A stretch of DNA of 64,000 bases from Actinomycetes bacterium (GTDB lineage Bacteria > Actinomycetota > Actinomycetes > S36-B12), in NCBI GenBank assembly GCA_024641635.1, contig JAHECS010000010.1, forward strand, positions 1 to 64,000, in the 5' to 3' direction. The position numbers and the translations under genes were made by a program. The notes beneath the pieces are model-generated. The model searched no databases. It was not told the origin of the DNA and worked only from the letters and a program-made list of their open reading frames with translations. This document shows positions 1 through 64,000 of the stretch, piece by piece. Numbering within the stretch: position 1 is the first letter of the stretch; each line of letters starts with the position of its first letter.

Positions 1-728
1 GCTTCTTGGCCTTGCCCTCACCGTTGATGATCATCTGGACGCCCAGCGTCAGAACGGAGTACGGATCCTGGGCGTTGCCGGTCGCACGGCACACGGTGAG
101 CTGCGCATGGCCGCCGTGGTCGTCCGGAGGGATGACGACGTCGCCTCCGGCGCAGTCGTCGTCCCAGACGGCCTGGCCCTCTTCCGTCCAGTTGAGTCCG
201 GGATAGCTGGCCTTGCCGTTCGGGTGGGCCAGCGGGGGGATGATGTTGCCCCAGGTCTCGTCGGGGTGGACGCCGATCACGGGGGAGCTGGCCGGACCGG
301 TGGGCTTGGCCGAACCTTCGCCGTTGATGATCGACGTCGTCATGTACGGGGCCAGCGCATACGGCGCGTTGGCGTCACCCATCGCCAGGCACACCCGCAC
401 CGTGCCGCCCTCACCGTGGGTGCCCTCCTGGTGGGTGCCCTCGTCCGTGCCGTCCTCTCCGCCGGCGCCCTCGTCGGTGCAGCCGGCGTCCCAGATCGCC
501 TGGCCCTCATCGGTCCAGTTGAGCCCGGGGTAGCTGCCCTCGCCGTTCGGGTGCGAGAGGCTCGGAATGATGTTGCCCCAGGGCTCGGCGGGGTAGACGC
601 CGATCACGGGGCTGCTGGCCGGACCCGCATGCTGAGGCGCGCCCTCGCCAGTGATGATCTTCGTGATGCGCTCGTTGGCTGCCCTGTACGGATCGTCGAT
701 GTCGCCCGTCGCCAAACAGATGCGCACT
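1..728 (-). repeat. ~84-aa tandem protein module (two full copies and one partial)
   Basis: Copies at about 478-728, 152-400 and 1-98 on the minus strand share GPASSPVIGV, WGNIIP, HPNG, SYPGLNWT, EGQAIWD and flanking Cys. Confidence 0.8.
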
Positions 729-1192
729 TCAGCTTCATCGCCGGGTGCGCCTTCGTCCGTGCCTTCCTGGGTGCTGTCGTGTCCGTGCGAGTCCTCCTCG
801 CCGCCCTCGGCAGCAGGGGCCTCATTCACGACCGGGACCGGAGGCCCACGGGCATCGGATCCCTCGACCGTGGTCATCGTGTCACCGGGCGGTGCACCTT
901 CGAGTGCACCCTCATCCAGCGCGACGGCGTCGCCGATGTCCGGTGACGATGGCGTCGTGGAGTTGTCGGAGTCGCCGAGCTCGTCCGTGGGGTGCGGCTC
1001 GTCGATGAGCGGCGCTGAACTGCTGGTCTGCTGGTCGTCGAGGGCGCTCGATGCAGCCGCGGCCCCGGCGTTCAAGGCGGTGAGCCCGGCGACCACCAGA
1101 ACGAGCGAGACGAGGGCGGCCAATAGGTGCCGCACGATGTCGACTCGAGAGCGAGATGACCTGTCCAGGCGCTTTCCGGAATGTCGATTCAT
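1..1192 (-). CDS. Secreted repeat-containing protein, C-terminus truncated by the window edge
   Basis: Manual reverse-strand translation from ATG at 1192: MNRHSGKRLDRSSRSRVDIVRHLLAALVSLVLVVAGLTALNAGAAAASSALDD... (signal peptide), then an acidic linker and repeated modules V.(I/V)C.A.GD...PY...GPASSPVIGV.P.E.WGNIIP.L.HPNG..SYPGLNWT.EGQAIWD..C. Open to the window edge with no stop, so absent from the ORF track. Confidence 0.85.
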   Translation of the reverse strand, partial: MNRHSGKRLDRSSRSRVDIVRHLLAALVSLVLVVAGLTALNAGAAAASSALDDQQTSSSAPLIDEPHPTDELGDSDNSTTPSSPDIGDAVALDEGALEGAPPGDTMTTVEGSDARGPPVPVVNEAPAAEGGEEDSHGHDSTQEGTDEGAPGDEAEVRICLATGDIDDPYRAANERITKIITGEGAPQHAGPASSPVIGVYPAEPWGNIIPSLSHPNGEGSYPGLNWTDEGQAIWDAGCTDEGAGGEDGTDEGTHQEGTHGEGGTVRVCLAMGDANAPYALAPYMTTSIINGEGSAKPTGPASSPVIGVHPDETWGNIIPPLAHPNGKASYPGLNWTEEGQAVWDDDCAGGDVVIPPDDHGGHAQLTVCRATGNAQDPYSVLTLGVQMIINGEGKAKK

Positions 1193-1372
1193 GGTTGCCC
1201 CCAACCGAGTAGTGCGATCCGTCACTTCGATCATGACGCCGTCCGCAGGTGGGTCGCGTCGTCACCGAATCCAGACTTCGTTCAGGACGTGCAATGTCCA
1301 TCCATGGATCTCCGGAGGCCCCGAATCCCGCTTGCGCTGACTCACACTCGAAGGAGGAGATGGAGGTACCCC

Positions 1373-2233
1373 ATGACTGGATCCGTGCTCCTCACACGCA
1401 GACTCACGGCCGCGGCTGCCGCGGTCATGCTCTCGTTCCCGGTCCTTGCGCCCGCTGCCGCGGCAGTGCCCGACGCCTCGTCGGTGACACCCCAGGTCGC
1501 CGCGGCGCTTGTGGCTGCAACCGTGAACGAGAAGCTGGCCCACGACGTCGACGTCTCGTTGAGTGGTCGCTACGACCTGCCGATCTTCGGCAATGTGGCA
1601 ACGAGCGAAGGCCGGCACCTCGATGCCATGCGAGCGCTGCTGGCGAAGCACGGCATCGCCGATCCCACCGTCGGTGACGCGGCGGGGCGCTTCGACGATG
1701 CCGCGACGCAGCAGCTTCACGACGAGCTCGTGGCACGGGGGGCGGTGTCGCTGATCGGAGCGCTCGAGACGGGCGCCCGGATCGAGCGCCTGCTCATTGA
1801 CGGCCTGAACCGCGCGGCGGGGCTGGATCTTCCGCGTAGCGGCGACAATGTCGTCGCCAACCTCCTCGAGGGCTCGCGGAGTCATCTGGCCGCGTTCGAA
1901 GGCGCTCTCGCTCAGGCGGTCGCCGCGGCGCCCACGCTTGATGCCACCCGGATCATGCAGATGGCCCGGGTTCACGCCCCGCGGAGCGGTCGGTACCAGG
2001 CTGGCGCCACCCTCGTGCTGGCCAGGAGTCCGGTGCGCACCGACGCCGGCGTCACGGTCCGGTGGCGCGCGACCGTCAAGTCGCGGGCGACCTGCCGAGT
2101 GGAGACGCGCGCGGGCCGTGCCACCGTCACGCTGCTGAAGCCCGGGACGTGCCGGGTCATCGGGTACGCGCCGGCACCGTCACCGGACGTCAATGCGTTC
2201 CGGGTGCAGCGCACCTACCGGGCCATCGAGTAG
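1373..2233 (+). CDS. DUF2202 (ferritin-like) family secreted protein
   Basis: ATG at 1373 after GAAGGAGGA; signal peptide MTGSVLLTRRLTAAAAAVMLSFPVLAPAAAA; VNEKLAHDVDVSLSGRYDLPIFGNVATSEGRHLDAMRALLAKHGIADP resembles DUF2202. Confidence 0.8.
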   Translation: MTGSVLLTRRLTAAAAAVMLSFPVLAPAAAAVPDASSVTPQVAAALVAATVNEKLAHDVDVSLSGRYDLPIFGNVATSEGRHLDAMRALLAKHGIADPTVGDAAGRFDDAATQQLHDELVARGAVSLIGALETGARIERLLIDGLNRAAGLDLPRSGDNVVANLLEGSRSHLAAFEGALAQAVAAAPTLDATRIMQMARVHAPRSGRYQAGATLVLARSPVRTDAGVTVRWRATVKSRATCRVETRAGRATVTLLKPGTCRVIGYAPAPSPDVNAFRVQRTYRAIE

Positions 2234-2252
2234 ACAGCCTCGAGTCGAGAAA

Positions 2253-2290
2253 CAGATGAGGCCCCGGGCGATTGCCTGGGGCCTCATCTG
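2253..2290. terminator. Stem-loop terminator
   Basis: CAGATGAGGCCCC...GGGGCCTCATCTG, stem extendable to about 17 bp, between convergent genes. Confidence 0.75.
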
Positions 2291-2292
2291 GA

Positions 2293-2316
2293 GGACCGGC
2301 GTGGTGACGCCGGTCC
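2293..2316. terminator. Second stem-loop next to the first
   Basis: GGACCGGCGT-GGTG-ACGCCGGTCC, perfect 10-bp stem. Confidence 0.6.
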
Positions 2317-2326
2317 TTCGACGCGT

Positions 2327-2494
2327 CTAGAGATTGCGGGAGAAGATCGCGTCGATCTCCTCGAGCTCCGAGGGGGTCATGGCGCTTGCGCGCTGACGGT
2401 CCCACTCGCGGTGGATGCTGCGGCGCCGGGCGGTCTCCTGATCGAAGACCTCGGAGCCGAACAATGATGCGAAGACCTTGCTGAACGGCTTCAC
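2327..2494 (-). CDS. Small protein (55 aa), unknown function
   Basis: Reverse translation with GTG start: (M)KPFSKVFASLFGSEVFDQETARRRSIHREWDRQRASAMTPSELEEIDAIFSRNL*. Flanked by a terminator downstream and a promoter-like region upstream. Confidence 0.55.
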   Translation of the reverse strand: MKPFSKVFASLFGSEVFDQETARRRSIHREWDRQRASAMTPSELEEIDAIFSRNL

Positions 2495-2707
2495 GGAGGA
2501 TCACCCCTGTTGTTGTCGGTTCTGTTGGTGTCGTCCGGGGGTCTCCCTCGCGACATCACAATTGTGTCTCAGATTTGTCGCAGACGCAAACAAATATGAC
2601 GTGATGTGAGCAGGTTCACGCAAGATCTTGCAGTCCATGGGGGTGATTCGAACGGGGAGGGCGTGTGCGACGATGCTCGCGTCCCGGACGGCGTGAGGAG
2701 GCGCAGC

Positions 2708-5035
2708 GTGAGTGGCAGGCCCCGTCGCCGGATCACGTACTCCCCGAAGGTCTTCATCCCCCTCACGATGCTGTGCCGGGATCGCTGCGGCTACTGCACC
2801 TTCGCGCAGTCGCCCGCCCACCTGGCATCGGCCTACCTGCCCATCGAGGAGGTGCTGGCCGTCGCGAGGGCGGGCGCCGAGGCAGGCTGCCACGAGGCGC
2901 TCTTCACCCTGGGGGAGTTCCCGGAGGACCGCTACTCCGTGGCGCGGTCCTGGCTCGACGAGCACGGCTTCGCCTCGACCATCGACTATGTCGTGCACGC
3001 GGCGCAGCGGGTGCTGGACGAGACCGGCTTGCTGCCCCACGTCAATGCCGGCGCCATCGGTCGGGACGACCTCGCGCGGCTGCGGACGGTGTCGCCGAGC
3101 CAGGGCATGATGATCGAGACGCTCAATCCTGACCTTCCCGCGCATCGCGGTGCCCCCGACAAGGATCCGGAACGCCGGCTGGCGACCCTGCGCTGGGCGG
3201 GGGAGCTCGCGATCCCCTTCACGACGGGAATCCTCGTCGGCATCGGTGAGTCGCGCGCCGACCGTGTCGTGGCCCTCGAAGCCATCGCCTCGGCGCATGC
3301 GGACCACGGCCATGTCCAGGAGGTCATCGTCCAGAACTTCGTGCCGAAGGCAGGCACGCTCATGCGCGACCACCCGGCCTGCTCCCTGGACGAGCTCGTC
3401 GAGGCGATCGAGCTCGCCCGCGCGATCCTGCCGGACGACATCCACGTCCAGGCGCCGCCCAACCTCGTCGACGACCCCGGTGTGCTCCTGGACGCGGGGA
3501 TTGACGACTTCGGCGGGATCTCGCCGGTGACGGCGGACCACGTGAATCCCGAGCGTCCGTGGCCCCACCTCGACGTCCTTCGTGCCGCGGTCGAGTCGCG
3601 GGGCCTCGCGCTTGCCCCGCGGTTGACGGTCTATCCGGAGTTCGTCCGCGACCCGGACCGCTGGCTTGATGACAACGTCCGCTTCCCGGTCCTCGACCGC
3701 TCTGATGCCGAGGGAATGGGTCGCGACGATCCCGGGGCGGCGTTCCCGGAGCGCCACGAGGCGGCCGCCAACGTCGGAACGGGCGCCGAGGTCGTCCAGG
3801 TCGGCAGGCGCTCGACAGCGTGGTACTCGGGCGCGGATGTCGCGCCGCCGGTGCTCGTGCCCGGAGCAGCACAGGCGGGGACCGCAGTGACCGACGTCCT
3901 GGCCGGCGTGGCGCTCGGGCAGGAGCCGGGCGAGGCGGAGCTCGTCACGCTGTTCGGGGCGCGGGGTCCTGAGGTGGCGGCCATCGCTGAGTTCGCTGAC
4001 GGCCTTCGCCGCGACGTCGTCGGTGACGACGTCACCTATGTGCGCAACCGGAACATCAACTACACGAACGTCTGCACCTTCAAGTGCTCGTTCTGCGGCT
4101 TCTCCAAGGGCCCGCTCTCGCTGAACCTCCGCGGCAAGCCCTACCTGCTGTCGAATGACGAGATCGCCGATCGCGTCCGTGAGGCGGCGGAGTTGGGCGC
4201 GACCGAGGTCTGCCTTCAGGGCGGGATCCACCCGGACTTCGACGGTGACTACTACCTCGAGGTGTGTCGCACGGTGAAGTCCGCCGTTCCGGACATGCAC
4301 GTGCACGGCTTCACGGCACTGGAGGTGACCGAGGGGGCCCGACGACTCAGCGAGCCGCTGGACTCCTACCTGCGGCGGATGAAGGAGGCTGGGCTTGCCT
4401 CGCTCCCCGGCACGGCGGCGGAGATCCTCGACGACGAGGTCCGCGCGGTGCTCTGCCCTGACAAGATCACGACGGGTGAGTGGCTCGAGGCGCACGAGAT
4501 CGCTCATGAAGTGGGCCTGCGCTCCAACGTGACGATCATGTTCGGCAGCGTCGAGCGTCCCGTCCACTGGGCGCGCCACATCGTGCGGACCCGCGAGCTC
4601 CAGAAGCGCACCGGCGGGTTCACGGAGTTCGTCCCGCTCCCGTTCGTGCACATGGCGGCGCCGGTCTACCTGAAGCGACGGGCCCGGCGCGGACCGACCT
4701 GGCGCGAGACCGTCCTCATGCATGCCGTCGGACGCATCGGCTATCACGGCTGGATCGACAACATTCAGGCCTCCTGGGTCAAGCTCGGAGTCAGGGGCGC
4801 ACAACAGCTCCTGCAGGCCGGGGTGAACGACCTCGGCGGGACGCTGATGGACGAGAACATCTCCCGGGCGGCCGGAGCGACCCACGGCCAGGGCATCACC
4901 GAGGAGGAGCTGCGCGCCGTCGTGAACCCGCTCGGTCGCGGACTGAGGCAGCGCACGACCCTGTACGGGAGGCCCGAGGCGACGGGCACGTCGCCGCGAG
5001 ACGGCGAGAGCGTCTCCGTGGCGGCGTCGAGATAG
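2708..5035 (+). CDS. fbiC: Bifunctional FO synthase (CofG/CofH fusion)
   Basis: Two radical SAM modules: CRDRCGYCTF (N-terminal half) and CTFKCSFCGFSKG (C-terminal half). GTG at 2708 follows GAGGAG; the ORF can extend to 2606. Confidence 0.95.
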   Translation: MSGRPRRRITYSPKVFIPLTMLCRDRCGYCTFAQSPAHLASAYLPIEEVLAVARAGAEAGCHEALFTLGEFPEDRYSVARSWLDEHGFASTIDYVVHAAQRVLDETGLLPHVNAGAIGRDDLARLRTVSPSQGMMIETLNPDLPAHRGAPDKDPERRLATLRWAGELAIPFTTGILVGIGESRADRVVALEAIASAHADHGHVQEVIVQNFVPKAGTLMRDHPACSLDELVEAIELARAILPDDIHVQAPPNLVDDPGVLLDAGIDDFGGISPVTADHVNPERPWPHLDVLRAAVESRGLALAPRLTVYPEFVRDPDRWLDDNVRFPVLDRSDAEGMGRDDPGAAFPERHEAAANVGTGAEVVQVGRRSTAWYSGADVAPPVLVPGAAQAGTAVTDVLAGVALGQEPGEAELVTLFGARGPEVAAIAEFADGLRRDVVGDDVTYVRNRNINYTNVCTFKCSFCGFSKGPLSLNLRGKPYLLSNDEIADRVREAAELGATEVCLQGGIHPDFDGDYYLEVCRTVKSAVPDMHVHGFTALEVTEGARRLSEPLDSYLRRMKEAGLASLPGTAAEILDDEVRAVLCPDKITTGEWLEAHEIAHEVGLRSNVTIMFGSVERPVHWARHIVRTRELQKRTGGFTEFVPLPFVHMAAPVYLKRRARRGPTWRETVLMHAVGRIGYHGWIDNIQASWVKLGVRGAQQLLQAGVNDLGGTLMDENISRAAGATHGQGITEEELRAVVNPLGRGLRQRTTLYGRPEATGTSPRDGESVSVAASR

Positions 5036-5037
5036 GC

Positions 5038-6726
5038 ATGGCCTGGCCAGACGCGATCGCGGCCCTGCGTGAGAGGACGCTGCCACGGCGGTCCGACTAC
5101 GCGGGGCTGGCGAGCACCTGGCGCGGCGACCTGATCGCGGGCGCCACGGTCGGCGTCGTGGCACTGCCACTGGCGCTCGCCTTCGGCGTCACCAGCGGCG
5201 TGGGTGCGGCGGCCGGACTCATCACCGCGATCGTCGCCGGCGTCGTGGCGGCCATCTTCGGCGGATCGAACCTGCAGGTCTCCGGTCCCACGGGGGCGAT
5301 GGCGGTCGTCCTGGTCCCGATCGTGTCCCGGTACGGCGCCGAGGCAGTCGTGCCGGTGGCCATCATGGCCGGCGGGCTCGTCTTCGCGATGGGCGTGTCT
5401 GGCCTGGGTCGAGCGGTGTCGTACATCCCGTGGCCGGTGGTCGAGGGATTCACCGTCGGGATCGCGACGATCATCTTCCTGCAGCAGGTGCCGATGGCCC
5501 TCGGGGTTCCGCGGCCCGAAGGGGAGAACACCGCTCTGGTGGCCATCCGAGCCATCGGGGCCGCTGACGTCGCGACATCCGCGCCCGCACTGGCCATCGT
5601 CGCCCTCGTCGCCGTCGTCATGATCCTCCTCCCGCTCCTGCGCCGCACGGTCCCGGCCTCGATCATCGCCATCGCGATCGCGACCGGCATGGTCCTCTGG
5701 CTTGGCTGGAACGTCGACACGATCGGCGCGCTGCCCACCGGGCTGCCGGCACCTCACCTCCCCGTCCTCGACACGGCGACGACGAGCGCCCTCTTCTCGG
5801 CCGCCCTCGCCGTGGCTGCGCTCGCGGCGATCGAGAGCCTGCTGTCCGCCCGAGTCGCGGACGGAATGCTGGGCCGCTCCACGCTCAACCCGGACCGGGA
5901 GCTCGTGGGGCAAGGGCTGGCGAACGTCGCCAGTGGGATGTTCGGCGGCATGCCGGCAACGGGCGCCATCGCGCGCACGGCCGTCAACGTCAGGTCGGGC
6001 GGCCGCACGCGCGTCTCGGCGATCGTGCACTCGCTGCTGATCCTGGGAGTGGTGGTCTTCGCCGGGGCGGTCGTCGCGACCATCCCGCTCGCCGCCCTCG
6101 CGGGAGTCCTCATGGTCACGGCGGTACGCATGGTGGATCGGCGCACCGTCCTGGCCATTCTGAGGTCCACGAAGTCCGATGCGGCCGTGATGATCCTCAC
6201 GGCGGCCGCGACCATCGTCTTCGACCTCATCCTCGCGGTCGAGATCGGCATCGCGGTCGCCGCCGTGCTCGCCCTCCGTGCGCTCGCGAAGAGCAGCGGT
6301 GTCGAGCAGGAGCAGATGGCGGCCGCCAACCCCAGCGACGTCATCGCGGACAGCGAGGAGATCGCGCTGCTGCGGGAGCACATCGCCGTGTACCGACTCG
6401 ACGGCGCGCTCTTCTTCGGGGCTGCGCAGCAGTTCCTCGACGAGTTCACCCACATCGCCGACGTGCGGGTCGTCATCCTTCGCCTGGGCGGCGTGCGCGT
6501 CATCGATGCCAGCGGCGGGCACGCTCTCGACGAGATCATGTCGGGACTGCAGTCCCGCGGCATCACGGTTCTGCTGTGCGGCGTCGGATCTCGTCCGCGT
6601 CAGATCCTCGAAGCGCTCGGCGTGATGGCCGAGGTCGACGCGGCCCACCACGCGTTCGCCTCGCTCCCGGACGCGATCGAGCATGCCCACGGCCACGTCC
6701 GACGACACCTCGCGCCCCATGAGTGA
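5038..6726 (+). CDS. SulP family anion permease with STAS domain
   Basis: LIAGATVGVVALPLALAFGV, GGSNLQVSGPTGAM, C-terminal STAS-like DVRVVILRLGGVRVIDASG. Confidence 0.9.
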   Translation: MAWPDAIAALRERTLPRRSDYAGLASTWRGDLIAGATVGVVALPLALAFGVTSGVGAAAGLITAIVAGVVAAIFGGSNLQVSGPTGAMAVVLVPIVSRYGAEAVVPVAIMAGGLVFAMGVSGLGRAVSYIPWPVVEGFTVGIATIIFLQQVPMALGVPRPEGENTALVAIRAIGAADVATSAPALAIVALVAVVMILLPLLRRTVPASIIAIAIATGMVLWLGWNVDTIGALPTGLPAPHLPVLDTATTSALFSAALAVAALAAIESLLSARVADGMLGRSTLNPDRELVGQGLANVASGMFGGMPATGAIARTAVNVRSGGRTRVSAIVHSLLILGVVVFAGAVVATIPLAALAGVLMVTAVRMVDRRTVLAILRSTKSDAAVMILTAAATIVFDLILAVEIGIAVAAVLALRALAKSSGVEQEQMAAANPSDVIADSEEIALLREHIAVYRLDGALFFGAAQQFLDEFTHIADVRVVILRLGGVRVIDASGGHALDEIMSGLQSRGITVLLCGVGSRPRQILEALGVMAEVDAAHHAFASLPDAIEHAHGHVRRHLAPHE

Positions 6727-8113
6727 GCATCGGCCCGCGAGCGACCCGGAACCGGGCCGTGCCTTCCTCGGGACCCCGGCAACGGCTCCGGGGCCGCTCG
6801 GGCCGCAGATGCTGCGCGCCTTCTCGGCTATCCGCGCCAACCCGCTCGAGTACCTGTCGACGGTGTGGCAGGAGTACGGCGACGTCGTCCAGTTCCCGAT
6901 CCCGCGACCGCCCAGCTATCTGGTCAACGATCCGGACGGCGTGCGGCGGGTGCTGGTCGGCAACGGGCGGGCGTACGGCAAGTCGACCATCCAGTACCGA
7001 TCCCTGTCCCTCGTGACCGGTGAGGGGCTGCTGGTCGCCGACACCGAGCCGTGGCGGCGGCAGCGGCCCCTCGTGCAGCCGGCATTCCACCACGAGACGC
7101 TCGATCACCTCGTCGGGCACGTGGACACCGCCGTCCAGCGGATCTTCGCCGACTGGGAGGGGCTGCCGCCGGGTGCGGCCGTCGACGTCGACGCGGCGAT
7201 GATGCACGGCGCCCTCGAGGTCGTCGGCCACGCGCTCTTCGGCACGGACCTGTCCGCCGACGCGGCACGGCTGGCGACCGCGACGCTGGCCGCGCTCGAC
7301 GTGGTCGTGGCCAGGGCCCGGGTGCCGGTCACGCCGCCGGGCTGGGTTCCGACGCCGGCCAATCGCAAGCTGCAGGGTGCGGTCCGCGAGCTCGACGATG
7401 CCGTGCGGCGGATGATGACGGCACGCCGCCGTGAGCCGGCCGAGGTCCCGAAGGACATGCTCGACCTTCTGCTGGCCTCCCACGACGACACTGGCGCGGG
7501 GCTGACCTCCTCCGAGGTCCGGGACCAGGTGGTCACGTTCATCGTCGCGGGACACGAGACCGTGGCCAGCGCCCTCACGTGGGCGTGGGCACTCCTCGGC
7601 GCCAATCCGCAGGTGCAGCGTGACCTGCAGGACGAGTCCGATTCGGTCCTCGGCGGGCGGCCGGCAACGTTCTCGGACTACGGGCGATTGCCCTTGGCGC
7701 GCGCGGTCTTCGACGAGTCGCTGCGCCTTTATCCACCGGCGTGGCTGATCACCCGCAGGTCGCGGGAGGCCGACGTCCTCGGGGGACGGGAGATCCCGGC
7801 CGGCTCCCTCATCATCCTGAGCCCGTGGCTGCTCCACCGCCACCCCGCCGTCTGGGCGGATCCCGAGTCCTTCACCCCGGACCGGTTCCTCAGCGGCAGG
7901 GCCGACCGCACGGCCTTCATCCCCTTCGGGGCCGGGCTGCGTCAGTGCATCGGGAAGGACTTCGCCTACGTCGAGGGCGTGCTCATGCTCTCGTCGATCG
8001 CGGGCCGGTTCCACCTGTCCTTCCCGGAGGGTGGGCGCCTGCCGAGGGCGGAGCCGCTCGTGACGGTGCGCCCGGTGGGCGGCCTGCCGATGCTCGTGAC
8101 GAACCGCACGTGA
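6719..8113 (+). CDS. Cytochrome P450
   Basis: AGHETVASALTW I-helix, ESLRLYPP ExxR, FIPFGAGLRQCIGKDFA heme-binding loop. ATG overlaps the SulP stop. Confidence 0.95.
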   Translation: MSEHRPASDPEPGRAFLGTPATAPGPLGPQMLRAFSAIRANPLEYLSTVWQEYGDVVQFPIPRPPSYLVNDPDGVRRVLVGNGRAYGKSTIQYRSLSLVTGEGLLVADTEPWRRQRPLVQPAFHHETLDHLVGHVDTAVQRIFADWEGLPPGAAVDVDAAMMHGALEVVGHALFGTDLSADAARLATATLAALDVVVARARVPVTPPGWVPTPANRKLQGAVRELDDAVRRMMTARRREPAEVPKDMLDLLLASHDDTGAGLTSSEVRDQVVTFIVAGHETVASALTWAWALLGANPQVQRDLQDESDSVLGGRPATFSDYGRLPLARAVFDESLRLYPPAWLITRRSREADVLGGREIPAGSLIILSPWLLHRHPAVWADPESFTPDRFLSGRADRTAFIPFGAGLRQCIGKDFAYVEGVLMLSSIAGRFHLSFPEGGRLPRAEPLVTVRPVGGLPMLVTNRT

Positions 8114-8125
8114 CGCGCGGACCCA

Positions 8126-8563
8126 TCAGCCCTGGGTGATGTACTCCATCAGGGCCTGACGTTCGCCCTCCAGCTCGCTGAGCCGGGTCTTGACCACGTC
8201 ACCGATGCTGACGATGCCGAGCAGCACCCCGTCCGGGTCCGTCACGGGGATGTGACGAATCCGCTTCTCGGTCATGACGTGCATGAGCTCGTCGACGTCA
8301 GCCTCGGGGGGTGCCGCGAAGACGTGGGTCGTCATGATCGACGCGACGGACCTGGTGAGGACGCCGGCACCCTCTGTCAGGGCGCGCACCACGTCGCGCT
8401 CGGACACGATCCCGGTGATGGTGCGGCCGTCAGCGGATACGACGAGGGCTCCCACTCGGTGCTCGGCAAGCATCGCGAGCAGGTCGGAGACAGTGGCGTC
8501 TGGCGTGACAGTGGCGACGAAATCGCCCTTGCCGGCGATGATCGTGGATAGTTTCATAGGCAC
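8126..8563 (-). CDS. CBS domain protein
   Basis: 145 aa; VGALVVSADGRTITGIVSERDVVRAL and RHIPVTDPDGVLLGIVSIGDVV. Confidence 0.9.
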   Translation of the reverse strand: MPMKLSTIIAGKGDFVATVTPDATVSDLLAMLAEHRVGALVVSADGRTITGIVSERDVVRALTEGAGVLTRSVASIMTTHVFAAPPEADVDELMHVMTEKRIRHIPVTDPDGVLLGIVSIGDVVKTRLSELEGERQALMEYITQG

Positions 8564-8611
8564 CTCCGCGGTCGTCGAGGGCCTTCATCGTCCCGTCCGG
8601 GCGTGGCTTTG

Positions 8612-9421
8612 TCAGCGGTTCGGGGAATCCGGCTCCCGGAGCAGGCCCAGCACCGAATCGTGGAGCAGGCCGTTCGTCGTGACCGCCGACCCGCCGCCGA
8701 GGACGAGGCCTCCGGCGTAGGTGGTCATCCGCCCGCCGGCCTCCTCGACGATCGGGATGAGCGCGGCCATGTCGTACGTCTCCAGCTCCGGTTCCGCGGC
8801 GATGTCGACGGAGCCCTCGGCGACGAGCATGTGCGACCAGAAGTCGCCGTACGCACGCTGCCGCCATGTGCCCGACACGAGGGCGTCGAGCCCGCGTCCG
8901 GAGCCACGTTCGGCCCAGCCGACGGCATCCGAGTAGGAGAAGGACGCGTCCGCCAGGGACGTCACCCCGCTCACCCGAAGGCGGCGAGATCCGTCGGTGA
9001 ACGCGTCGGTGCTGAACGCCCCGCGCCCCCGGGCCGCCCACCATCGTCGACCCAGCGCCGGGGCCGAGACGACGCCCACGTCGACGGACTCCCCGACACT
9101 GAGGGCTATCAGCGTCGCCCAGACGGGAACGCCGCGCACGAAGTTCTTCGTGCCGTCGATCGGGTCCAGGATCCATTGCCGACGGGAGTCCCCCTGCACC
9201 CCGTACTCCTCCCCGAGCACGGCATCGTCGGGGCGATGCGCGGCGATCGCGTCGCGGAGGGCGCGCTCGACGGCGCGGTCGGCGTCCGAGACCGGGGTGA
9301 GATCAGGCTTGGTGTCGACGACGAGGTCGTCCGCGCGGAAGCGAGCGAGGGACAGCGCGTCGGCGATGTCCGCGAGCCGGAGTGCGAAGTCCAGATCGTC
9401 GGCCCCGCCGTTCGCAGTCAC
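8612..9421 (-). CDS. hisN: Histidinol-phosphatase / inositol monophosphatase family
   Basis: DLTPVSDADRAVERAL, GEEYG, WILDPIDGTKNFVRGVPVWATLIAL. Confidence 0.85.
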   Translation of the reverse strand: MTANGGADDLDFALRLADIADALSLARFRADDLVVDTKPDLTPVSDADRAVERALRDAIAAHRPDDAVLGEEYGVQGDSRRQWILDPIDGTKNFVRGVPVWATLIALSVGESVDVGVVSAPALGRRWWAARGRGAFSTDAFTDGSRRLRVSGVTSLADASFSYSDAVGWAERGSGRGLDALVSGTWRQRAYGDFWSHMLVAEGSVDIAAEPELETYDMAALIPIVEEAGGRMTTYAGGLVLGGGSAVTTNGLLHDSVLGLLREPDSPNR

Positions 9422-9483
9422 GCCGGAAACCTACCGCGTGGCGCAGCGGGCGTCCCTGATCGGGAAGCGGCGGCGCCTAGAGT

Positions 9484-9963
9484 GTGCTCATGCTGGACAC
9501 CGTCGCGGGCCTTCCGATCCACGCCCTCGTCGTGCACGCGGTGGTCGTCCTCGTCCCGCTCGCGGCCCTCGGCGCCCTGCTCATGGCGGTTCGGCCGTCG
9601 TTCTCGCGACGGTTCGGCATCCTGGTCGTCCTCGTCGCCGCCGCCGGCGCGGCCGCGTCGTTCGTGGCGAAGGAGTCCGGCGAGCAGCTCGCCGCGCGAG
9701 TGGGGCTGCCGCAGCAGCATGCCGACCTCGGTGGCGTCATGCCGCTTGTCGCAGGCTCGCTGTTCCTCCTCCTGCTCGTGTTCTGGCTCTTCGACCGTGG
9801 CATCCCGGCCAACCGGGTCCGCCCGGGCTGGATGATCGCCTTCGCCGTGGTCCTGGCCCTGGCGTCGCTGTTCGCGCTCTACTGGACGATTCGGGTGGGG
9901 CACACCGGATCCGAGGCCGTCTGGTCATCCGTGATCCAGAACACCAAGCCGGGCGGCGGGTAG
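9484..9963 (+). CDS. DUF2231-like membrane protein
   Basis: Several hydrophobic helices; DTVAGLPIHALVVHAVVVLVPLAALGALLMAV. Confidence 0.7.
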   Translation: MLMLDTVAGLPIHALVVHAVVVLVPLAALGALLMAVRPSFSRRFGILVVLVAAAGAAASFVAKESGEQLAARVGLPQQHADLGGVMPLVAGSLFLLLLVFWLFDRGIPANRVRPGWMIAFAVVLALASLFALYWTIRVGHTGSEAVWSSVIQNTKPGGG

Positions 9964-9979
9964 CACCCGACGCCCTCGT

Positions 9980-10987
9980 TCACGGTGCGTCGTCGCCGAC
10001 GGACTCCGCGGTGCGGCTGCGGATGAGTCGTCGGAGCGAATCGATCCGCACCGCTGTGGACGCGTCCAGCGCGTCAACGGCGTTGAGTGCGCAGTCCGGC
10101 TCGTCGTGCGAGCAGGCCCGCGGGCAGTCACCGGTGAGCGCCTCGAGGTCCGGGAAGGCGTGGATCACCCGCGCCACGTCGACGTGGGCCAGTCCGAACG
10201 AGCGGATCCCCGGGGTGTCGATGATCAGGCCGCCCCCCGGCAGGTGGAGTGCGACGACGCTGGTGGACGTGTGCCGACCCCTGCCGGTCACGTCGTTCAC
10301 GCGGCCGGTGGCGCGGTCGGCGTCGGGGATCAGCGCGTTCACGAGCGTTGACTTGCCGACGCCCGAGTGGCCGACGAGCACGGTGGCCTGCCCGGCGAGC
10401 ACCTCGCGCAGACCGGCGGGCACGCGCTTGTGGCTGATCGTGAAGAGGGGAAGGTCGAGAGGGCCGTAGAGGGCGCGCATCTCGTCGGCGGGCTTGAGGT
10501 CGGTCTTGGTGAGGATGAGCATGGGCTCGATGCCCGCGTCGAGGGCGGCCACCAGCGCGCGGTCGATGAGGCCGGTTCGCGGCTCGGGATCGACCGTCGC
10601 GGTCACGACGGCCAGCTGCGTCGCGTTCGCGACGACGATCCTCTCCACCGGATCGGTGTCGTCGGCGGTGCGTCGCAATGTCGAGGAACGCTCGCGTCGA
10701 CGCACGACGCGCGCCTGGGTGTCGTGCGTCCCGGAGACGTCGCCCACGACGTCGACGAGGTCGCCGACCACGATGCCCTTGCGTCCGAGCTCTCGAGCCT
10801 TGACCGCGTACACCTCGGTGCCGTCCCCCAGCTCGAGGGTGAAGCGGCCGCGATCGACGGCCATGACGGTGCCAAGTGCGGCATCCGCGTGCTCGGGTCG
10901 TTCCTTCGACCGGGGCCTGGAGTTGCCTCGTCCGGGACGGACCCGGATGTCGTCCTCGTCGAGGAGGCGGTGGTGCCTGCGCGTCAC
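9980..10987 (-). CDS. rsgA: Ribosome small subunit-dependent GTPase A
   Basis: GHSGVGKSTLVNALIPDADRATGRVNDVTGRGRHTST and IDTPGIRSFGLAHVD. Confidence 0.95.
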   Translation of the reverse strand: MTRRHHRLLDEDDIRVRPGRGNSRPRSKERPEHADAALGTVMAVDRGRFTLELGDGTEVYAVKARELGRKGIVVGDLVDVVGDVSGTHDTQARVVRRRERSSTLRRTADDTDPVERIVVANATQLAVVTATVDPEPRTGLIDRALVAALDAGIEPMLILTKTDLKPADEMRALYGPLDLPLFTISHKRVPAGLREVLAGQATVLVGHSGVGKSTLVNALIPDADRATGRVNDVTGRGRHTSTSVVALHLPGGGLIIDTPGIRSFGLAHVDVARVIHAFPDLEALTGDCPRACSHDEPDCALNAVDALDASTAVRIDSLRRLIRSRTAESVGDDAP

Positions 10988-12312
10988 GCGCTGGGCGCTC
11001 CGCCGCCGGGGCCGCCGAGCATCGCCGTCCAGCGGCGGTCGAACTCGGGCAGGGTCTTGCCGGTGGTGGCGATGTCCTCGACGACGATCCCCGGGACGCG
11101 CAGTCCGAGGATGGCGCCGGTCGTGGCCATGCGATGGTCGGCGTAGGTGCCGAACTGGCCCCCGTGCAGGGGTCGCGGCTGGACGATGAGGGCGTCCGGC
11201 TCCTCCTCGACGTCGCCGCCGAGCGCGGTGATCTCGGCAGCGAGGGCGGCCAGCCGATCGGTCTCGTGGCCCCGCAGGTGCCCGATGCCGTGGAAGCGAC
11301 TCGGGGAGTCGGCGAGGGCGGCCAGGGCCACGAGGGCGGGAACCAGCTCGCCCGCATCAGACAGGTCCGCTTCGATGCCGGTGATCGTCGAGCCACCCGT
11401 GACGACAAGGCCCGCGTCAGTGAGCTCGACGCCCGCGCCCATCCGGGGGAGGAGGTCGCGCAGGGCGTCTCCCGGCTGCGTGGTGTGCGCGGGCCAGGAC
11501 GCGATGGTGACCCGACCGCCGGTGATCATTGCTGCGGCGATGAACGGTGCGGCGTTCGAGAGGTCGGGCTCGATGTGACGGTCGAGCGCTGTGATGTCGT
11601 GCGGGTCGACGTGCCAGATGCTGTCGCCATCGCGCCGCACGTGCACGCCCTGCTCCGCGAGCATCGCGACGGTCATGTCGATGTGGGGCATGCTCGGGAT
11701 GGGATCCCCGACGTGGTGCACCGTGACGCCGGCACTGAACCGGGCGGCGCTGAGCAGCAGACCCGAGATGAACTGACTGGACTTGGAGGCGTCGACGAAC
11801 ACCTCGCCCCCGGTCACCTCACCGGTCGCGTCGAGGGTGAACGGGAGGCGTCCGTTGCCGCGATCGAAGACGCGGACTCCGAGGTCCCTGAGGGACTCGA
11901 TCACGGTGGCCATGGGTCGGCGGCGGGCGTGAGCGTCGCCGTCGAAGGTGATCTCGCCGTGCGCCAGCGCCGCCAGGGGCGGCAGGAAGCGCATGACGGT
12001 TCCGGCCAGGCCGACGTCGATGGCCGCCGGGCCGCGCATGAAGTGCGGGATCACCTGCGCTGTGACGTTCCCGATGGCGTCGTGGCCCGTGACGTGCACC
12101 TCGATACCGAGCAGTCGAAGCCCCGCCATCATCAGCTGGGTGTCGCGGGCGTCGAGCAGGCCGCTGATGGTGCTCTCACCGTCGGCCAGGGCCGCCAGGA
12201 TGAGGGCTCGGTTGCTGGCGGACTTGGAGCCGGGCACCTCGACGACCGCGTCGATCGGCCCGGTGGCGGTGGGCGCGGGCCAGTGGTGCGTCGAGTGCTC
12301 GGTCGTGGTCAT
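10984..12312 (-). CDS. aroA: 3-phosphoshikimate 1-carboxyvinyltransferase
   Basis: VPGSKSASNRALILAALADGES, GLAGTVMRFLPPLAAL, YADHRMATTGAILGL. Confidence 0.95.
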   Translation of the reverse strand: MTTTEHSTHHWPAPTATGPIDAVVEVPGSKSASNRALILAALADGESTISGLLDARDTQLMMAGLRLLGIEVHVTGHDAIGNVTAQVIPHFMRGPAAIDVGLAGTVMRFLPPLAALAHGEITFDGDAHARRRPMATVIESLRDLGVRVFDRGNGRLPFTLDATGEVTGGEVFVDASKSSQFISGLLLSAARFSAGVTVHHVGDPIPSMPHIDMTVAMLAEQGVHVRRDGDSIWHVDPHDITALDRHIEPDLSNAAPFIAAAMITGGRVTIASWPAHTTQPGDALRDLLPRMGAGVELTDAGLVVTGGSTITGIEADLSDAGELVPALVALAALADSPSRFHGIGHLRGHETDRLAALAAEITALGGDVEEEPDALIVQPRPLHGGQFGTYADHRMATTGAILGLRVPGIVVEDIATTGKTLPEFDRRWTAMLGGPGGGAPSA

Positions 12313-12929
12313 CGCCTCAAGGCTATCGCCCCGGCAACGCCCAACGTCAGCGCGACGAGCACGCCGACAGCAGCGGCGACGGGGAGCCAGCCGGGCCCGC
12401 TCCCCGAACCTTCCGCCGAGTGGTCACTGCGCGCAGGGGAGGCGGCGACGCCCGCCGGCGGTACGGCTTCCGCCGAGTGGTCACTGCGCGCAGGGGAGGC
12501 GGCAACGCCCGCCGACGGTACGGCTTCCGCCGAGTGGTCACTGCGCGCAACGGTGTACGTGAACGACGACTCGATCGTGTGCCCGTCGACCGACGCGACT
12601 CGGTAGGCGACCGTGTACTCGCCAGCCGGCACGCGAGGGTCGACCTCGACGCTGATGCTCGTGCGTTCGACGAGTGGAGCGCTGGTCGTGATGGAAGCGC
12701 CGTTGGCGTCTCGGACGACGATCGCGGTGCCCACGTCGAGCAGGGCGGAGTCGAACTCGACGACCACCGACTCCGGCGGAGCGTCGAGCACTGCTCCCGC
12801 ATCCGGGCTCGAGCCGATCTGCGAGGAGTGTCCAAGGGCGGGTGACGGCGCCACGAGGGCGAGCACCGGCGCAATGAGAAGTGCCACCGCCAGTGACGCC
12901 AGTCGCCGGGGACCGGGCCGAGTGCTCAT
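12309..12929 (-). CDS. CopC-domain copper resistance protein with C-terminal TM helix
   Basis: Signal peptide then GHSSQIGSSPDAGAVLDAPPESVVVEFDSALLDVGTAIVV...YTVAYRVASVDGHTIESSFTYTV; linker with tandem ARSDHSAEAVP.AGVAASP; TM helix at the C-terminus. Confidence 0.9.
   Translation of the reverse strand: MSTRPGPRRLASLAVALLIAPVLALVAPSPALGHSSQIGSSPDAGAVLDAPPESVVVEFDSALLDVGTAIVVRDANGASITTSAPLVERTSISVEVDPRVPAGEYTVAYRVASVDGHTIESSFTYTVARSDHSAEAVPSAGVAASPARSDHSAEAVPPAGVAASPARSDHSAEGSGSGPGWLPVAAAVGVLVALTLGVAGAIALRR
12416..12549. repeat. 57-bp tandem repeat (~2.4 units) carrying three exact copies of CCGAGTGGTCACTGCGCGCA inside copC
   Basis: Exact 20-mers at 12416-12435, 12473-12492 and 12530-12549, period 57 bp (19 codons). 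The 37-bp spacers differ at two positions (cggcGacg/cggcAacg and gccGgcg/gccGacg). Confidence 0.95.
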
Positions 12930-14161
12930 GCGAACAGCCCCGCACCGACGTAGCCACCCTCGCCCGCCCCGGCCGGGATGACGTACGTCGACGAACCGAT
13001 CGTCGTGTTCCATCGGTTGAACGCATCCGACTCGGCGATGCGTGCCTGCATGGGGATGAACGAGACGCGAGGGTCTCGCATGTAGGCCGCGAACAGCAGG
13101 CCGACATCGTTCGTCCCGTTCAGCATGCCGTTGTCGTACGAGTAGGGCCGACGAAGGATCATCTCCTCGTTGCTCGCGGCATGTGCGACCCGGATGTGTG
13201 CGTCGTGCGGGATGACCGGGAGCCCCAGATCGTCGACGGCGTCGAAGGGCACGGGGTCGGTCTCGTGCTCACCGCCCAGGGGCGCCCCCGTCGCGACCTC
13301 TCGGCCGATGACGGTCTCCTGGGTCGCGCGGTCGAGGATGTCCCACTCGTCCATGTGCATCCTGATCCGCCGAAGGACCACGACGGTTCCCCCACGTGCC
13401 CACGGGGGACCGTCAGCGATCCAGACCGTCGAGTCGAAGGTCTCCTGCTCCGGATTGACGATGCCGTCGACCTGCCCCATGAGGTTCCGGGTAGCGCCAC
13501 TCCCGGGGGAGGCAGGTGCGGGAGACCGGAAGCCCGGCTGCGTCCACACGACCCTGGTGAGCGTCGAGAGGTCCTTGGTGAGCATGCGCACCGAGTGCGC
13601 GAGGGTGAGTGGGTCGTCACTTCCCACCTGGAGCAGCAGGTCGGTCTGCGACCACCGGTCCTCGAGTCGATCTGTCGAGAAGGGCGGGATGTCGGCAAGC
13701 TCGGGAGGGATCTGGCCCGACCTGCCGGCGCGCTCGAAGAGGGGGCGACCCAGTCCGACAGTGACGGTGAGCCCCGCCGGATTGACGGCCAGCTCCGGCT
13801 CGGTGTCGCCCAGTGCCGGCTGCCCCTGCGTCAGGCGTGCGGCGTCGTCAGAAACGAGCCGAAGTGCGGCGTCGGCGTTGTCGGGCGTCGCCTCCAGGAG
13901 GTCGAGGCCGATGAAGGTCTGATGCAGCGCCGAGGGGCTGGAGACACCGGCCTGATGACTGCCGTGGAACGGAACGATGGCCGGCACGCGGGCCTGTCCC
14001 GTCGGCATGACCTCGGCTGGACCGGGTGGCGGAGCCGTGGAGATCTCGGCGGGCGTGTTCTGCCGGACGCCGACGGCATACCCGCCGGCGGCACCGAGGA
14101 TGGCGGCGCCGCCGGCGGCCAGCATGCCGCGCCGGGTGAGGGTCGGACGGCTGTCGGTCAT
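12926..14161 (-). CDS. Tat-exported DyP-type peroxidase
   Basis: MTDSRPTLTRRGMLAAGGAAILGAAGG Tat signal; DyP motifs incl. ATRNLMGQVDGIVNP and HIRVAHAASNEEMILRRPYSYDNG. Overlaps the copC start by 4 nt. Confidence 0.9.
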   Translation of the reverse strand: MTDSRPTLTRRGMLAAGGAAILGAAGGYAVGVRQNTPAEISTAPPPGPAEVMPTGQARVPAIVPFHGSHQAGVSSPSALHQTFIGLDLLEATPDNADAALRLVSDDAARLTQGQPALGDTEPELAVNPAGLTVTVGLGRPLFERAGRSGQIPPELADIPPFSTDRLEDRWSQTDLLLQVGSDDPLTLAHSVRMLTKDLSTLTRVVWTQPGFRSPAPASPGSGATRNLMGQVDGIVNPEQETFDSTVWIADGPPWARGGTVVVLRRIRMHMDEWDILDRATQETVIGREVATGAPLGGEHETDPVPFDAVDDLGLPVIPHDAHIRVAHAASNEEMILRRPYSYDNGMLNGTNDVGLLFAAYMRDPRVSFIPMQARIAESDAFNRWNTTIGSSTYVIPAGAGEGGYVGAGLFA

Positions 14162-14169
14162 GGCGATGC

Positions 14170-14808
14170 CTACCTGCCCGACATGGCGGAGGCTCCGGAG
14201 GAGCCGGACAGGTAGTCCTCGTTGGCCCCGCTGAAGACCTTCCCGAGCACCTTGGTCCTGAGCAGGCCACCATCCGAGGTGATGAGCATGAGGGGCACGA
14301 GGTCGCCGGCCTTGATCGGCTTCGTGAGGCTCATGAACATCACGTGGCTGCCGCCGGGCTTCAGCTCGAGGCTGCCTCCCGCCGGGATCACGAAGCCACG
14401 CATCCGCTGCTGCATGACCATGCTGCCGTCCTTCGCGACGACCTCGTGAAGCTGCAGCACCTTCGACGAGGAGCTGACGGCGCCGACGATGCGGATCGGC
14501 CGACTCGTGGGGTTCCGGACCGTGCCGAACGCGGCGGACATGCCGGTGTCGGCGGCCTTGGCCCAGCCGTCGACCATCGTCAGTGGGGACCGGGAGATGG
14601 TCCTGCCCCGAACCCACGTGGGCTCGGCGCCGACCTTCCTGACGGTGCAGACGTAGACCTTTCCGTGGTCGATCTCGACCATGCCGGACGTCCGGCACGT
14701 GCTGCCGCGTGCAGGGGTGTCGTGCGCGAAGGCGGGGGCGCCGGTGCCAACCGCCAGGGCGATGAGGCCTGCCGCTACAGCGGCCGACCGGGTGAGGCGA
14801 GTGTTCAT
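14170..14808 (-). CDS. PCu(A)C-domain periplasmic copper chaperone
   Basis: Signal peptide; AAFGTVRNPTSRPIRIVGAVSSSSKVLQLHEV...MRGFVIPAGGSLELKPGGSHVMFMSLTKPIKAGD. Confidence 0.9.
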   Translation of the reverse strand: MNTRLTRSAAVAAGLIALAVGTGAPAFAHDTPARGSTCRTSGMVEIDHGKVYVCTVRKVGAEPTWVRGRTISRSPLTMVDGWAKAADTGMSAAFGTVRNPTSRPIRIVGAVSSSSKVLQLHEVVAKDGSMVMQQRMRGFVIPAGGSLELKPGGSHVMFMSLTKPIKAGDLVPLMLITSDGGLLRTKVLGKVFSGANEDYLSGSSGASAMSGR

Positions 14809-14874
14809 GGGGAGTCCTTCGAGGTAGTGATGCGCGAAAGTGGCGCAGCACGACCTCGAGGATCGTGGCTGCGG

Positions 14875-15411
14875 TCAGGTCGGGGCGAGCACGATGCCCT
14901 CGGGTGGTCCCCGTCGCTGGAGGCGGTGGTCGAGATGGCGCAGAACGAGGCCGCGGTCCTCGACGTAGGGAAGGACCGCGTCCATGGGCCGAGCCGGGCG
15001 AACCGGTACAGGGCGGGACCAGCCCAGCGTCGAGCCGAGAAGGGCCGACCATCGGGCCATGAGCCCGTCCGCATGGCAGACGACCATTGCCGCCACGATC
15101 GCTGCGAGCACGTGCCCGGCGACCATCGCCGCCGTCGAGGGTGCCCCCACTGCCGTGCCGTGGGAGTGGGCGGACGCGAACGCGAGGACGACGTGGAGGA
15201 GCGCCTGTCCGGCGAGGAGGAAGGCGAGCAGTCTGGGGAAGCCGAGCGGGCCCCTGGTGACGGAGAGTCCGAGGGCGACGGAGATCGCGGCGGTCACCAC
15301 CACGCCGACCGCGTCGATCGAGCCCTGAGCCGCGGTGTGACCTGCGACGGTGAGCACGGCGAGCGCGGCGCCCACGAGGGCGCCCCTCGCTGACCGACGG
15401 CCCGGGCGCAT
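14875..15411 (-). CDS. Membrane protein of unknown function at the head of the copper cassette
   Basis: 178 aa, four or five hydrophobic helices, His-containing segments (HVVLAFASAHSHG). Confidence 0.65.
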   Translation of the reverse strand: MRPGRRSARGALVGAALAVLTVAGHTAAQGSIDAVGVVVTAAISVALGLSVTRGPLGFPRLLAFLLAGQALLHVVLAFASAHSHGTAVGAPSTAAMVAGHVLAAIVAAMVVCHADGLMARWSALLGSTLGWSRPVPVRPARPMDAVLPYVEDRGLVLRHLDHRLQRRGPPEGIVLAPT

Positions 15412-15461
15412 GCGGGAAGTGTAGAAGACCGGGTCGCGATCGCCGGGGCTAGCCTGAGCAG

Positions 15462-16604
15462 ATGCGGCGGTCGGACCATCCCACGTCCGACGTGGATGAC
15501 CTCCTCCCCGGTCTCGGCCTCGCCGAGGTGCTGCGGCAGCGGCCAGCCGGCATCGGCTCCTTCAGGCATGCGATCAGGATCGCGCTCGCCGTGACTGCGT
15601 CGTGGGCGATCGCCGTGGCCGTGTCGCGCAGCACCTTCGCGCTGTTCGCCCCGATCACGACGCTCCTCGTCGTCCAGACCTCGCCGTGGACCACCCTGGG
15701 CGTCTCCGTCCAGCGGATCCTGGGCACCGGGGCGGGAGTCCTCGCCGCGTCGGTCTACGTCAACCTCCTCGGCCTGTCCTGGTGGTCCTTTCTCATTGGC
15801 GTGATGGCGGCACTTCTCGTGGCCCGGCTGCTCCCGTGGTCCGCAGGCGGGCAGCTGCAGATTCCCGTGGCCGTCGTCTTCGTGCTCGCCCTCGGACCGG
15901 GCACCATCGAGCAGGACGTGTGGCGGGTGCTCGACGTGCTCGTCGGCGGGGTGGTCGGGCTGATCGCGGTGTTCGCGTTCCCCTCGCGCCCGCGGCCCGA
16001 TGCCTTCGAGTCCGCGCTGCGCACGTACCGGGACGCTGTCGTGCGCACGCTGGAGAGCGTCGGACGGGAGTCGGGCAGAAGGGCAGACGGACTTGCGCCC
16101 GACGCGCTGCACGACTTCGTGGCGCCGAGTCGGCGATTGCGCGAGCACGCCGACGTTGCGCGCGATGCCCTGGTGCGACTGGCGGAGGGCTCGCAGCTCA
16201 ACCTGAGGGCCGGAGGGATTCCGGAGGAGCTCGAGGCCCGGGCCCTCCGGCTGCGCCGACTCAGCGGCATCGGCGTCCAGGTCCGGGGCGTCGTGGGGGC
16301 GGCCAACCGGGCCTACGACCGGGGGGAGGATCCCGTCGCCCTGACCGGTCCGGAGCTCGAAGGCCTCATCGACGAGGTGGTCGCCCTCATGCACGTGGTT
16401 CTCGGTCGGGCGGATGAACCCGTAGGGGCCGGGGATCGCGACGCCGCGGAGCAGCGGGATCGGGATCTGGCCACACGGCTCCGGACCCTGGCACACGACA
16501 TCGGTGCTCGATCCGACGCGGACGTCCTCCTGACGGTAGGACTGCTCGGCCGCCTCGATCACATCCGTACGCAGCTGGCGGTGTTCCCGGAGTGGCAGGC
16601 TTAG
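15462..16604 (+). CDS. FUSC family membrane protein (aromatic acid exporter-like)
   Basis: FRHAIRIALAVTASWAIAVAVSRSTFALFAPITTLLVVQTSPWTTLGVSVQRILGTGAG. Confidence 0.85.
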   Translation: MRRSDHPTSDVDDLLPGLGLAEVLRQRPAGIGSFRHAIRIALAVTASWAIAVAVSRSTFALFAPITTLLVVQTSPWTTLGVSVQRILGTGAGVLAASVYVNLLGLSWWSFLIGVMAALLVARLLPWSAGGQLQIPVAVVFVLALGPGTIEQDVWRVLDVLVGGVVGLIAVFAFPSRPRPDAFESALRTYRDAVVRTLESVGRESGRRADGLAPDALHDFVAPSRRLREHADVARDALVRLAEGSQLNLRAGGIPEELEARALRLRRLSGIGVQVRGVVGAANRAYDRGEDPVALTGPELEGLIDEVVALMHVVLGRADEPVGAGDRDAAEQRDRDLATRLRTLAHDIGARSDADVLLTVGLLGRLDHIRTQLAVFPEWQA

Positions 16605-16607
16605 CCC

Positions 16608-17369
16608 ATGTGCGGGAGATACGCAGCAGCCAAGGATCCGGCCGCCCTGGCTGAGGAGTTCGAGGTGGCGACGCCGCCCGAGGAGACCCTCAAGCCGGAC
16701 TACAACGTCGCGCCGACGAAGAAGGTGTACCTCGTCGTCGACAAGGCTCGCGACGAGGAGGTGGCTCGAGCGCTGGTGATCGGCCGATGGGGTCTCGTGC
16801 CGTCGTGGGCGAAGGACCCGTCCATCGGCAGTCGCATGATCAACGCGCGCGCGGAGACCGTCGCCGAGAAGCCCGCCTTCCGTCGGGCGTTCGCGAAGCG
16901 ACGCTGCCTGATCCCGGCCGACGGCTACTACGAGTGGTACCTGCCGACCTCGCCCGACGCTCCCGTGGGCAAGGGCGGCAAGCCCCTCAAGCAGCCGTTC
17001 TTCATCCACCCCGCCGACGGTTCCTCGCTGGCGATGGCCGGCCTCTACGAGTGGTGGCGCGACTCCACGCGCGAGGACGACGATCCCGCCGCCTGGCTGC
17101 TCACCTGCACGGTGATCACGACGGACGCGTCCGACGCGGTGGGACGGATCCATGACCGCATGCCGATGACCATCCCGCGGGACGACTGGGCTCGGTGGCT
17201 CGATCCCGCCCACGGTGCGGAGGAAGCCGCACGTCTCCTCGTGCCGGCCTTCGACGGCGGCCTCGAGGCCTATCCGGTGTCCACGCTCGTCAACAGCGTC
17301 CGCAACAACGGTCCCGAGCTCATCGACCCGCTCCCTCCGGAGGACGTGGTCGAGAGTCCCCTGTCCTGA
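16608..17369 (+). CDS. SOS response-associated peptidase (SRAP/HMCES family)
   Basis: MCGRYAAAKDP with catalytic Cys2; YNVAPT; WGLVPSWAKDPSIGSRMINARAETVAEKPAFR; PADGYYEW. Confidence 0.95.
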   Translation: MCGRYAAAKDPAALAEEFEVATPPEETLKPDYNVAPTKKVYLVVDKARDEEVARALVIGRWGLVPSWAKDPSIGSRMINARAETVAEKPAFRRAFAKRRCLIPADGYYEWYLPTSPDAPVGKGGKPLKQPFFIHPADGSSLAMAGLYEWWRDSTREDDDPAAWLLTCTVITTDASDAVGRIHDRMPMTIPRDDWARWLDPAHGAEEAARLLVPAFDGGLEAYPVSTLVNSVRNNGPELIDPLPPEDVVESPLS

Positions 17370-17377
17370 GGTCGACC

Positions 17378-17995
17378 GTGCGCTGGACCACTCGTGAGGT
17401 GCTGACACCTCGGGGACCCGCTCGCCTTCACCGGTCCGGTCGCTCGGCGCGAGGGCAAGCCACCCTGGTGCTGGGCCACGGTGCGGGCGGGGGAGTCGAT
17501 GCGCACGATCTTGCGGCGCTTGCGGCGGGGGTCACGGCAGCCGGGTACGCGGTGGTCCTCGTAGAGCAGCCCTGGCGCGTCGCGGGACGTCGTGTGGCGC
17601 CACGCCCTGACCTGCTGGACGAGGCGTGGCTGTCGGCCGTCGGGGCGTTGCGGCCCTCGGGGCCGATCGTCGTGGGGGGTAGGTCGGCGGGGGCCCGGGT
17701 CGCCTGCCGCACGGCGGGCAGCCTGGGAGCCGTCGGCGTCGTGGCCCTTGCCTTCCCGCTGCATCCGCCGGGCCGACCGGAGCGCACCCGGGCGGAGGAG
17801 CTCCGGGCCTGCCCCGTGCCGGTCCTCGTCATCCAGGGCAGTCGCGACCCGTTCGGGTCGGCCAACGAGGTGGCGGCGGTGGCACGGGGACTGCGCGTGG
17901 TCGAGGTCCACGGCGCCGATCATTCCCTCGCCCGAGGGGACCTCGGACCGGCGGTCGAGGCCGTCGTCGCCCTGCTGGGAAAGGTCGGGGAATGA
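17378..17995 (+). CDS. Alpha/beta-hydrolase, KANL3/Tex30-like
   Basis: [33 protein letters not shown] start at 17378. Confidence 0.8.
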
Positions 17996-18014
17996 TCCCC
18001 GTGGGGGGTGCGTT
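17989..18014 (+). promoter_or_regulatory. Candidate SigR/SigH-type promoter (GGAAT-N18-GTT) upstream of sigR
   Basis: ggaat gatccccgtggggggtgc gtt, spacer 18 nt counted directly; ~90 nt upstream of the sigR ATG. Confidence 0.6.
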
Positions 18015-18104
18015 GCCGGGACTATGCGTCTCATCGCGGCCAGTGACAGCGGCCTGCCGACCCTCGACCTCGCCGGTGGCTCGATCGGGCTAGGCTCGTC
18101 AGCG

Positions 18105-18767
18105 ATGAGCGACGACGACTCCGTCGGTGGCGCGGCGGTCCGGCCGGATGAGGCCAGCGAGGCGACGCCCGAGTCGCCGCTGGCACGATCCGCGCGCTTC
18201 GAGCGGGATGCGATGCAGTACCTGGACCAGCTCTACGGAGCGGCCATGCGCATGACGCGAAACCCCGCGGACGCGGAGGACCTCGTCCAGGAGACCTACA
18301 TGAAGGCCTTCGCCGCGTTCGACTCCTTCACTGACGGCACCAACCTCAAGGCGTGGCTGTTCCGGATCCTCACGAACACGTACATCAACATCTACCGCAA
18401 GAAGCAGCGGCAGCCCTACCAGACCGGCACCGACGACCTCACCGACTGGCAGATCCACGAGGCGGAGAGCCACACCTCGCGGGGCCTGCGATCGGCCGAG
18501 GCCGAGGCGCTGGATCGGCTCGCGGACGTCGATGTCGTGGAGGCGCTGGCGGCCATGCCCGAGGACTTCCGCATGGCCGTGTACCTCGCCGACGTCGAGG
18601 GGTTCTCCTACAAGGAGATCGCGGACATCATGGAGACCCCGATCGGCACCGTGATGTCACGTCTCCACCGCGGTCGAAAACTCCTGCGCGAGCTCCTCGA
18701 GGACTACGCGATCGAGCGCGGACTCATCCCCGCTGCCATCTCCGGAGAGGGAGGTGACCAGTCATGA
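18105..18767 (+). CDS. sigR: ECF sigma factor, SigR/SigH family
   Basis: [87 protein letters not shown]. Confidence 0.93.
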
Positions 18768-19045
18768 GCTGCGGCAAGCCGCACGAGACCGACTGCTCCG
18801 AGGTGCTCTCACTGGTCTACGACTTCCTCGACAGTGAGATCGACGACGCCGACCGGGCTCGCATCGTGCAGCACCTCGACGAGTGCCAGCCATGTCTGCG
18901 CCAGTACGGGCTGGAGCAGGCGGTCAAGGCCCTCGTCCACCGCTCCTGCACCTGCGAGCATGCCCCGGAGCGACTCCGGGTCCAGATCGTGACACGCATC
19001 CGCCAGATCTCGATCACCTATCGCTCCACTGAGTTCGGCGACTAG
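18764..19045 (+). CDS. rsrA: Zinc-containing (ZAS) anti-sigma factor, RsrA/RshA family
   Basis: Follows sigR with 4-nt overlap; [36 protein letters not shown] (HxxxCxxC). Confidence 0.93.
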
Positions 19046-19072
19046 CCTTCGCCTGAGACGGGGCGACAGGGA

Positions 19073-19294
19073 GTGAATGTGGAGCAGACGGTCCGGGCCG
19101 AGATGGCGGCGTCGGTGCACTCGGTCATCGTCCAGGTGGGCGACCAGGTGATCGTGGGGGACACCCTCGTGATCCTCGAGTCGATGAAGATGGAGATCCC
19201 TGTCGTCGTCGAGATCGCCGGCACCGTCACCGAGATCAGCGTGGCCCCGGGGGACGCCATCCGCGAAGGCGACGTGATCGCGGTTCTGCTCTAG
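19073..19294 (+). CDS. Biotin/lipoyl-binding carrier protein (TB7.3-like)
   Basis: 73 aa with biotinylation motif ESMKMEIP. Confidence 0.93.
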   Translation: MNVEQTVRAEMAASVHSVIVQVGDQVIVGDTLVILESMKMEIPVVVEIAGTVTEISVAPGDAIREGDVIAVLL

Positions 19295-19809
19295 GCGTTC
19301 TGTCGATCGACGTTGGTAACGGGGCGCGTCAGCGCCAGCAGGTCGACTCCCGGACGAGGGCTCCAGTCGCGGTCCGGCACCCGGACGAAGCCCTTGCGCT
19401 CGTACATCTGCGCTGCCGCCACGTTGGTGTCGCGCACGCAGATGGCGAGGGCTCGGGCCTGTATCCGTCGAGCGTGGTCCTCGCAGGCGGCCACGAGCGC
19501 GTCGGCGACGCCCGTGCGCCACGCCTGCGGAGCCACGGCCAGGAAGCGGAACTCGACCTCGTCGTCCCGGCCGATCTCGCGCGACGCCGAGCCGGGCGAG
19601 CAGATCGTCACGGTCCCGACGACGACGCCATCGCGCTCGGCGACGAGGAGGATGCTGTCGTCGACTCGCGATCCCGTGTCACGAAGCGTCTCCGCATACG
19701 GAGATCCCGGCTCCAGCTGCCCGGCCGCGTCGTAGGCGCTGACGCAGATGTCCCCAGCCGTGACGAGGTCCGCCTCGGTCGCCCTGCGGATCAGGAGATC
19801 ATCGGTCAC
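19291..19809 (-). CDS. GNAT family N-acetyltransferase
   Basis: FLAVAPQAWRTGVADALVAACEDHAR...AQMYERKGFVRVPDRDW. Confidence 0.88.
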   Translation of the reverse strand: MTDDLLIRRATEADLVTAGDICVSAYDAAGQLEPGSPYAETLRDTGSRVDDSILLVAERDGVVVGTVTICSPGSASREIGRDDEVEFRFLAVAPQAWRTGVADALVAACEDHARRIQARALAICVRDTNVAAAQMYERKGFVRVPDRDWSPRPGVDLLALTRPVTNVDRQNA

Positions 19810-19904
19810 CGGACAACTATCGCGGAACGGCTGCCCTTCGCAGACGCGGGGTGGGTCCGCGGATTCGGTAGGGTGCGCCGACGCCGAGCTTCCGAGGAGA
19901 GCGC

Positions 19905-21518
19905 GTGGCCACGACCCGGATCGAGAACGCCGTCGTGTGGACCGGCATTCCGGCCGCCGGAGGCTACGTCGAGTCCGATGCCCTCGCCTTCGATGAACGC
20001 GGAATCCTCGCGGTCGGTGACGCCGCGCGCGGGCTGGATGCTGACGTGGCGATCGACGCAGGCGGGGCCTTCGTGTGCAGTGCGTTCCGGGACGGACACG
20101 TGCATCCGATCGCCGGCGGCTTCGAGCATCAGCTTGCGCCCGTGGGCGACCAGAGGACCGTCCAGGGGATCGCTGCTGCCGTCGGCCGGTGGGCCGTCGA
20201 GCACCCGGAGGCGGAGTGGGTGCGTGGCGAGGGGTTCGACCTGGCCCTCGCGCCCGGCGGCATCTTCCGTGCGGAGTGGCTGGACGCCGTCGTGCCGGAT
20301 CGTCCGGTCGTCCTGCGTGCGTCGGACTACCACACCGTCTGGGTCAACAGCGAGACGCTGAAGCGCGTCGGCTACACGGATCGAACCCCGCAGCCCCACG
20401 ACGGCGAGATCGTGCGGGACGAGGCGGGCCATCCGGTGGGGACACTCCGGGAGTGGGGCGCCTGGCGACCCGTGTACGACCGCATGCCCGCGATGACGAC
20501 CCGTCAGGCCCTCGCCGCCCTCGATCACGCCAGCACGACGCTGGCAGCGTCGGGGCTCGCCTGGGTGCAGGACGCCTGGGTCGAGCCGCACGACGTCGAT
20601 TCGTGGCTGGCGGCGGTCGCTGCCGGTGTGTTCCGACTCCGGGCCGATCTCGGCCTGTGGTGCGACCCGAACACGTGGCATGGCCAGCTCGCTCACTTCA
20701 GCGCGACCCGCGACCGGGTCGGCGTCGAGGCCGCTCATCGCCTGACGGCCGGCACGGTCAAGTTCTTCGCCGACGGTGTCATCGAGTCCGGTACCGGAGC
20801 CATGCTCGAGCCGTACTGCGACTGTCCGCACTCGAAGGGCCTGGCCAACTGGGAGCCGGACGAGCTCAACGCGGCAGTCGCGGCCGTCGATGCACTCGGC
20901 TTCGCGCCGCACATCCATGCCATCGGCGATGCGGCGGTTCGCACGGCCCTCGACGCGATCGAGTTCGCCGCGGTCGTGAACGGGCCCAAGACCCGTCGTC
21001 CGACCATCGCGCACGCCCAGCTCGTCGACGACCTCGACCTTCGACGCTTCGCCGAGCTGGGCGTCATCGCCAACTTCGAGCCGTACTGGGCGATGCACGA
21101 CTCCTACCAGGACGAGCTCACGGCGCCGCGGCTCGGACCCGCCCGCACCGGCCGTCAGTACATGATGCGGACCATCCGGGACACGGGTGCGGTGATCTCG
21201 TTCGGCAGCGACTGGCCGGTGTCGACGTGCGCACCGCTGGCCGGAATCCAGGTCGCGGTGACCCGTCAGGCGACGGACGGGAGCGGTCGTGGGCCCTGGA
21301 TGCCGGAGGAGCGGCTGACCGTCGAGCAGGCCCTGCTGGCCTACACGTCCGGCGTCGCCTTCCAGGCGGGGGACGGACGAGGCGGCGTCATCCGACCGGG
21401 CAGTCGGGCCGATGTGGTCCTGCTGGAACGCGACCCGCGTAGGGTGCGACCGTTGGAGATCGAGGGCATCGAGGTGCTGGGCACCTGGTGCGACGGCGAC
21501 CGCGTCCACGGAGGGTGA
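19905..21518 (+). CDS. Amidohydrolase family protein (YtcJ-like)
   Basis: GGAFVCSAFRDGHVHPIAGG, VNSETLKRVGYTDRTPQPHDGEIVRDEAGHPVGTLREWG, HIHAIGDAAVRTALDAIE, FGSDWPVSTCAPLAGIQVAVTRQ. Confidence 0.9.
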   Translation: MATTRIENAVVWTGIPAAGGYVESDALAFDERGILAVGDAARGLDADVAIDAGGAFVCSAFRDGHVHPIAGGFEHQLAPVGDQRTVQGIAAAVGRWAVEHPEAEWVRGEGFDLALAPGGIFRAEWLDAVVPDRPVVLRASDYHTVWVNSETLKRVGYTDRTPQPHDGEIVRDEAGHPVGTLREWGAWRPVYDRMPAMTTRQALAALDHASTTLAASGLAWVQDAWVEPHDVDSWLAAVAAGVFRLRADLGLWCDPNTWHGQLAHFSATRDRVGVEAAHRLTAGTVKFFADGVIESGTGAMLEPYCDCPHSKGLANWEPDELNAAVAAVDALGFAPHIHAIGDAAVRTALDAIEFAAVVNGPKTRRPTIAHAQLVDDLDLRRFAELGVIANFEPYWAMHDSYQDELTAPRLGPARTGRQYMMRTIRDTGAVISFGSDWPVSTCAPLAGIQVAVTRQATDGSGRGPWMPEERLTVEQALLAYTSGVAFQAGDGRGGVIRPGSRADVVLLERDPRRVRPLEIEGIEVLGTWCDGDRVHGG

Positions 21519-21519
21519 C

Positions 21520-22263
21520 ATGCCGCTGACCCCGGGTGAGGGCGATCGGCTGCTGCTGCACCTCCAGGCCTCGCTGGCCCAGCGTCGCCGCGACCGAGGG
21601 CTGCTACTCAACGTGCCCGAGGCGACGGCGCTGATCGCCGATGCGGTGTGCGAGTGGGCGCGGGATGGGCTCGGCATGGTGGAGACCCGGGATCGGGCAC
21701 GCACGCTCCTCACGATCGACGACGTGCTCCCCGGCGTGCCGGACGCCCTCGCCGAGGTTCGCGTCGAGGCGCGGTTCGACGACGGCACACGGCTCGTGGT
21801 CGTGAAGGACCCGTTCGCACGGGGACCGGAACCCGATGGTGAACAGCAGCCGGCCCCGACCCCCACGGTGACCCTGGACGTCGCGAACGAGTCGCGCACC
21901 GCCATCGGGTTGACGTCGCACATTCACCTCGCCGAGGTCAATCCAAGGCTCCGGCTGGACCGTGCGGCCGCGTTCGGGCTGAGGCCGGCGCTGCGCACGG
22001 GCGAGACGGTCTGGATCCGGCCGGGCGAGACGATCCGCCTCCCAGCACTGCCTATCGCGGGCGCGCGCGTCGTGGTCGGCAACTCCGGCGTGGTCGATGG
22101 CCCCCTCGACGATCCGGCCGTCCGCGAGAGGGCGGTCGCCATGCTGCGGTCGTGCGGGTACCTCGACCTCGTCGACGGCGTGCCGGTCGGGGATGCGTCG
22201 ACCGCGGACTCCGCGGTGGCAGGAGTCATGGCCGCCGACCGCGACCACCGGGAGGGTTCGTGA
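21520..22263 (+). CDS. ureAB: Fused urease gamma/beta (UreA-UreB) subunit-like protein
   Basis: N-terminal LTPGEGDRLLLHLQASLAQRRRDRGLLLNVPEATALIADAVCEWARDG (UreA-like); C-terminal LDVANESRTAIGLTSHIHLAEVNPRLRLDRAAAFGLR (UreB-like). Confidence 0.88.
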   Translation: MPLTPGEGDRLLLHLQASLAQRRRDRGLLLNVPEATALIADAVCEWARDGLGMVETRDRARTLLTIDDVLPGVPDALAEVRVEARFDDGTRLVVVKDPFARGPEPDGEQQPAPTPTVTLDVANESRTAIGLTSHIHLAEVNPRLRLDRAAAFGLRPALRTGETVWIRPGETIRLPALPIAGARVVVGNSGVVDGPLDDPAVRERAVAMLRSCGYLDLVDGVPVGDASTADSAVAGVMAADRDHREGS

Positions 22264-23912
22264 GCCGCGAGTTCGGCCCGCTCGAGGGCGACGTCGTGGT
22301 CCTGGGCGACACGCACCTTCGGCTTCGGGTCACAGAAAGGGTCCGGGACGAGGGCGAGGAGCTGCACGTCGGATTCGCCAAGACCGGGCGCGACGGCATC
22401 GGCCTGCGCGCGGTGGGCGCGCGGGAGTCCTGCGACGTCCTCCTGACGAACGTCGTCGTCCTGGATCCCGTGGACGGCGTCCGCGTCGCGAGCATCGGGA
22501 TCCGGGCGGGCCGGATCAGCGGCATCGGCAAGGCCGGCAACCCCGACACGTCGGACGGAATCGACGTCGTGGTCGGCACGGGCACCGTCGTGATCGACGG
22601 CGACGGCCTGATCGCCACGCCGGGGGGCATCGACACCCACGTGCACACCCTCAGCCCGCGCGTGTTCGAGGCGGAGCTGTCCTCGGGTGTGACCACCGTG
22701 ATCGGCCAGGAGGCCGGACCCATGTGGGGGGTCGGTCTGGGCTCGGCGTGGGTGCTCGAGCGTGGGCTGCGGGCGATGGAGGTCTACCCCGTGAACGTGG
22801 GGCTCCTCGGGCGCGGATCCTCGTCGCGCTCGGACTCCATCAGGGAGTCGATCGGCGCCCACGTGTGCGGGCTCAAGGTGCACGAGGACACCGGAGCCAC
22901 CCTGCGGACCATCGACACCGCGCTGCGTGTGGCGGACGAGTTCGACGTCCAGGTGGCCCTCCACACGGATGGGCTCAACGAGACGATGTCGGTGGCCGAC
23001 ACCCTCGCGGTGCTCGACGGGCGCGTCCTGCACGCCTACCACGTGGAGGGCTGCGGGGGCGGACACGCACCCAACGTTCTCCAGCTCGCGGGAGTCGAGA
23101 ACGTGCTCGCGTCCTCCACGAACCCGACGCTGCCGTTCGGCGTGAACGCGGTGGCCGAGCACGTCGACATGATCCTTCTCTCACATGGCATGAACCCGGA
23201 CAACGACAGTGACGTGCGGATCGCCCGTTCCCGGGTGCGGGGCGTGACGATGGCGGCCGAGGGCCGACTGCACGACCTCGGCGTCATCGGCGTGACCTCG
23301 TCCGACGCCCAGGGGATGGGCCGGGCGGGGGAGACGTGGTGGCGGACCTTCGCCCTTGCCGGGGTGCTGGCCGGGCTGGACCCCGAACGGGACTCAGGAT
23401 CCGACGACAACGACCGCATCCTGCGGTACCTCGCGAAGATCACCATCAACCCGGCCCTCGTGCACGGGCTGGCGCACGAGGTGGGCCGGCTCGCGGTCGG
23501 ACACCTCGCCGACATCGTGCTCTGGCGGCCGGAGCTGTTCGCGGCGAAGCCGCAGCTGGTCATCAAGGGTGGGTTCCCGGCCTGGGGGGTCACCGGCGAC
23601 CCCAACGCCACCATCGACTCCGCCGAACCGCTGGTGCTCGGACCGCAGTACGGCGGTCTGGGAGCGGTCCCGTCCGACCTCTCGGTGATCTTCTCCAACG
23701 CGGCCGCCGTGTCCGAGAATCCGGCCCCCGGGGCCAGGCGCACCGTGGCGGTCCGCGACTGCCGCACCGTCCGATCGGGCGACCTGGTGCGCAACGGCGT
23801 CATCGGGGACGTCGCGGTCGCGGACGACGGCTCGGAGGTGCGCTGGAACGGCGCCCCCCTCACGATGGACCCGGTCACCGACGTGCCGATCTCCCGACTG
23901 CACTTCTGGTAG
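22260..23912 (+). CDS. ureC: Divergent urease alpha (UreC)-like subunit
   Basis: Ni-site motifs GGIDTHVHTLSP, GLKVHEDTGAT, HTDGLNE, HVEGCGGGHAP, TSSDAQGMGR; flap reads LLSHGMN instead of the usual MVCHHLD. Confidence 0.88.
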   Translation: MSREFGPLEGDVVVLGDTHLRLRVTERVRDEGEELHVGFAKTGRDGIGLRAVGARESCDVLLTNVVVLDPVDGVRVASIGIRAGRISGIGKAGNPDTSDGIDVVVGTGTVVIDGDGLIATPGGIDTHVHTLSPRVFEAELSSGVTTVIGQEAGPMWGVGLGSAWVLERGLRAMEVYPVNVGLLGRGSSSRSDSIRESIGAHVCGLKVHEDTGATLRTIDTALRVADEFDVQVALHTDGLNETMSVADTLAVLDGRVLHAYHVEGCGGGHAPNVLQLAGVENVLASSTNPTLPFGVNAVAEHVDMILLSHGMNPDNDSDVRIARSRVRGVTMAAEGRLHDLGVIGVTSSDAQGMGRAGETWWRTFALAGVLAGLDPERDSGSDDNDRILRYLAKITINPALVHGLAHEVGRLAVGHLADIVLWRPELFAAKPQLVIKGGFPAWGVTGDPNATIDSAEPLVLGPQYGGLGAVPSDLSVIFSNAAAVSENPAPGARRTVAVRDCRTVRSGDLVRNGVIGDVAVADDGSEVRWNGAPLTMDPVTDVPISRLHFW

Positions 23913-23949
23913 TCACGCTGGGGTCGCCCTAGGCGTATCCTCGGCGCTC

Positions 23950-25410
23950 GTGGCCACGCTCACCCGCCTCGCCGCCGATCGCACCGATCTCAGCGCCGAC
24001 GACGTCGCCGTCCTGGCCGGCATCGTCGAGGAGTGGTCCCTGCTGTCGGATCTCGCGCTGAGCGACCTCGTGATGTGGGTGCCGACCTGGAACGAAGGCG
24101 GGCTGGTCGCCGTGGCGCAGGTGCGCCCGGTGACCGCGCCCACGGTCGTGCCCGACGACGAGGTCGGGACCTTCGTGCCCCGTGGGCGGCACCCGCAGCT
24201 GGACCAGGCGGTCGCCTTCGGCCGACCGGTGAAGGTGCGCGACGTTCGTCACCCCTGGGTTCCCGCCTCGATCGAGGCCTACCCGGTCCGGCGCGGTGGG
24301 CGCGTCGTCGGCGTGCTGGCTCGACACGCATCCCACTCCCCTCGCGTCGCCGGGCAGCTCGAGGAGATGTACCTCACCAGCGCGGACGACCTCCTTGCGA
24401 TGGTCGTCGACGGACGGTTCCCCGTGGTCGAGGCGGGGTCCGACACGATGGAGGCTCCTCGGGTGGGCGACGGCCTCGTGCGCTTGGACGCCGACGGCGT
24501 CGTCGCCTACACGAGCCCGAACGCGGTGAGCGCCCTGCGCCGGCTCGGACTGGCCGGCGAAGCGGTCGGCACCTCCTTCTCGCAGCTGCTCGTGCGGCTG
24601 TCACACCGGCCAGGGCCGATGGACGAGGCAGTGACGGCAGTCGCATCGGGTCGCACTGCCGGACGGGCGGACGTCGAGAACGCACGGGCCGTCGTCCTGC
24701 TTCGTGGGATCCCGTTGATCCGTGACGGGGCGCGGTGCGGTGCCCTCGTCTTCCTCCAGGACGTGACCGACCTGCGTCGACGCGAGCGCGCGCTGATGAG
24801 CAAGGACGCGACCATCCGCGAGATCCATCACCGCGTCAAGAACAACCTGCAGACCGTGGGGGCCATGCTGCGCCTGCAGGCGCGGCGTGCCTCGACCGAC
24901 GAGACGCGGGAGGCACTCGCAGAGGCGGAGCTCCGCGTGGCCGCTATCGCCATCGTCCACGAGTCCCTCTCGGCCGATGCGGGGGAGCGGGTCGACTTCG
25001 ACGACATCGTCGACCGGATCCTCGCGCTGGTCCGAGACCTCGCTCCGGCCTACTCGGCTGGTGGCGCCCCCGCGCTCACGCGGCAGGGGTCATGGGGATC
25101 GCTGCCGGCGGACCTGGCGACGCCGCTGGCGATGGCCGCGTCCGAGCTGCTGCACAATGCCGTCGAGCACGCCGATGCCGGGGAGATCACGGTGGCGCTC
25201 AGTCGTGACCGAGGCGGCCACGCCCTCGAGATGGTCGTCCGAGACGACGGCCGAGGCCTCCCAGAAGGGCTGGACCCCTCCGACGCCGGCCTGGGGCTGA
25301 GCATCGTGCAGTCCCTGATCACCGGAGACCTGCACGGCACATGCGAGATCACCACCGGCGATGGCACGACAGTTACGGTGCGAGTTCCCGATCCTCGGCG
25401 GCCGAGGTAG
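23950..25410 (+). CDS. pdtaS: Sensor histidine kinase, PdtaS-like
   Basis: 486 aa; EIHHRVKNNLQTVGAMLRLQARR HisKA_2 box; C-terminal HATPase (ASELLHNAVEHA, VVRDDGRGLPEG). Confidence 0.9.
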   Translation: MATLTRLAADRTDLSADDVAVLAGIVEEWSLLSDLALSDLVMWVPTWNEGGLVAVAQVRPVTAPTVVPDDEVGTFVPRGRHPQLDQAVAFGRPVKVRDVRHPWVPASIEAYPVRRGGRVVGVLARHASHSPRVAGQLEEMYLTSADDLLAMVVDGRFPVVEAGSDTMEAPRVGDGLVRLDADGVVAYTSPNAVSALRRLGLAGEAVGTSFSQLLVRLSHRPGPMDEAVTAVASGRTAGRADVENARAVVLLRGIPLIRDGARCGALVFLQDVTDLRRRERALMSKDATIREIHHRVKNNLQTVGAMLRLQARRASTDETREALAEAELRVAAIAIVHESLSADAGERVDFDDIVDRILALVRDLAPAYSAGGAPALTRQGSWGSLPADLATPLAMAASELLHNAVEHADAGEITVALSRDRGGHALEMVVRDDGRGLPEGLDPSDAGLGLSIVQSLITGDLHGTCEITTGDGTTVTVRVPDPRRPR

Positions 25411-25437
25411 TTGCGCGCTTCGCAGCGCGGATGACGG

Positions 25438-25692
25438 CTAGGCGTTGCTGCGGGCCCGGAGCCGCGCGTTCCGCCGCTTGAGCGCCCGCCGCTCGTCCTC
25501 GCTCAGCCCGCCCCACACGCCGGCGTCCTGGCCGGTCTCCAGAGCCCAGCGGAGACATTCGTCCACAACGCTGCAGCGCCGGCACACGGCCTTGGCCTCT
25601 TCGATCTGGACCAAGGCGGGTCCGGTGTTGCCGATGGGGAAGAACAACTCAGGGTCTTCGTCACGGCAGGCGGCCTCATGGCGCCAGTCCAT
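25438..25692 (-). CDS. whiB1: WhiB-family Fe-S regulator, WhiB1-like
   Basis: MDWRHEAACRDEDPELFFPIGNTGPALVQIEEAKAVCRRCSVVDECLRWALETGQDAGVWGGLSEDERRALKRRNAR; four Cys and GVWGG. Confidence 0.93.
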   Translation of the reverse strand: MDWRHEAACRDEDPELFFPIGNTGPALVQIEEAKAVCRRCSVVDECLRWALETGQDAGVWGGLSEDERRALKRRNARLRARSNA

Positions 25693-25992
25693 GCGTTCCA
25701 CTCCTCGGGCAGGGCGCCGGGTCATCCGACGCTCGTGATTGCTTTCACGTGGCTGGCGCGACCGGACCCCACCGGGGGTCTCCCGGAACGATCCGAGGGA
25801 GGGCACGTCAGCCCGTGTTGGCAACGGGCCTGTATAGGTTCGCAGACGTTTCCGCTCCTCACAAGAGGAAATCCCGGTTTGCAGGCCCCCGGCACTGTCG
25901 GTTAGGTCACAGTCAGGTCACAAGTGTCCCTTAAGTACCTTATGTACGTCCGAAAATCGGAATCAACTGCAAGTTCTTGCAGGAACTGTTCC

Positions 25993-26934
25993 CTAGCAGG
26001 CAACCCTGATGGCGTCCGGGTGAGACACGAACGCGACCTCGGTGGTGTCGCCGATGCCCTCGCCGTCGATCTGGAACTCCACGGGGCGCGAGGCTGTGAG
26101 GGTGAACCTGGCCTGGTCGTGCCACGTCACGATCCCCCCGCGGGCGGACCCGCCGGTCGTGCTGGTGAGCAGCCGCTTGGCGGCCACCAGGGCGGTCGGC
26201 ACCCTCATGCGGCGCAGGGCGAAGATGTCGAGCCCGGTGTCGAAGGACGCGCCTGGCGACGGATTGATGGGCAGTGTCCCGAAGTACGACCACGGGGACG
26301 TGTTCTGGACGAAGGCCACGAACACCCCCTCGAGGCGCTCCACGACGTGGCCGCCCTCGGAACTGCGGGTGAGGGTGAGCGCCGGCTCACGGCGGTTCGT
26401 GCTGCGGAAGTAGGTGGCGACGGTGGTCATGAAATAGCGGGTGGGGGTCGCCGGACGGCCGGAGTGACGGTGCCGCTCCATGGCGGCGATGATCTCGGCG
26501 TCGATGCCCAGGCCGGCGTTCGCCAGGAACCACCGCCCGTTGGCGGTCCCCAGTCCGATCGTTCGGGAGCTGTCCGAGCGGATGGCCTCGAGGAGCAGGC
26601 CGGTGGACTCGACGGCGTCGTTCGGGAGGCCGAGGGCGCGGGCGAAGACGTTGGCACTGCCTCCCGGCACGGTCGCGAGGAGGGGGACGTCGTCGCCGGG
26701 GCCGTTGAGCAGCATGCCGTTCACGACCTCGTTCACGACCCCGTCGCCCCCGAGCGTGACCACGACGTCGAGCTGCTCCTCGCGCGCGCGCTCGCCGAGG
26801 AGGATTCCGTGTCCCTTGTGCGTCGTCACCGTCACGTCGAGATCGATCTCCGATGAGAACGCATGCACGATGACGTCCACCACGCGGGGCGACGTGGTCG
26901 TCGCCCGTGGGTTGACGACGAGGAGGCCACGCAC
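25993..26934 (-). CDS. Diacylglycerol kinase family lipid kinase
   Basis: VVTLGGDGVVNEVVNGM and VPGGSANVFARALGLP. Confidence 0.92.
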   Translation of the reverse strand: MRGLLVVNPRATTTSPRVVDVIVHAFSSEIDLDVTVTTHKGHGILLGERAREEQLDVVVTLGGDGVVNEVVNGMLLNGPGDDVPLLATVPGGSANVFARALGLPNDAVESTGLLLEAIRSDSSRTIGLGTANGRWFLANAGLGIDAEIIAAMERHRHSGRPATPTRYFMTTVATYFRSTNRREPALTLTRSSEGGHVVERLEGVFVAFVQNTSPWSYFGTLPINPSPGASFDTGLDIFALRRMRVPTALVAAKRLLTSTTGGSARGGIVTWHDQARFTLTASRPVEFQIDGEGIGDTTEVAFVSHPDAIRVAC

Positions 26935-26989
26935 ACGTCGAGCCTAGTGCCGCCTCCTCGGGGGCGGACGACGTCGCTAGCGTGGTCCC

Positions 26990-27397
26990 GTGCATCCGCC
27001 CGATCGTGCCCTCGCGGCCCTGGCGCTCATCGCTCTGGTCGAAGGGCTCGCGCTGATCGGCTATGCCGTGTTCGACGTCATCGAGGTCGTGCGCGTCGGG
27101 ATCACCGGTCCCGAGGAGGTGTCGAACCCGCCCGCAGTGATCCTGCTGATCGTCATCACCGCGTCGTTCGGCGTGGCATTGGCGTTCATCGCCCGTGGTT
27201 GGTGGCGGGCGCGGGCCTGGGCCCGTTCGCCGTTCCTGCTGGCCCAGCTCATCTTCGGGCTGATCGGATACGAGCTCTCCCAGTCCGAGGGGTCGGTGGA
27301 GCGGATGGTGGGCATCGCCGCAATGGTCGTGGCCGGAATCGGCCTCGTCCTGTGCTTCGCACCGCCGGTGAGTCGCGTGATCAGCGAGGATCGCTAG
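26990..27397 (+). CDS. Small membrane protein
   Basis: 135 aa, four hydrophobic helices; GTG start. Confidence 0.7.
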   Translation: MHPPDRALAALALIALVEGLALIGYAVFDVIEVVRVGITGPEEVSNPPAVILLIVITASFGVALAFIARGWWRARAWARSPFLLAQLIFGLIGYELSQSEGSVERMVGIAAMVVAGIGLVLCFAPPVSRVISEDR

Positions 27398-28188
27398 TCC
27401 GCGGTCATCCCCTCCCGGAGCTGTGCGAGTGTCCGGGCCAGGAGGCGCGAGACGTGCATCTGCGAGATCCCCAGTTCCTCGGCGATCTGAGTCTGGCTCA
27501 TGTGCCGGAAGAAGCGGAGCACGATGATGGTGCGTTCGCGCTCGGGCAGCGCCTCGAGCAGGGGGCGCAGCGATTCGCGGTCCTCGATCGCGCCGAACGA
27601 CGGGTCGTCGATCCCCAGGCTCCTCACGACAGGTGCGGCAGCGCGCTCCTCGGCATCGCCACCGGCGTCGATCGACGCGGTCGCATAGGCATGACGGGCC
27701 TCGAGCGCGTCGAGCACGTCTTCCTCGCCCACCCCGAGTGACTCCGCCAGCTCGCGCACGGTCGGAGCACGGTGGAGGGTGCGGGTGAGCTCATCGGTGC
27801 GCGAGACGACCTGGGCCTGGAGCTCCTGGAGCCGTCGCGGCACCCGCACGGCCCAGGCGCGATCGCGGAAGTGCCGCTTGATCTCGCCCAGGATGGTCGG
27901 CGTCGCGAAGGTGGACAGTTCCGTGCCGCGTTCAGGGTCGAACCGGTCCACCGCCTTGATGAGGCCGATCGTGCCCACCTGGACGAGGTCCTCGAGGGGC
28001 TCGCCGCGGTCGCGATAGCGCCGTGCGAGGTGCTGAACGAGGGGCAGGTGCATGGTCACGATCTCGTCGCGAATCGACGCGCGACGCGGGTCGGTGTGGT
28101 CCAGTCGTGCGAACTCGTCGAGCAGCGCGCGCTCGTGGAGCCGCTGCTCCTCGCCCCACCGCGACGGGCGCGCAGCGGGTTCGCTCAC
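27394..28188 (-). CDS. SigB/SigF-family RNA polymerase sigma factor
   Basis: GEPLEDLVQVGTIGLIKAVDRFDPERGTELSTFATPTILGEIKRHFRDRAWAVRVPRRLQEL and MSQTQIAEELGISQMHVSRLL. Confidence 0.93.
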   Translation of the reverse strand: MSEPAARPSRWGEEQRLHERALLDEFARLDHTDPRRASIRDEIVTMHLPLVQHLARRYRDRGEPLEDLVQVGTIGLIKAVDRFDPERGTELSTFATPTILGEIKRHFRDRAWAVRVPRRLQELQAQVVSRTDELTRTLHRAPTVRELAESLGVGEEDVLDALEARHAYATASIDAGGDAEERAAAPVVRSLGIDDPSFGAIEDRESLRPLLEALPERERTIIVLRFFRHMSQTQIAEELGISQMHVSRLLARTLAQLREGMTAD

Positions 28189-28565
28189 GCGTCCACCGGC
28201 GCGTGGCGGGTGACGAACAGGCGCAGGCTCACGACCCCCGCGTCGACCCGGGCGGTCACCGTGTCGACCAGAGCTGACATCACGGTCCAGCTGAAGGTGT
28301 CGGCGTCGGGCGTGCGACCCGACGTCGAGGTCCCGGAGACGACGATGTCGAGTGCGTCTCCCATCAGCGTGAAGGCGCACGCGATGTCCGAGCCCGGGGC
28401 AGCGTCGATGATCAGCTGGCTGACCGCCTCGTCCACGGCGAGGCGGACGTCCTCGAGCTGGTCGAGTGGCAGGTCCGCACGAGCCGACATCGCGGCGGCC
28501 AGGGTACGGGCCAGGGCGACGTTGCCGGTCTGAGCCGGGAAGGTCAGGGTCACGGTGCCGCTCAT
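28185..28565 (-). CDS. RsbW-like anti-sigma / ATP-binding protein
   Basis: LEDVRLAVDEAVSQLIIDAAPGSDIACAF; overlaps the sigma gene by 4 nt. Confidence 0.8.
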   Translation of the reverse strand: MSGTVTLTFPAQTGNVALARTLAAAMSARADLPLDQLEDVRLAVDEAVSQLIIDAAPGSDIACAFTLMGDALDIVVSGTSTSGRTPDADTFSWTVMSALVDTVTARVDAGVVSLRLFVTRHAPVDA

Positions 28566-29065
28566 GTCGCCCCTCCATGTGCCATGCGCTGCAGCGCGTC
28601 GCCCGTGACGCGGTGCACGGTCCACTCGTCCATGGGCACTGCCCCGATGCTGCGGTAGAAGCCGAGTGCGGGTTCGTTCCAGTCAAGCACCCACCACTCC
28701 AGCCGACCGTAGTCGTTCTCGACGCACTCCTGTGCCAGCGTCGCTAGAAGCTGTGTGCCGTAGCCGGTTCCCCGGAGCTCGGGGCGGACGTAGAGGTCCT
28801 CGAGGTACAGGCCGTGCTGGCCCAGCCACGTCGAGAAGTTGAGGAACCACATCGCGAACGCCCCGAGCCGGCGACCGTCGTCGGTCTCGTGCTCCACCAC
28901 GTGGGCGAAGACCTTCGGCTCCGGGCCGAACAGCGCTCGATGGAACTGCTCCTCGGTCGCGACCGCCTCGTGCGGCGCCCTCTCATACTCGGCGAGCTCG
29001 CGGACCATCGTGAGGATCTCCGGCACGTCGCCCGGACGTGCCCGTCGAACGAGGCCGTCGGTCAT
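28562..29065 (-). CDS. GNAT family N-acetyltransferase
   Basis: LYLEDLYVRPELRGTGYGTQLLATLAQECVENDYGRLEWWVLDWNEPALGFYRSIGA. Confidence 0.9.
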   Translation of the reverse strand: MTDGLVRRARPGDVPEILTMVRELAEYERAPHEAVATEEQFHRALFGPEPKVFAHVVEHETDDGRRLGAFAMWFLNFSTWLGQHGLYLEDLYVRPELRGTGYGTQLLATLAQECVENDYGRLEWWVLDWNEPALGFYRSIGAVPMDEWTVHRVTGDALQRMAHGGAT

Positions 29066-29169
29066 CCGCTCACCCTAGCCACGGGAATCGCCCCGAGGGT
29101 CGCGAATTCGGCGTGGCGGCCGTGCATCTGTGCCACGGTCGAGGAACACCCAAGAAATCAGGAGGTTTC

Positions 29170-29478
29170 ATGATTGTGCTCACAGGGTTCTATCCAGCCA
29201 CCGAGGGAAGCTCGTTCGACATGGACTACTTCCTGAACACGCATGGACCACTCGTTCGGGAGCTGCTCAGCCCCGCGGGCCTTCGGGATCTCAGGATGCT
29301 GAAGGGTTTGGCCGACGCAGCAGGCGGAGACGCGACGTACCGCGCCATCACGGAGTTGACCTTCGACTCGCTGGACGCGCTCGCCGCGGCCCTCGGCGAG
29401 CACGGTCCGCAGGTGATGGGTGACATCCCGAACTTCACGGATGCGCCACCGGCACTGCAGATCAACGAGGTTCAGTAG
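29170..29478 (+). CDS. EthD family protein
   Basis: 102 aa; LTGFYPATEGSSFDMDYFLNTHGPLVRELLSPAGL; AGGAGG RBS. Confidence 0.85.
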   Translation: MIVLTGFYPATEGSSFDMDYFLNTHGPLVRELLSPAGLRDLRMLKGLADAAGGDATYRAITELTFDSLDALAAALGEHGPQVMGDIPNFTDAPPALQINEVQ

Positions 29479-29492
29479 CCAAGACGCGCCGA

Positions 29493-29550
29493 TGCCTCGT
29501 CACTCATCGCGGGATTCGCAGGGCGAATCCTGGTCATGAGTGACGAGGCA
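29493..29550. terminator. Two-tier hairpin between convergent genes
   Basis: Outer TGCCTCGTCACTCAT / ATGAGTGACGAGGCA (15 bp) and inner GGATTCGC-AGG-GCGAATCC (8 bp), both perfect. Confidence 0.8.
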
Positions 29551-29561
29551 CCGGGGTGGGG

Positions 29562-29975
29562 CTAGGCCTGCTTGGTCTCCCAGAAGATCGCGGCGATCTC
29601 ATCGATCTTGGCCAGCAGGTCGTCGGCCACGGCCACGTCGGTGGTGCCCTTCGTGCCGCCTGCGCCGGCCAGCTTCGTCGCCTGGTTGAACAGGTCGTTC
29701 AGCTGGGGGTACTTCTCGAAGTGCGGGGCCTTGAAGTAGTCGGTCCACAGCACCCAGAGGTGCTCCTTGACCATGTGGGAGCGCTCCTCCTTGATGGAGA
29801 TCGCCCGCGCCTTGAACTCGGGATCCTCCGAGGCGTGGTACTTCTGCATGCAGGCCTTGACCGACTCGGCCTCGAGCCGCGCCTGCGCGGGGTCGTACAC
29901 GCCGCAGGGGAGGTCGCAGTGGGCATACGCCGTGGTGCGAGGGGCGAGAACCTTGGTGATCAGACTCGTGAGCAT
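29562..29975 (-). CDS. sodN: Nickel superoxide dismutase
   Basis: MLTSLITKVLAPRTTAYA leader followed by the Ni-hook HCDLPCGVYDPAQ. Confidence 0.97.
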   Translation of the reverse strand: MLTSLITKVLAPRTTAYAHCDLPCGVYDPAQARLEAESVKACMQKYHASEDPEFKARAISIKEERSHMVKEHLWVLWTDYFKAPHFEKYPQLNDLFNQATKLAGAGGTKGTTDVAVADDLLAKIDEIAAIFWETKQA

Positions 29976-30065
29976 GTGACTCCTTCGGGACGGGGGAGAG
30001 CCGCGAGCGGCATCCCCTAGACCATAGCGCCGAACCGGCAGCCCGGCAGCAGGCAGGATGAGGGC

Positions 30066-30371
30066 GTGCTCCCCATCTCCCGTGTCCGGATCGTCGGCCC
30101 GTCGATGGAGCCGGCCCTCCGCAACGGTGATTGGTGGCTGGTCAGCCGGCGCGGGGAGCCGAAGGTGGGCGACGTGGTGCTGATGACGCATCCCCGTCGG
30201 CCGGCCCTGCTTGTCGTGAAGCGCCTCAGCCGGCGGGAGGACGCAGGCTGGTGGGTGCTCGGGGACAACGCGGACGCGAGCGAGGACAGCCGCGACTTCG
30301 GCGTGGTCCCGGATGCGAACGTGGTGGGTCGCGTCACATTCCGCTACTTCCCGCTGCGTCGTCGCGACTAG
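30066..30371 (+). CDS. sodX: Signal peptidase-like NiSOD maturation protease
   Basis: VGPSMEPALRNGDWWLVSRRGEPKVGDVVLM and VLGDNADASEDSRDFG; divergent from sodN. Confidence 0.9.
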   Translation: MLPISRVRIVGPSMEPALRNGDWWLVSRRGEPKVGDVVLMTHPRRPALLVVKRLSRREDAGWWVLGDNADASEDSRDFGVVPDANVVGRVTFRYFPLRRRD

Positions 30372-30410
30372 GCGTGCGAGCATGGGCGACCGTCAAAGGA
30401 GCAAGCCGAC

Positions 30411-31616
<1,206 letters not shown>

Positions 31617-31632
31617 GGAGTAGGTTCGAGGC

Positions 31633-32601
31633 ATGTTCGCCGTCTATGCCTCCGGCGTCGATCGCGCCGACCCCCTGTCCGTCCTGTCGGTCGGCGATCT
31701 GCCGGAACCGATGACGCCGGACGACTGGGTCACCGTGCACGTCCGCGCCGCGAGCCTGAACCACCACGATGTGTGGGCCCTCAAGGGACAGGCGCTGAAG
31801 GCGGAGCAGGTGCCGATGATCCTGGGCACCGACGCGTCCGGGGTCACGGAGGACGGCCGCGAGGTGATCATCCATGCGGTGATCGGCGACAGGGACGTTC
31901 GTGCTCGGGACGAGACGCTCGACCCGAGCCGCAGCCTGCTCAGTGAGCGCTACCCGGGGGCACTGGCCGAGCGCGTGCGGGTGCCGGCGCACAACCTGGT
32001 CGACAAGCCGGCCGAGCTGACGTTCGAGGAGGCGTCGTGCCTTCCGACCGCCTACCTGACGGCCTACAAGATGATCGAGGCCAAGTCCGACACCGAACCC
32101 GGCGACACCATCCTCGTGCAGGGCGCCGGCGGCGGGGTCTCTACGGCGCTCATCGTTCTCGGGGTCGCGCTGGGTCGACGGGTGTGGGTGACGTCGCGCG
32201 ACGAGGGCAAGCGCGATTGGGCCCTGTCGCTCGGCGCCGACGCTGCGTTCGAGTCGGGGGCCCGGCTGCCCGAGCGGGTCGACGCGGTGATGGAGACCGT
32301 GGGTGAGGCGACCTGGGCCCACTCGCTGAGGGCGCTGCGTCCGGGCGGGCGGATCGTCGTGTCGGGGGCCACGTCGGGTCCCAACCCGCCTGCGGATCTC
32401 AACCGGGTGTTCTTTCTCCAGCTGAGCATCGTCGGCTCGACGATGGGCAGCATCGGCCAGTTGAGCGAGCTCGTCGACCTGCTTGTGCGGACCGGCGTGC
32501 GACCCGTCATCGACCACGTGCTGCCGATGGAACGCGCGGCCGAGGCGTTCGCCGCGATGAACGCGGGCGACGTTCGGGGCAAACTCGTCCTCACCCGCTG
32601 A
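31633..32601 (+). CDS. Zinc-binding/quinone oxidoreductase-like alcohol dehydrogenase
   Basis: VRAASLNHHDVWALKG, LVQGAGGGVSTALIVLGVALGRRVWVTSRD. Confidence 0.9.
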   Translation: MFAVYASGVDRADPLSVLSVGDLPEPMTPDDWVTVHVRAASLNHHDVWALKGQALKAEQVPMILGTDASGVTEDGREVIIHAVIGDRDVRARDETLDPSRSLLSERYPGALAERVRVPAHNLVDKPAELTFEEASCLPTAYLTAYKMIEAKSDTEPGDTILVQGAGGGVSTALIVLGVALGRRVWVTSRDEGKRDWALSLGADAAFESGARLPERVDAVMETVGEATWAHSLRALRPGGRIVVSGATSGPNPPADLNRVFFLQLSIVGSTMGSIGQLSELVDLLVRTGVRPVIDHVLPMERAAEAFAAMNAGDVRGKLVLTR

Positions 32602-32647
32602 GCCCCAGCGGGTTCTTCCCGGTTCGCGGGAGAAACGGGCAGAGGGG

Positions 32648-32818
32648 TCAGTCGTCGTCGAGGCGCGCCAGCCAGGTGGCCAGGCGCTCGACAGGCGTCT
32701 CGAACTCGGGGTTGAGGTCGACGAACTCGCGCAGGCGCTCGGCCAGCCAGTCGACCGAGACCTCCTCCTCGCCCCGGCGACTCTGCAGCTCCTCGATGCC
32801 GCGATCGGTGAAGTACAT
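32648..32818 (-). CDS. Small conserved actinobacterial protein (DUF6104-like)
   Basis: Reverse translation: MYFTDRGIEELQSRRGEEEVSVDWLAERLREFVDLNPEFETPVERLATWLARLDDD*. Too short for the ORF track. Confidence 0.8.
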   Translation of the reverse strand: MYFTDRGIEELQSRRGEEEVSVDWLAERLREFVDLNPEFETPVERLATWLARLDDD

Positions 32819-32824
32819 CCGGCC

Positions 32825-35800
32825 CTACCTGAACGCCTGCTCGACGACCGAGTGCTGCTCCTGCTCGTGCCGCTGATGCGTCCCGACCGCCGGTGAGGAC
32901 GAGGACGGCCGGGTGACGCCGCTGACCGGCCGCTGGATGATCTCCGGCAGGTTCATGGCCACGAACGACCATGCGCCCTGGTTGGCCGGCTCCTCCTGAA
33001 CCCAGGTGAGCTCGGCCTCGGGGTACTGCTCGAGCGCCGGCGGGAGGGTGCGCCACGGCAGGGGGTACAGGCGCTCGAACCGCAGGATCGCGACGTCGGT
33101 GATGCCGTTCTTCTCGCGGTGGGCAGCGAGGTCGTAGTAGACCTTCCCGCTGCACATGAGGACCTTGCGGATCCCGGGTCCGGTGAAGCCCGGGTCGGTG
33201 AGCAGCGGATGGAAGTGGCCGCTGGTGAACTCGGCCTTCTTCGAGACGGCCTTCTTCGCGCGAAGCAGGGACTTCGGAGTGAAGATGATGAGTGGGCGCA
33301 CGATGGTCGCGTTGGCCTGCAGGCGCAGGAGGTGGAAGTACGAGGCGGGCGTGCTGGGCATGGCCACGATCATGTTGTCCTGGGCGCACATCTGCAGGAA
33401 GCGCTCCGGGCGCGCCGACGAGTGGTCGGGACCCTGGCCCTCGTAGCCGTGCGGCAGCAGCAGGGTGAGCGACGACCGCTGTCCCCACTTCTGCTCGCCG
33501 GACGAGAGGAACTCGTCCACGATCGTCTGGGCGCCGTCGACGAAGTCCCCGAACTGCGCCTCCCACATGACGAGCGCGTCCGGGCGGGCGACGGAGTAGC
33601 CGTACTCGAACCCCATGGCCGCGAACTCGCTCAGCAGCGAGTCGTACACGTACAGCTTCGCGCCGTCGCGGTAGCACTGCTTGAGGGGCTTGAACTGCCA
33701 GCCCGTCTCCTTGTCGACGATCACCATGTGCCGATGGCCGAAGGTGCCACGTCGGACGTCCTGACCCGCGAGGCGTACCGTGCGGCCCTCCATCAGCATG
33801 CTGCCGACCGCGAGCGCCTCTGCCATGCCCCAGTCGATGGCGTCCTCGGCCACCATCGTGGCGCGGCGCTGAAGCTGCGGCTGCAGCCGCGGATGCACGG
33901 TGAAGTCGTCGGGAACCGTGAGCTGCGACGCGATGACGGTGTCGATCTCCTCCTGGCTGATCGCCGTGTGGATGTCGGTCGCCGCCGGCTGCGGCTCGAG
34001 CTTGCGCTCGCCCTCCGCGACGACGTCCTCCTTGGAGGGGCTGAAGGCTGTCTCGCCCTCGCCGGTACGGGTCTCCTGGAAGATCAGCTCGAGCTGCTCC
34101 TGGAAGTGCCGCAGGGCGGTTTCGGCCTCCTCGAGCGTGATGTCTCCACGGCCGATGAGGGACTCGGTGTAGTGCTTGCGAACCGATCGCTTCTGGTCGA
34201 TCACGGCGTACATCAGCGGCTGCGTCAGCGACGGGTCGTCGGCCTCGTTGTGCCCGCGTCGACGGTAGGTGACCAGGTCGATGACCACGTCCTTGTGGAA
34301 GGTCTGGCGGAAGTCGAAGGCCAGCTCCGCAACGCGCACGACCGCCTCGGGGTCGTCGCCGTTGACGTGGAAGATCGGCGCCTGGATCATCCGCGCCACG
34401 TCCGTCGGGTAGACCGAGGAGCGGCTGTACTTCGGGCTCGTGGTGAAGCCGACCTGGTTGTTGACCACGACGTGGATCGTGCCGCCCGTGCGGTATCCCT
34501 GGATCTGGGACATCTGCAGGGTCTCCGCGACGACGCCCTGGCCCGCGAAGGCCGCGTCGCCGTGGATCAGGACGGGCAGGACGTTGAATGCGTCCTCGCG
34601 TGGGAGCCGGTCCTGCTTGGCACGGACGATCCCCTCCAGCACCGGGTTGACCGCCTCGAGGTGCGACGGGTTCGCGGCGAGGTACACGCGCGTCTCGGTC
34701 CCGTCGGGCGCGGTGAAGATCCCGCTGGTGCCCAGGTGGTACTTGACGTCGCCCGAGCCCTGGACCTGGTCGTCGCCGAAGTCGCCCTCGAACTCACGGA
34801 ACACCTGCCCGTAGGACTTGCCCGCGATGTTCGTCAGGACGTTCAGGCGCCCGCGGTGGGGCATCCCGATGGCGACCTCGACGACGCTGTCGCTGGACGC
34901 GCTGATGAGGACCTGGTCGAGCAGGGGGATGAGCGACTCGCTGCCCTCGAGCGAGAAGCGCTTTTGGCCCACGTACTTCGTCTGCAGGAAGGACTCGAGT
35001 GCCTCCGCCTCGTTCAGCTTGTGCAGGATGCGCAGCTGCTCGTCGCGGTCGGTCTTCTCGTGCGGCACCTCGACGCGTTCCTGGATCCACTCGCGCTGCT
35101 CGGGGTCCTGGATGTGCATGTACTCGATGCCGATGGTTCGGGTGTACGAGTCGCGAAGGACACCGAGGATCCGCCGCAGCTTCATCAGCGGGCGTCCGCC
35201 GAAGCCGCCGGTAGCGAACTCGCGGTCGAGGTCCCACAGCGTCATGCCGTGCTGGAGCACGTCGAGGTCGGGGTGCATCCGCTGCTCGTACTCGAGCGGG
35301 TTGGTGTCGGCCATCAGGTGGCCGCGCACGCGGTAGGCGTGGATGATCTCCTGGACGCGGACCATCTTGCTCAGGTCCGTCTCGTGGCTCGCCGAGATGT
35401 CCTGCGCCCAGCGGATCGGCTCGTACGGGATGTGCAGGGATCGGAAGATCTTCCCGTAGAAGTCGTCCTCGCCGAGCAGCAGCTGGTGGATGCGACGGAG
35501 GAACTCGCCGGACTGCGCGCCCTGGATGATGCGGTGGTCGTAGGTGCTCGTCAGCGTCAGGATCTTCGACACCGCGTTCCGGGCGAGCACCTCCTCGGAC
35601 GCGCCCTGCCACTCGGCGGGGTACTCCATGGCGCCGACGCCGACGATGCAGCCCTGGCCGGCCATGAGGCGGGCAACCGACAGCTGCGTGCCGATGGTGC
35701 CGGGGTTGGTGAGGGAGATGGTCGTGCCCTGGAAGTCGCTGACCTGCAGCTTGCCGTTGCGCGCCTTGCGGACGAGGTCCTCGTAGGTCGCCCAGAAGGA

Positions 35801-36496
35801 CGCGAAGTCCATGTGCTGGGCGGACTTGATGCTGGGCACGAGAAGCTGGCGACTGCCGTCGGGCTTCGCGAGGTCGATCGCCAGGCCGAGGTTCACCTCG
35901 AGGTTGTTGACGACGGCCGGCTTGCCGTCGACCTCGGTGTAGGCGTTGTTCATCGCGGGGACGTCGGCGAGGGCCCGGATGATGGCGTAGCCGATCAGGT
36001 GGGTGAAGGAGACCTTGCCGCCGCGTCCGCGGGCGAGGTGGTTGTTGATGACGGTGCGGTTGTCCATGAGCAGCTTCGCCGGGACGGCGCGGACGCTGGT
36101 GGCGGTCGGGACGGTGAGGCTGGCCTCCATGTTGTCCACGACTCTGGCGGCGGGTCCCTTGAGGATCTTCGCCTCGGACGCGGAGGCGGGGCTGGCGGGC
36201 AGGCTGGTTCCGCCGGGGGGGACGTGGGTCGACGGGACGGGCGCCTCTGGCGCCGCCGGCACGACCGTCGGCACCGGCGCGGTGGGCTGGCCCACGACGA
36301 CCGTGGGCGCGACAGGCGGATCAGCGGGCCGGGAGACGAGCGGGGAGTACTCCGGTGGTGCGTATCCCTCGAAGAACTCCCACCACGCCGGGTCGACACT
36401 GCTGCGGTCGGTCAGGAACTGCTCGTAGATCTCGTCGACGAGCCACTCGTTGGGGCCGAATCCCACCATCCGGCTCTCGGGCGTCTCCGTGGCCAC
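32825..36496 (-). CDS. kgd: Multifunctional 2-oxoglutarate metabolism enzyme (E1 plus E2-type domain)
   Basis: N-terminal GFGPNEWLVDEIYEQFLTDRSSVDPAWWEFF, E2 acyltransferase core, E1 motifs MPHRGRLNVL, GDAAFAGQGVVAETL, YRRRGHNEADDPSLTQP. Confidence 0.95.
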   Translation of the reverse strand: MATETPESRMVGFGPNEWLVDEIYEQFLTDRSSVDPAWWEFFEGYAPPEYSPLVSRPADPPVAPTVVVGQPTAPVPTVVPAAPEAPVPSTHVPPGGTSLPASPASASEAKILKGPAARVVDNMEASLTVPTATSVRAVPAKLLMDNRTVINNHLARGRGGKVSFTHLIGYAIIRALADVPAMNNAYTEVDGKPAVVNNLEVNLGLAIDLAKPDGSRQLLVPSIKSAQHMDFASFWATYEDLVRKARNGKLQVSDFQGTTISLTNPGTIGTQLSVARLMAGQGCIVGVGAMEYPAEWQGASEEVLARNAVSKILTLTSTYDHRIIQGAQSGEFLRRIHQLLLGEDDFYGKIFRSLHIPYEPIRWAQDISASHETDLSKMVRVQEIIHAYRVRGHLMADTNPLEYEQRMHPDLDVLQHGMTLWDLDREFATGGFGGRPLMKLRRILGVLRDSYTRTIGIEYMHIQDPEQREWIQERVEVPHEKTDRDEQLRILHKLNEAEALESFLQTKYVGQKRFSLEGSESLIPLLDQVLISASSDSVVEVAIGMPHRGRLNVLTNIAGKSYGQVFREFEGDFGDDQVQGSGDVKYHLGTSGIFTAPDGTETRVYLAANPSHLEAVNPVLEGIVRAKQDRLPREDAFNVLPVLIHGDAAFAGQGVVAETLQMSQIQGYRTGGTIHVVVNNQVGFTTSPKYSRSSVYPTDVARMIQAPIFHVNGDDPEAVVRVAELAFDFRQTFHKDVVIDLVTYRRRGHNEADDPSLTQPLMYAVIDQKRSVRKHYTESLIGRGDITLEEAETALRHFQEQLELIFQETRTGEGETAFSPSKEDVVAEGERKLEPQPAATDIHTAISQEEIDTVIASQLTVPDDFTVHPRLQPQLQRRATMVAEDAIDWGMAEALAVGSMLMEGRTVRLAGQDVRRGTFGHRHMVIVDKETGWQFKPLKQCYRDGAKLYVYDSLLSEFAAMGFEYGYSVARPDALVMWEAQFGDFVDGAQTIVDEFLSSGEQKWGQRSSLTLLLPHGYEGQGPDHSSARPERFLQMCAQDNMIVAMPSTPASYFHLLRLQANATIVRPLIIFTPKSLLRAKKAVSKKAEFTSGHFHPLLTDPGFTGPGIRKVLMCSGKVYYDLAAHREKNGITDVAILRFERLYPLPWRTLPPALEQYPEAELTWVQEEPANQGAWSFVAMNLPEIIQRPVSGVTRPSSSSPAVGTHQRHEQEQHSVVEQAFR

Positions 36497-36571
36497 AGTG
36501 TGGTCCTCTCGGGTGCGGGTGCTGCAGGGGTGCGATTGGTTGTCCCAGCGTAGCCCGCTCCGCGCCCCCTC

Positions 36572-36664
36572 CCGAGTGGTCACTGCGCGCAGCGCTCCGC
36601 GTGCGCGCAGTGACCACTCGGCGCTGGTTGGGGGTGCCGGCGCGTGCGCGCAGTGACCACTCGG
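36572..36664. repeat. Cluster of three exact copies of CCGAGTGGTCACTGCGCGCA (one +, two -), the first two forming a perfect inverted repeat
   Basis: Copies at 36572-36591 (+), 36602-36621 (-) and 36645-36664 (-), in the kgd/ABC permease intergenic region. Confidence 0.95.
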
Positions 36665-36666
36665 CG

Positions 36667-37479
36667 TCAGGTGATGTCGCGGCGCAGCGTCGTGCGGGAG
36701 GCGATCGCCGCGAACACGCCGGCGTAGGCCAGCAGCACGAGGATCCCGCCCCACGGCGGCAGCACATCCGCCGCGGACATGCCGCCGGACATGTCCGCCC
36801 GGAGGGCCACGGCCATCGCCGCGTTCAGCGCGCCCCCGGGCAGCCACTGCCCGACGGCAGGGAAGGCGAGCGTGACCAGTGCCTCGACCAGCATCACCCA
36901 CACCAGTGCCGTGACGATCGCCGCCACCTGGTTCGTGATGAGCGACCCGACGCTCACGCCGAGGATCGCCATCAGCGCCAGTCCGACGACGGCTCCCGCG
37001 AGCACCGAGGCCGCGGCCTCGAGGGTGATCGGCGCATGGTCGAAGGGCACGAGAGCAAGCGTGGTGGTCAGAAGGACCCCCGCGAACGCCACGACCGCGA
37101 CGCCCGCCCCGATGCCGGCGAAGAGTGCCATCTTCGCCACGAGGACGCGGCCTCGCATCGGTGTCGCGAGGAACGTCGACGTGATCGTCATGTGCCGGAA
37201 CTCGCTGGTCATGGCGATGACCCCGAGGAGCAGGACGAAGATCGACGCCGTGCCGGCCTGACCCAGAACCGCGGTGATGTACTCCGGCTTCGCGAGCAGG
37301 TCGTCGGTGAGCACCGTTCCCGCGAGGCCCTCCATGAGCCCGGGGGCCGCGATCAGCACGAGGGTTCCGGCCTGCACGGACGAGTACACGACGGCGACCG
37401 CGGTGAGCACCCACACGATGCGGGTCGTCGCCACCTTGCGCCACTCCGAGGCGACGAGATCGCGGGCCGGGGCGCTCAT
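36667..37479 (-). CDS. ABC transporter permease
   Basis: About six hydrophobic helices; starts MSAPARDLVASEWRKVATTRIVWVLTAVAVV, overlapping the upstream ATPase by 4 nt. Confidence 0.88.
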   Translation of the reverse strand: MSAPARDLVASEWRKVATTRIVWVLTAVAVVYSSVQAGTLVLIAAPGLMEGLAGTVLTDDLLAKPEYITAVLGQAGTASIFVLLLGVIAMTSEFRHMTITSTFLATPMRGRVLVAKMALFAGIGAGVAVVAFAGVLLTTTLALVPFDHAPITLEAAASVLAGAVVGLALMAILGVSVGSLITNQVAAIVTALVWVMLVEALVTLAFPAVGQWLPGGALNAAMAVALRADMSGGMSAADVLPPWGGILVLLAYAGVFAAIASRTTLRRDIT

Positions 37480-38384
37480 GCGTCGCCTCGGGTCAGGTCG
37501 AGGAAGATCCGCTCGAGTGCGTCTGACTCGGTCGACAGCTCGTGCAGCTCGCAACCCCCGGAGAAGGCGAGGTGGCCGACCTCGGCGGCGGACAGCCCGG
37601 TCACGAGGATGGAACCGTCGGGCCGGGAGTCGGCCTCGACTCCGGATCCCTCTCGGAGCAGGAGCGGGAGCAGGCGTGCCTCGTCGGGCGATCGGAGCAC
37701 GACCCGCTCGCCCGTCGACAGGCTGCTGAGCGTTCCGGCCTGGACGAGTTCGCCCTTGTTGATGATGACGACGTCATCGACCGTCTGCTGCATCTCGGAG
37801 AGCGCGTGGCTGGAGACGAGGACGGTCCCGCCGGCCGCCGCGCGAGCGCGCAGGTATGAGCGCAGCCACGCGATGCCCTCGGGGTCGAGTCCGTTCGCCG
37901 GCTCGTCGAGGATGAGGGCGCCGGGATCGCCGAGCAGGGCGGTGGCCAGCGCGAGTCGCTGGCGCATGCCGAGGGAGTACTCCACGAGTCGCCGGCGGCC
38001 GGCGTCCGTGAGACCGACGGCCTCGAGGACCTCGTCGGCGCGTGACGCAGGCAGGCCGGCAGCGGCCGCCACGACCCGCAGGTGGTTGCGGGCGGTCCGC
38101 CCCGGATGGAAGCCGCTCGCCTCGAGAGCCGCGCCGACCATGCCGGTCGGGTTGGGCAGGTCCCGGTACGGACGGCCGTCGACGAGCGCCTGTCCGTCCG
38201 TCGGCCGGACGAGGCCGAGGAGGCAGCGCAGCGTGGTGGTCTTGCCCGAACCGTTCGGGCCGAGGAAGCCGGTCACCCGGCCGGGGGAGACGGTGAAGCT
38301 GAGGTCCTTCACCGCCGTGACGGAGCGACGGAACACCTTGGTGAGCGAGGCCACCTCGATCGTCGGGCCGGTGGTTGCGGTCAC
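37476..38384 (-). CDS. ABC transporter ATP-binding protein
   Basis: Walker A GPNGSGKTTTLRCLLG, signature YSLGMRQRLALA, Walker B ALILDEPANGLDPEG. Confidence 0.95.
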   Translation of the reverse strand: MTATTGPTIEVASLTKVFRRSVTAVKDLSFTVSPGRVTGFLGPNGSGKTTTLRCLLGLVRPTDGQALVDGRPYRDLPNPTGMVGAALEASGFHPGRTARNHLRVVAAAAGLPASRADEVLEAVGLTDAGRRRLVEYSLGMRQRLALATALLGDPGALILDEPANGLDPEGIAWLRSYLRARAAAGGTVLVSSHALSEMQQTVDDVVIINKGELVQAGTLSSLSTGERVVLRSPDEARLLPLLLREGSGVEADSRPDGSILVTGLSAAEVGHLAFSGGCELHELSTESDALERIFLDLTRGDA

Positions 38385-38755
38385 GTCTCCACGGTAGTCG
38401 CCTCGGGGCCGGGTGGTCGTCCCAGCGCGAGCAGGGACCCGAGCACGATGGCCTCACCGAGGATGAGCGCCAGCCCCCAGCCGCTCGCTCCGGCGGCCCA
38501 CAGTCCCATGGCCGCAGCGGCGAAGAGCGCGATCTCGACGACCAGCCGGACAGCGAGGGGAAGGCCGAGTCGTGCCTTGGGAGACAGCGCGAGTCCCCAC
38601 CCGGTCGCGACCACAACCGGCAGCCCCACCATGAGGACGACCTGGATGACCGTGCTGTCGGAGGCGTGCCACCCGATCCACCCCCAGGCCGCAAAGAGCG
38701 CCAGTTCGAGCAGGAACCTCAGCCCCAGGAACACGGCGACCAGGGTTGCACGCAT
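38381..38755 (-). CDS. YrdB/DUF2568-like membrane protein
   Basis: 124 aa, several TM helices, FLLELALFAAWGWIGWH. Confidence 0.75.
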   Translation of the reverse strand: MRATLVAVFLGLRFLLELALFAAWGWIGWHASDSTVIQVVLMVGLPVVVATGWGLALSPKARLGLPLAVRLVVEIALFAAAAMGLWAAGASGWGLALILGEAIVLGSLLALGRPPGPEATTVET

Positions 38756-38761
38756 GGGGGC

Positions 38762-39118
38762 TCAGGCGACGATGCCGGGGAGGTTGCGCTTGCCGACCAC
38801 TCGCCCACCAGCCGATTCCCAGGCGCGCATGCCACCGCGCAGCGTGACGGCTTCGACGCCCATGCCCTTGAGCGTGGTGGTGGCCGACCTGGCGCGCGAG
38901 CCGCTGCGGCAGACCACGATGACCTGTCGCTCCTTCGGGAGGCGCCGGCCAGCCTGGGCGGCGACCTGTGCCGCCGGGATGTGGATGGCCCCGGGCGCGT
39001 GGCCCGCGTTCCACTCGGCGTTCTCGCGGACGTCGAGCACGGTGGCGCCGTCTCCCACCAGCGCCAGCGCCTCTGCTGCGGACACCGCTGGCTGACGGAA
39101 CCTGTCGAACAGACCCAT
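38762..39118 (-). CDS. Rhodanese-like domain protein
   Basis: TVLDVRENAEWNAGHAPGAIHIP; active loop VVCRSGSRARSA. Confidence 0.92.
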   Translation of the reverse strand: MGLFDRFRQPAVSAAEALALVGDGATVLDVRENAEWNAGHAPGAIHIPAAQVAAQAGRRLPKERQVIVVCRSGSRARSATTTLKGMGVEAVTLRGGMRAWESAGGRVVGKRNLPGIVA

Positions 39119-39146
39119 GGCGCGAGAATACCCCTTGGGGTATGAG

Positions 39147-40604
39147 TCAGGCGGCCTGGGCGTCGGCGGCCGCACTGATCTGCTCGAGCGAACGCCCCGT
39201 GGTCTCCGGGACCCGACGCCGGACGAAGAAGATGGACACGATGGCGAAGAGGGTGAAGATGCCGTACGCCACGGTGAGGCTCTGCGCGGCGACAGGTGGG
39301 AATGCCGTGGAGACGACGAAGTTCGCGATCCAGTTCGCGGAGGCCGCGAGCGCCAGCGCGGCGGCGCGAATGCGGTTGGGGAAGATCTCGCCGAGCAGCA
39401 CCCACACCACCGGCCCCCAGGACATCCCGAAGAAGACCACGTAGGCGTTGAACGCGAGCACCGCCATCGTCGACGCGGTGCCGACGAGCTGGGGCTCGGT
39501 GCCTCCGGTCGCGTTCGCGACCTGAGGAGCCGTCCCGAAGATCACGGTGAGCATCGCCAGCGTCGCCACCATCCCGGCTGAGCCGACGAGCAGCAGACGC
39601 TTCCGGCCGACGCGGTCGATCAGGGCGATGGCGACGAGTGTCGTCGCGACATTGACCGCGTTGGTGATCATCGACGTGAAGAAGGCCTGGTCCTGGCTGA
39701 AGCCGACGGACTCCCAGATGAGGTTCGAGTAGTAGAAGACGGCGTTGATGCCCACGAACTGCTGGAAGGCACTCAGCAGGATGCCCACCCACACGATCGG
39801 CAGCAGGCCGAACCGCGAACCGCGGAGATCGCCCAGGCGGGACTTGTGCGCGCCGTCCATGGTGCTCTGGATCTCGAGCACCTTGGCGCTCTGGTCCGTG
39901 GTGAAAACCGACTCGAGCACCGAGCGGGCCTCGTCCAGGCGACCGGCCTCGACCAGGTACCTCGGGGACTCGGGGATGCGCAGCGCCATGAGGAAGTACA
40001 CGGCGGCAGGGACGAGCATGACCAGGAACATCCACTGCCAGGCCTCGATGCCGAGAAGCCACTCGGACGTGGACGAGCCGGCCAGCTGCACGATGAAGTA
40101 GTTGCTGACGCCGGTGGCGAAGATGCCGAGGACGATGGCCAGCTGCTGCAGTGATCCCAATCGGCCGCGCAGCTGGGCGGGGGCGATCTCGGCGATGTAC
40201 ATCGGCGCCACCACGCTCGCCACGCCGATTCCGGCTCCGCCGATGAGGCGCCACAGCATGAGGATCTCGACGTTGGGTGGGAACGCCGTCCCGACCGCGG
40301 AGGCGGCGAACAGGAGCGCGGCGATGAGCATGACGCGCCGGCGGCCGAACGCGTCGGCGAGCTGCCCGGCGAACCACGCTCCGACCGCGGATCCGACGAG
40401 GGCGATCGACACGACGAACGCCATGACGCCGGAATCCAGGTCGAAGGTCTCCGCGATCGCGGTGTTCGCCCCGTTGATGACGGCGGAGTCGAATCCGAAG
40501 AGGAAGCCGCCCATCGCTGCGGTGCTCGCAAGTCGCACCACGCGGCGAGTGTGATACCCCTCCGCGGGGCCGTTTCCCGCAGTGATCGGGGCTCCGTGAG
40601 CCAT
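39147..40604 (-). CDS. MFS sugar porter family transporter
   Basis: GGFLFGFDSAVINGA, DAFGRRRVML, PESPRYLVEAGR, RVPETTGRSLEQI. Confidence 0.93.
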   Translation of the reverse strand: MAHGAPITAGNGPAEGYHTRRVVRLASTAAMGGFLFGFDSAVINGANTAIAETFDLDSGVMAFVVSIALVGSAVGAWFAGQLADAFGRRRVMLIAALLFAASAVGTAFPPNVEILMLWRLIGGAGIGVASVVAPMYIAEIAPAQLRGRLGSLQQLAIVLGIFATGVSNYFIVQLAGSSTSEWLLGIEAWQWMFLVMLVPAAVYFLMALRIPESPRYLVEAGRLDEARSVLESVFTTDQSAKVLEIQSTMDGAHKSRLGDLRGSRFGLLPIVWVGILLSAFQQFVGINAVFYYSNLIWESVGFSQDQAFFTSMITNAVNVATTLVAIALIDRVGRKRLLLVGSAGMVATLAMLTVIFGTAPQVANATGGTEPQLVGTASTMAVLAFNAYVVFFGMSWGPVVWVLLGEIFPNRIRAAALALAASANWIANFVVSTAFPPVAAQSLTVAYGIFTLFAIVSIFFVRRRVPETTGRSLEQISAAADAQAA

Positions 40605-40613
40605 TGCCACCTC

Positions 40614-40629
40614 CGTGATCCACATCACA
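40614..40629. promoter_or_regulatory. Candidate CRP/GlxR-type operator
   Basis: CGTGA-TCCACA-TCACA (reverse TGTGA-TGTGGA-TCACG) matches TGTGA-N6-TCACA at 9 of 10 defined positions; 10 nt upstream of the sugar porter start. Confidence 0.45.
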
Positions 40630-40703
40630 CAAGCTGACGCGAACGTGAGCCCAGCGTGACCGTAGCGTTATGCGGGGTGAGTTGTCCGTCGTACCCTTGT
40701 GCC

Positions 40704-42059
40704 GTGCGTCCTTCCCCACGTAGTGCCCTCGTCGCGGTTGCGGCAGTGAGCCTGGCCCTGTCCGCTGTCGTCGTCGCCGCCCCCGCCGGGGCGGACACGT
40801 CACCCTCGCCGAGCCCCTCCCAGGTCGCCGTTCCTGCCGCGCCGAGCATCACCAAGGTGGTCGGCGGACTCGCCAGCGGCCAGCTCGCTGTGAGGTACGC
40901 GCCGCCGGCCTCCGACGGCGGGGCCGTCGTCGCCGGATACGAGGTGACGATCGACGGGGGAACGACCTGGTGGCCGTGTGTCGGCACCACGGGCACGTGC
41001 ACCCTCACCAACCTGGCGAACGGCACGACCTACGACGTCTCCCTGCGCGCCGTCAACGCAGCCGGCCCCGGCGCCGCGAGCACCGTGGTGTCGGGCGTGC
41101 CGTCGGTGCCCGTCGGAACAGACCCGGACAAGCCGAAGAAGCTGCCGAAGAATCGGGCGTGGACCAACGCCACCTTCAAGGCAGCCGGCAACAACCTCGG
41201 GGTAGATGGCTCGCGGACCAAGCTCGGTGTCGGCACCCTCCCGCAACTCACGTTCACCCGGTCGATCCCCGACAAGCGTGTCGTGGAGTCGCACCTCGAC
41301 GTGAAGGCCATCCTGCAGGACGGTCGCGTGAAGCGGATCAAGGGCGCGTGGGGCTGGATCAGCGATCGCACGGCGGTGTTCCGGCCCATGAAGTACTGGC
41401 CCGGTCACGCGACGATCATGATCACCTCGACGCTCGACCGAGCAGTGCTCGGGACGGCGGGTCGCACCGCCGTGGTCGGATCCAAGAACCTCGCCAGCAC
41501 CTGGACCTTCAAGACGGCCCGCAAGTTCGTCGCGAAGGTCGACGGCCAGAAGGTCAACATGAGGGTGTGGATCGACGGCAAGAAGGTGAAGACGTTCCCC
41601 GTGTCACTCGGCAAGAGCGAGTGGGAGACCCGCAACGGCGTCAAGGTCATCAGCACCCTGAAGGAGGCTGACAAGACCTACACCAGCGAATCCCTGGGGC
41701 TGGGTCCTGAGGAGTTCTACGAGCTCGATGCGCCGTGGAACACCCGGCTCACGCCCACCGGCGAGTTCATCCACACGGCGCCATGGGCCTACGGCCGCAT
41801 CGGCAGGTACAACGGCTCGCACGGGTGCACGAACATGTTCGAGCAGGACGCCAAGTGGATCTTCGACAAGACCATCCCCGGTGACGTCGTGCTGTACCAG
41901 AACACCGGCGGGGACGACGTGCAGTCGTGGAACGGCCCAGGCGGGCTCTGGAACATCCCCTGGGACCAGTGGCTGAAGAAGTCGGCGCTGGGGCACGTGG
42001 GTTCCGTCGACACCACCGACTCCACCGCGGGCAGCGGCGGGCTGCAGGCCAGCGCCTGA
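40704..42059 (+). CDS. Secreted L,D-transpeptidase with fibronectin III and Ig-like domains
   Basis: Signal peptide; Fn3 (APSITKVVGGLASGQLAVRYAPPASDGGAVVAGYEVTIDGG); YkuD site HTAPWAYGRIGRYNGSHGCTNM. Confidence 0.92.
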   Translation: MRPSPRSALVAVAAVSLALSAVVVAAPAGADTSPSPSPSQVAVPAAPSITKVVGGLASGQLAVRYAPPASDGGAVVAGYEVTIDGGTTWWPCVGTTGTCTLTNLANGTTYDVSLRAVNAAGPGAASTVVSGVPSVPVGTDPDKPKKLPKNRAWTNATFKAAGNNLGVDGSRTKLGVGTLPQLTFTRSIPDKRVVESHLDVKAILQDGRVKRIKGAWGWISDRTAVFRPMKYWPGHATIMITSTLDRAVLGTAGRTAVVGSKNLASTWTFKTARKFVAKVDGQKVNMRVWIDGKKVKTFPVSLGKSEWETRNGVKVISTLKEADKTYTSESLGLGPEEFYELDAPWNTRLTPTGEFIHTAPWAYGRIGRYNGSHGCTNMFEQDAKWIFDKTIPGDVVLYQNTGGDDVQSWNGPGGLWNIPWDQWLKKSALGHVGSVDTTDSTAGSGGLQASA

Positions 42060-42091
42060 CGCCTGCGCCCCAGCCCGGGAGGAATCCAGCC

Positions 42092-42889
42092 GTGAGCACG
42101 TTCGAGCGCGCCACGCAGGTCAGCCCGCGACCCGACGGGTCCTTCACGTGGTCGGTGCCGGACGGGTGGCAGCAGGGGCGTGGCGCCTGGGGCGGACTCG
42201 TCGTCGGAGCCCTGTGCCGGGCGGTCGAGGCCACGGAACCCGACCCGGGCCGGACCCTGCGGAGCGTGTCCGTGCAGATCGTGGGGCCGGCGGTGGTCGG
42301 CGTCCACCGCGTGGACGTCCGCGCGGTCAGGATCGGCGGCGCCATGTCGACCTGGTCGGCGACCGCGTCCAGCGATGACGGGGGAGTCGTGGCCACGCTC
42401 GTGGCCATCACCGGGTCGCCGCGAAAGGCTGAGACCGACCCCGACGGGCACTGGGGCGTGCTCAACCGGCCCGACGCCCCGGCAGCAGACGAGGTGCCGG
42501 TCTTCGCGACGGAGCGTCCCTTCCCGGTGTTCATGCAGCACGTGGACTTCAGGCTCATCCGAGGCGTGCCGTTCAGCGGCACCGTGGAGGAGTGCCTCGG
42601 GTGGATCGAGTACGCCGATCCCACGCCCATGACTCGCTCGTCGCTCCTCGCGCTCGTCGACGCCATGTGGCCCGCGTCCCTGACGCGACTCGCGAGCATG
42701 CCGCGGCTGGCGACCGTCAGCTTCTCCGCGAGTCTCCTGGTCGATCCGGAGACGGTCACCGGGCCCCTCCTGTCCCACTCCTTCGTCAGCGGCGGTGGCG
42801 ACGGCTTCACCAGTGAGCAGCGTCGCCTGTGGACGGCCGATGGGCGCCTCGTCGTCGACAACATGCAGACCATCGTCATCGGCGCGTGA
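42092..42889 (+). CDS. Thioesterase family protein (acyl-CoA thioesterase-like)
   Basis: WQQGRGAWGGLVVGALCRAVE; double hot-dog-like layout, 265 aa. Confidence 0.8.
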   Translation: MSTFERATQVSPRPDGSFTWSVPDGWQQGRGAWGGLVVGALCRAVEATEPDPGRTLRSVSVQIVGPAVVGVHRVDVRAVRIGGAMSTWSATASSDDGGVVATLVAITGSPRKAETDPDGHWGVLNRPDAPAADEVPVFATERPFPVFMQHVDFRLIRGVPFSGTVEECLGWIEYADPTPMTRSSLLALVDAMWPASLTRLASMPRLATVSFSASLLVDPETVTGPLLSHSFVSGGGDGFTSEQRRLWTADGRLVVDNMQTIVIGA

Positions 42890-42928
42890 GCGTCGCTGCC
42901 CGGAGTTCGCTCATGACAGGATGCCGAT

Positions 42929-45052
42929 ATGGATGAGGCCTCAGTCCCCACCGACTCCTCGGTCGTGGCCCGGGGGGCGAACACGCTGATCGGCGCCTTC
43001 GGCCCTGATCGCAGCCTGACGGAACGAGTGGCGATGTTCGCCGCCGCGGCGTCCGTCGGGCCATCGTTCGAACCCGGGTTGCAGCCTCGTCGCACCGTCG
43101 ACCAGGCGATCGCCACCGGGGTCATCGCCGCCTCGACCCTCTCGGCGGTGACGGTGGCCCAGAGCGCGATCGAATCCGTCGCGCGCCTCATCACCGGGGG
43201 CCGGACCGACTCTGCTTCGGCGTCGGCGCGGCTGGCCTTCACGGTCGGGTCCAACGTGGTCATCGGCGCCGTGGCCGAGGGACTGTCGCGGGCTCTGCCA
43301 CCGCGCGAGGACGAGCGCATGCGCCGCGGGCTCGTACGCGTCGCGGCGAACCGCACGGCTCGCGTGGCGGCACTGGGCGCCGGCCTGTCCGCGGTCATCG
43401 GAGCCAACGACCTCCTCACCGAGGAGAAGCTGTCGCGACGGTGGATGACCCGCATACCCGTGGCGCTCCCGGCGGGAGTGGCCTTCTCCGCGTGGCATAT
43501 CCACCGCGTGCACTCGAAGGCGGCCGAGATGGGCGACACGACCATCGCCAACGTCTCGCCGCTCAAGTCAGCCGGCATCGCGGTGGGCGTCGGCGCCGGC
43601 GTCATAGGCCTCCAGGGCGGGGAACGAGCGATCGCGTATGGCGTGAGCCGAGGGATCGCCCGCGTCGCGCCGCGGTACGACGTGGTGTCCAACCCGATCG
43701 GTCACGCCGTGGCCCTGGCCCTTCTCGGGACAGGGCTGTATGCGGGCTACGAGTACGCGGTTCGCCGGGTGGAGCAGGGCGGGGCGGCGGTGGAGCCCGC
43801 CTACGAGACGGCGGCGCAGTCGCCCATGGTGTCCGGAAGTCCCGAGAGCGTCGTCCCGTTCGACACGCTCTCGCGCGAGGGCCGCCGCTTCGTGAACATG
43901 GTGCTCTCCGGTGAGGAGATCGCGGAGGTCATGGACGAGCCGGCCGTTGCCGACCCGATCCGGGTCTTCGTCGGGCTGGACACCGCGGCCGAGGTCGAGG
44001 ACCGCGTCGACCTCGTCATGGACGAGCTCGTTCGCACCGGCGCGTTCGAACGCCAGGTGCTCTGCTTCGCGTCGCCGACCGGGTCCGGCTACATCAACTA
44101 CGTCTTCGCCGAAGCGCTCGAGTACATGACGCGGGGCGACTGCGCGATCGCCACCATGCAGTACTCGATGCTGCCCTCGTCGATGTCGCTGAACCGGACG
44201 GGACTGGCCGTCGAGCAGAACCGAGACATCATGCACGCGATCACGGGCTACCTGCGCGGCATGAAGCCGGAGGCACGGCCCCGATTCGTGCTGTTCGGGG
44301 AGAGCCTCGGTGCCCTGACGATGCAGGACGTCTGGCGGCGGCGCACGGTCGAGGCGATGAACCGCGACTTCGTCCACTCATCCATCTTCCTGGGCACGCC
44401 CTCGGCGACGGACTTCGCGAAGAGCTGGCGCATGAACCCGGAGAAGATCGACCCCGAGGGCAAGGTCATCGAGGTCGACGACTACGGCCAGTTCCTGGAC
44501 CTGCCGACCGAGCATCAGGCCCGGGTCCGCCACGTCCTCATCAGTCACTACGACGATCCCATCCCGAAGTTCGGCACCAACATCCTGCTGAGGCGTCCGT
44601 GGTGGCTCGGGCCTCCCGGGCAGCGTCCCCCACGGGTGCCGAAGTCGACGACCTGGCGGCCGGGAGTCAGCTTCGTGCTGACGGGGATCGACCTCGTGAA
44701 CGCGATGGACGTCGTCCCCGGGACCTTCGGCCGCCGCGGCCACGACTACCGCGAGGACATCGCCCGATTCGTGTCGTCCGCCTACGACCTGCCCGTGTCG
44801 GCGTCACAGCTGAGGAGCATCGAGCGCGCCCTGCGCGAGCGCGAGCTGGAGTGGGCGCAGCGCCGGGTGGTCACCGAGCAGGTGGCCCGAGCGCGCGAGG
44901 CGCTCATGCGCGAGTTCAAGAACTGGGGCGTGAGCAGCGGCAACGACATGCAGGCTGACGCCGTCATCCGGCAGCTGTTCGCGTCGCAGCCCGCGGGAGG
45001 GATCACCCGCGAGGTGCGGGAGCGCACGGACCCTCTCGAGCCGACGCCCTGA
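42929..45052 (+). CDS. Alpha/beta-hydrolase family membrane protein (Abhydrolase_9-like)
   Basis: N-terminal TM helices; FVLFGESLGALTMQDVW nucleophile elbow; RRPWWLGPPGQRPPRVPKSTTWRPGVSFVLTGIDLVNAMDVVPGTF. Confidence 0.82.
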   Translation: MDEASVPTDSSVVARGANTLIGAFGPDRSLTERVAMFAAAASVGPSFEPGLQPRRTVDQAIATGVIAASTLSAVTVAQSAIESVARLITGGRTDSASASARLAFTVGSNVVIGAVAEGLSRALPPREDERMRRGLVRVAANRTARVAALGAGLSAVIGANDLLTEEKLSRRWMTRIPVALPAGVAFSAWHIHRVHSKAAEMGDTTIANVSPLKSAGIAVGVGAGVIGLQGGERAIAYGVSRGIARVAPRYDVVSNPIGHAVALALLGTGLYAGYEYAVRRVEQGGAAVEPAYETAAQSPMVSGSPESVVPFDTLSREGRRFVNMVLSGEEIAEVMDEPAVADPIRVFVGLDTAAEVEDRVDLVMDELVRTGAFERQVLCFASPTGSGYINYVFAEALEYMTRGDCAIATMQYSMLPSSMSLNRTGLAVEQNRDIMHAITGYLRGMKPEARPRFVLFGESLGALTMQDVWRRRTVEAMNRDFVHSSIFLGTPSATDFAKSWRMNPEKIDPEGKVIEVDDYGQFLDLPTEHQARVRHVLISHYDDPIPKFGTNILLRRPWWLGPPGQRPPRVPKSTTWRPGVSFVLTGIDLVNAMDVVPGTFGRRGHDYREDIARFVSSAYDLPVSASQLRSIERALRERELEWAQRRVVTEQVARAREALMREFKNWGVSSGNDMQADAVIRQLFASQPAGGITREVRERTDPLEPTP

Positions 45053-45062
45053 GCAAGGCGCG

Positions 45063-45695
45063 CTAGGCCCTGGTCGGCTCCGACACGACGATCGACTCTG
45101 CTGTCTCCAGGATCTTGGCGACGTAGGCCTCGGTCTCGGGGAAGGGCGGGATGCCGTCGTACTTGAGCACCGAGCCGAAGCCGGCGTTGTAGGCGGCCAG
45201 GGTGTTGCGGAGGCGATTCCCGGAGGCATCCCGCACGAGACGCCGGTTGATGCAGTTGAGTGCGGCGGCCGAGTGGATGGCGTCGACGGGATCCCACACG
45301 TCCGCGACGCCGTCGTCGTTGGCGTCGATCCCGTACTGCGCCCACACCTCGGGCATGAACTGCGCGATCCCCCGGGCGCCGGCCGAGGAGACAGCGGAGG
45401 GGTCCCAGGCGCTCTCGGCGGCGATCTGCGCGGCAAGCACGTTCAGGGGCACGGCGTCACACCGTCGAGCGGCCTGGCGCAGCACGGGTCGCAGGTCCTC
45501 CGGGACCACGACGGGCGCCCCGACGAGTCGTTGACCCTGTGGTGTCGCGGTCAGCGCCATCCATCCGCCGATGAGGGCCGAGCCGCCGAGCGCCAGGACG
45601 AGGAGGAGGGCAACGACAGCCCTCAGCGGGGAACGGCGACGGCGGCGGCGCGCCGAGACCCCGGGCGCGGCCGCACCGGTCCGGGGTGCGCTCAT
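45063..45695 (-). CDS. Lytic transglycosylase (SLT) domain protein
   Basis: N-terminal TM; AAESAWDPSAVSSAGARGIAQFMPEVWAQYGID...LAAYNAGFGSVLKYDGIPPFPETEAYV. Confidence 0.93.
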   Translation of the reverse strand: MSAPRTGAAAPGVSARRRRRRSPLRAVVALLLVLALGGSALIGGWMALTATPQGQRLVGAPVVVPEDLRPVLRQAARRCDAVPLNVLAAQIAAESAWDPSAVSSAGARGIAQFMPEVWAQYGIDANDDGVADVWDPVDAIHSAAALNCINRRLVRDASGNRLRNTLAAYNAGFGSVLKYDGIPPFPETEAYVAKILETAESIVVSEPTRA

Positions 45696-45752
45696 GGCTC
45701 CACGGTAACCCGTCGCGCGGCGGGTTTGTCCAACCCGTGAGGCGCGCGTACC

Positions 45753-46949
45753 GTGTTGAGAGTGACGATCGAGCCGGCCGGAGCCTCGGCCGGAGGTCCC
45801 GCCGAGGGGGTACCGGACCTCTCCGCGGGACAGGTCGAGGGGATGTTCGAGCAGCGTCTCGCTGAGGCGTTCCGCGCACTCGGCTGCTTCAACCTCGCGG
45901 TGTTCGGCAAGACCGGAGTCGGCAAGTCCACCCTCGTCAACGCGATGTTCGGTCGTGACGTCGCGCGCACCGGCGTGGGCAGCCCGGTCACGAAGGGTCT
46001 CGTCTACTACCGCCACCCCGACGGCTTCCTCGGCGTCTACGACTCCGAGGGCTTCGAGACCGGCACGGCCGGCGACGCCATCGTGGCGGGGCTGCAGAGG
46101 CTCGTGGCGGACCACCGGGCGCGGTCGATGGACCAGCAGATCCACGCGGTCTGGTACCTCGTTCGCTGGTCCGATCGCCGCTTCGAGCGTGGCCAGGAGC
46201 AGTTCGTCCGGGAGCTCGCGTCCCTGGGGCTGCCCGTGATCGTGGTGCTGACGCAGGTGCCCAGCAGGGACGGCCAACCGCATCCCGAGGCCATTGAGCT
46301 GGCCCGCTACATCGAGGGCCTGCAGCTGCCCCTTCGACCCGATGGTCGCGTCGTGCTGACCAACGCCCTGGGCGATCCCTTCACGCACAGCCCGGTCTTC
46401 GGGCTGCAGGCCCTGCTCGACGACACGTACGCGGTCATCCCCGAGGCGGCCGAGGCGGCGCTGACCGCCGCCCAGGTGCTCGACCCCGGGAGGAAGAAAA
46501 AAGCCGTCGCGGCGATCATCAACCAGGCCGTCGTGGTCGCCGCTGGAGTCGGGGCCACCCCGATCCCCTTCGCTGACGCGGCCCTGCTGGTCCCCAACCA
46601 GGTGACCATGATCGCCAGGATCACGGCCGCCTACGGGCTTCCCCCGAGCAGGTCGCGGGCACTCGCCACCGCGGGGTCTGTCCTTCTCACGGGCGGGGCC
46701 ACCATGGCCGGCCGCTACGCGGTCTCGAGCCTCCTGAAGTACGTGCCAGGGGGGACGGTGGCCGGATCGGTCATCTCCGCCTCGGTGGCCGGTGCCCTGA
46801 CGAAGACGGTGGGGCATGCGTGGTCGCGTGTGTGCGAGTACGCGCTCAGCCTTGACGATGAGGAGCGCGACGCCTTCCTGTCCAGTCCTCAGGTGACCGA
46901 GCAGTTCGTGCGGTACCTCAAGGAGGCGCAGCGGCGCGGACGCCCCTAG
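45753..46949 (+). CDS. P-loop GTPase with C-terminal hydrophobic DUF697-like region
   Basis: FGKTGVGKSTLVNAMFG, YDSEGFETG (G3-like), VIVVLTQV (non-canonical G4), followed by hydrophobic VVVAAGVGATPIPFADAALLVPNQVTMIARITAAYG. Confidence 0.82.
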   Translation: MLRVTIEPAGASAGGPAEGVPDLSAGQVEGMFEQRLAEAFRALGCFNLAVFGKTGVGKSTLVNAMFGRDVARTGVGSPVTKGLVYYRHPDGFLGVYDSEGFETGTAGDAIVAGLQRLVADHRARSMDQQIHAVWYLVRWSDRRFERGQEQFVRELASLGLPVIVVLTQVPSRDGQPHPEAIELARYIEGLQLPLRPDGRVVLTNALGDPFTHSPVFGLQALLDDTYAVIPEAAEAALTAAQVLDPGRKKKAVAAIINQAVVVAAGVGATPIPFADAALLVPNQVTMIARITAAYGLPPSRSRALATAGSVLLTGGATMAGRYAVSSLLKYVPGGTVAGSVISASVAGALTKTVGHAWSRVCEYALSLDDEERDAFLSSPQVTEQFVRYLKEAQRRGRP

Positions 46950-47016
46950 TCCGGCGTTCGCCGGGTGCGGGCCCGATCAGGGGTGTTAGCGTCCGATACC
47001 GAACCGGGAGGAAGTC

Positions 47017-47496
47017 ATGAAGAAGGCAGTGCTTGTCGTAGCCGCGGTCGCTGGAGCAGCTGCGGGCGTGATCGCCTGGCGTCGGCGGGGAGAGACGCAG
47101 GACGTGGCATCGGTCGCCAGCCTGTGGGCAGACTCGGTGTCGTCCGCTGCCGGGAAGACGGCTGGCACGGTCTCGGGCGCCGCTGCTGCCCTCTCGGGCG
47201 CGGCCGACACGGCCGCGCAGAAGGTAGCCGACGCTGCGGCAACGCTGGGATCGTCGACGGCCGATGCCGCCGACGCGACAAGCCGTACGGCGGAGCAGCT
47301 CGCGGGCAAGGCCGGTGAATCCGCCCACGACGTGGCGGAGGTGGTGACGGAGGCCGCAGCCGCCGCCGCTGCCGATGCCGAGGCTGCTTCGGAGGCCGCC
47401 GACGACGAGGCGGATGCGGCTCCGAAGAAGCGAGCACCCCGGAAGAGGACGAAGGCCGCCGAGGCATCCCCGAGCGACGCGGAGCCCGAATCCTGA
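47017..47496 (+). CDS. Ala-rich, low-complexity single-TM protein
   Basis: 159 aa: N-terminal TM, long A/S/T/D/E-rich amphipathic segment, basic patch PKKRAPRKRTK. Confidence 0.7.
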   Translation: MKKAVLVVAAVAGAAAGVIAWRRRGETQDVASVASLWADSVSSAAGKTAGTVSGAAAALSGAADTAAQKVADAAATLGSSTADAADATSRTAEQLAGKAGESAHDVAEVVTEAAAAAAADAEAASEAADDEADAAPKKRAPRKRTKAAEASPSDAEPES

Positions 47497-47578
47497 CGAG
47501 TTCGCGTTGCGCGAAACCGGAACATCCTCGCCGTGCACGTCGTTGGCGGCTATGACATGGTGTCGATGGAGGTGAGTC

Positions 47579-48517
47579 ATGCGCGCGCCCGAGGAGCTGT
47601 TCACGCTGCACGGTGAGGCCACCCTCCCCGAGCAGCCGATCCTCCTGCACGCGTTCTCCGGGTTCGTTGACGCGGGTGCGGGCGTCCGGCTCGCCGCCGA
47701 GCACCTGCTCGCGACCTGTGAGCACCGGCTCGTCGCCACCTTCGACGCGGACGAGCTGCTCGACTACCGGGCCCGCCGGCCTCGCATGACCTACGTCGTC
47801 GACCACTTCGCGTCGGTCGAGGTCCAGGAGGTCGTCCTCCACGAGGTCATCGATGCCATGGGACAGCCCTTCCTCCTCCTCACCGGTCCCGAGCCGGACT
47901 ACCAATGGCAGCGCTTCCTCGCCGCGGTGGATGTGCTCGTCGACCGGTTCGACGTGCGCCTGGCGGTCGGGCTCTCCGCGATCCCATGGCCGATCCCGCA
48001 CACACGACCCCTCGGCCTCACGGTCCATGGCAGCGAGCCCGGCCTCGTGGCGGGCCATGTGTCCGTCATCGGGGAGATCGAGGTCCCGGGTCACGTGGGC
48101 GCCATGCTCGAGTTCCATCTGGGGCAGCGGGGCGTGCCGTCCATGGGGGTGACCGCCCAGGTGCCCCACTACCTCGTGCAGTTCGAGTTCCCCCGGGCGG
48201 CGACCACGCTGCTCGGCGGGGTGTCGGCCGCGACCGGACTCGCCCTTCCCACCGCCGATCTCGAGCCGGCCGCCCGGAAGGCGGACGCGGAGGTCGCCCA
48301 CCAGCTGGAGGGGAATGAGGAGTTCGCCACCGTGGTGTCCGCCCTCGAGCAGCAGTACGACCAGATGACCACCTCGTCGGGATCCATGGGCGGACTCGCC
48401 GACCTGGCCGCTGGAGGGATGCCCTCGGGCGACGAGATCGCCGCCCAGGTCGAGCTGTTCCTCTCCAGCCTCGAGGACCCGGACGACCCCGAGAAGCAGA
48501 CCGACGATCGCCCGTAA
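47579..48517 (+). CDS. PAC2 family protein
   Basis: LLHAFSGFVDAGAGVRLAAEHLL, LLTGPEPDYQWQRFLAAV, PHYLVQFEFPRAATTLLGGVSAATGLALP. Confidence 0.92.
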   Translation: MRAPEELFTLHGEATLPEQPILLHAFSGFVDAGAGVRLAAEHLLATCEHRLVATFDADELLDYRARRPRMTYVVDHFASVEVQEVVLHEVIDAMGQPFLLLTGPEPDYQWQRFLAAVDVLVDRFDVRLAVGLSAIPWPIPHTRPLGLTVHGSEPGLVAGHVSVIGEIEVPGHVGAMLEFHLGQRGVPSMGVTAQVPHYLVQFEFPRAATTLLGGVSAATGLALPTADLEPAARKADAEVAHQLEGNEEFATVVSALEQQYDQMTTSSGSMGGLADLAAGGMPSGDEIAAQVELFLSSLEDPDDPEKQTDDRP

Positions 48518-48671
48518 TACTTCCGACCGCGTTTCGTGAGCCTGTCGTGAGGATTGCGGGCTGGGGTTCAGAAGCGACCCCGCCCCGCGGGTCCGGCAGC
48601 AGCTCCGGGTCCCTAGTACTCGGTGTGCCCCCCACCCGGTCCCGTGCTGGCGGGGTCGCCCTGTGCCGTCG

Positions 48672-50201
48672 TCAGCGACAGATCGTTCCCGTCCCGGGTA
48701 CCGCCCCGGTCAGCAGGTAGCCATCGACCGCGTCGTCGATGCAGTCGGAGTTCCCGCCGTAGGCCGTGTGCCCGTCGCCCCGGTAGGTCAGCAGGGTCGA
48801 CGTGGGGAGCTGGCGGCTCAGCGACCGCGCCCACGCATACGGAGTCGCCGGATCGAAGATCGTGCCCACGATGAGAAGGGCGGCGGTCGTCGCCGAGTTG
48901 GCGGGTGCAGGGGCGCGGTCGGAGTGCCCGTACCACGTCGAGCACGGCGCGTTGCCCCAGGACATCGATCGAGCCATCTCGGGCACCGGCGCGGACCGTG
49001 ACCATCGGGCGGCCGCGGCCCGCAGCCCAGCTGCGCCAGGCGCCGCGGGCGTGTCCCAGCAGGCGATGGCGGGGAAGGCCGACGCCATGTTCGAGCCGTA
49101 TCGGTTGGGGCCGATCCGTTCCGACGCGTAGTCGGAGATGAGCTGCAGCCCGACTCCGTTCCCGGCTGCCGCCTGCGAGAGGGCCGTGCGCAGGCTGGGC
49201 CACACGGCGGGCGAGTACATCGAGTAGAACAGGGCGGTGAGCCCCTCCGACTGGACGAGATCGCGGCCCTTGTGCGCGGGCATGGGGGAGCGGTCGAGCC
49301 CCCTGAGCAGGGAGTTGATGCCGGCCAGCACCGCTCGGCTCGATCCCGGCCAGGGGCAGGTGCGGCGCGTGGCGCAGTCTCGCGCGAAGCGGGTCATGGC
49401 CACCTGGAACCCGGTGGACTGCTGCTCCGAGATGGCCATGATGTCCAGGCTCGGGTCGATGGCGCCGTCGAGGACGAGGCGGCCCACGCGGGTCGGGAAC
49501 AGCTCCGCGTAGAGCGTGCCGAGGTAGGTCCCGTAGGAGTAGCCGAGGAACGTCAGCGTCTCGTCTCCGAGTGCCGCCCGCAGGACGTCCATGTCGCGGA
49601 CCGTGTCGTCCGAACCGACATGGCGCGCGATGTCCGGAGACATCCTCAGGCAGCCCTGGGACAGGCGGGATGCCAGGGACATCAGCCGCTTCCGCTCGAT
49701 CGCGGTGTCCGGGGTGATGTCCGCGCGCAGCCAGCGCGTCGTCTGGACGCCGGTCATGCAGGTGATGGGTGCGGACTGGCCGACCCCCCTCGTGTCGAAC
49801 CCGACGACATCGAACTCCTTCGCGACCGCCGGGGCCGCGAACTGGGCGACGTAGGAGGCGAAATCGATGCCGGAGGCGCCGGGTCCGCCCGGGTTGACGA
49901 CGAGGGAGCCCTGCCGCCGAGCTGGGGATCCCGAGGCCGGTACCCGTGAGACGCGCAGGCGAATCGCGGGGCCGGACGGATCGGCATAGTCGAGGGGAAC
50001 GGTGAGCCAGGTGCACTGCATGTCCTGGCATGGGGACCAGGTGAGCTGCTGGCCGTAGAAGGCAGCGAGGTCCGGGGTGGGGGAGTCTGCGGCAGCGGGC
50101 GCCGGCGGGGCCGCAGAGGCCGTCGGGACGGCCGTCGCGGTCACCGACACAGCGGTGAGCAGTGTCAGGATCGTGGCCGCTCGGCGGCGCTGTCGGGTCA
50201 C
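48672..50201 (-). CDS. Secreted alpha/beta-hydrolase (tripeptidyl aminopeptidase-like)
   Basis: Signal peptide; LVVNPGGPGASGIDFA, FLGYSYGTYLGTLYAELFP, C-terminal TAP-like GDGHTAYGGNSDCIDDAVDGYLLTGAVP. Confidence 0.92.
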   Translation of the reverse strand: MTRQRRRAATILTLLTAVSVTATAVPTASAAPPAPAAADSPTPDLAAFYGQQLTWSPCQDMQCTWLTVPLDYADPSGPAIRLRVSRVPASGSPARRQGSLVVNPGGPGASGIDFASYVAQFAAPAVAKEFDVVGFDTRGVGQSAPITCMTGVQTTRWLRADITPDTAIERKRLMSLASRLSQGCLRMSPDIARHVGSDDTVRDMDVLRAALGDETLTFLGYSYGTYLGTLYAELFPTRVGRLVLDGAIDPSLDIMAISEQQSTGFQVAMTRFARDCATRRTCPWPGSSRAVLAGINSLLRGLDRSPMPAHKGRDLVQSEGLTALFYSMYSPAVWPSLRTALSQAAAGNGVGLQLISDYASERIGPNRYGSNMASAFPAIACWDTPAAPGAAGLRAAAARWSRSAPVPEMARSMSWGNAPCSTWYGHSDRAPAPANSATTAALLIVGTIFDPATPYAWARSLSRQLPTSTLLTYRGDGHTAYGGNSDCIDDAVDGYLLTGAVPGTGTICR

Positions 50202-50321
50202 GTGGTCACGGTACGTCACGAAGGCCTCGGCTCCCTCATCCCGGGAGTGCGCAGTTTGCCCTGCTGGGCTCGCATGGCAGGCTTGAGCACTGACCCCACC
50301 GTGGGAACCGGAAGGACGTTC

Positions 50322-51344
50322 ATGACGGGCAACGCGACGTACCGCTATCTCGACACGGCGGTGCTGTCCGTGACGGCCGCCGACGCACCGATCGTCGTCA
50401 CGTCCGCGGAGATCGACGACCAGCTCGCGGGCTCCTACGAGCGCACCGATCTGCGGCCCGGCATGCTCGAGTCCCTGGCCGGGATCTCCGAGCGACGCTG
50501 GTGGCCGGAGGACGTGACGTTCGCCGACGCAGCCGCCATGGCGGGCGCCAAGGCACTGGCAGAGGCGGGCATCGACCCGTCGGCCATCGGTCTGCTCATC
50601 GACACGTCGGTGTGCCGTGACCACCTCGAGCCGTCGGCATCCGTCGACGTCCACGAACAGCTGGGCCTGCCTCCCTCCTGCCTCAACTTCGACCTCGCCA
50701 ACGCGTGCCTCGGGTTCCTCAACGGCATGCAGCTCGCCGCGATGATGATCGACTCCGGCCAGATCGAGTACGCGCTCGTCGTCGACGGCGAGGGCAGTCG
50801 GCGTCCCCAGGAGGCGACGATCGAACGCCTTCAGCGTCCCGACGTGACCAAGAAGGACATCCTCGACAACTTCGCGACGCTGACGCTGGGATCGGGGGGC
50901 GCGGCCATGGTCCTCGGCCGGGCGTCCACGCACCAGGAGGGCCACCGCTTCGTCGGCGGGGTCGCGCGAGCGGCGACGCAGCACAACCGGCTCTGCGTCG
51001 GTGACCTCGACCGCATGACCACCGACTCGCGCGGGCTCCTCGAGGCGGGGGTCGAACTGGCACTCGACACGTGGCGCGATGCCTCGACCGAGTTCGACTG
51101 GACCGACCTCGACGCCTACGTCATCCATCAGGTCTCGAAGGTGCACACGGCAGCGATCACCTCGTCCCTCGGGATCGATCCGGCGCGGACTCCGGTCGTC
51201 TTCCCCACGCGCGGCAACGTCGGGCCCGCGTCGATCCCGTTCACCCTCGCTATGAACGCGGCCGGCTACGTGTCCGGCGATCGCATTGGCTGCATGGGGA
51301 TCGGCTCCGGCCTCAACGCGGCGGTCATCGAAATCGCGTGGTGA
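50322..51344 (+). CDS. oleA: OleA: thiolase-superfamily acyl-CoA condensing enzyme
   Basis: 340 aa; LANACLGFLNGMQLAAMMI (catalytic Cys), IHQVSKVHT, GNVGPASIPFTLAMNAAGYVSGDRIGCMGIGSGLN; adjacent to oleBC and oleD. Confidence 0.9.
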   Translation: MTGNATYRYLDTAVLSVTAADAPIVVTSAEIDDQLAGSYERTDLRPGMLESLAGISERRWWPEDVTFADAAAMAGAKALAEAGIDPSAIGLLIDTSVCRDHLEPSASVDVHEQLGLPPSCLNFDLANACLGFLNGMQLAAMMIDSGQIEYALVVDGEGSRRPQEATIERLQRPDVTKKDILDNFATLTLGSGGAAMVLGRASTHQEGHRFVGGVARAATQHNRLCVGDLDRMTTDSRGLLEAGVELALDTWRDASTEFDWTDLDAYVIHQVSKVHTAAITSSLGIDPARTPVVFPTRGNVGPASIPFTLAMNAAGYVSGDRIGCMGIGSGLNAAVIEIAW

Positions 51345-53866
51345 CGCAAAGCCGCGCGACTCGTCCGCCGGACGGCCTCCCCGGGCTTGATGCCCGGTGG
51401 TCGCGCCTCGTGACCGCCAGGGATGCGGATGGCGTCTCCCGAACGTGGCACGTGCTCGACACCCACCCGGACGGCTCCGTCGACGACGTCGAGCTGACCC
51501 TGCTGTGCGTTCACGGCAACCCGACCTGGTCGTACCTGTGGCGCCGGCTCCTGGCCGCCGCTCCCTCGGGGATCCGGGTCGTCGCCGTCGACCACCTCGA
51601 CATGGGGTACTCCGAGCGGACGGACACGGTCCGTCGACTCGGCCAGCGCATCGAGGACCTGTCGGTCGTCACCGCGGCGCTGGGGGTCGACGGCCCGGTC
51701 GTGACTGTGGCGCACGACTGGGGTGGTCCGATCTCCCTGGGCTGGGCCCTCGCCCATCGCGAGCAGCTTCGCGGCATCGTCCTGCTCAACACGGCCGTGC
51801 ACCAGCCGGAGGGGGCGCCCGCCCCGTCGATCATCAGGCTCGCCCGCTCGGCGCCCGTCCTGCAGGCCAACACGGTGACAACGCCTGCCTTCCTCCGTGG
51901 GACCACGCTGCTCAGTGGGACGTCGCTGCCACGCTCTGTCGCTGACGCCTTCGCGGCCCCGTATGCCACGGCAGACCGCCGGTCGGCGATCGGCGCCTTC
52001 GTGTCCGACATCCCGCTGGAGCCAGGCCATCCCAGCGCGTCGACGCTCGACGCCATCGCAGCGGACATCGGCGGCCTCGACGTCCCGGCCCTGCTGCTGT
52101 GGGGGCCGGGCGACCCGGTGTTCTCGGATCGGTACCTCAACGACCTCATCGGCCGGCTGCCGCAGGCCGACGTCCACCGCTACGAGGGCGCTCGGCATCT
52201 CGTGATCGAGGACGCCCCCTCGCTCGTCGACGACCTGCTGACCTGGGTAGCGGACCTGCGTGCCGGTCGGACGTCGGCAGAGCCCTCGCCGCACTCCGAG
52301 GGAGAGCCCCTGTGGTCCGCCCTCGATGAGCGCGCTCTCGACGATCCCTCGGGTATCGCCCTTGCCGAGCCCACGACGGATGGTGCCTGGCGCAAGGTCA
52401 CCTGGGACCTGCTCCACCGGAACGTGGACCTGCTGGCCCGGGGCCTGGCGGCGCGGGGCGTCCACCGAGGTGACCGCGTCGCCGTCCTCATCACGCCAGG
52501 AGCCGACCTGCTCGCGGTCGTCTACGCGTGCTGGCGGATCGGGGCGAGCGTCGTGGTGACCGATGCGGGCCTCGGCGTGCGTGGCATCCACCGCGCGCTG
52601 CGCGGGGCGGCGCCCCAGCACGTCATCGCGATCCCGCGTGGGATGACGCTCGTGCGGGCACTGCGCCTGCCGGGCCGCCGCATCCCGGTGAGCGAGCTGC
52701 CTGCCATCGCCCGGCTGGGGTCGACGATGTCGTCCCTGCCGCAGGCGCCGGGGCCGGACGACGAGGCCGTCGTGGCGTTCACGTCGGGGTCGACCGGGCC
52801 GGCGAAGGGCGTCGTCTACCGGCATCGACAGGTGCAGCGGACGCGGGATGCCCTGCGCGAGCACTACGCCATCACGCCACGGGACTCCCTCGTGGCGGCC
52901 TTCGCCCCGTGGGCCGTGCTGGGTCCCGCCCTCGGCATCGCCTCGGCCATCCCGGACATGGACGTGACGTCCCCCCGCACACTCACCGCGAGGGCGTTCG
53001 CCGCTTCGGTCCGCGTGGTCGACGGGACGCTCGTGTGGGCCTCGCCCGCGGCGTTCACGAGCATCCTCGGCAGCGCAGGCGGAATGAGCGACGACGACCT
53101 GGCGGCGCTCGGCTCCCTGCGGCTCGTGCTCGGCGCCGGCGCGCCCGTGTCGCCGGCGCTGCTGCACGGGATGGCCCGGCTGTGCCCCCGGGCCGAGGTC
53201 CGTACTCCCTACGGCATGACCGAGGTGCTGCCGGTCGCCGACGTCACCATCGGCGAGATCGACGGGGCGGGTCTCGGCCCCGGCGTCCTTGTCGGGCACC
53301 CGCTGGAGGGGGTCGACGTGCGGATCAGCGAGCTGGACTCGTCCGGGACGGCCGTGGGCCCGTTGTCGGATCGCACGGGTGTCCTCGGCGAGGTCGTTGT
53401 CCGTGCGCCGCACCAGAAGGACCGCTACGACCGCCTGTGGGCCACCGAGCGGGCCAGCTCGCGGGAGACCGGCTGGCATCGAACGGGGGATGTCGGCGAG
53501 CTCGACGACGCTGGGCGCCTGTGGATCGGTGGTCGGCTGGCACACGTGATCACGACGGCAGATGGCCCGGTGGCGCCTGTGCGGATCGAGCAGGCCGTGG
53601 AGCTGCTGCCCGAAGTCGAGCAGGCCGCCTGCGTCGGGGTCGGCCCGATGGGCACCCAGCATCTCGTGGTCGTGGTCGTGTCGGCGAAGGCCGCCGGGGG
53701 ACTGGCGGATCTGGGGCTGACCGAGCGAGTGCGCAGGGCCGCTGGAGCTGACGTGGCGGCTGTCCTGGTGCGAAATGACCTGCCGGTGGACGTCCGGCAT
53801 CGGTCGAAGATCGACCGGACGGCGATCTCGCGCTGGGCCGGCGACATGCTGGCGGGTCGATCATGA
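51341..53866 (+). CDS. oleBC: OleBC fusion: haloalkane dehalogenase-like hydrolase plus AMP-ligase-like beta-lactone synthetase
   Basis: OleB half CVHGNPTWSYLWRRLL, VAHDWGGPISL; OleC half VVAFTSGSTGPAKGVVYRHRQVQRTRDALREHY. GTGA overlap with oleA. Confidence 0.92.
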   Translation: MTQSRATRPPDGLPGLDARWSRLVTARDADGVSRTWHVLDTHPDGSVDDVELTLLCVHGNPTWSYLWRRLLAAAPSGIRVVAVDHLDMGYSERTDTVRRLGQRIEDLSVVTAALGVDGPVVTVAHDWGGPISLGWALAHREQLRGIVLLNTAVHQPEGAPAPSIIRLARSAPVLQANTVTTPAFLRGTTLLSGTSLPRSVADAFAAPYATADRRSAIGAFVSDIPLEPGHPSASTLDAIAADIGGLDVPALLLWGPGDPVFSDRYLNDLIGRLPQADVHRYEGARHLVIEDAPSLVDDLLTWVADLRAGRTSAEPSPHSEGEPLWSALDERALDDPSGIALAEPTTDGAWRKVTWDLLHRNVDLLARGLAARGVHRGDRVAVLITPGADLLAVVYACWRIGASVVVTDAGLGVRGIHRALRGAAPQHVIAIPRGMTLVRALRLPGRRIPVSELPAIARLGSTMSSLPQAPGPDDEAVVAFTSGSTGPAKGVVYRHRQVQRTRDALREHYAITPRDSLVAAFAPWAVLGPALGIASAIPDMDVTSPRTLTARAFAASVRVVDGTLVWASPAAFTSILGSAGGMSDDDLAALGSLRLVLGAGAPVSPALLHGMARLCPRAEVRTPYGMTEVLPVADVTIGEIDGAGLGPGVLVGHPLEGVDVRISELDSSGTAVGPLSDRTGVLGEVVVRAPHQKDRYDRLWATERASSRETGWHRTGDVGELDDAGRLWIGGRLAHVITTADGPVAPVRIEQAVELLPEVEQAACVGVGPMGTQHLVVVVVSAKAAGGLADLGLTERVRRAAGADVAAVLVRNDLPVDVRHRSKIDRTAISRWAGDMLAGRS

Positions 53867-54837
53867 GGGTTCTGGTGACCGGGGGCCGGGGCCTCCTGGG
53901 GTCGGCGACCGTTCGGGAGCTCACGGCCCGAGGCCATGAGGTGACGACCCTGCAGCGATCACCCGCCGGGCACGGTCCCGAGGTGCGGGAGATCCTCGGC
54001 GACGTCACGGATGCGGGCGTGGTGCGCGCCGCTGCCGAAGGGCGCGACGCCATCGTGCACCTCGCTGCCCTCGTCTCGATGGTCGGAGCATGGTCGGAGT
54101 TCGAGCGCGTCAACGTGGGCGGGACGCGGAACGTCCTGGCCGCCGCCTCAGCGGCCGGGGTCACGCGCCTCGTGCACGTCTCGTCCCCGTCGGTCGCGCA
54201 TGCGGGGGAGCCGCTCGTCGGCGTGGCCTCGACTCCCGCAGACCCGGATCGGGCCCGAGGGAACTACGCGCGCAGCAAGGCCATCGCCGAGCTCGAAGCG
54301 TTGTCCCACGACGGCGAGGCACTGGCGGTCTCGGCCATCCGTCCGCACCTCGTCTGGGGGCCGGGCGACACCCAGCTGATCGGGCGGATCGCGGAGCGGG
54401 CACGGCAGGGGCGACTGGTCCTCATCGACGACGGGGCCGCGCTGATCGACACCACCTACGTGGACAACGCCGCTGAGGCGCTGGCGCAGGCCCTGGACAG
54501 GTGCACCCGCCCCGAGGTCCGTGGGCGCGCGCTCGTGGTGACGAACGGGCAGCCGCGAACGGTGGCGGAGCTGGTGGGACGCATCGCCGAGGCTTCGGGG
54601 GGTGCGTCACCACGCCGCCACGTGCCCTTCTCGGTGGCACGGACCGCGGGCGCCGTGCTCGAGCGGGTGTGGGCGCGGTCCGGCCGCGAGGATGAGCCGC
54701 CGCTGACCGCGTTCGTCGCCGAGCAGCTCGCCACCGCGCACTGGTTCGACCAGCGGGAGACGCGGGCGGCTCTGGACTGGCGTCCGTCCGTGGGGATCGA
54801 GGAGGGCCTGGCCCGACTGGGGGCCTCGTACGCCTGA
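53863..54837 (+). CDS. oleD: OleD: NAD(P)-dependent reductase (SDR/epimerase family)
   Basis: VTGGRGLLGSATVRELTARGHEV, YARSKAIAELEAL, TYVDNAAEAL; ATGA overlap with oleBC. Confidence 0.92.
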   Translation: MRVLVTGGRGLLGSATVRELTARGHEVTTLQRSPAGHGPEVREILGDVTDAGVVRAAAEGRDAIVHLAALVSMVGAWSEFERVNVGGTRNVLAAASAAGVTRLVHVSSPSVAHAGEPLVGVASTPADPDRARGNYARSKAIAELEALSHDGEALAVSAIRPHLVWGPGDTQLIGRIAERARQGRLVLIDDGAALIDTTYVDNAAEALAQALDRCTRPEVRGRALVVTNGQPRTVAELVGRIAEASGGASPRRHVPFSVARTAGAVLERVWARSGREDEPPLTAFVAEQLATAHWFDQRETRAALDWRPSVGIEEGLARLGASYA

Positions 54838-54928
54838 GGGCCGCCTGCCGTCGGTGTCGCGCAGGACTGGGTCGGAATGCTGGCGTGGCGTTCCACGGAA
54901 CTGGCCCGCCGATGTTCTATAAATGCGG

Positions 54929-54961
54929 AAGGCCCCTCGAAGTATGAGTTCGAGGGGCCTT
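54929..54961. terminator. Terminator downstream of oleD
   Basis: AAGGCCCCTCGAA-gtatgag-TTCGAGGGGCCTT, perfect 13-bp stem. Confidence 0.85.
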
Positions 54962-55294
54962 CACATGGAAGCGCCCGCACACCGCCCGATTTCTCGGGGC
55001 GCCCGCGAAAGTGCAGATCGCGGCGCTCATGACCCGTTGCCAGGCCATCGGCGATGTCGTAATCGCTTCCTCGAGCCTCTCCCCGCGACCAGCCCCGCCA
55101 GCACTCGGGACCCTCCGGCGCATCCCTTGCGGTCTGCCTCCGTCGAACGGCCTGCGCTTCCTTGCTCGACCCGCCCCTTGCGGTGCGGTGGGTTAGTTCT
55201 ACTCGCGTCGCCGGACCTGTAGCAAGGGCTTTCCGAAAGAATGTTGAGGAAATCCTGACCCTCGAATCACACGGCTATCGCTGCGGCCCTGACG

Positions 55295-56116
55295 TCACTC
55301 GCGGATCAGGAAGTCGGTGACCAGCTGGGCGAACGCGTCCGCATGCTCGAGCTGTGTCCAGTGCCCGCAGCGGCCGAAGACGTGCAGCTGCGCATCGTCG
55401 ATCAGCTGCTCGAGGTCGTACGCGTTCTGCAGGGGTATCACCCGATCGTCGCGCCCGTGCACGATGAGCGTCGGTGCCGCGATGCCTGCGATGTCGGACG
55501 GTTCGTGGGTCATCGCGTCCAGCGCCGACTGCCGGGGCGGCGGGAACATCGACCGGTACGCCTCCTGCACGCCGGGCCGGATGCTCGCCTGGTACCGAAG
55601 CTCGGCCAGGTCGGGTCCGATGAGGCCGCGGTCGTACGCGAACAGTTCGAGCAAGGCCTCCATCGCCGGAACGGAGGGTTCGTAGCCCCAGACCGCGTCG
55701 AGGCCCGGACTGAGCGGGAACGGCACCCCGACCGAGCCCATGAGGACGAGGCGCTGGACGCGGTCGGGGTGGTGGATTGCCAGGGACAGTGCGAGGGCTC
55801 CTCCGAATGAGTTCCCCACCACGTGCGCCTTCGGGATGTCCAGGGCGTCGAGCACTCCCAGCGCATGTGCCGTCCACGTCTCGAGGTCGTACGTCACGCC
55901 CTCGGGTCGATCGGTGAAGCCGAAGCCGACGATGTCGGGGGCGACCACCCGGAACCGGGCGCTGAGCGCCGGGATGGTCAGCCGCCAGTTGGCCCACGCG
56001 GACACTCCCGGGCCGGAGCCGTGCAGCAGGAGGACCGGCTGCCCCTCGCCGTCGAGATGGACATTGGTCGAGATCCCCGCAGCCACCAGCGAGGTTCCGA
56101 GCTCCGGCGTCGTCAT
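55295..56116 (-). CDS. Alpha/beta-hydrolase (meta-cleavage-product hydrolase-like)
   Basis: LLLHGSGPGVSAWANWRLTIPALSARFRVVAPDIVGFGFTDRP; VVGNSFGGALALSLAIHHPDRV; GRCGHWTQLEHADAF. Confidence 0.9.
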   Translation of the reverse strand: MTTPELGTSLVAAGISTNVHLDGEGQPVLLLHGSGPGVSAWANWRLTIPALSARFRVVAPDIVGFGFTDRPEGVTYDLETWTAHALGVLDALDIPKAHVVGNSFGGALALSLAIHHPDRVQRLVLMGSVGVPFPLSPGLDAVWGYEPSVPAMEALLELFAYDRGLIGPDLAELRYQASIRPGVQEAYRSMFPPPRQSALDAMTHEPSDIAGIAAPTLIVHGRDDRVIPLQNAYDLEQLIDDAQLHVFGRCGHWTQLEHADAFAQLVTDFLIRE

Positions 56117-56148
56117 GTCTGCATTCTCGACCCTGACACGATGGTCCA

Positions 56149-57363
56149 ATGCGTGGCACCCGGTGGCGAGCTGCGCTGCTGCTGGAAACTGCCAACGGCG
56201 CATCCGGGGTGGCGAACGCGATCGTCATGCTCGTCATCCCGTGGCTCGTGCTCGAACGCACCGGATCGGCCACGTCGGCCGGTCTCGTGGTCGCGGCCGC
56301 GTCGCTTCCCGGCATCGTCGTGGCCCCGGCCGTCGGCTGGTTCATCGACCGCTTCGGGCGGCGGATCGTCAGCATCGTCTCGGACGTGCTGTCCGCGGTG
56401 TCGGTCGCTGCCTTTCCGGTGGTGGCGCTGGTTCGAGACCTCGACCTCGCGTGGATCCTCGCGCTCGCCGTTCTGGGAGCCACCTTCGACCCGGCCGGCT
56501 CGACCGCCCGCAGGGCCATGATCCCGGACGTCTCGAGCGCTGCGGGGATCCCGATGGACCGGCTGAACGGCATCCACGAGGGCGTCTTCGGTGTGGGCTG
56601 GGCGGTCGGCCCGGCCCTGGGGGCGCTGCTGATCGCGGGCGCTGGGCCCGAGCGGGCGTTCTGGGTGCCGTTCGTGCTCTTCCTGGTCGCGGTGGCGTGC
56701 ATCGTCCGGCTCCGAGTCGGCGACGCGGGCCAGGAGGCTCGAGGACGGCGGGAAGAGGAGGAGGGCGCGTGGCGCGGACTCGTGCTCGGGGTGACCGTGC
56801 TGTGGAGGGATCATGCGCTGCGCGCGGTGACCGTCGCCCTGATGGTGCTCGCGGCCGTGTACCTGCCGACCGAGTCCGTCGTCCTCCCGGCCTACTTCGA
56901 GGCGCGCAACGAGCCCGGCAGCCTCGGCATCCTCGTGTCCCTGATGTCCGCCGGGACGATCATCGGGGCGTTCGGGTACGGGTGGCTCGCCGCACGGCTG
57001 AGCCGCTACCAACTGACCCGGATCGTCCTGCTCGGGACGGTCGCGGCGATCATCCCGCTGTCCTTCCTGCCCCCGCTGCCGGTGATGCTGCTCGCGGGTT
57101 TCGCCCTCGGGCTGGCGTGGGGGCCGTTCAGCCCCTTGATGAACACGCTCGTCCAGGTGCGTGTGCCCGCCGACGTGCAGGGCCGGGTCTACGGAGTCCA
57201 GATGTCGCTGTTCTACGCGTCGCCGCCCTTGGTCTTCCTGCTCGCTGGGTGGAGCGTCGAGACCTTCGGCGTCCAGGTCACGTATGTCGGTCTCGCCCTT
57301 GCCCTGTCGGTGACGGCCATCGGCGTCCTCTTCGTGCCGAGCATCCGTGACATCGACAACTAG
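56149..57363 (+). CDS. MFS transporter
   Basis: 404 aa, about 12 TM helices; GWFIDRFGRRIVSIVSDVLSAVSV. Confidence 0.9.
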   Translation: MRGTRWRAALLLETANGASGVANAIVMLVIPWLVLERTGSATSAGLVVAAASLPGIVVAPAVGWFIDRFGRRIVSIVSDVLSAVSVAAFPVVALVRDLDLAWILALAVLGATFDPAGSTARRAMIPDVSSAAGIPMDRLNGIHEGVFGVGWAVGPALGALLIAGAGPERAFWVPFVLFLVAVACIVRLRVGDAGQEARGRREEEEGAWRGLVLGVTVLWRDHALRAVTVALMVLAAVYLPTESVVLPAYFEARNEPGSLGILVSLMSAGTIIGAFGYGWLAARLSRYQLTRIVLLGTVAAIIPLSFLPPLPVMLLAGFALGLAWGPFSPLMNTLVQVRVPADVQGRVYGVQMSLFYASPPLVFLLAGWSVETFGVQVTYVGLALALSVTAIGVLFVPSIRDIDN

Positions 57364-57417
57364 GGTCTGTCGCATGCACCGGAGACCGCCTGTCCTCGTG
57401 ATGGCATCGGCGGCGGC

Positions 57418-58629
57418 GTGACGGCCTCGGCATTCGCCTTCGACGTCCAGGACCGGCTCGACGGAACCCTCGGGCGCACCGGGATCATGACGACGCCGCA
57501 CGGTGAGATCCGGACGCCGGCCTTCACCCCGGTGGGCACGAAGGCGACCGTCAAGGCCGTCCTGCCGGAGTCGATGCGGGACCTCGGCGCCCAGGTCATC
57601 CTGGCCAACGCGTACCACCTGTACCTGCAGCCGGGTGCAGACATCGTGGAGGCGGCCGGCGGCCTTGCGGCCTTCATGGGCTGGCACGGCCCCACCATCA
57701 CTGACAGTGGCGGCTTCCAGGTGCTGTCATTGGGGGTCGGCTTCAAGAAGATCCTTGCGATGGACGCCCGCTCCGTCCGCTCGGACGACGTCATCGCGGA
57801 GGGCAAGGACCGGCTCGCCCACGTCGACGACGACGGGGTGACCTTCAAGTCGCACCTGGACGGGAGCATGCACCGGTTCACGCCCGAGGTGTCGATGCGG
57901 GTGCAGCACCAGATCGGAGCGGACATCATGTTCGCCTTCGACGAGTGCACGACCCTGCTCAACACGCGCGAGTACCAGGAGATGTCGGTCGAGCGGACCC
58001 GGCTGTGGGCCGAGCGGTGCGTGACGGAGCACGCCCGGCTCACGGAGGAGCAGCCCGATCGCCCGTACCAGGCCCTGTTCGCCGTCGTCCAGGGAGCGCA
58101 GTACGAGGATCTGCGACGGGCCTCTGCGCGAGGCCTGGCCGCCCTAAAGGTCGACGGCTTCGGCATCGGCGGGGCACTCGAGAAGGAGAGTCTCGGCACC
58201 ATCGTGCGCTGGGTGTGCGAGGAGCTGCCCGAGGGTCGACCGCGGCACCTGCTCGGCATCGGCGATCCGACCGATGTCTTCACGGCGGTGGAGAACGGCG
58301 CCGACACGTTCGACTGCGTTGCTCCGTCCCGGAACGCGCGCAACGGCACCGTCTACCACCGCGACAAGCGGTTCCACCTCACCAACGGGTCGTACCGGCG
58401 GGACTTCACCCCGATCGACGACTCGTGCGACTGCTACACCTGCGCCAACTACACCCGCTCCTACGTGCACCACCTCTACCGGGCCAAGGAGATGGTGGCG
58501 TCGACGCTCGCGACGATCCACAACGAGCGCTACATCGTCAGGCTCATCGACCGCATCAGGACGAGCATCGGTGACGGCACCTACTGGGAGCTGCGCGACG
58601 AGGTCCTGGGACGGGATACGCAGGCCTAG
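57418..58629 (+). CDS. tgt: tRNA-guanine transglycosylase
   Basis: IMTTPHGEIRTPAFTPVGTKATVKAVLPESMRDLGAQVILANAYHLYLQPG; DSGGFQVLSLG; zinc site CDCYTCANYTRSYVHHL. Confidence 0.97.
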   Translation: MTASAFAFDVQDRLDGTLGRTGIMTTPHGEIRTPAFTPVGTKATVKAVLPESMRDLGAQVILANAYHLYLQPGADIVEAAGGLAAFMGWHGPTITDSGGFQVLSLGVGFKKILAMDARSVRSDDVIAEGKDRLAHVDDDGVTFKSHLDGSMHRFTPEVSMRVQHQIGADIMFAFDECTTLLNTREYQEMSVERTRLWAERCVTEHARLTEEQPDRPYQALFAVVQGAQYEDLRRASARGLAALKVDGFGIGGALEKESLGTIVRWVCEELPEGRPRHLLGIGDPTDVFTAVENGADTFDCVAPSRNARNGTVYHRDKRFHLTNGSYRRDFTPIDDSCDCYTCANYTRSYVHHLYRAKEMVASTLATIHNERYIVRLIDRIRTSIGDGTYWELRDEVLGRDTQA

Positions 58630-59303
58630 GCGACCGCGTACGTGGGCTCGCGGCGCTTGACGTGGGCGATGACGCGGTAGGTGACGGGCAGCAGCACGAC
58701 CTCGAGAAGGGTCTTGTAGACGTAGCCGACGAGGACGTAGTTCCAGAACTCCGCACCAGTGATGATCCCGTAGAAGGCGATCGTGCAGAAGACCAGCGTG
58801 TCGGCGAACTCGCCGACGGCGGTCGACCCGATGAGGCGCAGCCAGAGCGCCTTCTCCTTGGTGCGCTCCTTGATCCGCACGAGGACGTAGGCGTTGAGCA
58901 GCTGGCCGACGAGGAAGCCGCACACGCTGGCGAGCACGATCCGGGGGACGAAGCCGAGGACGGATTCGAACGCCTCCTGGTTGGGCCAGTCGGCCGCCGG
59001 TGGGGACAGCTGGACGAGCCAGAAGGTGATGGCGGCGAGGACGGACATCGCGAAGCCCAGGAGGATCGCCCGACGCGCGGCCTTCAACCCGTACACCTCG
59101 CTCAGGACGTCCCCGACGATGTAGGTGAGCGGGAACAGGAACGCGCCGCCGTCGGTGATGATCGGTCCGAAGGCGATGAGCTTGACCGCGCCGATGTTGG
59201 AGATCAGGAGCAGCCCGACGAACACCGCGACGACGACGGGGTAGACCCCGGAGCCGGTCATGGCGTAGTGGACGCGGCCGCTCGCGGGAGTGGGATTGTT
59301 CAT
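58626..59303 (-). CDS. yhhQ: Queuosine precursor transporter, YhhQ family
   Basis: 225 aa; DGGAFLFPLTYIVGDVLSEVYGLKAARRAILLGF; GEFADTLVFCTIAFYG; convergent with tgt. Confidence 0.92.
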   Translation of the reverse strand: MNNPTPASGRVHYAMTGSGVYPVVVAVFVGLLLISNIGAVKLIAFGPIITDGGAFLFPLTYIVGDVLSEVYGLKAARRAILLGFAMSVLAAITFWLVQLSPPAADWPNQEAFESVLGFVPRIVLASVCGFLVGQLLNAYVLVRIKERTKEKALWLRLIGSTAVGEFADTLVFCTIAFYGIITGAEFWNYVLVGYVYKTLLEVVLLPVTYRVIAHVKRREPTYAVA

Positions 59304-59304
59304 G

Positions 59305-59380
59305 TGGCGCCCCCGGCAGGATTCGAACCTGCGACCTTCGGTACCGGAAACCGGCGCTCTATCCCCTGAGCTACGGGGGC
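59305..59380 (-). tRNA. tRNA-Arg(CCG), CCA encoded
   Basis: Reverse: GCCCCCG-TA-GCTC-AGGGGATA-GAGC-G-CCGGT-TTCCGGT-ACCGA-AGGTC-GCAGG-TTCGAAT-CCTGC-CGGGGGC-G-CCA; anticodon CCG, T33 present; 27-43 is a C-A mismatch. Confidence 0.95.
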
Positions 59381-59448
59381 TCGGGCCGGATCAGGCTACC
59401 AGCGGGGCGGGCCCCGTCCACCGGCGCTCCGTCCGCAAGGATGGCGGG

Positions 59449-60318
59449 GTGAGAGCACGCGCCCAGCACCTCTTTGAATGGGGTTCCCGCCTGGCCGCGG
59501 ACTACGGCCGTACGCGGGCGTCGCTGGCGGCCGGAGGGCTCGCCTACTTCGTGGCGCTGTCCATCGCCCCGGCGGCGCTGGCCTTCGGGGCCATTGCCGG
59601 GATCGTCCTCAGCCCCGAGGACGTCCGTGCTGCGCTGGAATTCCTCGCCGACCGTGCGCCGGACAACCTCGGGGACCTCAAGCCCGTCGCCGACGCGCTC
59701 GTGGCGACCATCGCGAACGCGTCCTCAGGTGCGTTCACCCTCACCACCGTCATCAGCGTCCTCGTCGCTGCGTACGCGGCGTCCAAGGTGGTGTTCGGAC
59801 TCCGGATGGCGATGAACACGGTGTTCAGCGTGAACGAGACCCGCAGCGGGCTGGTGGAGCGCGGCATCGCCACAGTCGTGACCCTCCTTGGGATGGTCGC
59901 CGCGGTGGCACTCGTCATCCTCCTGACGATCGTGCCCCGCGTGGCCGGCTGGCTGGGGTTCGACGCCACGCCGATCACGACCGTCAGCATCCCGGTCACG
60001 TGGGTCGTGATAGCGGCTCTGGTGTTCGTGTCCGTCAGGTGGATCATCGGCCACGCCCCAGACCGCCGCGAGCCGGTCGGCTGGCTGTCCCCCGGCCCGT
60101 GGGTGGCCACCTTGGGCATCGTCGGCTCGACGGTGGGCGTCGATGTCTACGCGCGCTTCTCGACGAGCCTGGGAGCTGCCGTCCTGGTGTTCGGCACGGC
60201 GGTGGTGATCCTGCTGTGGCTGTACCTGTGCTTCGTGGCGCTTCTTCTCGGCGCGATCATCGAGGCCGATGGGATCAGGACGAGAACCAGCGTGGCGGAC
60301 CGGCCACCAGTCCCGTGA
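59449..60318 (+). CDS. YihY/BrkB family membrane protein
   Basis: RASLAAGGLAYFVALSIAPAALAFGAIAGIV; GTG start at 59449 avoids overlap with the tRNA. Confidence 0.88.
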   Translation: MRARAQHLFEWGSRLAADYGRTRASLAAGGLAYFVALSIAPAALAFGAIAGIVLSPEDVRAALEFLADRAPDNLGDLKPVADALVATIANASSGAFTLTTVISVLVAAYAASKVVFGLRMAMNTVFSVNETRSGLVERGIATVVTLLGMVAAVALVILLTIVPRVAGWLGFDATPITTVSIPVTWVVIAALVFVSVRWIIGHAPDRREPVGWLSPGPWVATLGIVGSTVGVDVYARFSTSLGAAVLVFGTAVVILLWLYLCFVALLLGAIIEADGIRTRTSVADRPPVP

Positions 60319-60562
60319 CGAAGGCGGCCGCAGCCGCCGCGAAGCCCATGTCGAGGGCGTCGGTCCAGGGCGTGAACACCCCGAACAGCCAGGCACCGAC
60401 GCCGGTCACCGCGGCCGCGCCCACGGAGAACGCCACCCGGCCGCCGGGTTTGGCGTCGTCGGTCCGCGCCACCTCGTCCTTGGGCGTTGGCGTGGGGGCG
60501 GGTGTGCCCCCCTTGGCGGCGTCGATCTCCCGCAGGAGCCGTTCGATCTCGTCCTCGGCCAT
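60275..60562 (-). CDS. Small membrane protein, unknown
   Basis: 95 aa: MAEDEIERLLREIDAAKGG..., two hydrophobic helices; 3' end overlaps the BrkB gene antisense by 44 nt. Confidence 0.6.
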   Translation of the reverse strand: MAEDEIERLLREIDAAKGGTPAPTPTPKDEVARTDDAKPGGRVAFSVGAAAVTGVGAWLFGVFTPWTDALDMGFAAAAAAFVTGLVAGPPRWFSS

Positions 60563-60678
60563 GCCCACATTGTGCCCCGGCGCGCGAATTCTTGGCCCGG
60601 CGAGGTTTGGACCATCGACCCGGCGGGCATACCGCGCGTGTCCGGGCCGAGGGTCGGGGGACCGAAGGCCAGGACAGC

Positions 60679-60710
60679 AGAAGGGCCCCGCCGGCTGGCG
60701 GGGCCCTTCT
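60679..60710. terminator. Intrinsic-type terminator hairpin
   Basis: AGAAGGGCCCCGCC-GGCT-GGCGGGGCCCTTCT, perfect 14-bp stem. Confidence 0.85.
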
Positions 60711-60856
60711 CATCTGGTCGAGCACGTCTGGTCCCTGGGGGGCGAAGTCGGTCGGCGACACCTCGGCGCGGCCCTGCTAGTCCGGCGGTTCCCGGGCCGG
60801 ACCGGAGCCGCTCAGGGCCCGATTCGTGGGGGAACCACCGTCGGTAGGCTCGCGCC

Positions 60857-62515
60857 GTGACCGCCGACGAGCTCGCCGCTGCCGTGACCCGGATCGTGTC
60901 CGAGCTGGCGGCTGAAGGCCTGCTGGTGATCGAAGCGGTCCCTGAGGTGCGGATCGATCGTCCCAAGTCCCGCGAGCACGGCGACTACGCAACGAACGTG
61001 GCCCTGGCCCTGGCGAAGAGCGCCGGGATGCCGCCCCGGGACCTGGCAGCGATGCTGGCCGAGCGACTGGCACAGACGTCGGGGATCGCCAGCGCGGAGG
61101 TCGCCGGGCCCGGCTTCGTCAACGTCCGCCTCGAGAGTGCCGCGCAGGGCGAGCTGGCACGCACGGTCGTGGTCTCGGGCGACCTGTGGGGTCATGGCAC
61201 GGCACTCGCGGGCCGGGTGGCCAACGTCGAGTTCATCTCCGCCAACCCCACGGGACCGATCCACCTGGGTCACACCCGATGGGCGGCCGTCGGCGATGCC
61301 ATCGCCAGGGTGCTGGCCGCGGCGGGTGCGGTGGTCAGCAAGGAGTTCTACATCAACGACCGCGGCGCGCAGATGGACAAGTTCGGCGAGTCCGTCATGG
61401 CGCTGGCGCACGGGCGCCCGGTGCCCGAGGACGGCTACCACGGTGGCTACGTCCTCGACCTCGCCGCGGAGATCGTCGACGCGAACCCCGGCATCACGTC
61501 GCTGCCCGAGGAGGAGCAGCTGGCCGCCTTCCGTGAGGCCGCCTACGCACGCCAGCTGGACCAGCAGCGGATGGTCCTCGATCTCTTCCGGACGCACTTC
61601 GACGTGTGGGCATCCGAGCGGGCCCTGCACGAGTCGGGCGCCGTCGAGCGCGGCCTCGCCCGTCTCCGCGAGCAGGGCCATGTGTACGAGCTGGAGGGCG
61701 CCGTCTGGCTGCGCACGACGGACTTCGGGGACGACAAGGACCGCGTTCTCGTCCGGTCGGACGGCTCCTACACCTACTTCGCGTCCGACACCGCGTACTA
61801 CGTGGACAAGCGGGCGCGCGGATTCGACCTCAACATCTACCTGCTCGGCGCCGACCACCACGGCTACGTCAACCGGCTCCGGGCCGTCGCGGCCTGTGCC
61901 GGCGACGACATGGATGACAACGTCGAGGTGCTGATCGGGCAGCTGGTCAAGATCACCCGCGAGGGCGAGGAGGTCAAGCTCTCGAAGCGCGCCGGCACCA
62001 TCGTCACGCTCGATGACCTTGTCCAGGAGGTCGGCGTCGACGCGGCCCGCTACACGCTGTCGCGGTACCCGGTGGACTCGCCGCTGACCCTCGATCTCGC
62101 CGAGATGATCAAGGCGACCAACGACAACCCGGTCTTCTATGTGCAGTACGCGCACGCCCGCATCGCGTCCGTCCTGCGCAACGCGGCCGAGCTGGGCATC
62201 GACTGGCGCGCGCTCGAGTTCGACCCGTCGCTCCTCGACCACGAGCGGGAGAACAACCTGCTCGGGATGCTGGGCGAGTTCCCCCGCGTGGTGGCCAGTG
62301 CTGCCGAGCTGCGCGAGCCGCACCGGGTGGCCCGCTACCTGGAGGACCTCGCCACCGCCTACCACCGGTTCTACGACGTGTGCTGGGTCCTTCCTCGGGG
62401 CGACGAGGAGCTGGCGCCGCTGCACGTGGCACGACTGTGGCTGTGCGCGGCGTCGCGGCAGACGATCGCCAACGGGCTCGACCTGCTCGGCGTCAGCGCG
62501 CCCGAGCGGATGTAA
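60857..62515 (+). CDS. argS: Arginyl-tRNA synthetase
   Basis: FISANPTGPIHLGHTRWAAVGDAIARVL (HIGH motif HLGH), EVKLSKRAGTIVTLDDL, C-terminal anticodon-binding region. Confidence 0.97.
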   Translation: MTADELAAAVTRIVSELAAEGLLVIEAVPEVRIDRPKSREHGDYATNVALALAKSAGMPPRDLAAMLAERLAQTSGIASAEVAGPGFVNVRLESAAQGELARTVVVSGDLWGHGTALAGRVANVEFISANPTGPIHLGHTRWAAVGDAIARVLAAAGAVVSKEFYINDRGAQMDKFGESVMALAHGRPVPEDGYHGGYVLDLAAEIVDANPGITSLPEEEQLAAFREAAYARQLDQQRMVLDLFRTHFDVWASERALHESGAVERGLARLREQGHVYELEGAVWLRTTDFGDDKDRVLVRSDGSYTYFASDTAYYVDKRARGFDLNIYLLGADHHGYVNRLRAVAACAGDDMDDNVEVLIGQLVKITREGEEVKLSKRAGTIVTLDDLVQEVGVDAARYTLSRYPVDSPLTLDLAEMIKATNDNPVFYVQYAHARIASVLRNAAELGIDWRALEFDPSLLDHERENNLLGMLGEFPRVVASAAELREPHRVARYLEDLATAYHRFYDVCWVLPRGDEELAPLHVARLWLCAASRQTIANGLDLLGVSAPERM

Positions 62516-62521
62516 CCCCCT

Positions 62522-62578
62522 CGACCTTGAGGTTGGCGCCCCCGGAACGGCCCCTGGGCGCCCGCAACCTCAAGGTCG
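62522..62578. repeat. Long imperfect inverted repeat between argS and lysA
   Basis: CGACCTTGAGGTTG-GCGCCC...GGGCGC-ccg-CAACCTCAAGGTCG: 14-bp plus 6-bp perfect stems with a 3-nt bulge. Confidence 0.85.
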
Positions 62579-62614
62579 GCGGGGCTCGGCGCGGTCATGG
62601 CCTAGCCTTCCGTC

Positions 62615-64000
62615 ATGCGCGCGCACCCGGCCGGCCCGCTCCATGCCGACGTCGTCTCCGACCATGCGGCCGTGGCCCGACCCACATCGGCCGAGGAGTT
62701 GAACCGACTCTCACCGGCGGTGTGGCCGTCGTCCGCCCGGCGCAACAGCGAGGGAGCGATCGAGATCGGCGGGGTCGACGTCCGTGACGCAGCAGCGGAG
62801 TTCGGCACGCCGTTGTTCGTGTTCGACGAGGACGACCTCCGTGCCCGCGCGCGGAACTACCGAGAGGCGTACGTCGGAGTAGGAGCGCGGCTGGTCTACT
62901 ACGCGGCCAAGGCGTTCCTCACGACGGCCGTGGCTCGCATCGTCACCGATGAGGGGCTGGGCGTCGACGTGGCCTCGGGTGGCGAGCTCGCTGTGGCCCT
63001 TCGCGCGGGCGTGCCGGGCGAGCGCATCCTCATGCACGGCAACAACAAGTCGATGGCGGAGATCGAGGCGGCGGTCGAGGCCGGGGTGGGGCGGATCGTC
63101 GTCGACTCCTTCGACGATGTCGTGCGTATCGCCGACGCCGCTGCTCGCGCCGGTGTCGTCCAGTCCGTCCTGGTCCGGGTGACCGTCGGCGTCGAGGCGC
63201 ACACGCACGAGTTCATCGCGACGGCGCACGAGGACCAGAAGTTCGGCCTGTCCGTATCCTCGGGCGCCGCTGAGGAGGCGGTGCGGCGAATCGCCAAGCT
63301 GCCGAGCCTGGATCTGCGCGGCCTGCACTCGCACATCGGCTCGCAGATCTTCGACGCCGCGGGTTTCGAGGTGGCCGCCGCGAGAGTCGTCAGCGTCGCG
63401 CAGCGGATCTGGGACGAGCAGGGCATCGAGGTGGAGGAGCTCAACCTCGGGGGCGGCATGGGCATCGCCTACCTCGAGTCGGACGACCCTCTGGACGTGG
63501 TCGACATGGCGGCGCAGATCGGCGACATCGTCGGCAAGCAGTGCGCCGCGGAGGGAATCCCGATGCCGGCGCTTGCCTTCGAGCCCGGTCGCGCGATCGT
63601 CGGCCCTGCAGCCGTCACGGTCTACGAGGTCGGGACGGTCAAGCCGGTCGAGCTCGACCGTGGCCTGGTGCGTACCTACGTCTCGGTCGACGGGGGCATG
63701 AGCGACAACATCCGCACGGCCCTCTACGACGCTGAGTACTCGGTGGTGCTGGCCTCGAGGGAGTCGTCGGCGGACCCGACCCTCTGCCGGGTCGTGGGCA
63801 AGCACTGCGAGTCGGGCGACATCGTGGTGCGGGATGCCTGGCTCCCGGGGGACCTGGCTGCTGGCGACCTGCTCGCCGTGGCCGCGACCGGCGCGTACTG
63901 CCGGTCGATGGCCTCCAACTACAACTACCTGCCGCGGCCGGCCGTCGTCGCTGCCCGCGACGGGCAGACCACGGTGTTCCTGCGCCGCGAGACGCTCGAC
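62615..64000 (+). CDS. lysA: Diaminopimelate decarboxylase, 3' end beyond the window
   Basis: Translation from ATG 62615: ...FGTPLFVFDEDDLRARARNYREAY...VYYAAKAFLTTAVARIV...LHSHIGSQIFD...LNLGGGMGIAY...EPGRAIVGPAAVTVYEVGTVK...VDGGMSDNIR. Open to the window edge, so absent from the ORF track. Confidence 0.95.
   Translation, partial: MRAHPAGPLHADVVSDHAAVARPTSAEELNRLSPAVWPSSARRNSEGAIEIGGVDVRDAAAEFGTPLFVFDEDDLRARARNYREAYVGVGARLVYYAAKAFLTTAVARIVTDEGLGVDVASGGELAVALRAGVPGERILMHGNNKSMAEIEAAVEAGVGRIVVDSFDDVVRIADAAARAGVVQSVLVRVTVGVEAHTHEFIATAHEDQKFGLSVSSGAAEEAVRRIAKLPSLDLRGLHSHIGSQIFDAAGFEVAAARVVSVAQRIWDEQGIEVEELNLGGGMGIAYLESDDPLDVVDMAAQIGDIVGKQCAAEGIPMPALAFEPGRAIVGPAAVTVYEVGTVKPVELDRGLVRTYVSVDGGMSDNIRTALYDAEYSVVLASRESSADPTLCRVVGKHCESGDIVVRDAWLPGDLAAGDLLAVAATGAYCRSMASNYNYLPRPAVVAARDGQTTVFLRRETLD

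Follow-up and report, generated by a model that had tools for sequence, protein, structure and literature searches.

A compact three-gene unit, ytcJ-ureAB-ureC (19905-23912, forward strand), was found in a freshwater-type actinobacterium, within the 64,000-nucleotide stretch of DNA that we analysed (hereafter the window). We moderately favour the reading that its UreABC-like product is an accessory-free N-carbamoylputrescine (ureido-amine) hydrolase rather than a urease. The enzyme would probably cut N-carbamoylputrescine, not urea, because its relatives adjoin aguA and polyamine transporter genes.

The three genes and the urease-like catalytic subunit

All three genes lie on the forward strand. 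The first, ytcJ (19905-21518), encodes a YtcJ-like amidohydrolase of 537 aa (Amidohydro_3) and starts with GTG, with an RBS-like GAGGAG upstream; ureAB (21520-22263), a 247-aa UreAB-like gamma/beta fusion (Pfam Urease_gamma and Urease_beta), starts with ATG 1 nt past the ytcJ stop; and ureC (22260-23912), the UreC-like catalytic subunit of 550 aa (Pfam Urease_alpha and Amidohydro_1), starts with GTG and overlaps ureAB by 4 nt. The initial annotation had described three tightly packed genes, and the coordinates, the gap, the overlap and the Pfam matches agree with that description. We take them as real genes since their third-position GC of 0.87-0.93 shows strong codon-position bias and ureC is kept at 57-89% identity across dozens of genomes. 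The gamma domain of UreAB scores over the TIGR00193 cut-off, the beta domain scores under that of TIGR00192, and the fusion model NF009671 gives 218 versus 243 bits. A PdtaS-like kinase gene downstream adjoins the unit in close relatives only and was dropped as a member.

The UreC-like protein is about 44% identical to ureases, and its predicted model superimposes on urease with a TM score of 0.90 at 43% identity, with pLDDT below 50 at residues 152-160. Alignment and modelling together show a predicted fold and putative bimetal-binding residues that are urease-like. The six metal ligands, as aligned to urease, are all kept (H127, H129, K206, H235, H261 and D349), and so are H208, H309 and R325, the equivalents of His219, His320 and Arg336. 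The ligand Lys of urease is carbamylated; this Lys and the metal ligands are invariant among members of the clade described below, down to 56% identity. Retention of the presumed Ni ligands had been noted before and holds for all six, except that the His of GGGHAP, then counted among them, is not the fourth His ligand and aligns with KAU His280; that ligand, Klebsiella His272, aligns with H261 (HAYH), which is also kept.

In the UreC tree, a check that the initial annotation had proposed, canonical ureases formed one group (support 100/99) outside which the window protein fell. UreC copies from Nanopelagicales and from Streptomyces-like genomes (genus g41, which is probably Streptomyces) formed a clade that includes the window UreC (100/97), and this clade together with the AguA-linked L186 had support of 100/99. 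Against the urease-alpha equivalog TIGR01792 (cut-off 680 bits), the window UreC scored 543 bits and its clade relatives 498-640, as against 976-978 bits for canonical controls.

Linkage to aguA, polyamine transporters and ytcJ

In two Nanopelagicales lineages and in the Streptomyces-like genomes, the gene aguA (agmatine deiminase) forms an operon with ureAB-ureC. The order is aguA-ureAB-ureC in G041, G023, G034, G107 and G140, ureAB-ureC-aguA in all nine Streptomyces-like loci and ureC-aguA in G355, and a UreC-like gene is present in 32 of 36 AguA-bearing relatives (Fisher 3.6e-11, uncorrected for phylogeny). Genes for PotABCD-type polyamine transporters also recur beside ureAB-ureC in relatives. 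This recurrent linkage to aguA and polyamine transporters is the deciding evidence on the substrate. The initial annotation had proposed a substrate other than free urea, or a two-step ureide pathway, from the amidohydrolase gene that precedes ureAB; the proposal is supported by the phylogeny, the absence of accessory genes and the pocket changes, but the preceding amidohydrolase is not what decides it.

Most of the operon-linked AguA proteins score 246-326 bits, under the agmatine-deiminase equivalog cut-off of 381.8, and their commonest type is without Asp220, which binds the agmatine amine in plant AguA; the guanidino substrate may therefore not be agmatine everywhere. It is thus conceivable, though we consider it rather unlikely, that the same ureido-hydrolase chemistry acts on another substrate (e.g. 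4-ureidobutyrate, an N-carbamoyl amino acid or another ureido-amine), the ureido compound being made by the AguA-like protein or YtcJ. This alternative comes closest to the ureide pathway first proposed. Of the three AguA sequence types found with the UreC-like protein, two lack an Asp/Glu to bind the agmatine amine, and in one lineage the unit is followed by genes for a C45 acylase-like protein and an oxidoreductase that resembles D-amino-acid dehydrogenases, both of which observations would suit another substrate. Yet agmatine deiminases are the nearest relatives of solved structure to the Streptomyces-like AguA, the recurrent importers are of the PotA/B/C/D type, and in L119 a canonical AguA (552 bits) is encoded near the UreC-like gene, on the opposite strand. 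As core partners of the unit, the diol dehydratase, FmdA, C45 acylase and D-amino-acid-dehydrogenase-like genes were dropped, each being a matter of a single lineage.

Known enzymes for the step after AguA were also searched for by profile. AguB over its cut-off was found in 0 of 147 and 0 of 10 genomes, and putrescine transcarbamylase over its cut-off in 0 of 41. An AguB-like nitrilase of about 240 bits, under the AguB cut-off, is encoded in 66 of the 147 genomes, the window's own included, and could supply N-carbamoylputrescine hydrolysis in its hosts.

In the window's genome, where aguA lies on a different contig, ureAB-ureC shares its operon with ytcJ, which in this lineage occupies the slot held by aguA in some relatives. 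YtcJ matches Pfam PF07969 with 278 bits, and its presumed metal ligands (H65, H67, K286, H338, H370 and D436) are invariant. A strict either-or rule between the two genes holds in part only: ytcJ and aguA occur together in 8 cases, ytcJ without aguA in 25, aguA without ytcJ in 24 and neither in 5, four of these last being contig-edge fragments and the fifth, G136, a 72% complete genome. The best matches of the predicted YtcJ structure are the uncharacterised hydrolases 3icj and 3igh, followed by mixed deaminases and hydrolases, which give no clue to its substrate. As a weaker proposal, YtcJ may be another guanidine deiminase (deaminase/deiminase) that supplies the UreABC-like enzyme. It would then stand in for AguA and carry out the corresponding conversion of a guanidine to a urea, either on that cation or on a related one. 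If YtcJ does replace agmatine deiminase, both steps would run on the amidohydrolase fold.

The urea pocket and the accessory genes

All 34 clade members have Gln-Glu at G157-G158 and Gly at A363 (KAU numbering), and the T249 position is Gly in 31 and Ser in 3. The clade also has a 4-residue deletion at the KAU Ala167 loop, and Trp222 is replaced. In the window UreC, the clade-specific segment GQEAGPMWGVGLGSAWVLERGL (residues 149-170; 22704-22769, forward strand) carries the Gln-Glu and the shortened loop. Among the urea-pocket residues, His219, Gly277 and His320 are kept. In urease, the backbone oxygens of Ala170 and Ala366 (SPU; KAU 167 and 363) bind the urea NH2 (PMC7433671), and the clade-invariant new Glu (from G158E) adjoins this altered NH2 pocket in sequence. 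The initial annotation had pointed to the flap, where Cys319 is indeed Ser in the window; this position is C, S, V, A or T in relatives, so that the change is no mark of the clade and was dropped as the key one. Judged from the alignment, the deletion around KAU Ala167, G157Q-G158E and A363G, which had been missed, are more telling.

The initial annotation had also noted that no ureDEFG lies in the window and had proposed a genome search. Statements on genome-wide presence and absence given here come from profile searches. UreF and UreD were not found in the window's genome, nor was a genuine UreG, the one match having 14 bits against a cut-off of 204, and the possibility that these accessory genes lie elsewhere in that genome was dropped. 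Across the relatives' genomes UreF and UreD were each found in 4 of 147, and three UreF-bearing genomes are those with a second, canonical UreC, 44% identical. UreG, UreF or UreD is encoded nearby at none of the 57 non-canonical loci as against 60 of the 68 canonical loci, UreG being scored by sequence pattern and by tblastn. One Streptomyces-like genome has both kinds of UreC, with accessories beside the canonical copy only.

That the protein is still a true urease, with a self-assembling metal centre or other helpers and with urea from agmatinase-like enzymes, is in our view improbable. It would account for the retained ligands and the His219/His320/Arg336 equivalents and for the close match of the model to urease; SpeB-like genes over cut-off occur in 26 of 41 genomes, which would allow those cells to make urea; and the iron urease UreA2B2 of Helicobacter mustelae (3qga) shows that the fold can use another metal. 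The clade-wide alteration of the NH2 pocket, the missing accessory genes, the separate clade with its scores under the urease equivalog cut-off and the pairing with AguA, which yields no urea, all speak against it. A catalytically dead or non-hydrolytic paralogue with another role is very improbable, for although the flap Cys is gone in many members and the accessory proteins are gone, the ligands and the urease-carbamylated Lys are invariant and the operon partners are enzymes.

For the N-carbamoylputrescine hydrolase that we favour, the sequence changes suggest that the pocket holding one urea NH2 is opened, so that the enzyme would bind ureas with a single substituent; the likeliest of these is N-carbamoylputrescine, in which the urea carries a polyamine tail. 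As in urease, a metal-bridging hydroxide would be the nucleophile, here attacking the ureido carbon, and the products would be putrescine, CO2 and NH3. In several lineages AguA of the same operon would make the substrate from agmatine, and agmatine or polyamines would be imported by the linked PotABCD-type transporters. The metal centre presumably forms without UreD/F/G.

Comparison with known systems

Urease is the textbook single-substrate enzyme and needs dedicated nickel-insertion machinery. A clade with the urease fold and ligands, no such machinery and another substrate would, if true, directly test both urea-only specificity and why urease needs accessory proteins. Such a clade would also account for the orphan second urease that has long been noted in Streptomyces, set right the automatic annotation of such genes as ureC (e.g. 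in freshwater urea-use surveys) and add an enzyme for polyamine nitrogen recycling in aquatic actinobacteria. The full proposal, a urease fold repurposed as an accessory-free N-carbamoylputrescine hydrolase, a further independent solution passing as a second urease in Nanopelagicales and Streptomyces-like genomes, with YtcJ replacing agmatine deiminase in the window's lineage, is tentative and on the whole doubtful.

The window type shares with nickel urease UreABC (Klebsiella aerogenes 2kau, Sporosarcina pasteurii 1ubp) the subunit architecture, the fold, the six ligands, His219, His320 and Arg336. It differs in falling outside the canonical clade with a sub-equivalog score, in the short A167 loop, G157Q, G158E, T249G, A363G and the loss of W222, and in being linked to aguA or ytcJ without UreD/F/G. 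The iron urease UreA2B2, whose metal is not Ni, likewise has the urease fold and is not known to depend on the Ni accessory set, but it is a true urease that hydrolyses urea. In Streptomyces coelicolor, the accessory-free ure(AB)C set SCO5525-5526 has been described as a second urease or as a cluster for urea utilisation, and SCO5527, an AguA homologue, has been placed separately in the arginine decarboxylase pathway (PMC2492869, PMC3293853). No functional link between SCO5525-5526 and SCO5527 was found in the searchable literature; the Streptomyces-like loci here have the corresponding order ureAB-ureC-aguA. AguB (nitrilase fold), AguY (amidase fold) and putrescine transcarbamylase resemble the present enzyme in the proposed reaction and in position beside aguA. 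AguY, a non-homologous N-carbamoylputrescine amidohydrolase, was itself found through adjacency to aguA and confirmed biochemically (PMC12283126). The folds of these three are unrelated to that of urease, and an enzyme for this reaction built on the urease fold would add one more non-homologous solution.

A divergent branch of the urease family

The three genes ytcJ (19905-21518, +; Pfam Amidohydro_3), ureAB (21520-22263, +; Urease_gamma and Urease_beta) and ureC (22260-23912, +; Urease_alpha and Amidohydro_1) lie in close succession, the first two 1 nt apart and the last two overlapping by 4 nt, with a GC content of 0.87-0.93 at the third codon position, in a host draft genome of 3.06 Mb (completeness 96.9%). 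The solved structures closest to the UreC-like protein are ureases (Klebsiella, 481 bits), and its AlphaFold2 model (mean pLDDT 77.6) gave a TM score of 0.90 to ureases versus 0.47 to the next families. Against the urease-alpha equivalog model it scored 543 bits, below the 680-bit cut-off, and its clade relatives scored 498-640 bits whereas canonical controls reached 976-978. In a maximum-likelihood tree of 73 UreC rows, canonical ureases formed a single group (support 100/99), and the copies from Nanopelagicales and from Streptomyces-like genomes (the latter 57-60% identical, from a phylum-wide sample; a genus with 7-10 Mb genomes, presumably Streptomyces itself) formed their own (100/97). 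A deep relative, L186, joined this group at 100/99, although its position is less certain than the support suggests because its branch is long. We conclude that the unit is a real, conserved variant of the urease family, apparently overlooked so far.

Loci L054, L185 and L189 make up a distinct additional set of UreC-like proteins free of accessory genes, with a bigger deletion in the same loop (KAU Ala167 region), and their clustering may reflect long-branch attraction; L189 adjoins polyamine-type transporter genes, and no ureAB was called near L185. Metagenome records titled Bifidobacterium breve (L042, L043, L053 and L057) encode genes 73-76% identical to the Nanopelagicales-type unit, and these titles look wrong for their sequence.

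Accessory genes and the active-site pocket

The window's genome contains no UreF or UreD, and UreG gave a single 14-bit match against a 204-bit cut-off. UreC was matched in 63 of 147 relatives, UreF in only 4 and UreD in only 4; three of the UreF genomes (G006, G099 and G103) have a canonical UreC, 44% identical, and the fourth (G075) gave a partial match only. Neither UreG, UreF nor UreD was found in the DNA flanking Nanopelagicales loci (0/44, window counted in), Streptomyces-like loci (0/9) or other odd loci (0/4); canonical loci had at least one of them in 60 of 68 cases. One Streptomyces-like genome harbors both kinds of UreC, with accessories beside the canonical copy only.

The window also encodes a nickel superoxide dismutase (29562-29970, -, inside ORF 29562-30383; TIGR02753, 141 bits, cut-off 90) with the metal hook HCDLPCGVYDP, and the host therefore does handle nickel. 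Other genes there are a Dyp-type peroxidase of the EfeB/iron-uptake type (12926-15052, -; 320 bits against an equivalog cut-off of 428) and, at 17592-19045 (+), a SigH/SigR-type ECF sigma factor (TIGR02947), after which comes a small protein rich in Cys and similar to RsrA-type anti-sigma factors.

Metal and mechanism are inferred, as are the substrate and the part played by YtcJ; sequence, tree placement, the missing helper genes and the linkage are direct observations. The window protein retains every metal ligand (H127, H129, K206, H235, H261 and D349), and its H208, H309 and R325 align with KAU His219, His320 and Arg336. Compared with canonical ureases, the clade carries G157Q, G158E, S361A and A363G in 34/34 members, A276C in 33/34 and T249G in 31/34 (Ser in 3), and has a four-residue deletion in the Ala167 loop; Trp222 is replaced by T, M or L and His321 by G, A, S, N or D, while the flap Cys319 position varies. 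In urease, Ala170 and Ala366 (S. pasteurii; Klebsiella 167 and 363) hold the urea NH2 through their backbone oxygens, with the flap His acting on the leaving group (PMC7433671). The changes in the clade probably make space for a substituent on the substrate nitrogen, and the Glu it has gained could be a cation-binding residue. The model is weak (pLDDT < 50) at residues 152-160, the region of these changes, and gives no usable distances there.

Linkage to aguA and polyamine transport

Across 46 loci, ureAB-ureC recurrently neighboured genes for a PotABCD-like polyamine transporter, along with ytcJ or else aguA, the agmatine deiminase gene. An apparent aguA-ureAB-ureC operon is present in G041, G023 and G034, and also in G107 and G140; the order is ureAB-ureC-aguA in 9/9 Streptomyces-like loci, with genes overlapping or up to ~110 nt apart in those cases with both ends called, and ureC then aguA in a third lineage (G355). 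The same partners recur in varied order in separate lineages, a pattern that is difficult to account for unless they share a pathway. A UreC-like gene was found in 32 of 36 AguA-bearing relatives (Fisher 3.6e-11, uncorrected for kinship). Most likely, the UreC-like protein is an accessory-free ureido-amine hydrolase in polyamine metabolism.

Among genomes with the UreC-like gene, 8 have both an adjacent ytcJ and a genomic aguA, 25 ytcJ only, 24 aguA only and 5 neither, a tendency towards mutual exclusion (Fisher 4e-6, uncorrected for kinship). Both occur in the window's genome, where aguA lies on a separate contig. YtcJ retains all presumed amidohydrolase ligands, and a structure search pointed to no substrate; judging from gene position, we guess that it may stand in for AguA.

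At locus L175, ureAB-ureC has four AguA-family paralogues in its 20-kb surroundings; three belong to a different type and carry apparent signal peptides. In family f6, whose genomes are small, genes for a fused large and medium diol dehydratase, a reactivase and an FmdA-like amidase precede the unit (L125:12303-18001, -), odd company for ytcJ-ureAB-ureC.

Candidate substrates and known systems

A ureido compound is well supported as the substrate class. AguB was found at cut-off in 0/147 relatives and 0/10 genomes of a second set, and putrescine transcarbamylase in 0/41 genomes. Most UreC-linked AguA proteins fall below the agmatine-deiminase equivalog cut-off, and the commonest linked type has lost the counterpart of the plant AguA Asp to which the amine of agmatine binds (PMC6447857). 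An AguB-like nitrilase (~240 bits) occurs in 66 of 147 genomes, the window's own among them, and is missing from 17 of the 32 having aguA and the UreC-like gene; SpeB-like genes are common. In view of these AguA, nitrilase and SpeB-like findings, N-carbamoylputrescine is the likeliest but not the sole candidate, and other ureido substrates are possible. In several genomes (G000:C6:29064-38752, G103:C20, G115:C152 and G036:C32), no more than ~12 kb separates the nitrilase from a SpeB-like gene, which suggests that the pair serves a different guanidino or ureido pathway.

Our full-text search, which reached a minority of subscription papers and preprints, turned up no paper that puts forward a urease-fold enzyme for the N-carbamoylputrescine step. 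In S. coelicolor and S. avermitilis, a urease cluster consisting of ure(AB)C alone has been described (PMC2492869). SCO5525-5526 have been given as a urea-utilising ureABC and, separately, SCO5527 as a homologue in the Pseudomonas arginine decarboxylase pathway, with no connection drawn (PMC3293853). AguY, an amidase discovered via its adjacency to aguA, was proven to be an N-carbamoylputrescine amidohydrolase in a paper that makes no mention of urease (Li et al. 2025, PMC12283126); AguY and the UreC-like protein are unrelated.
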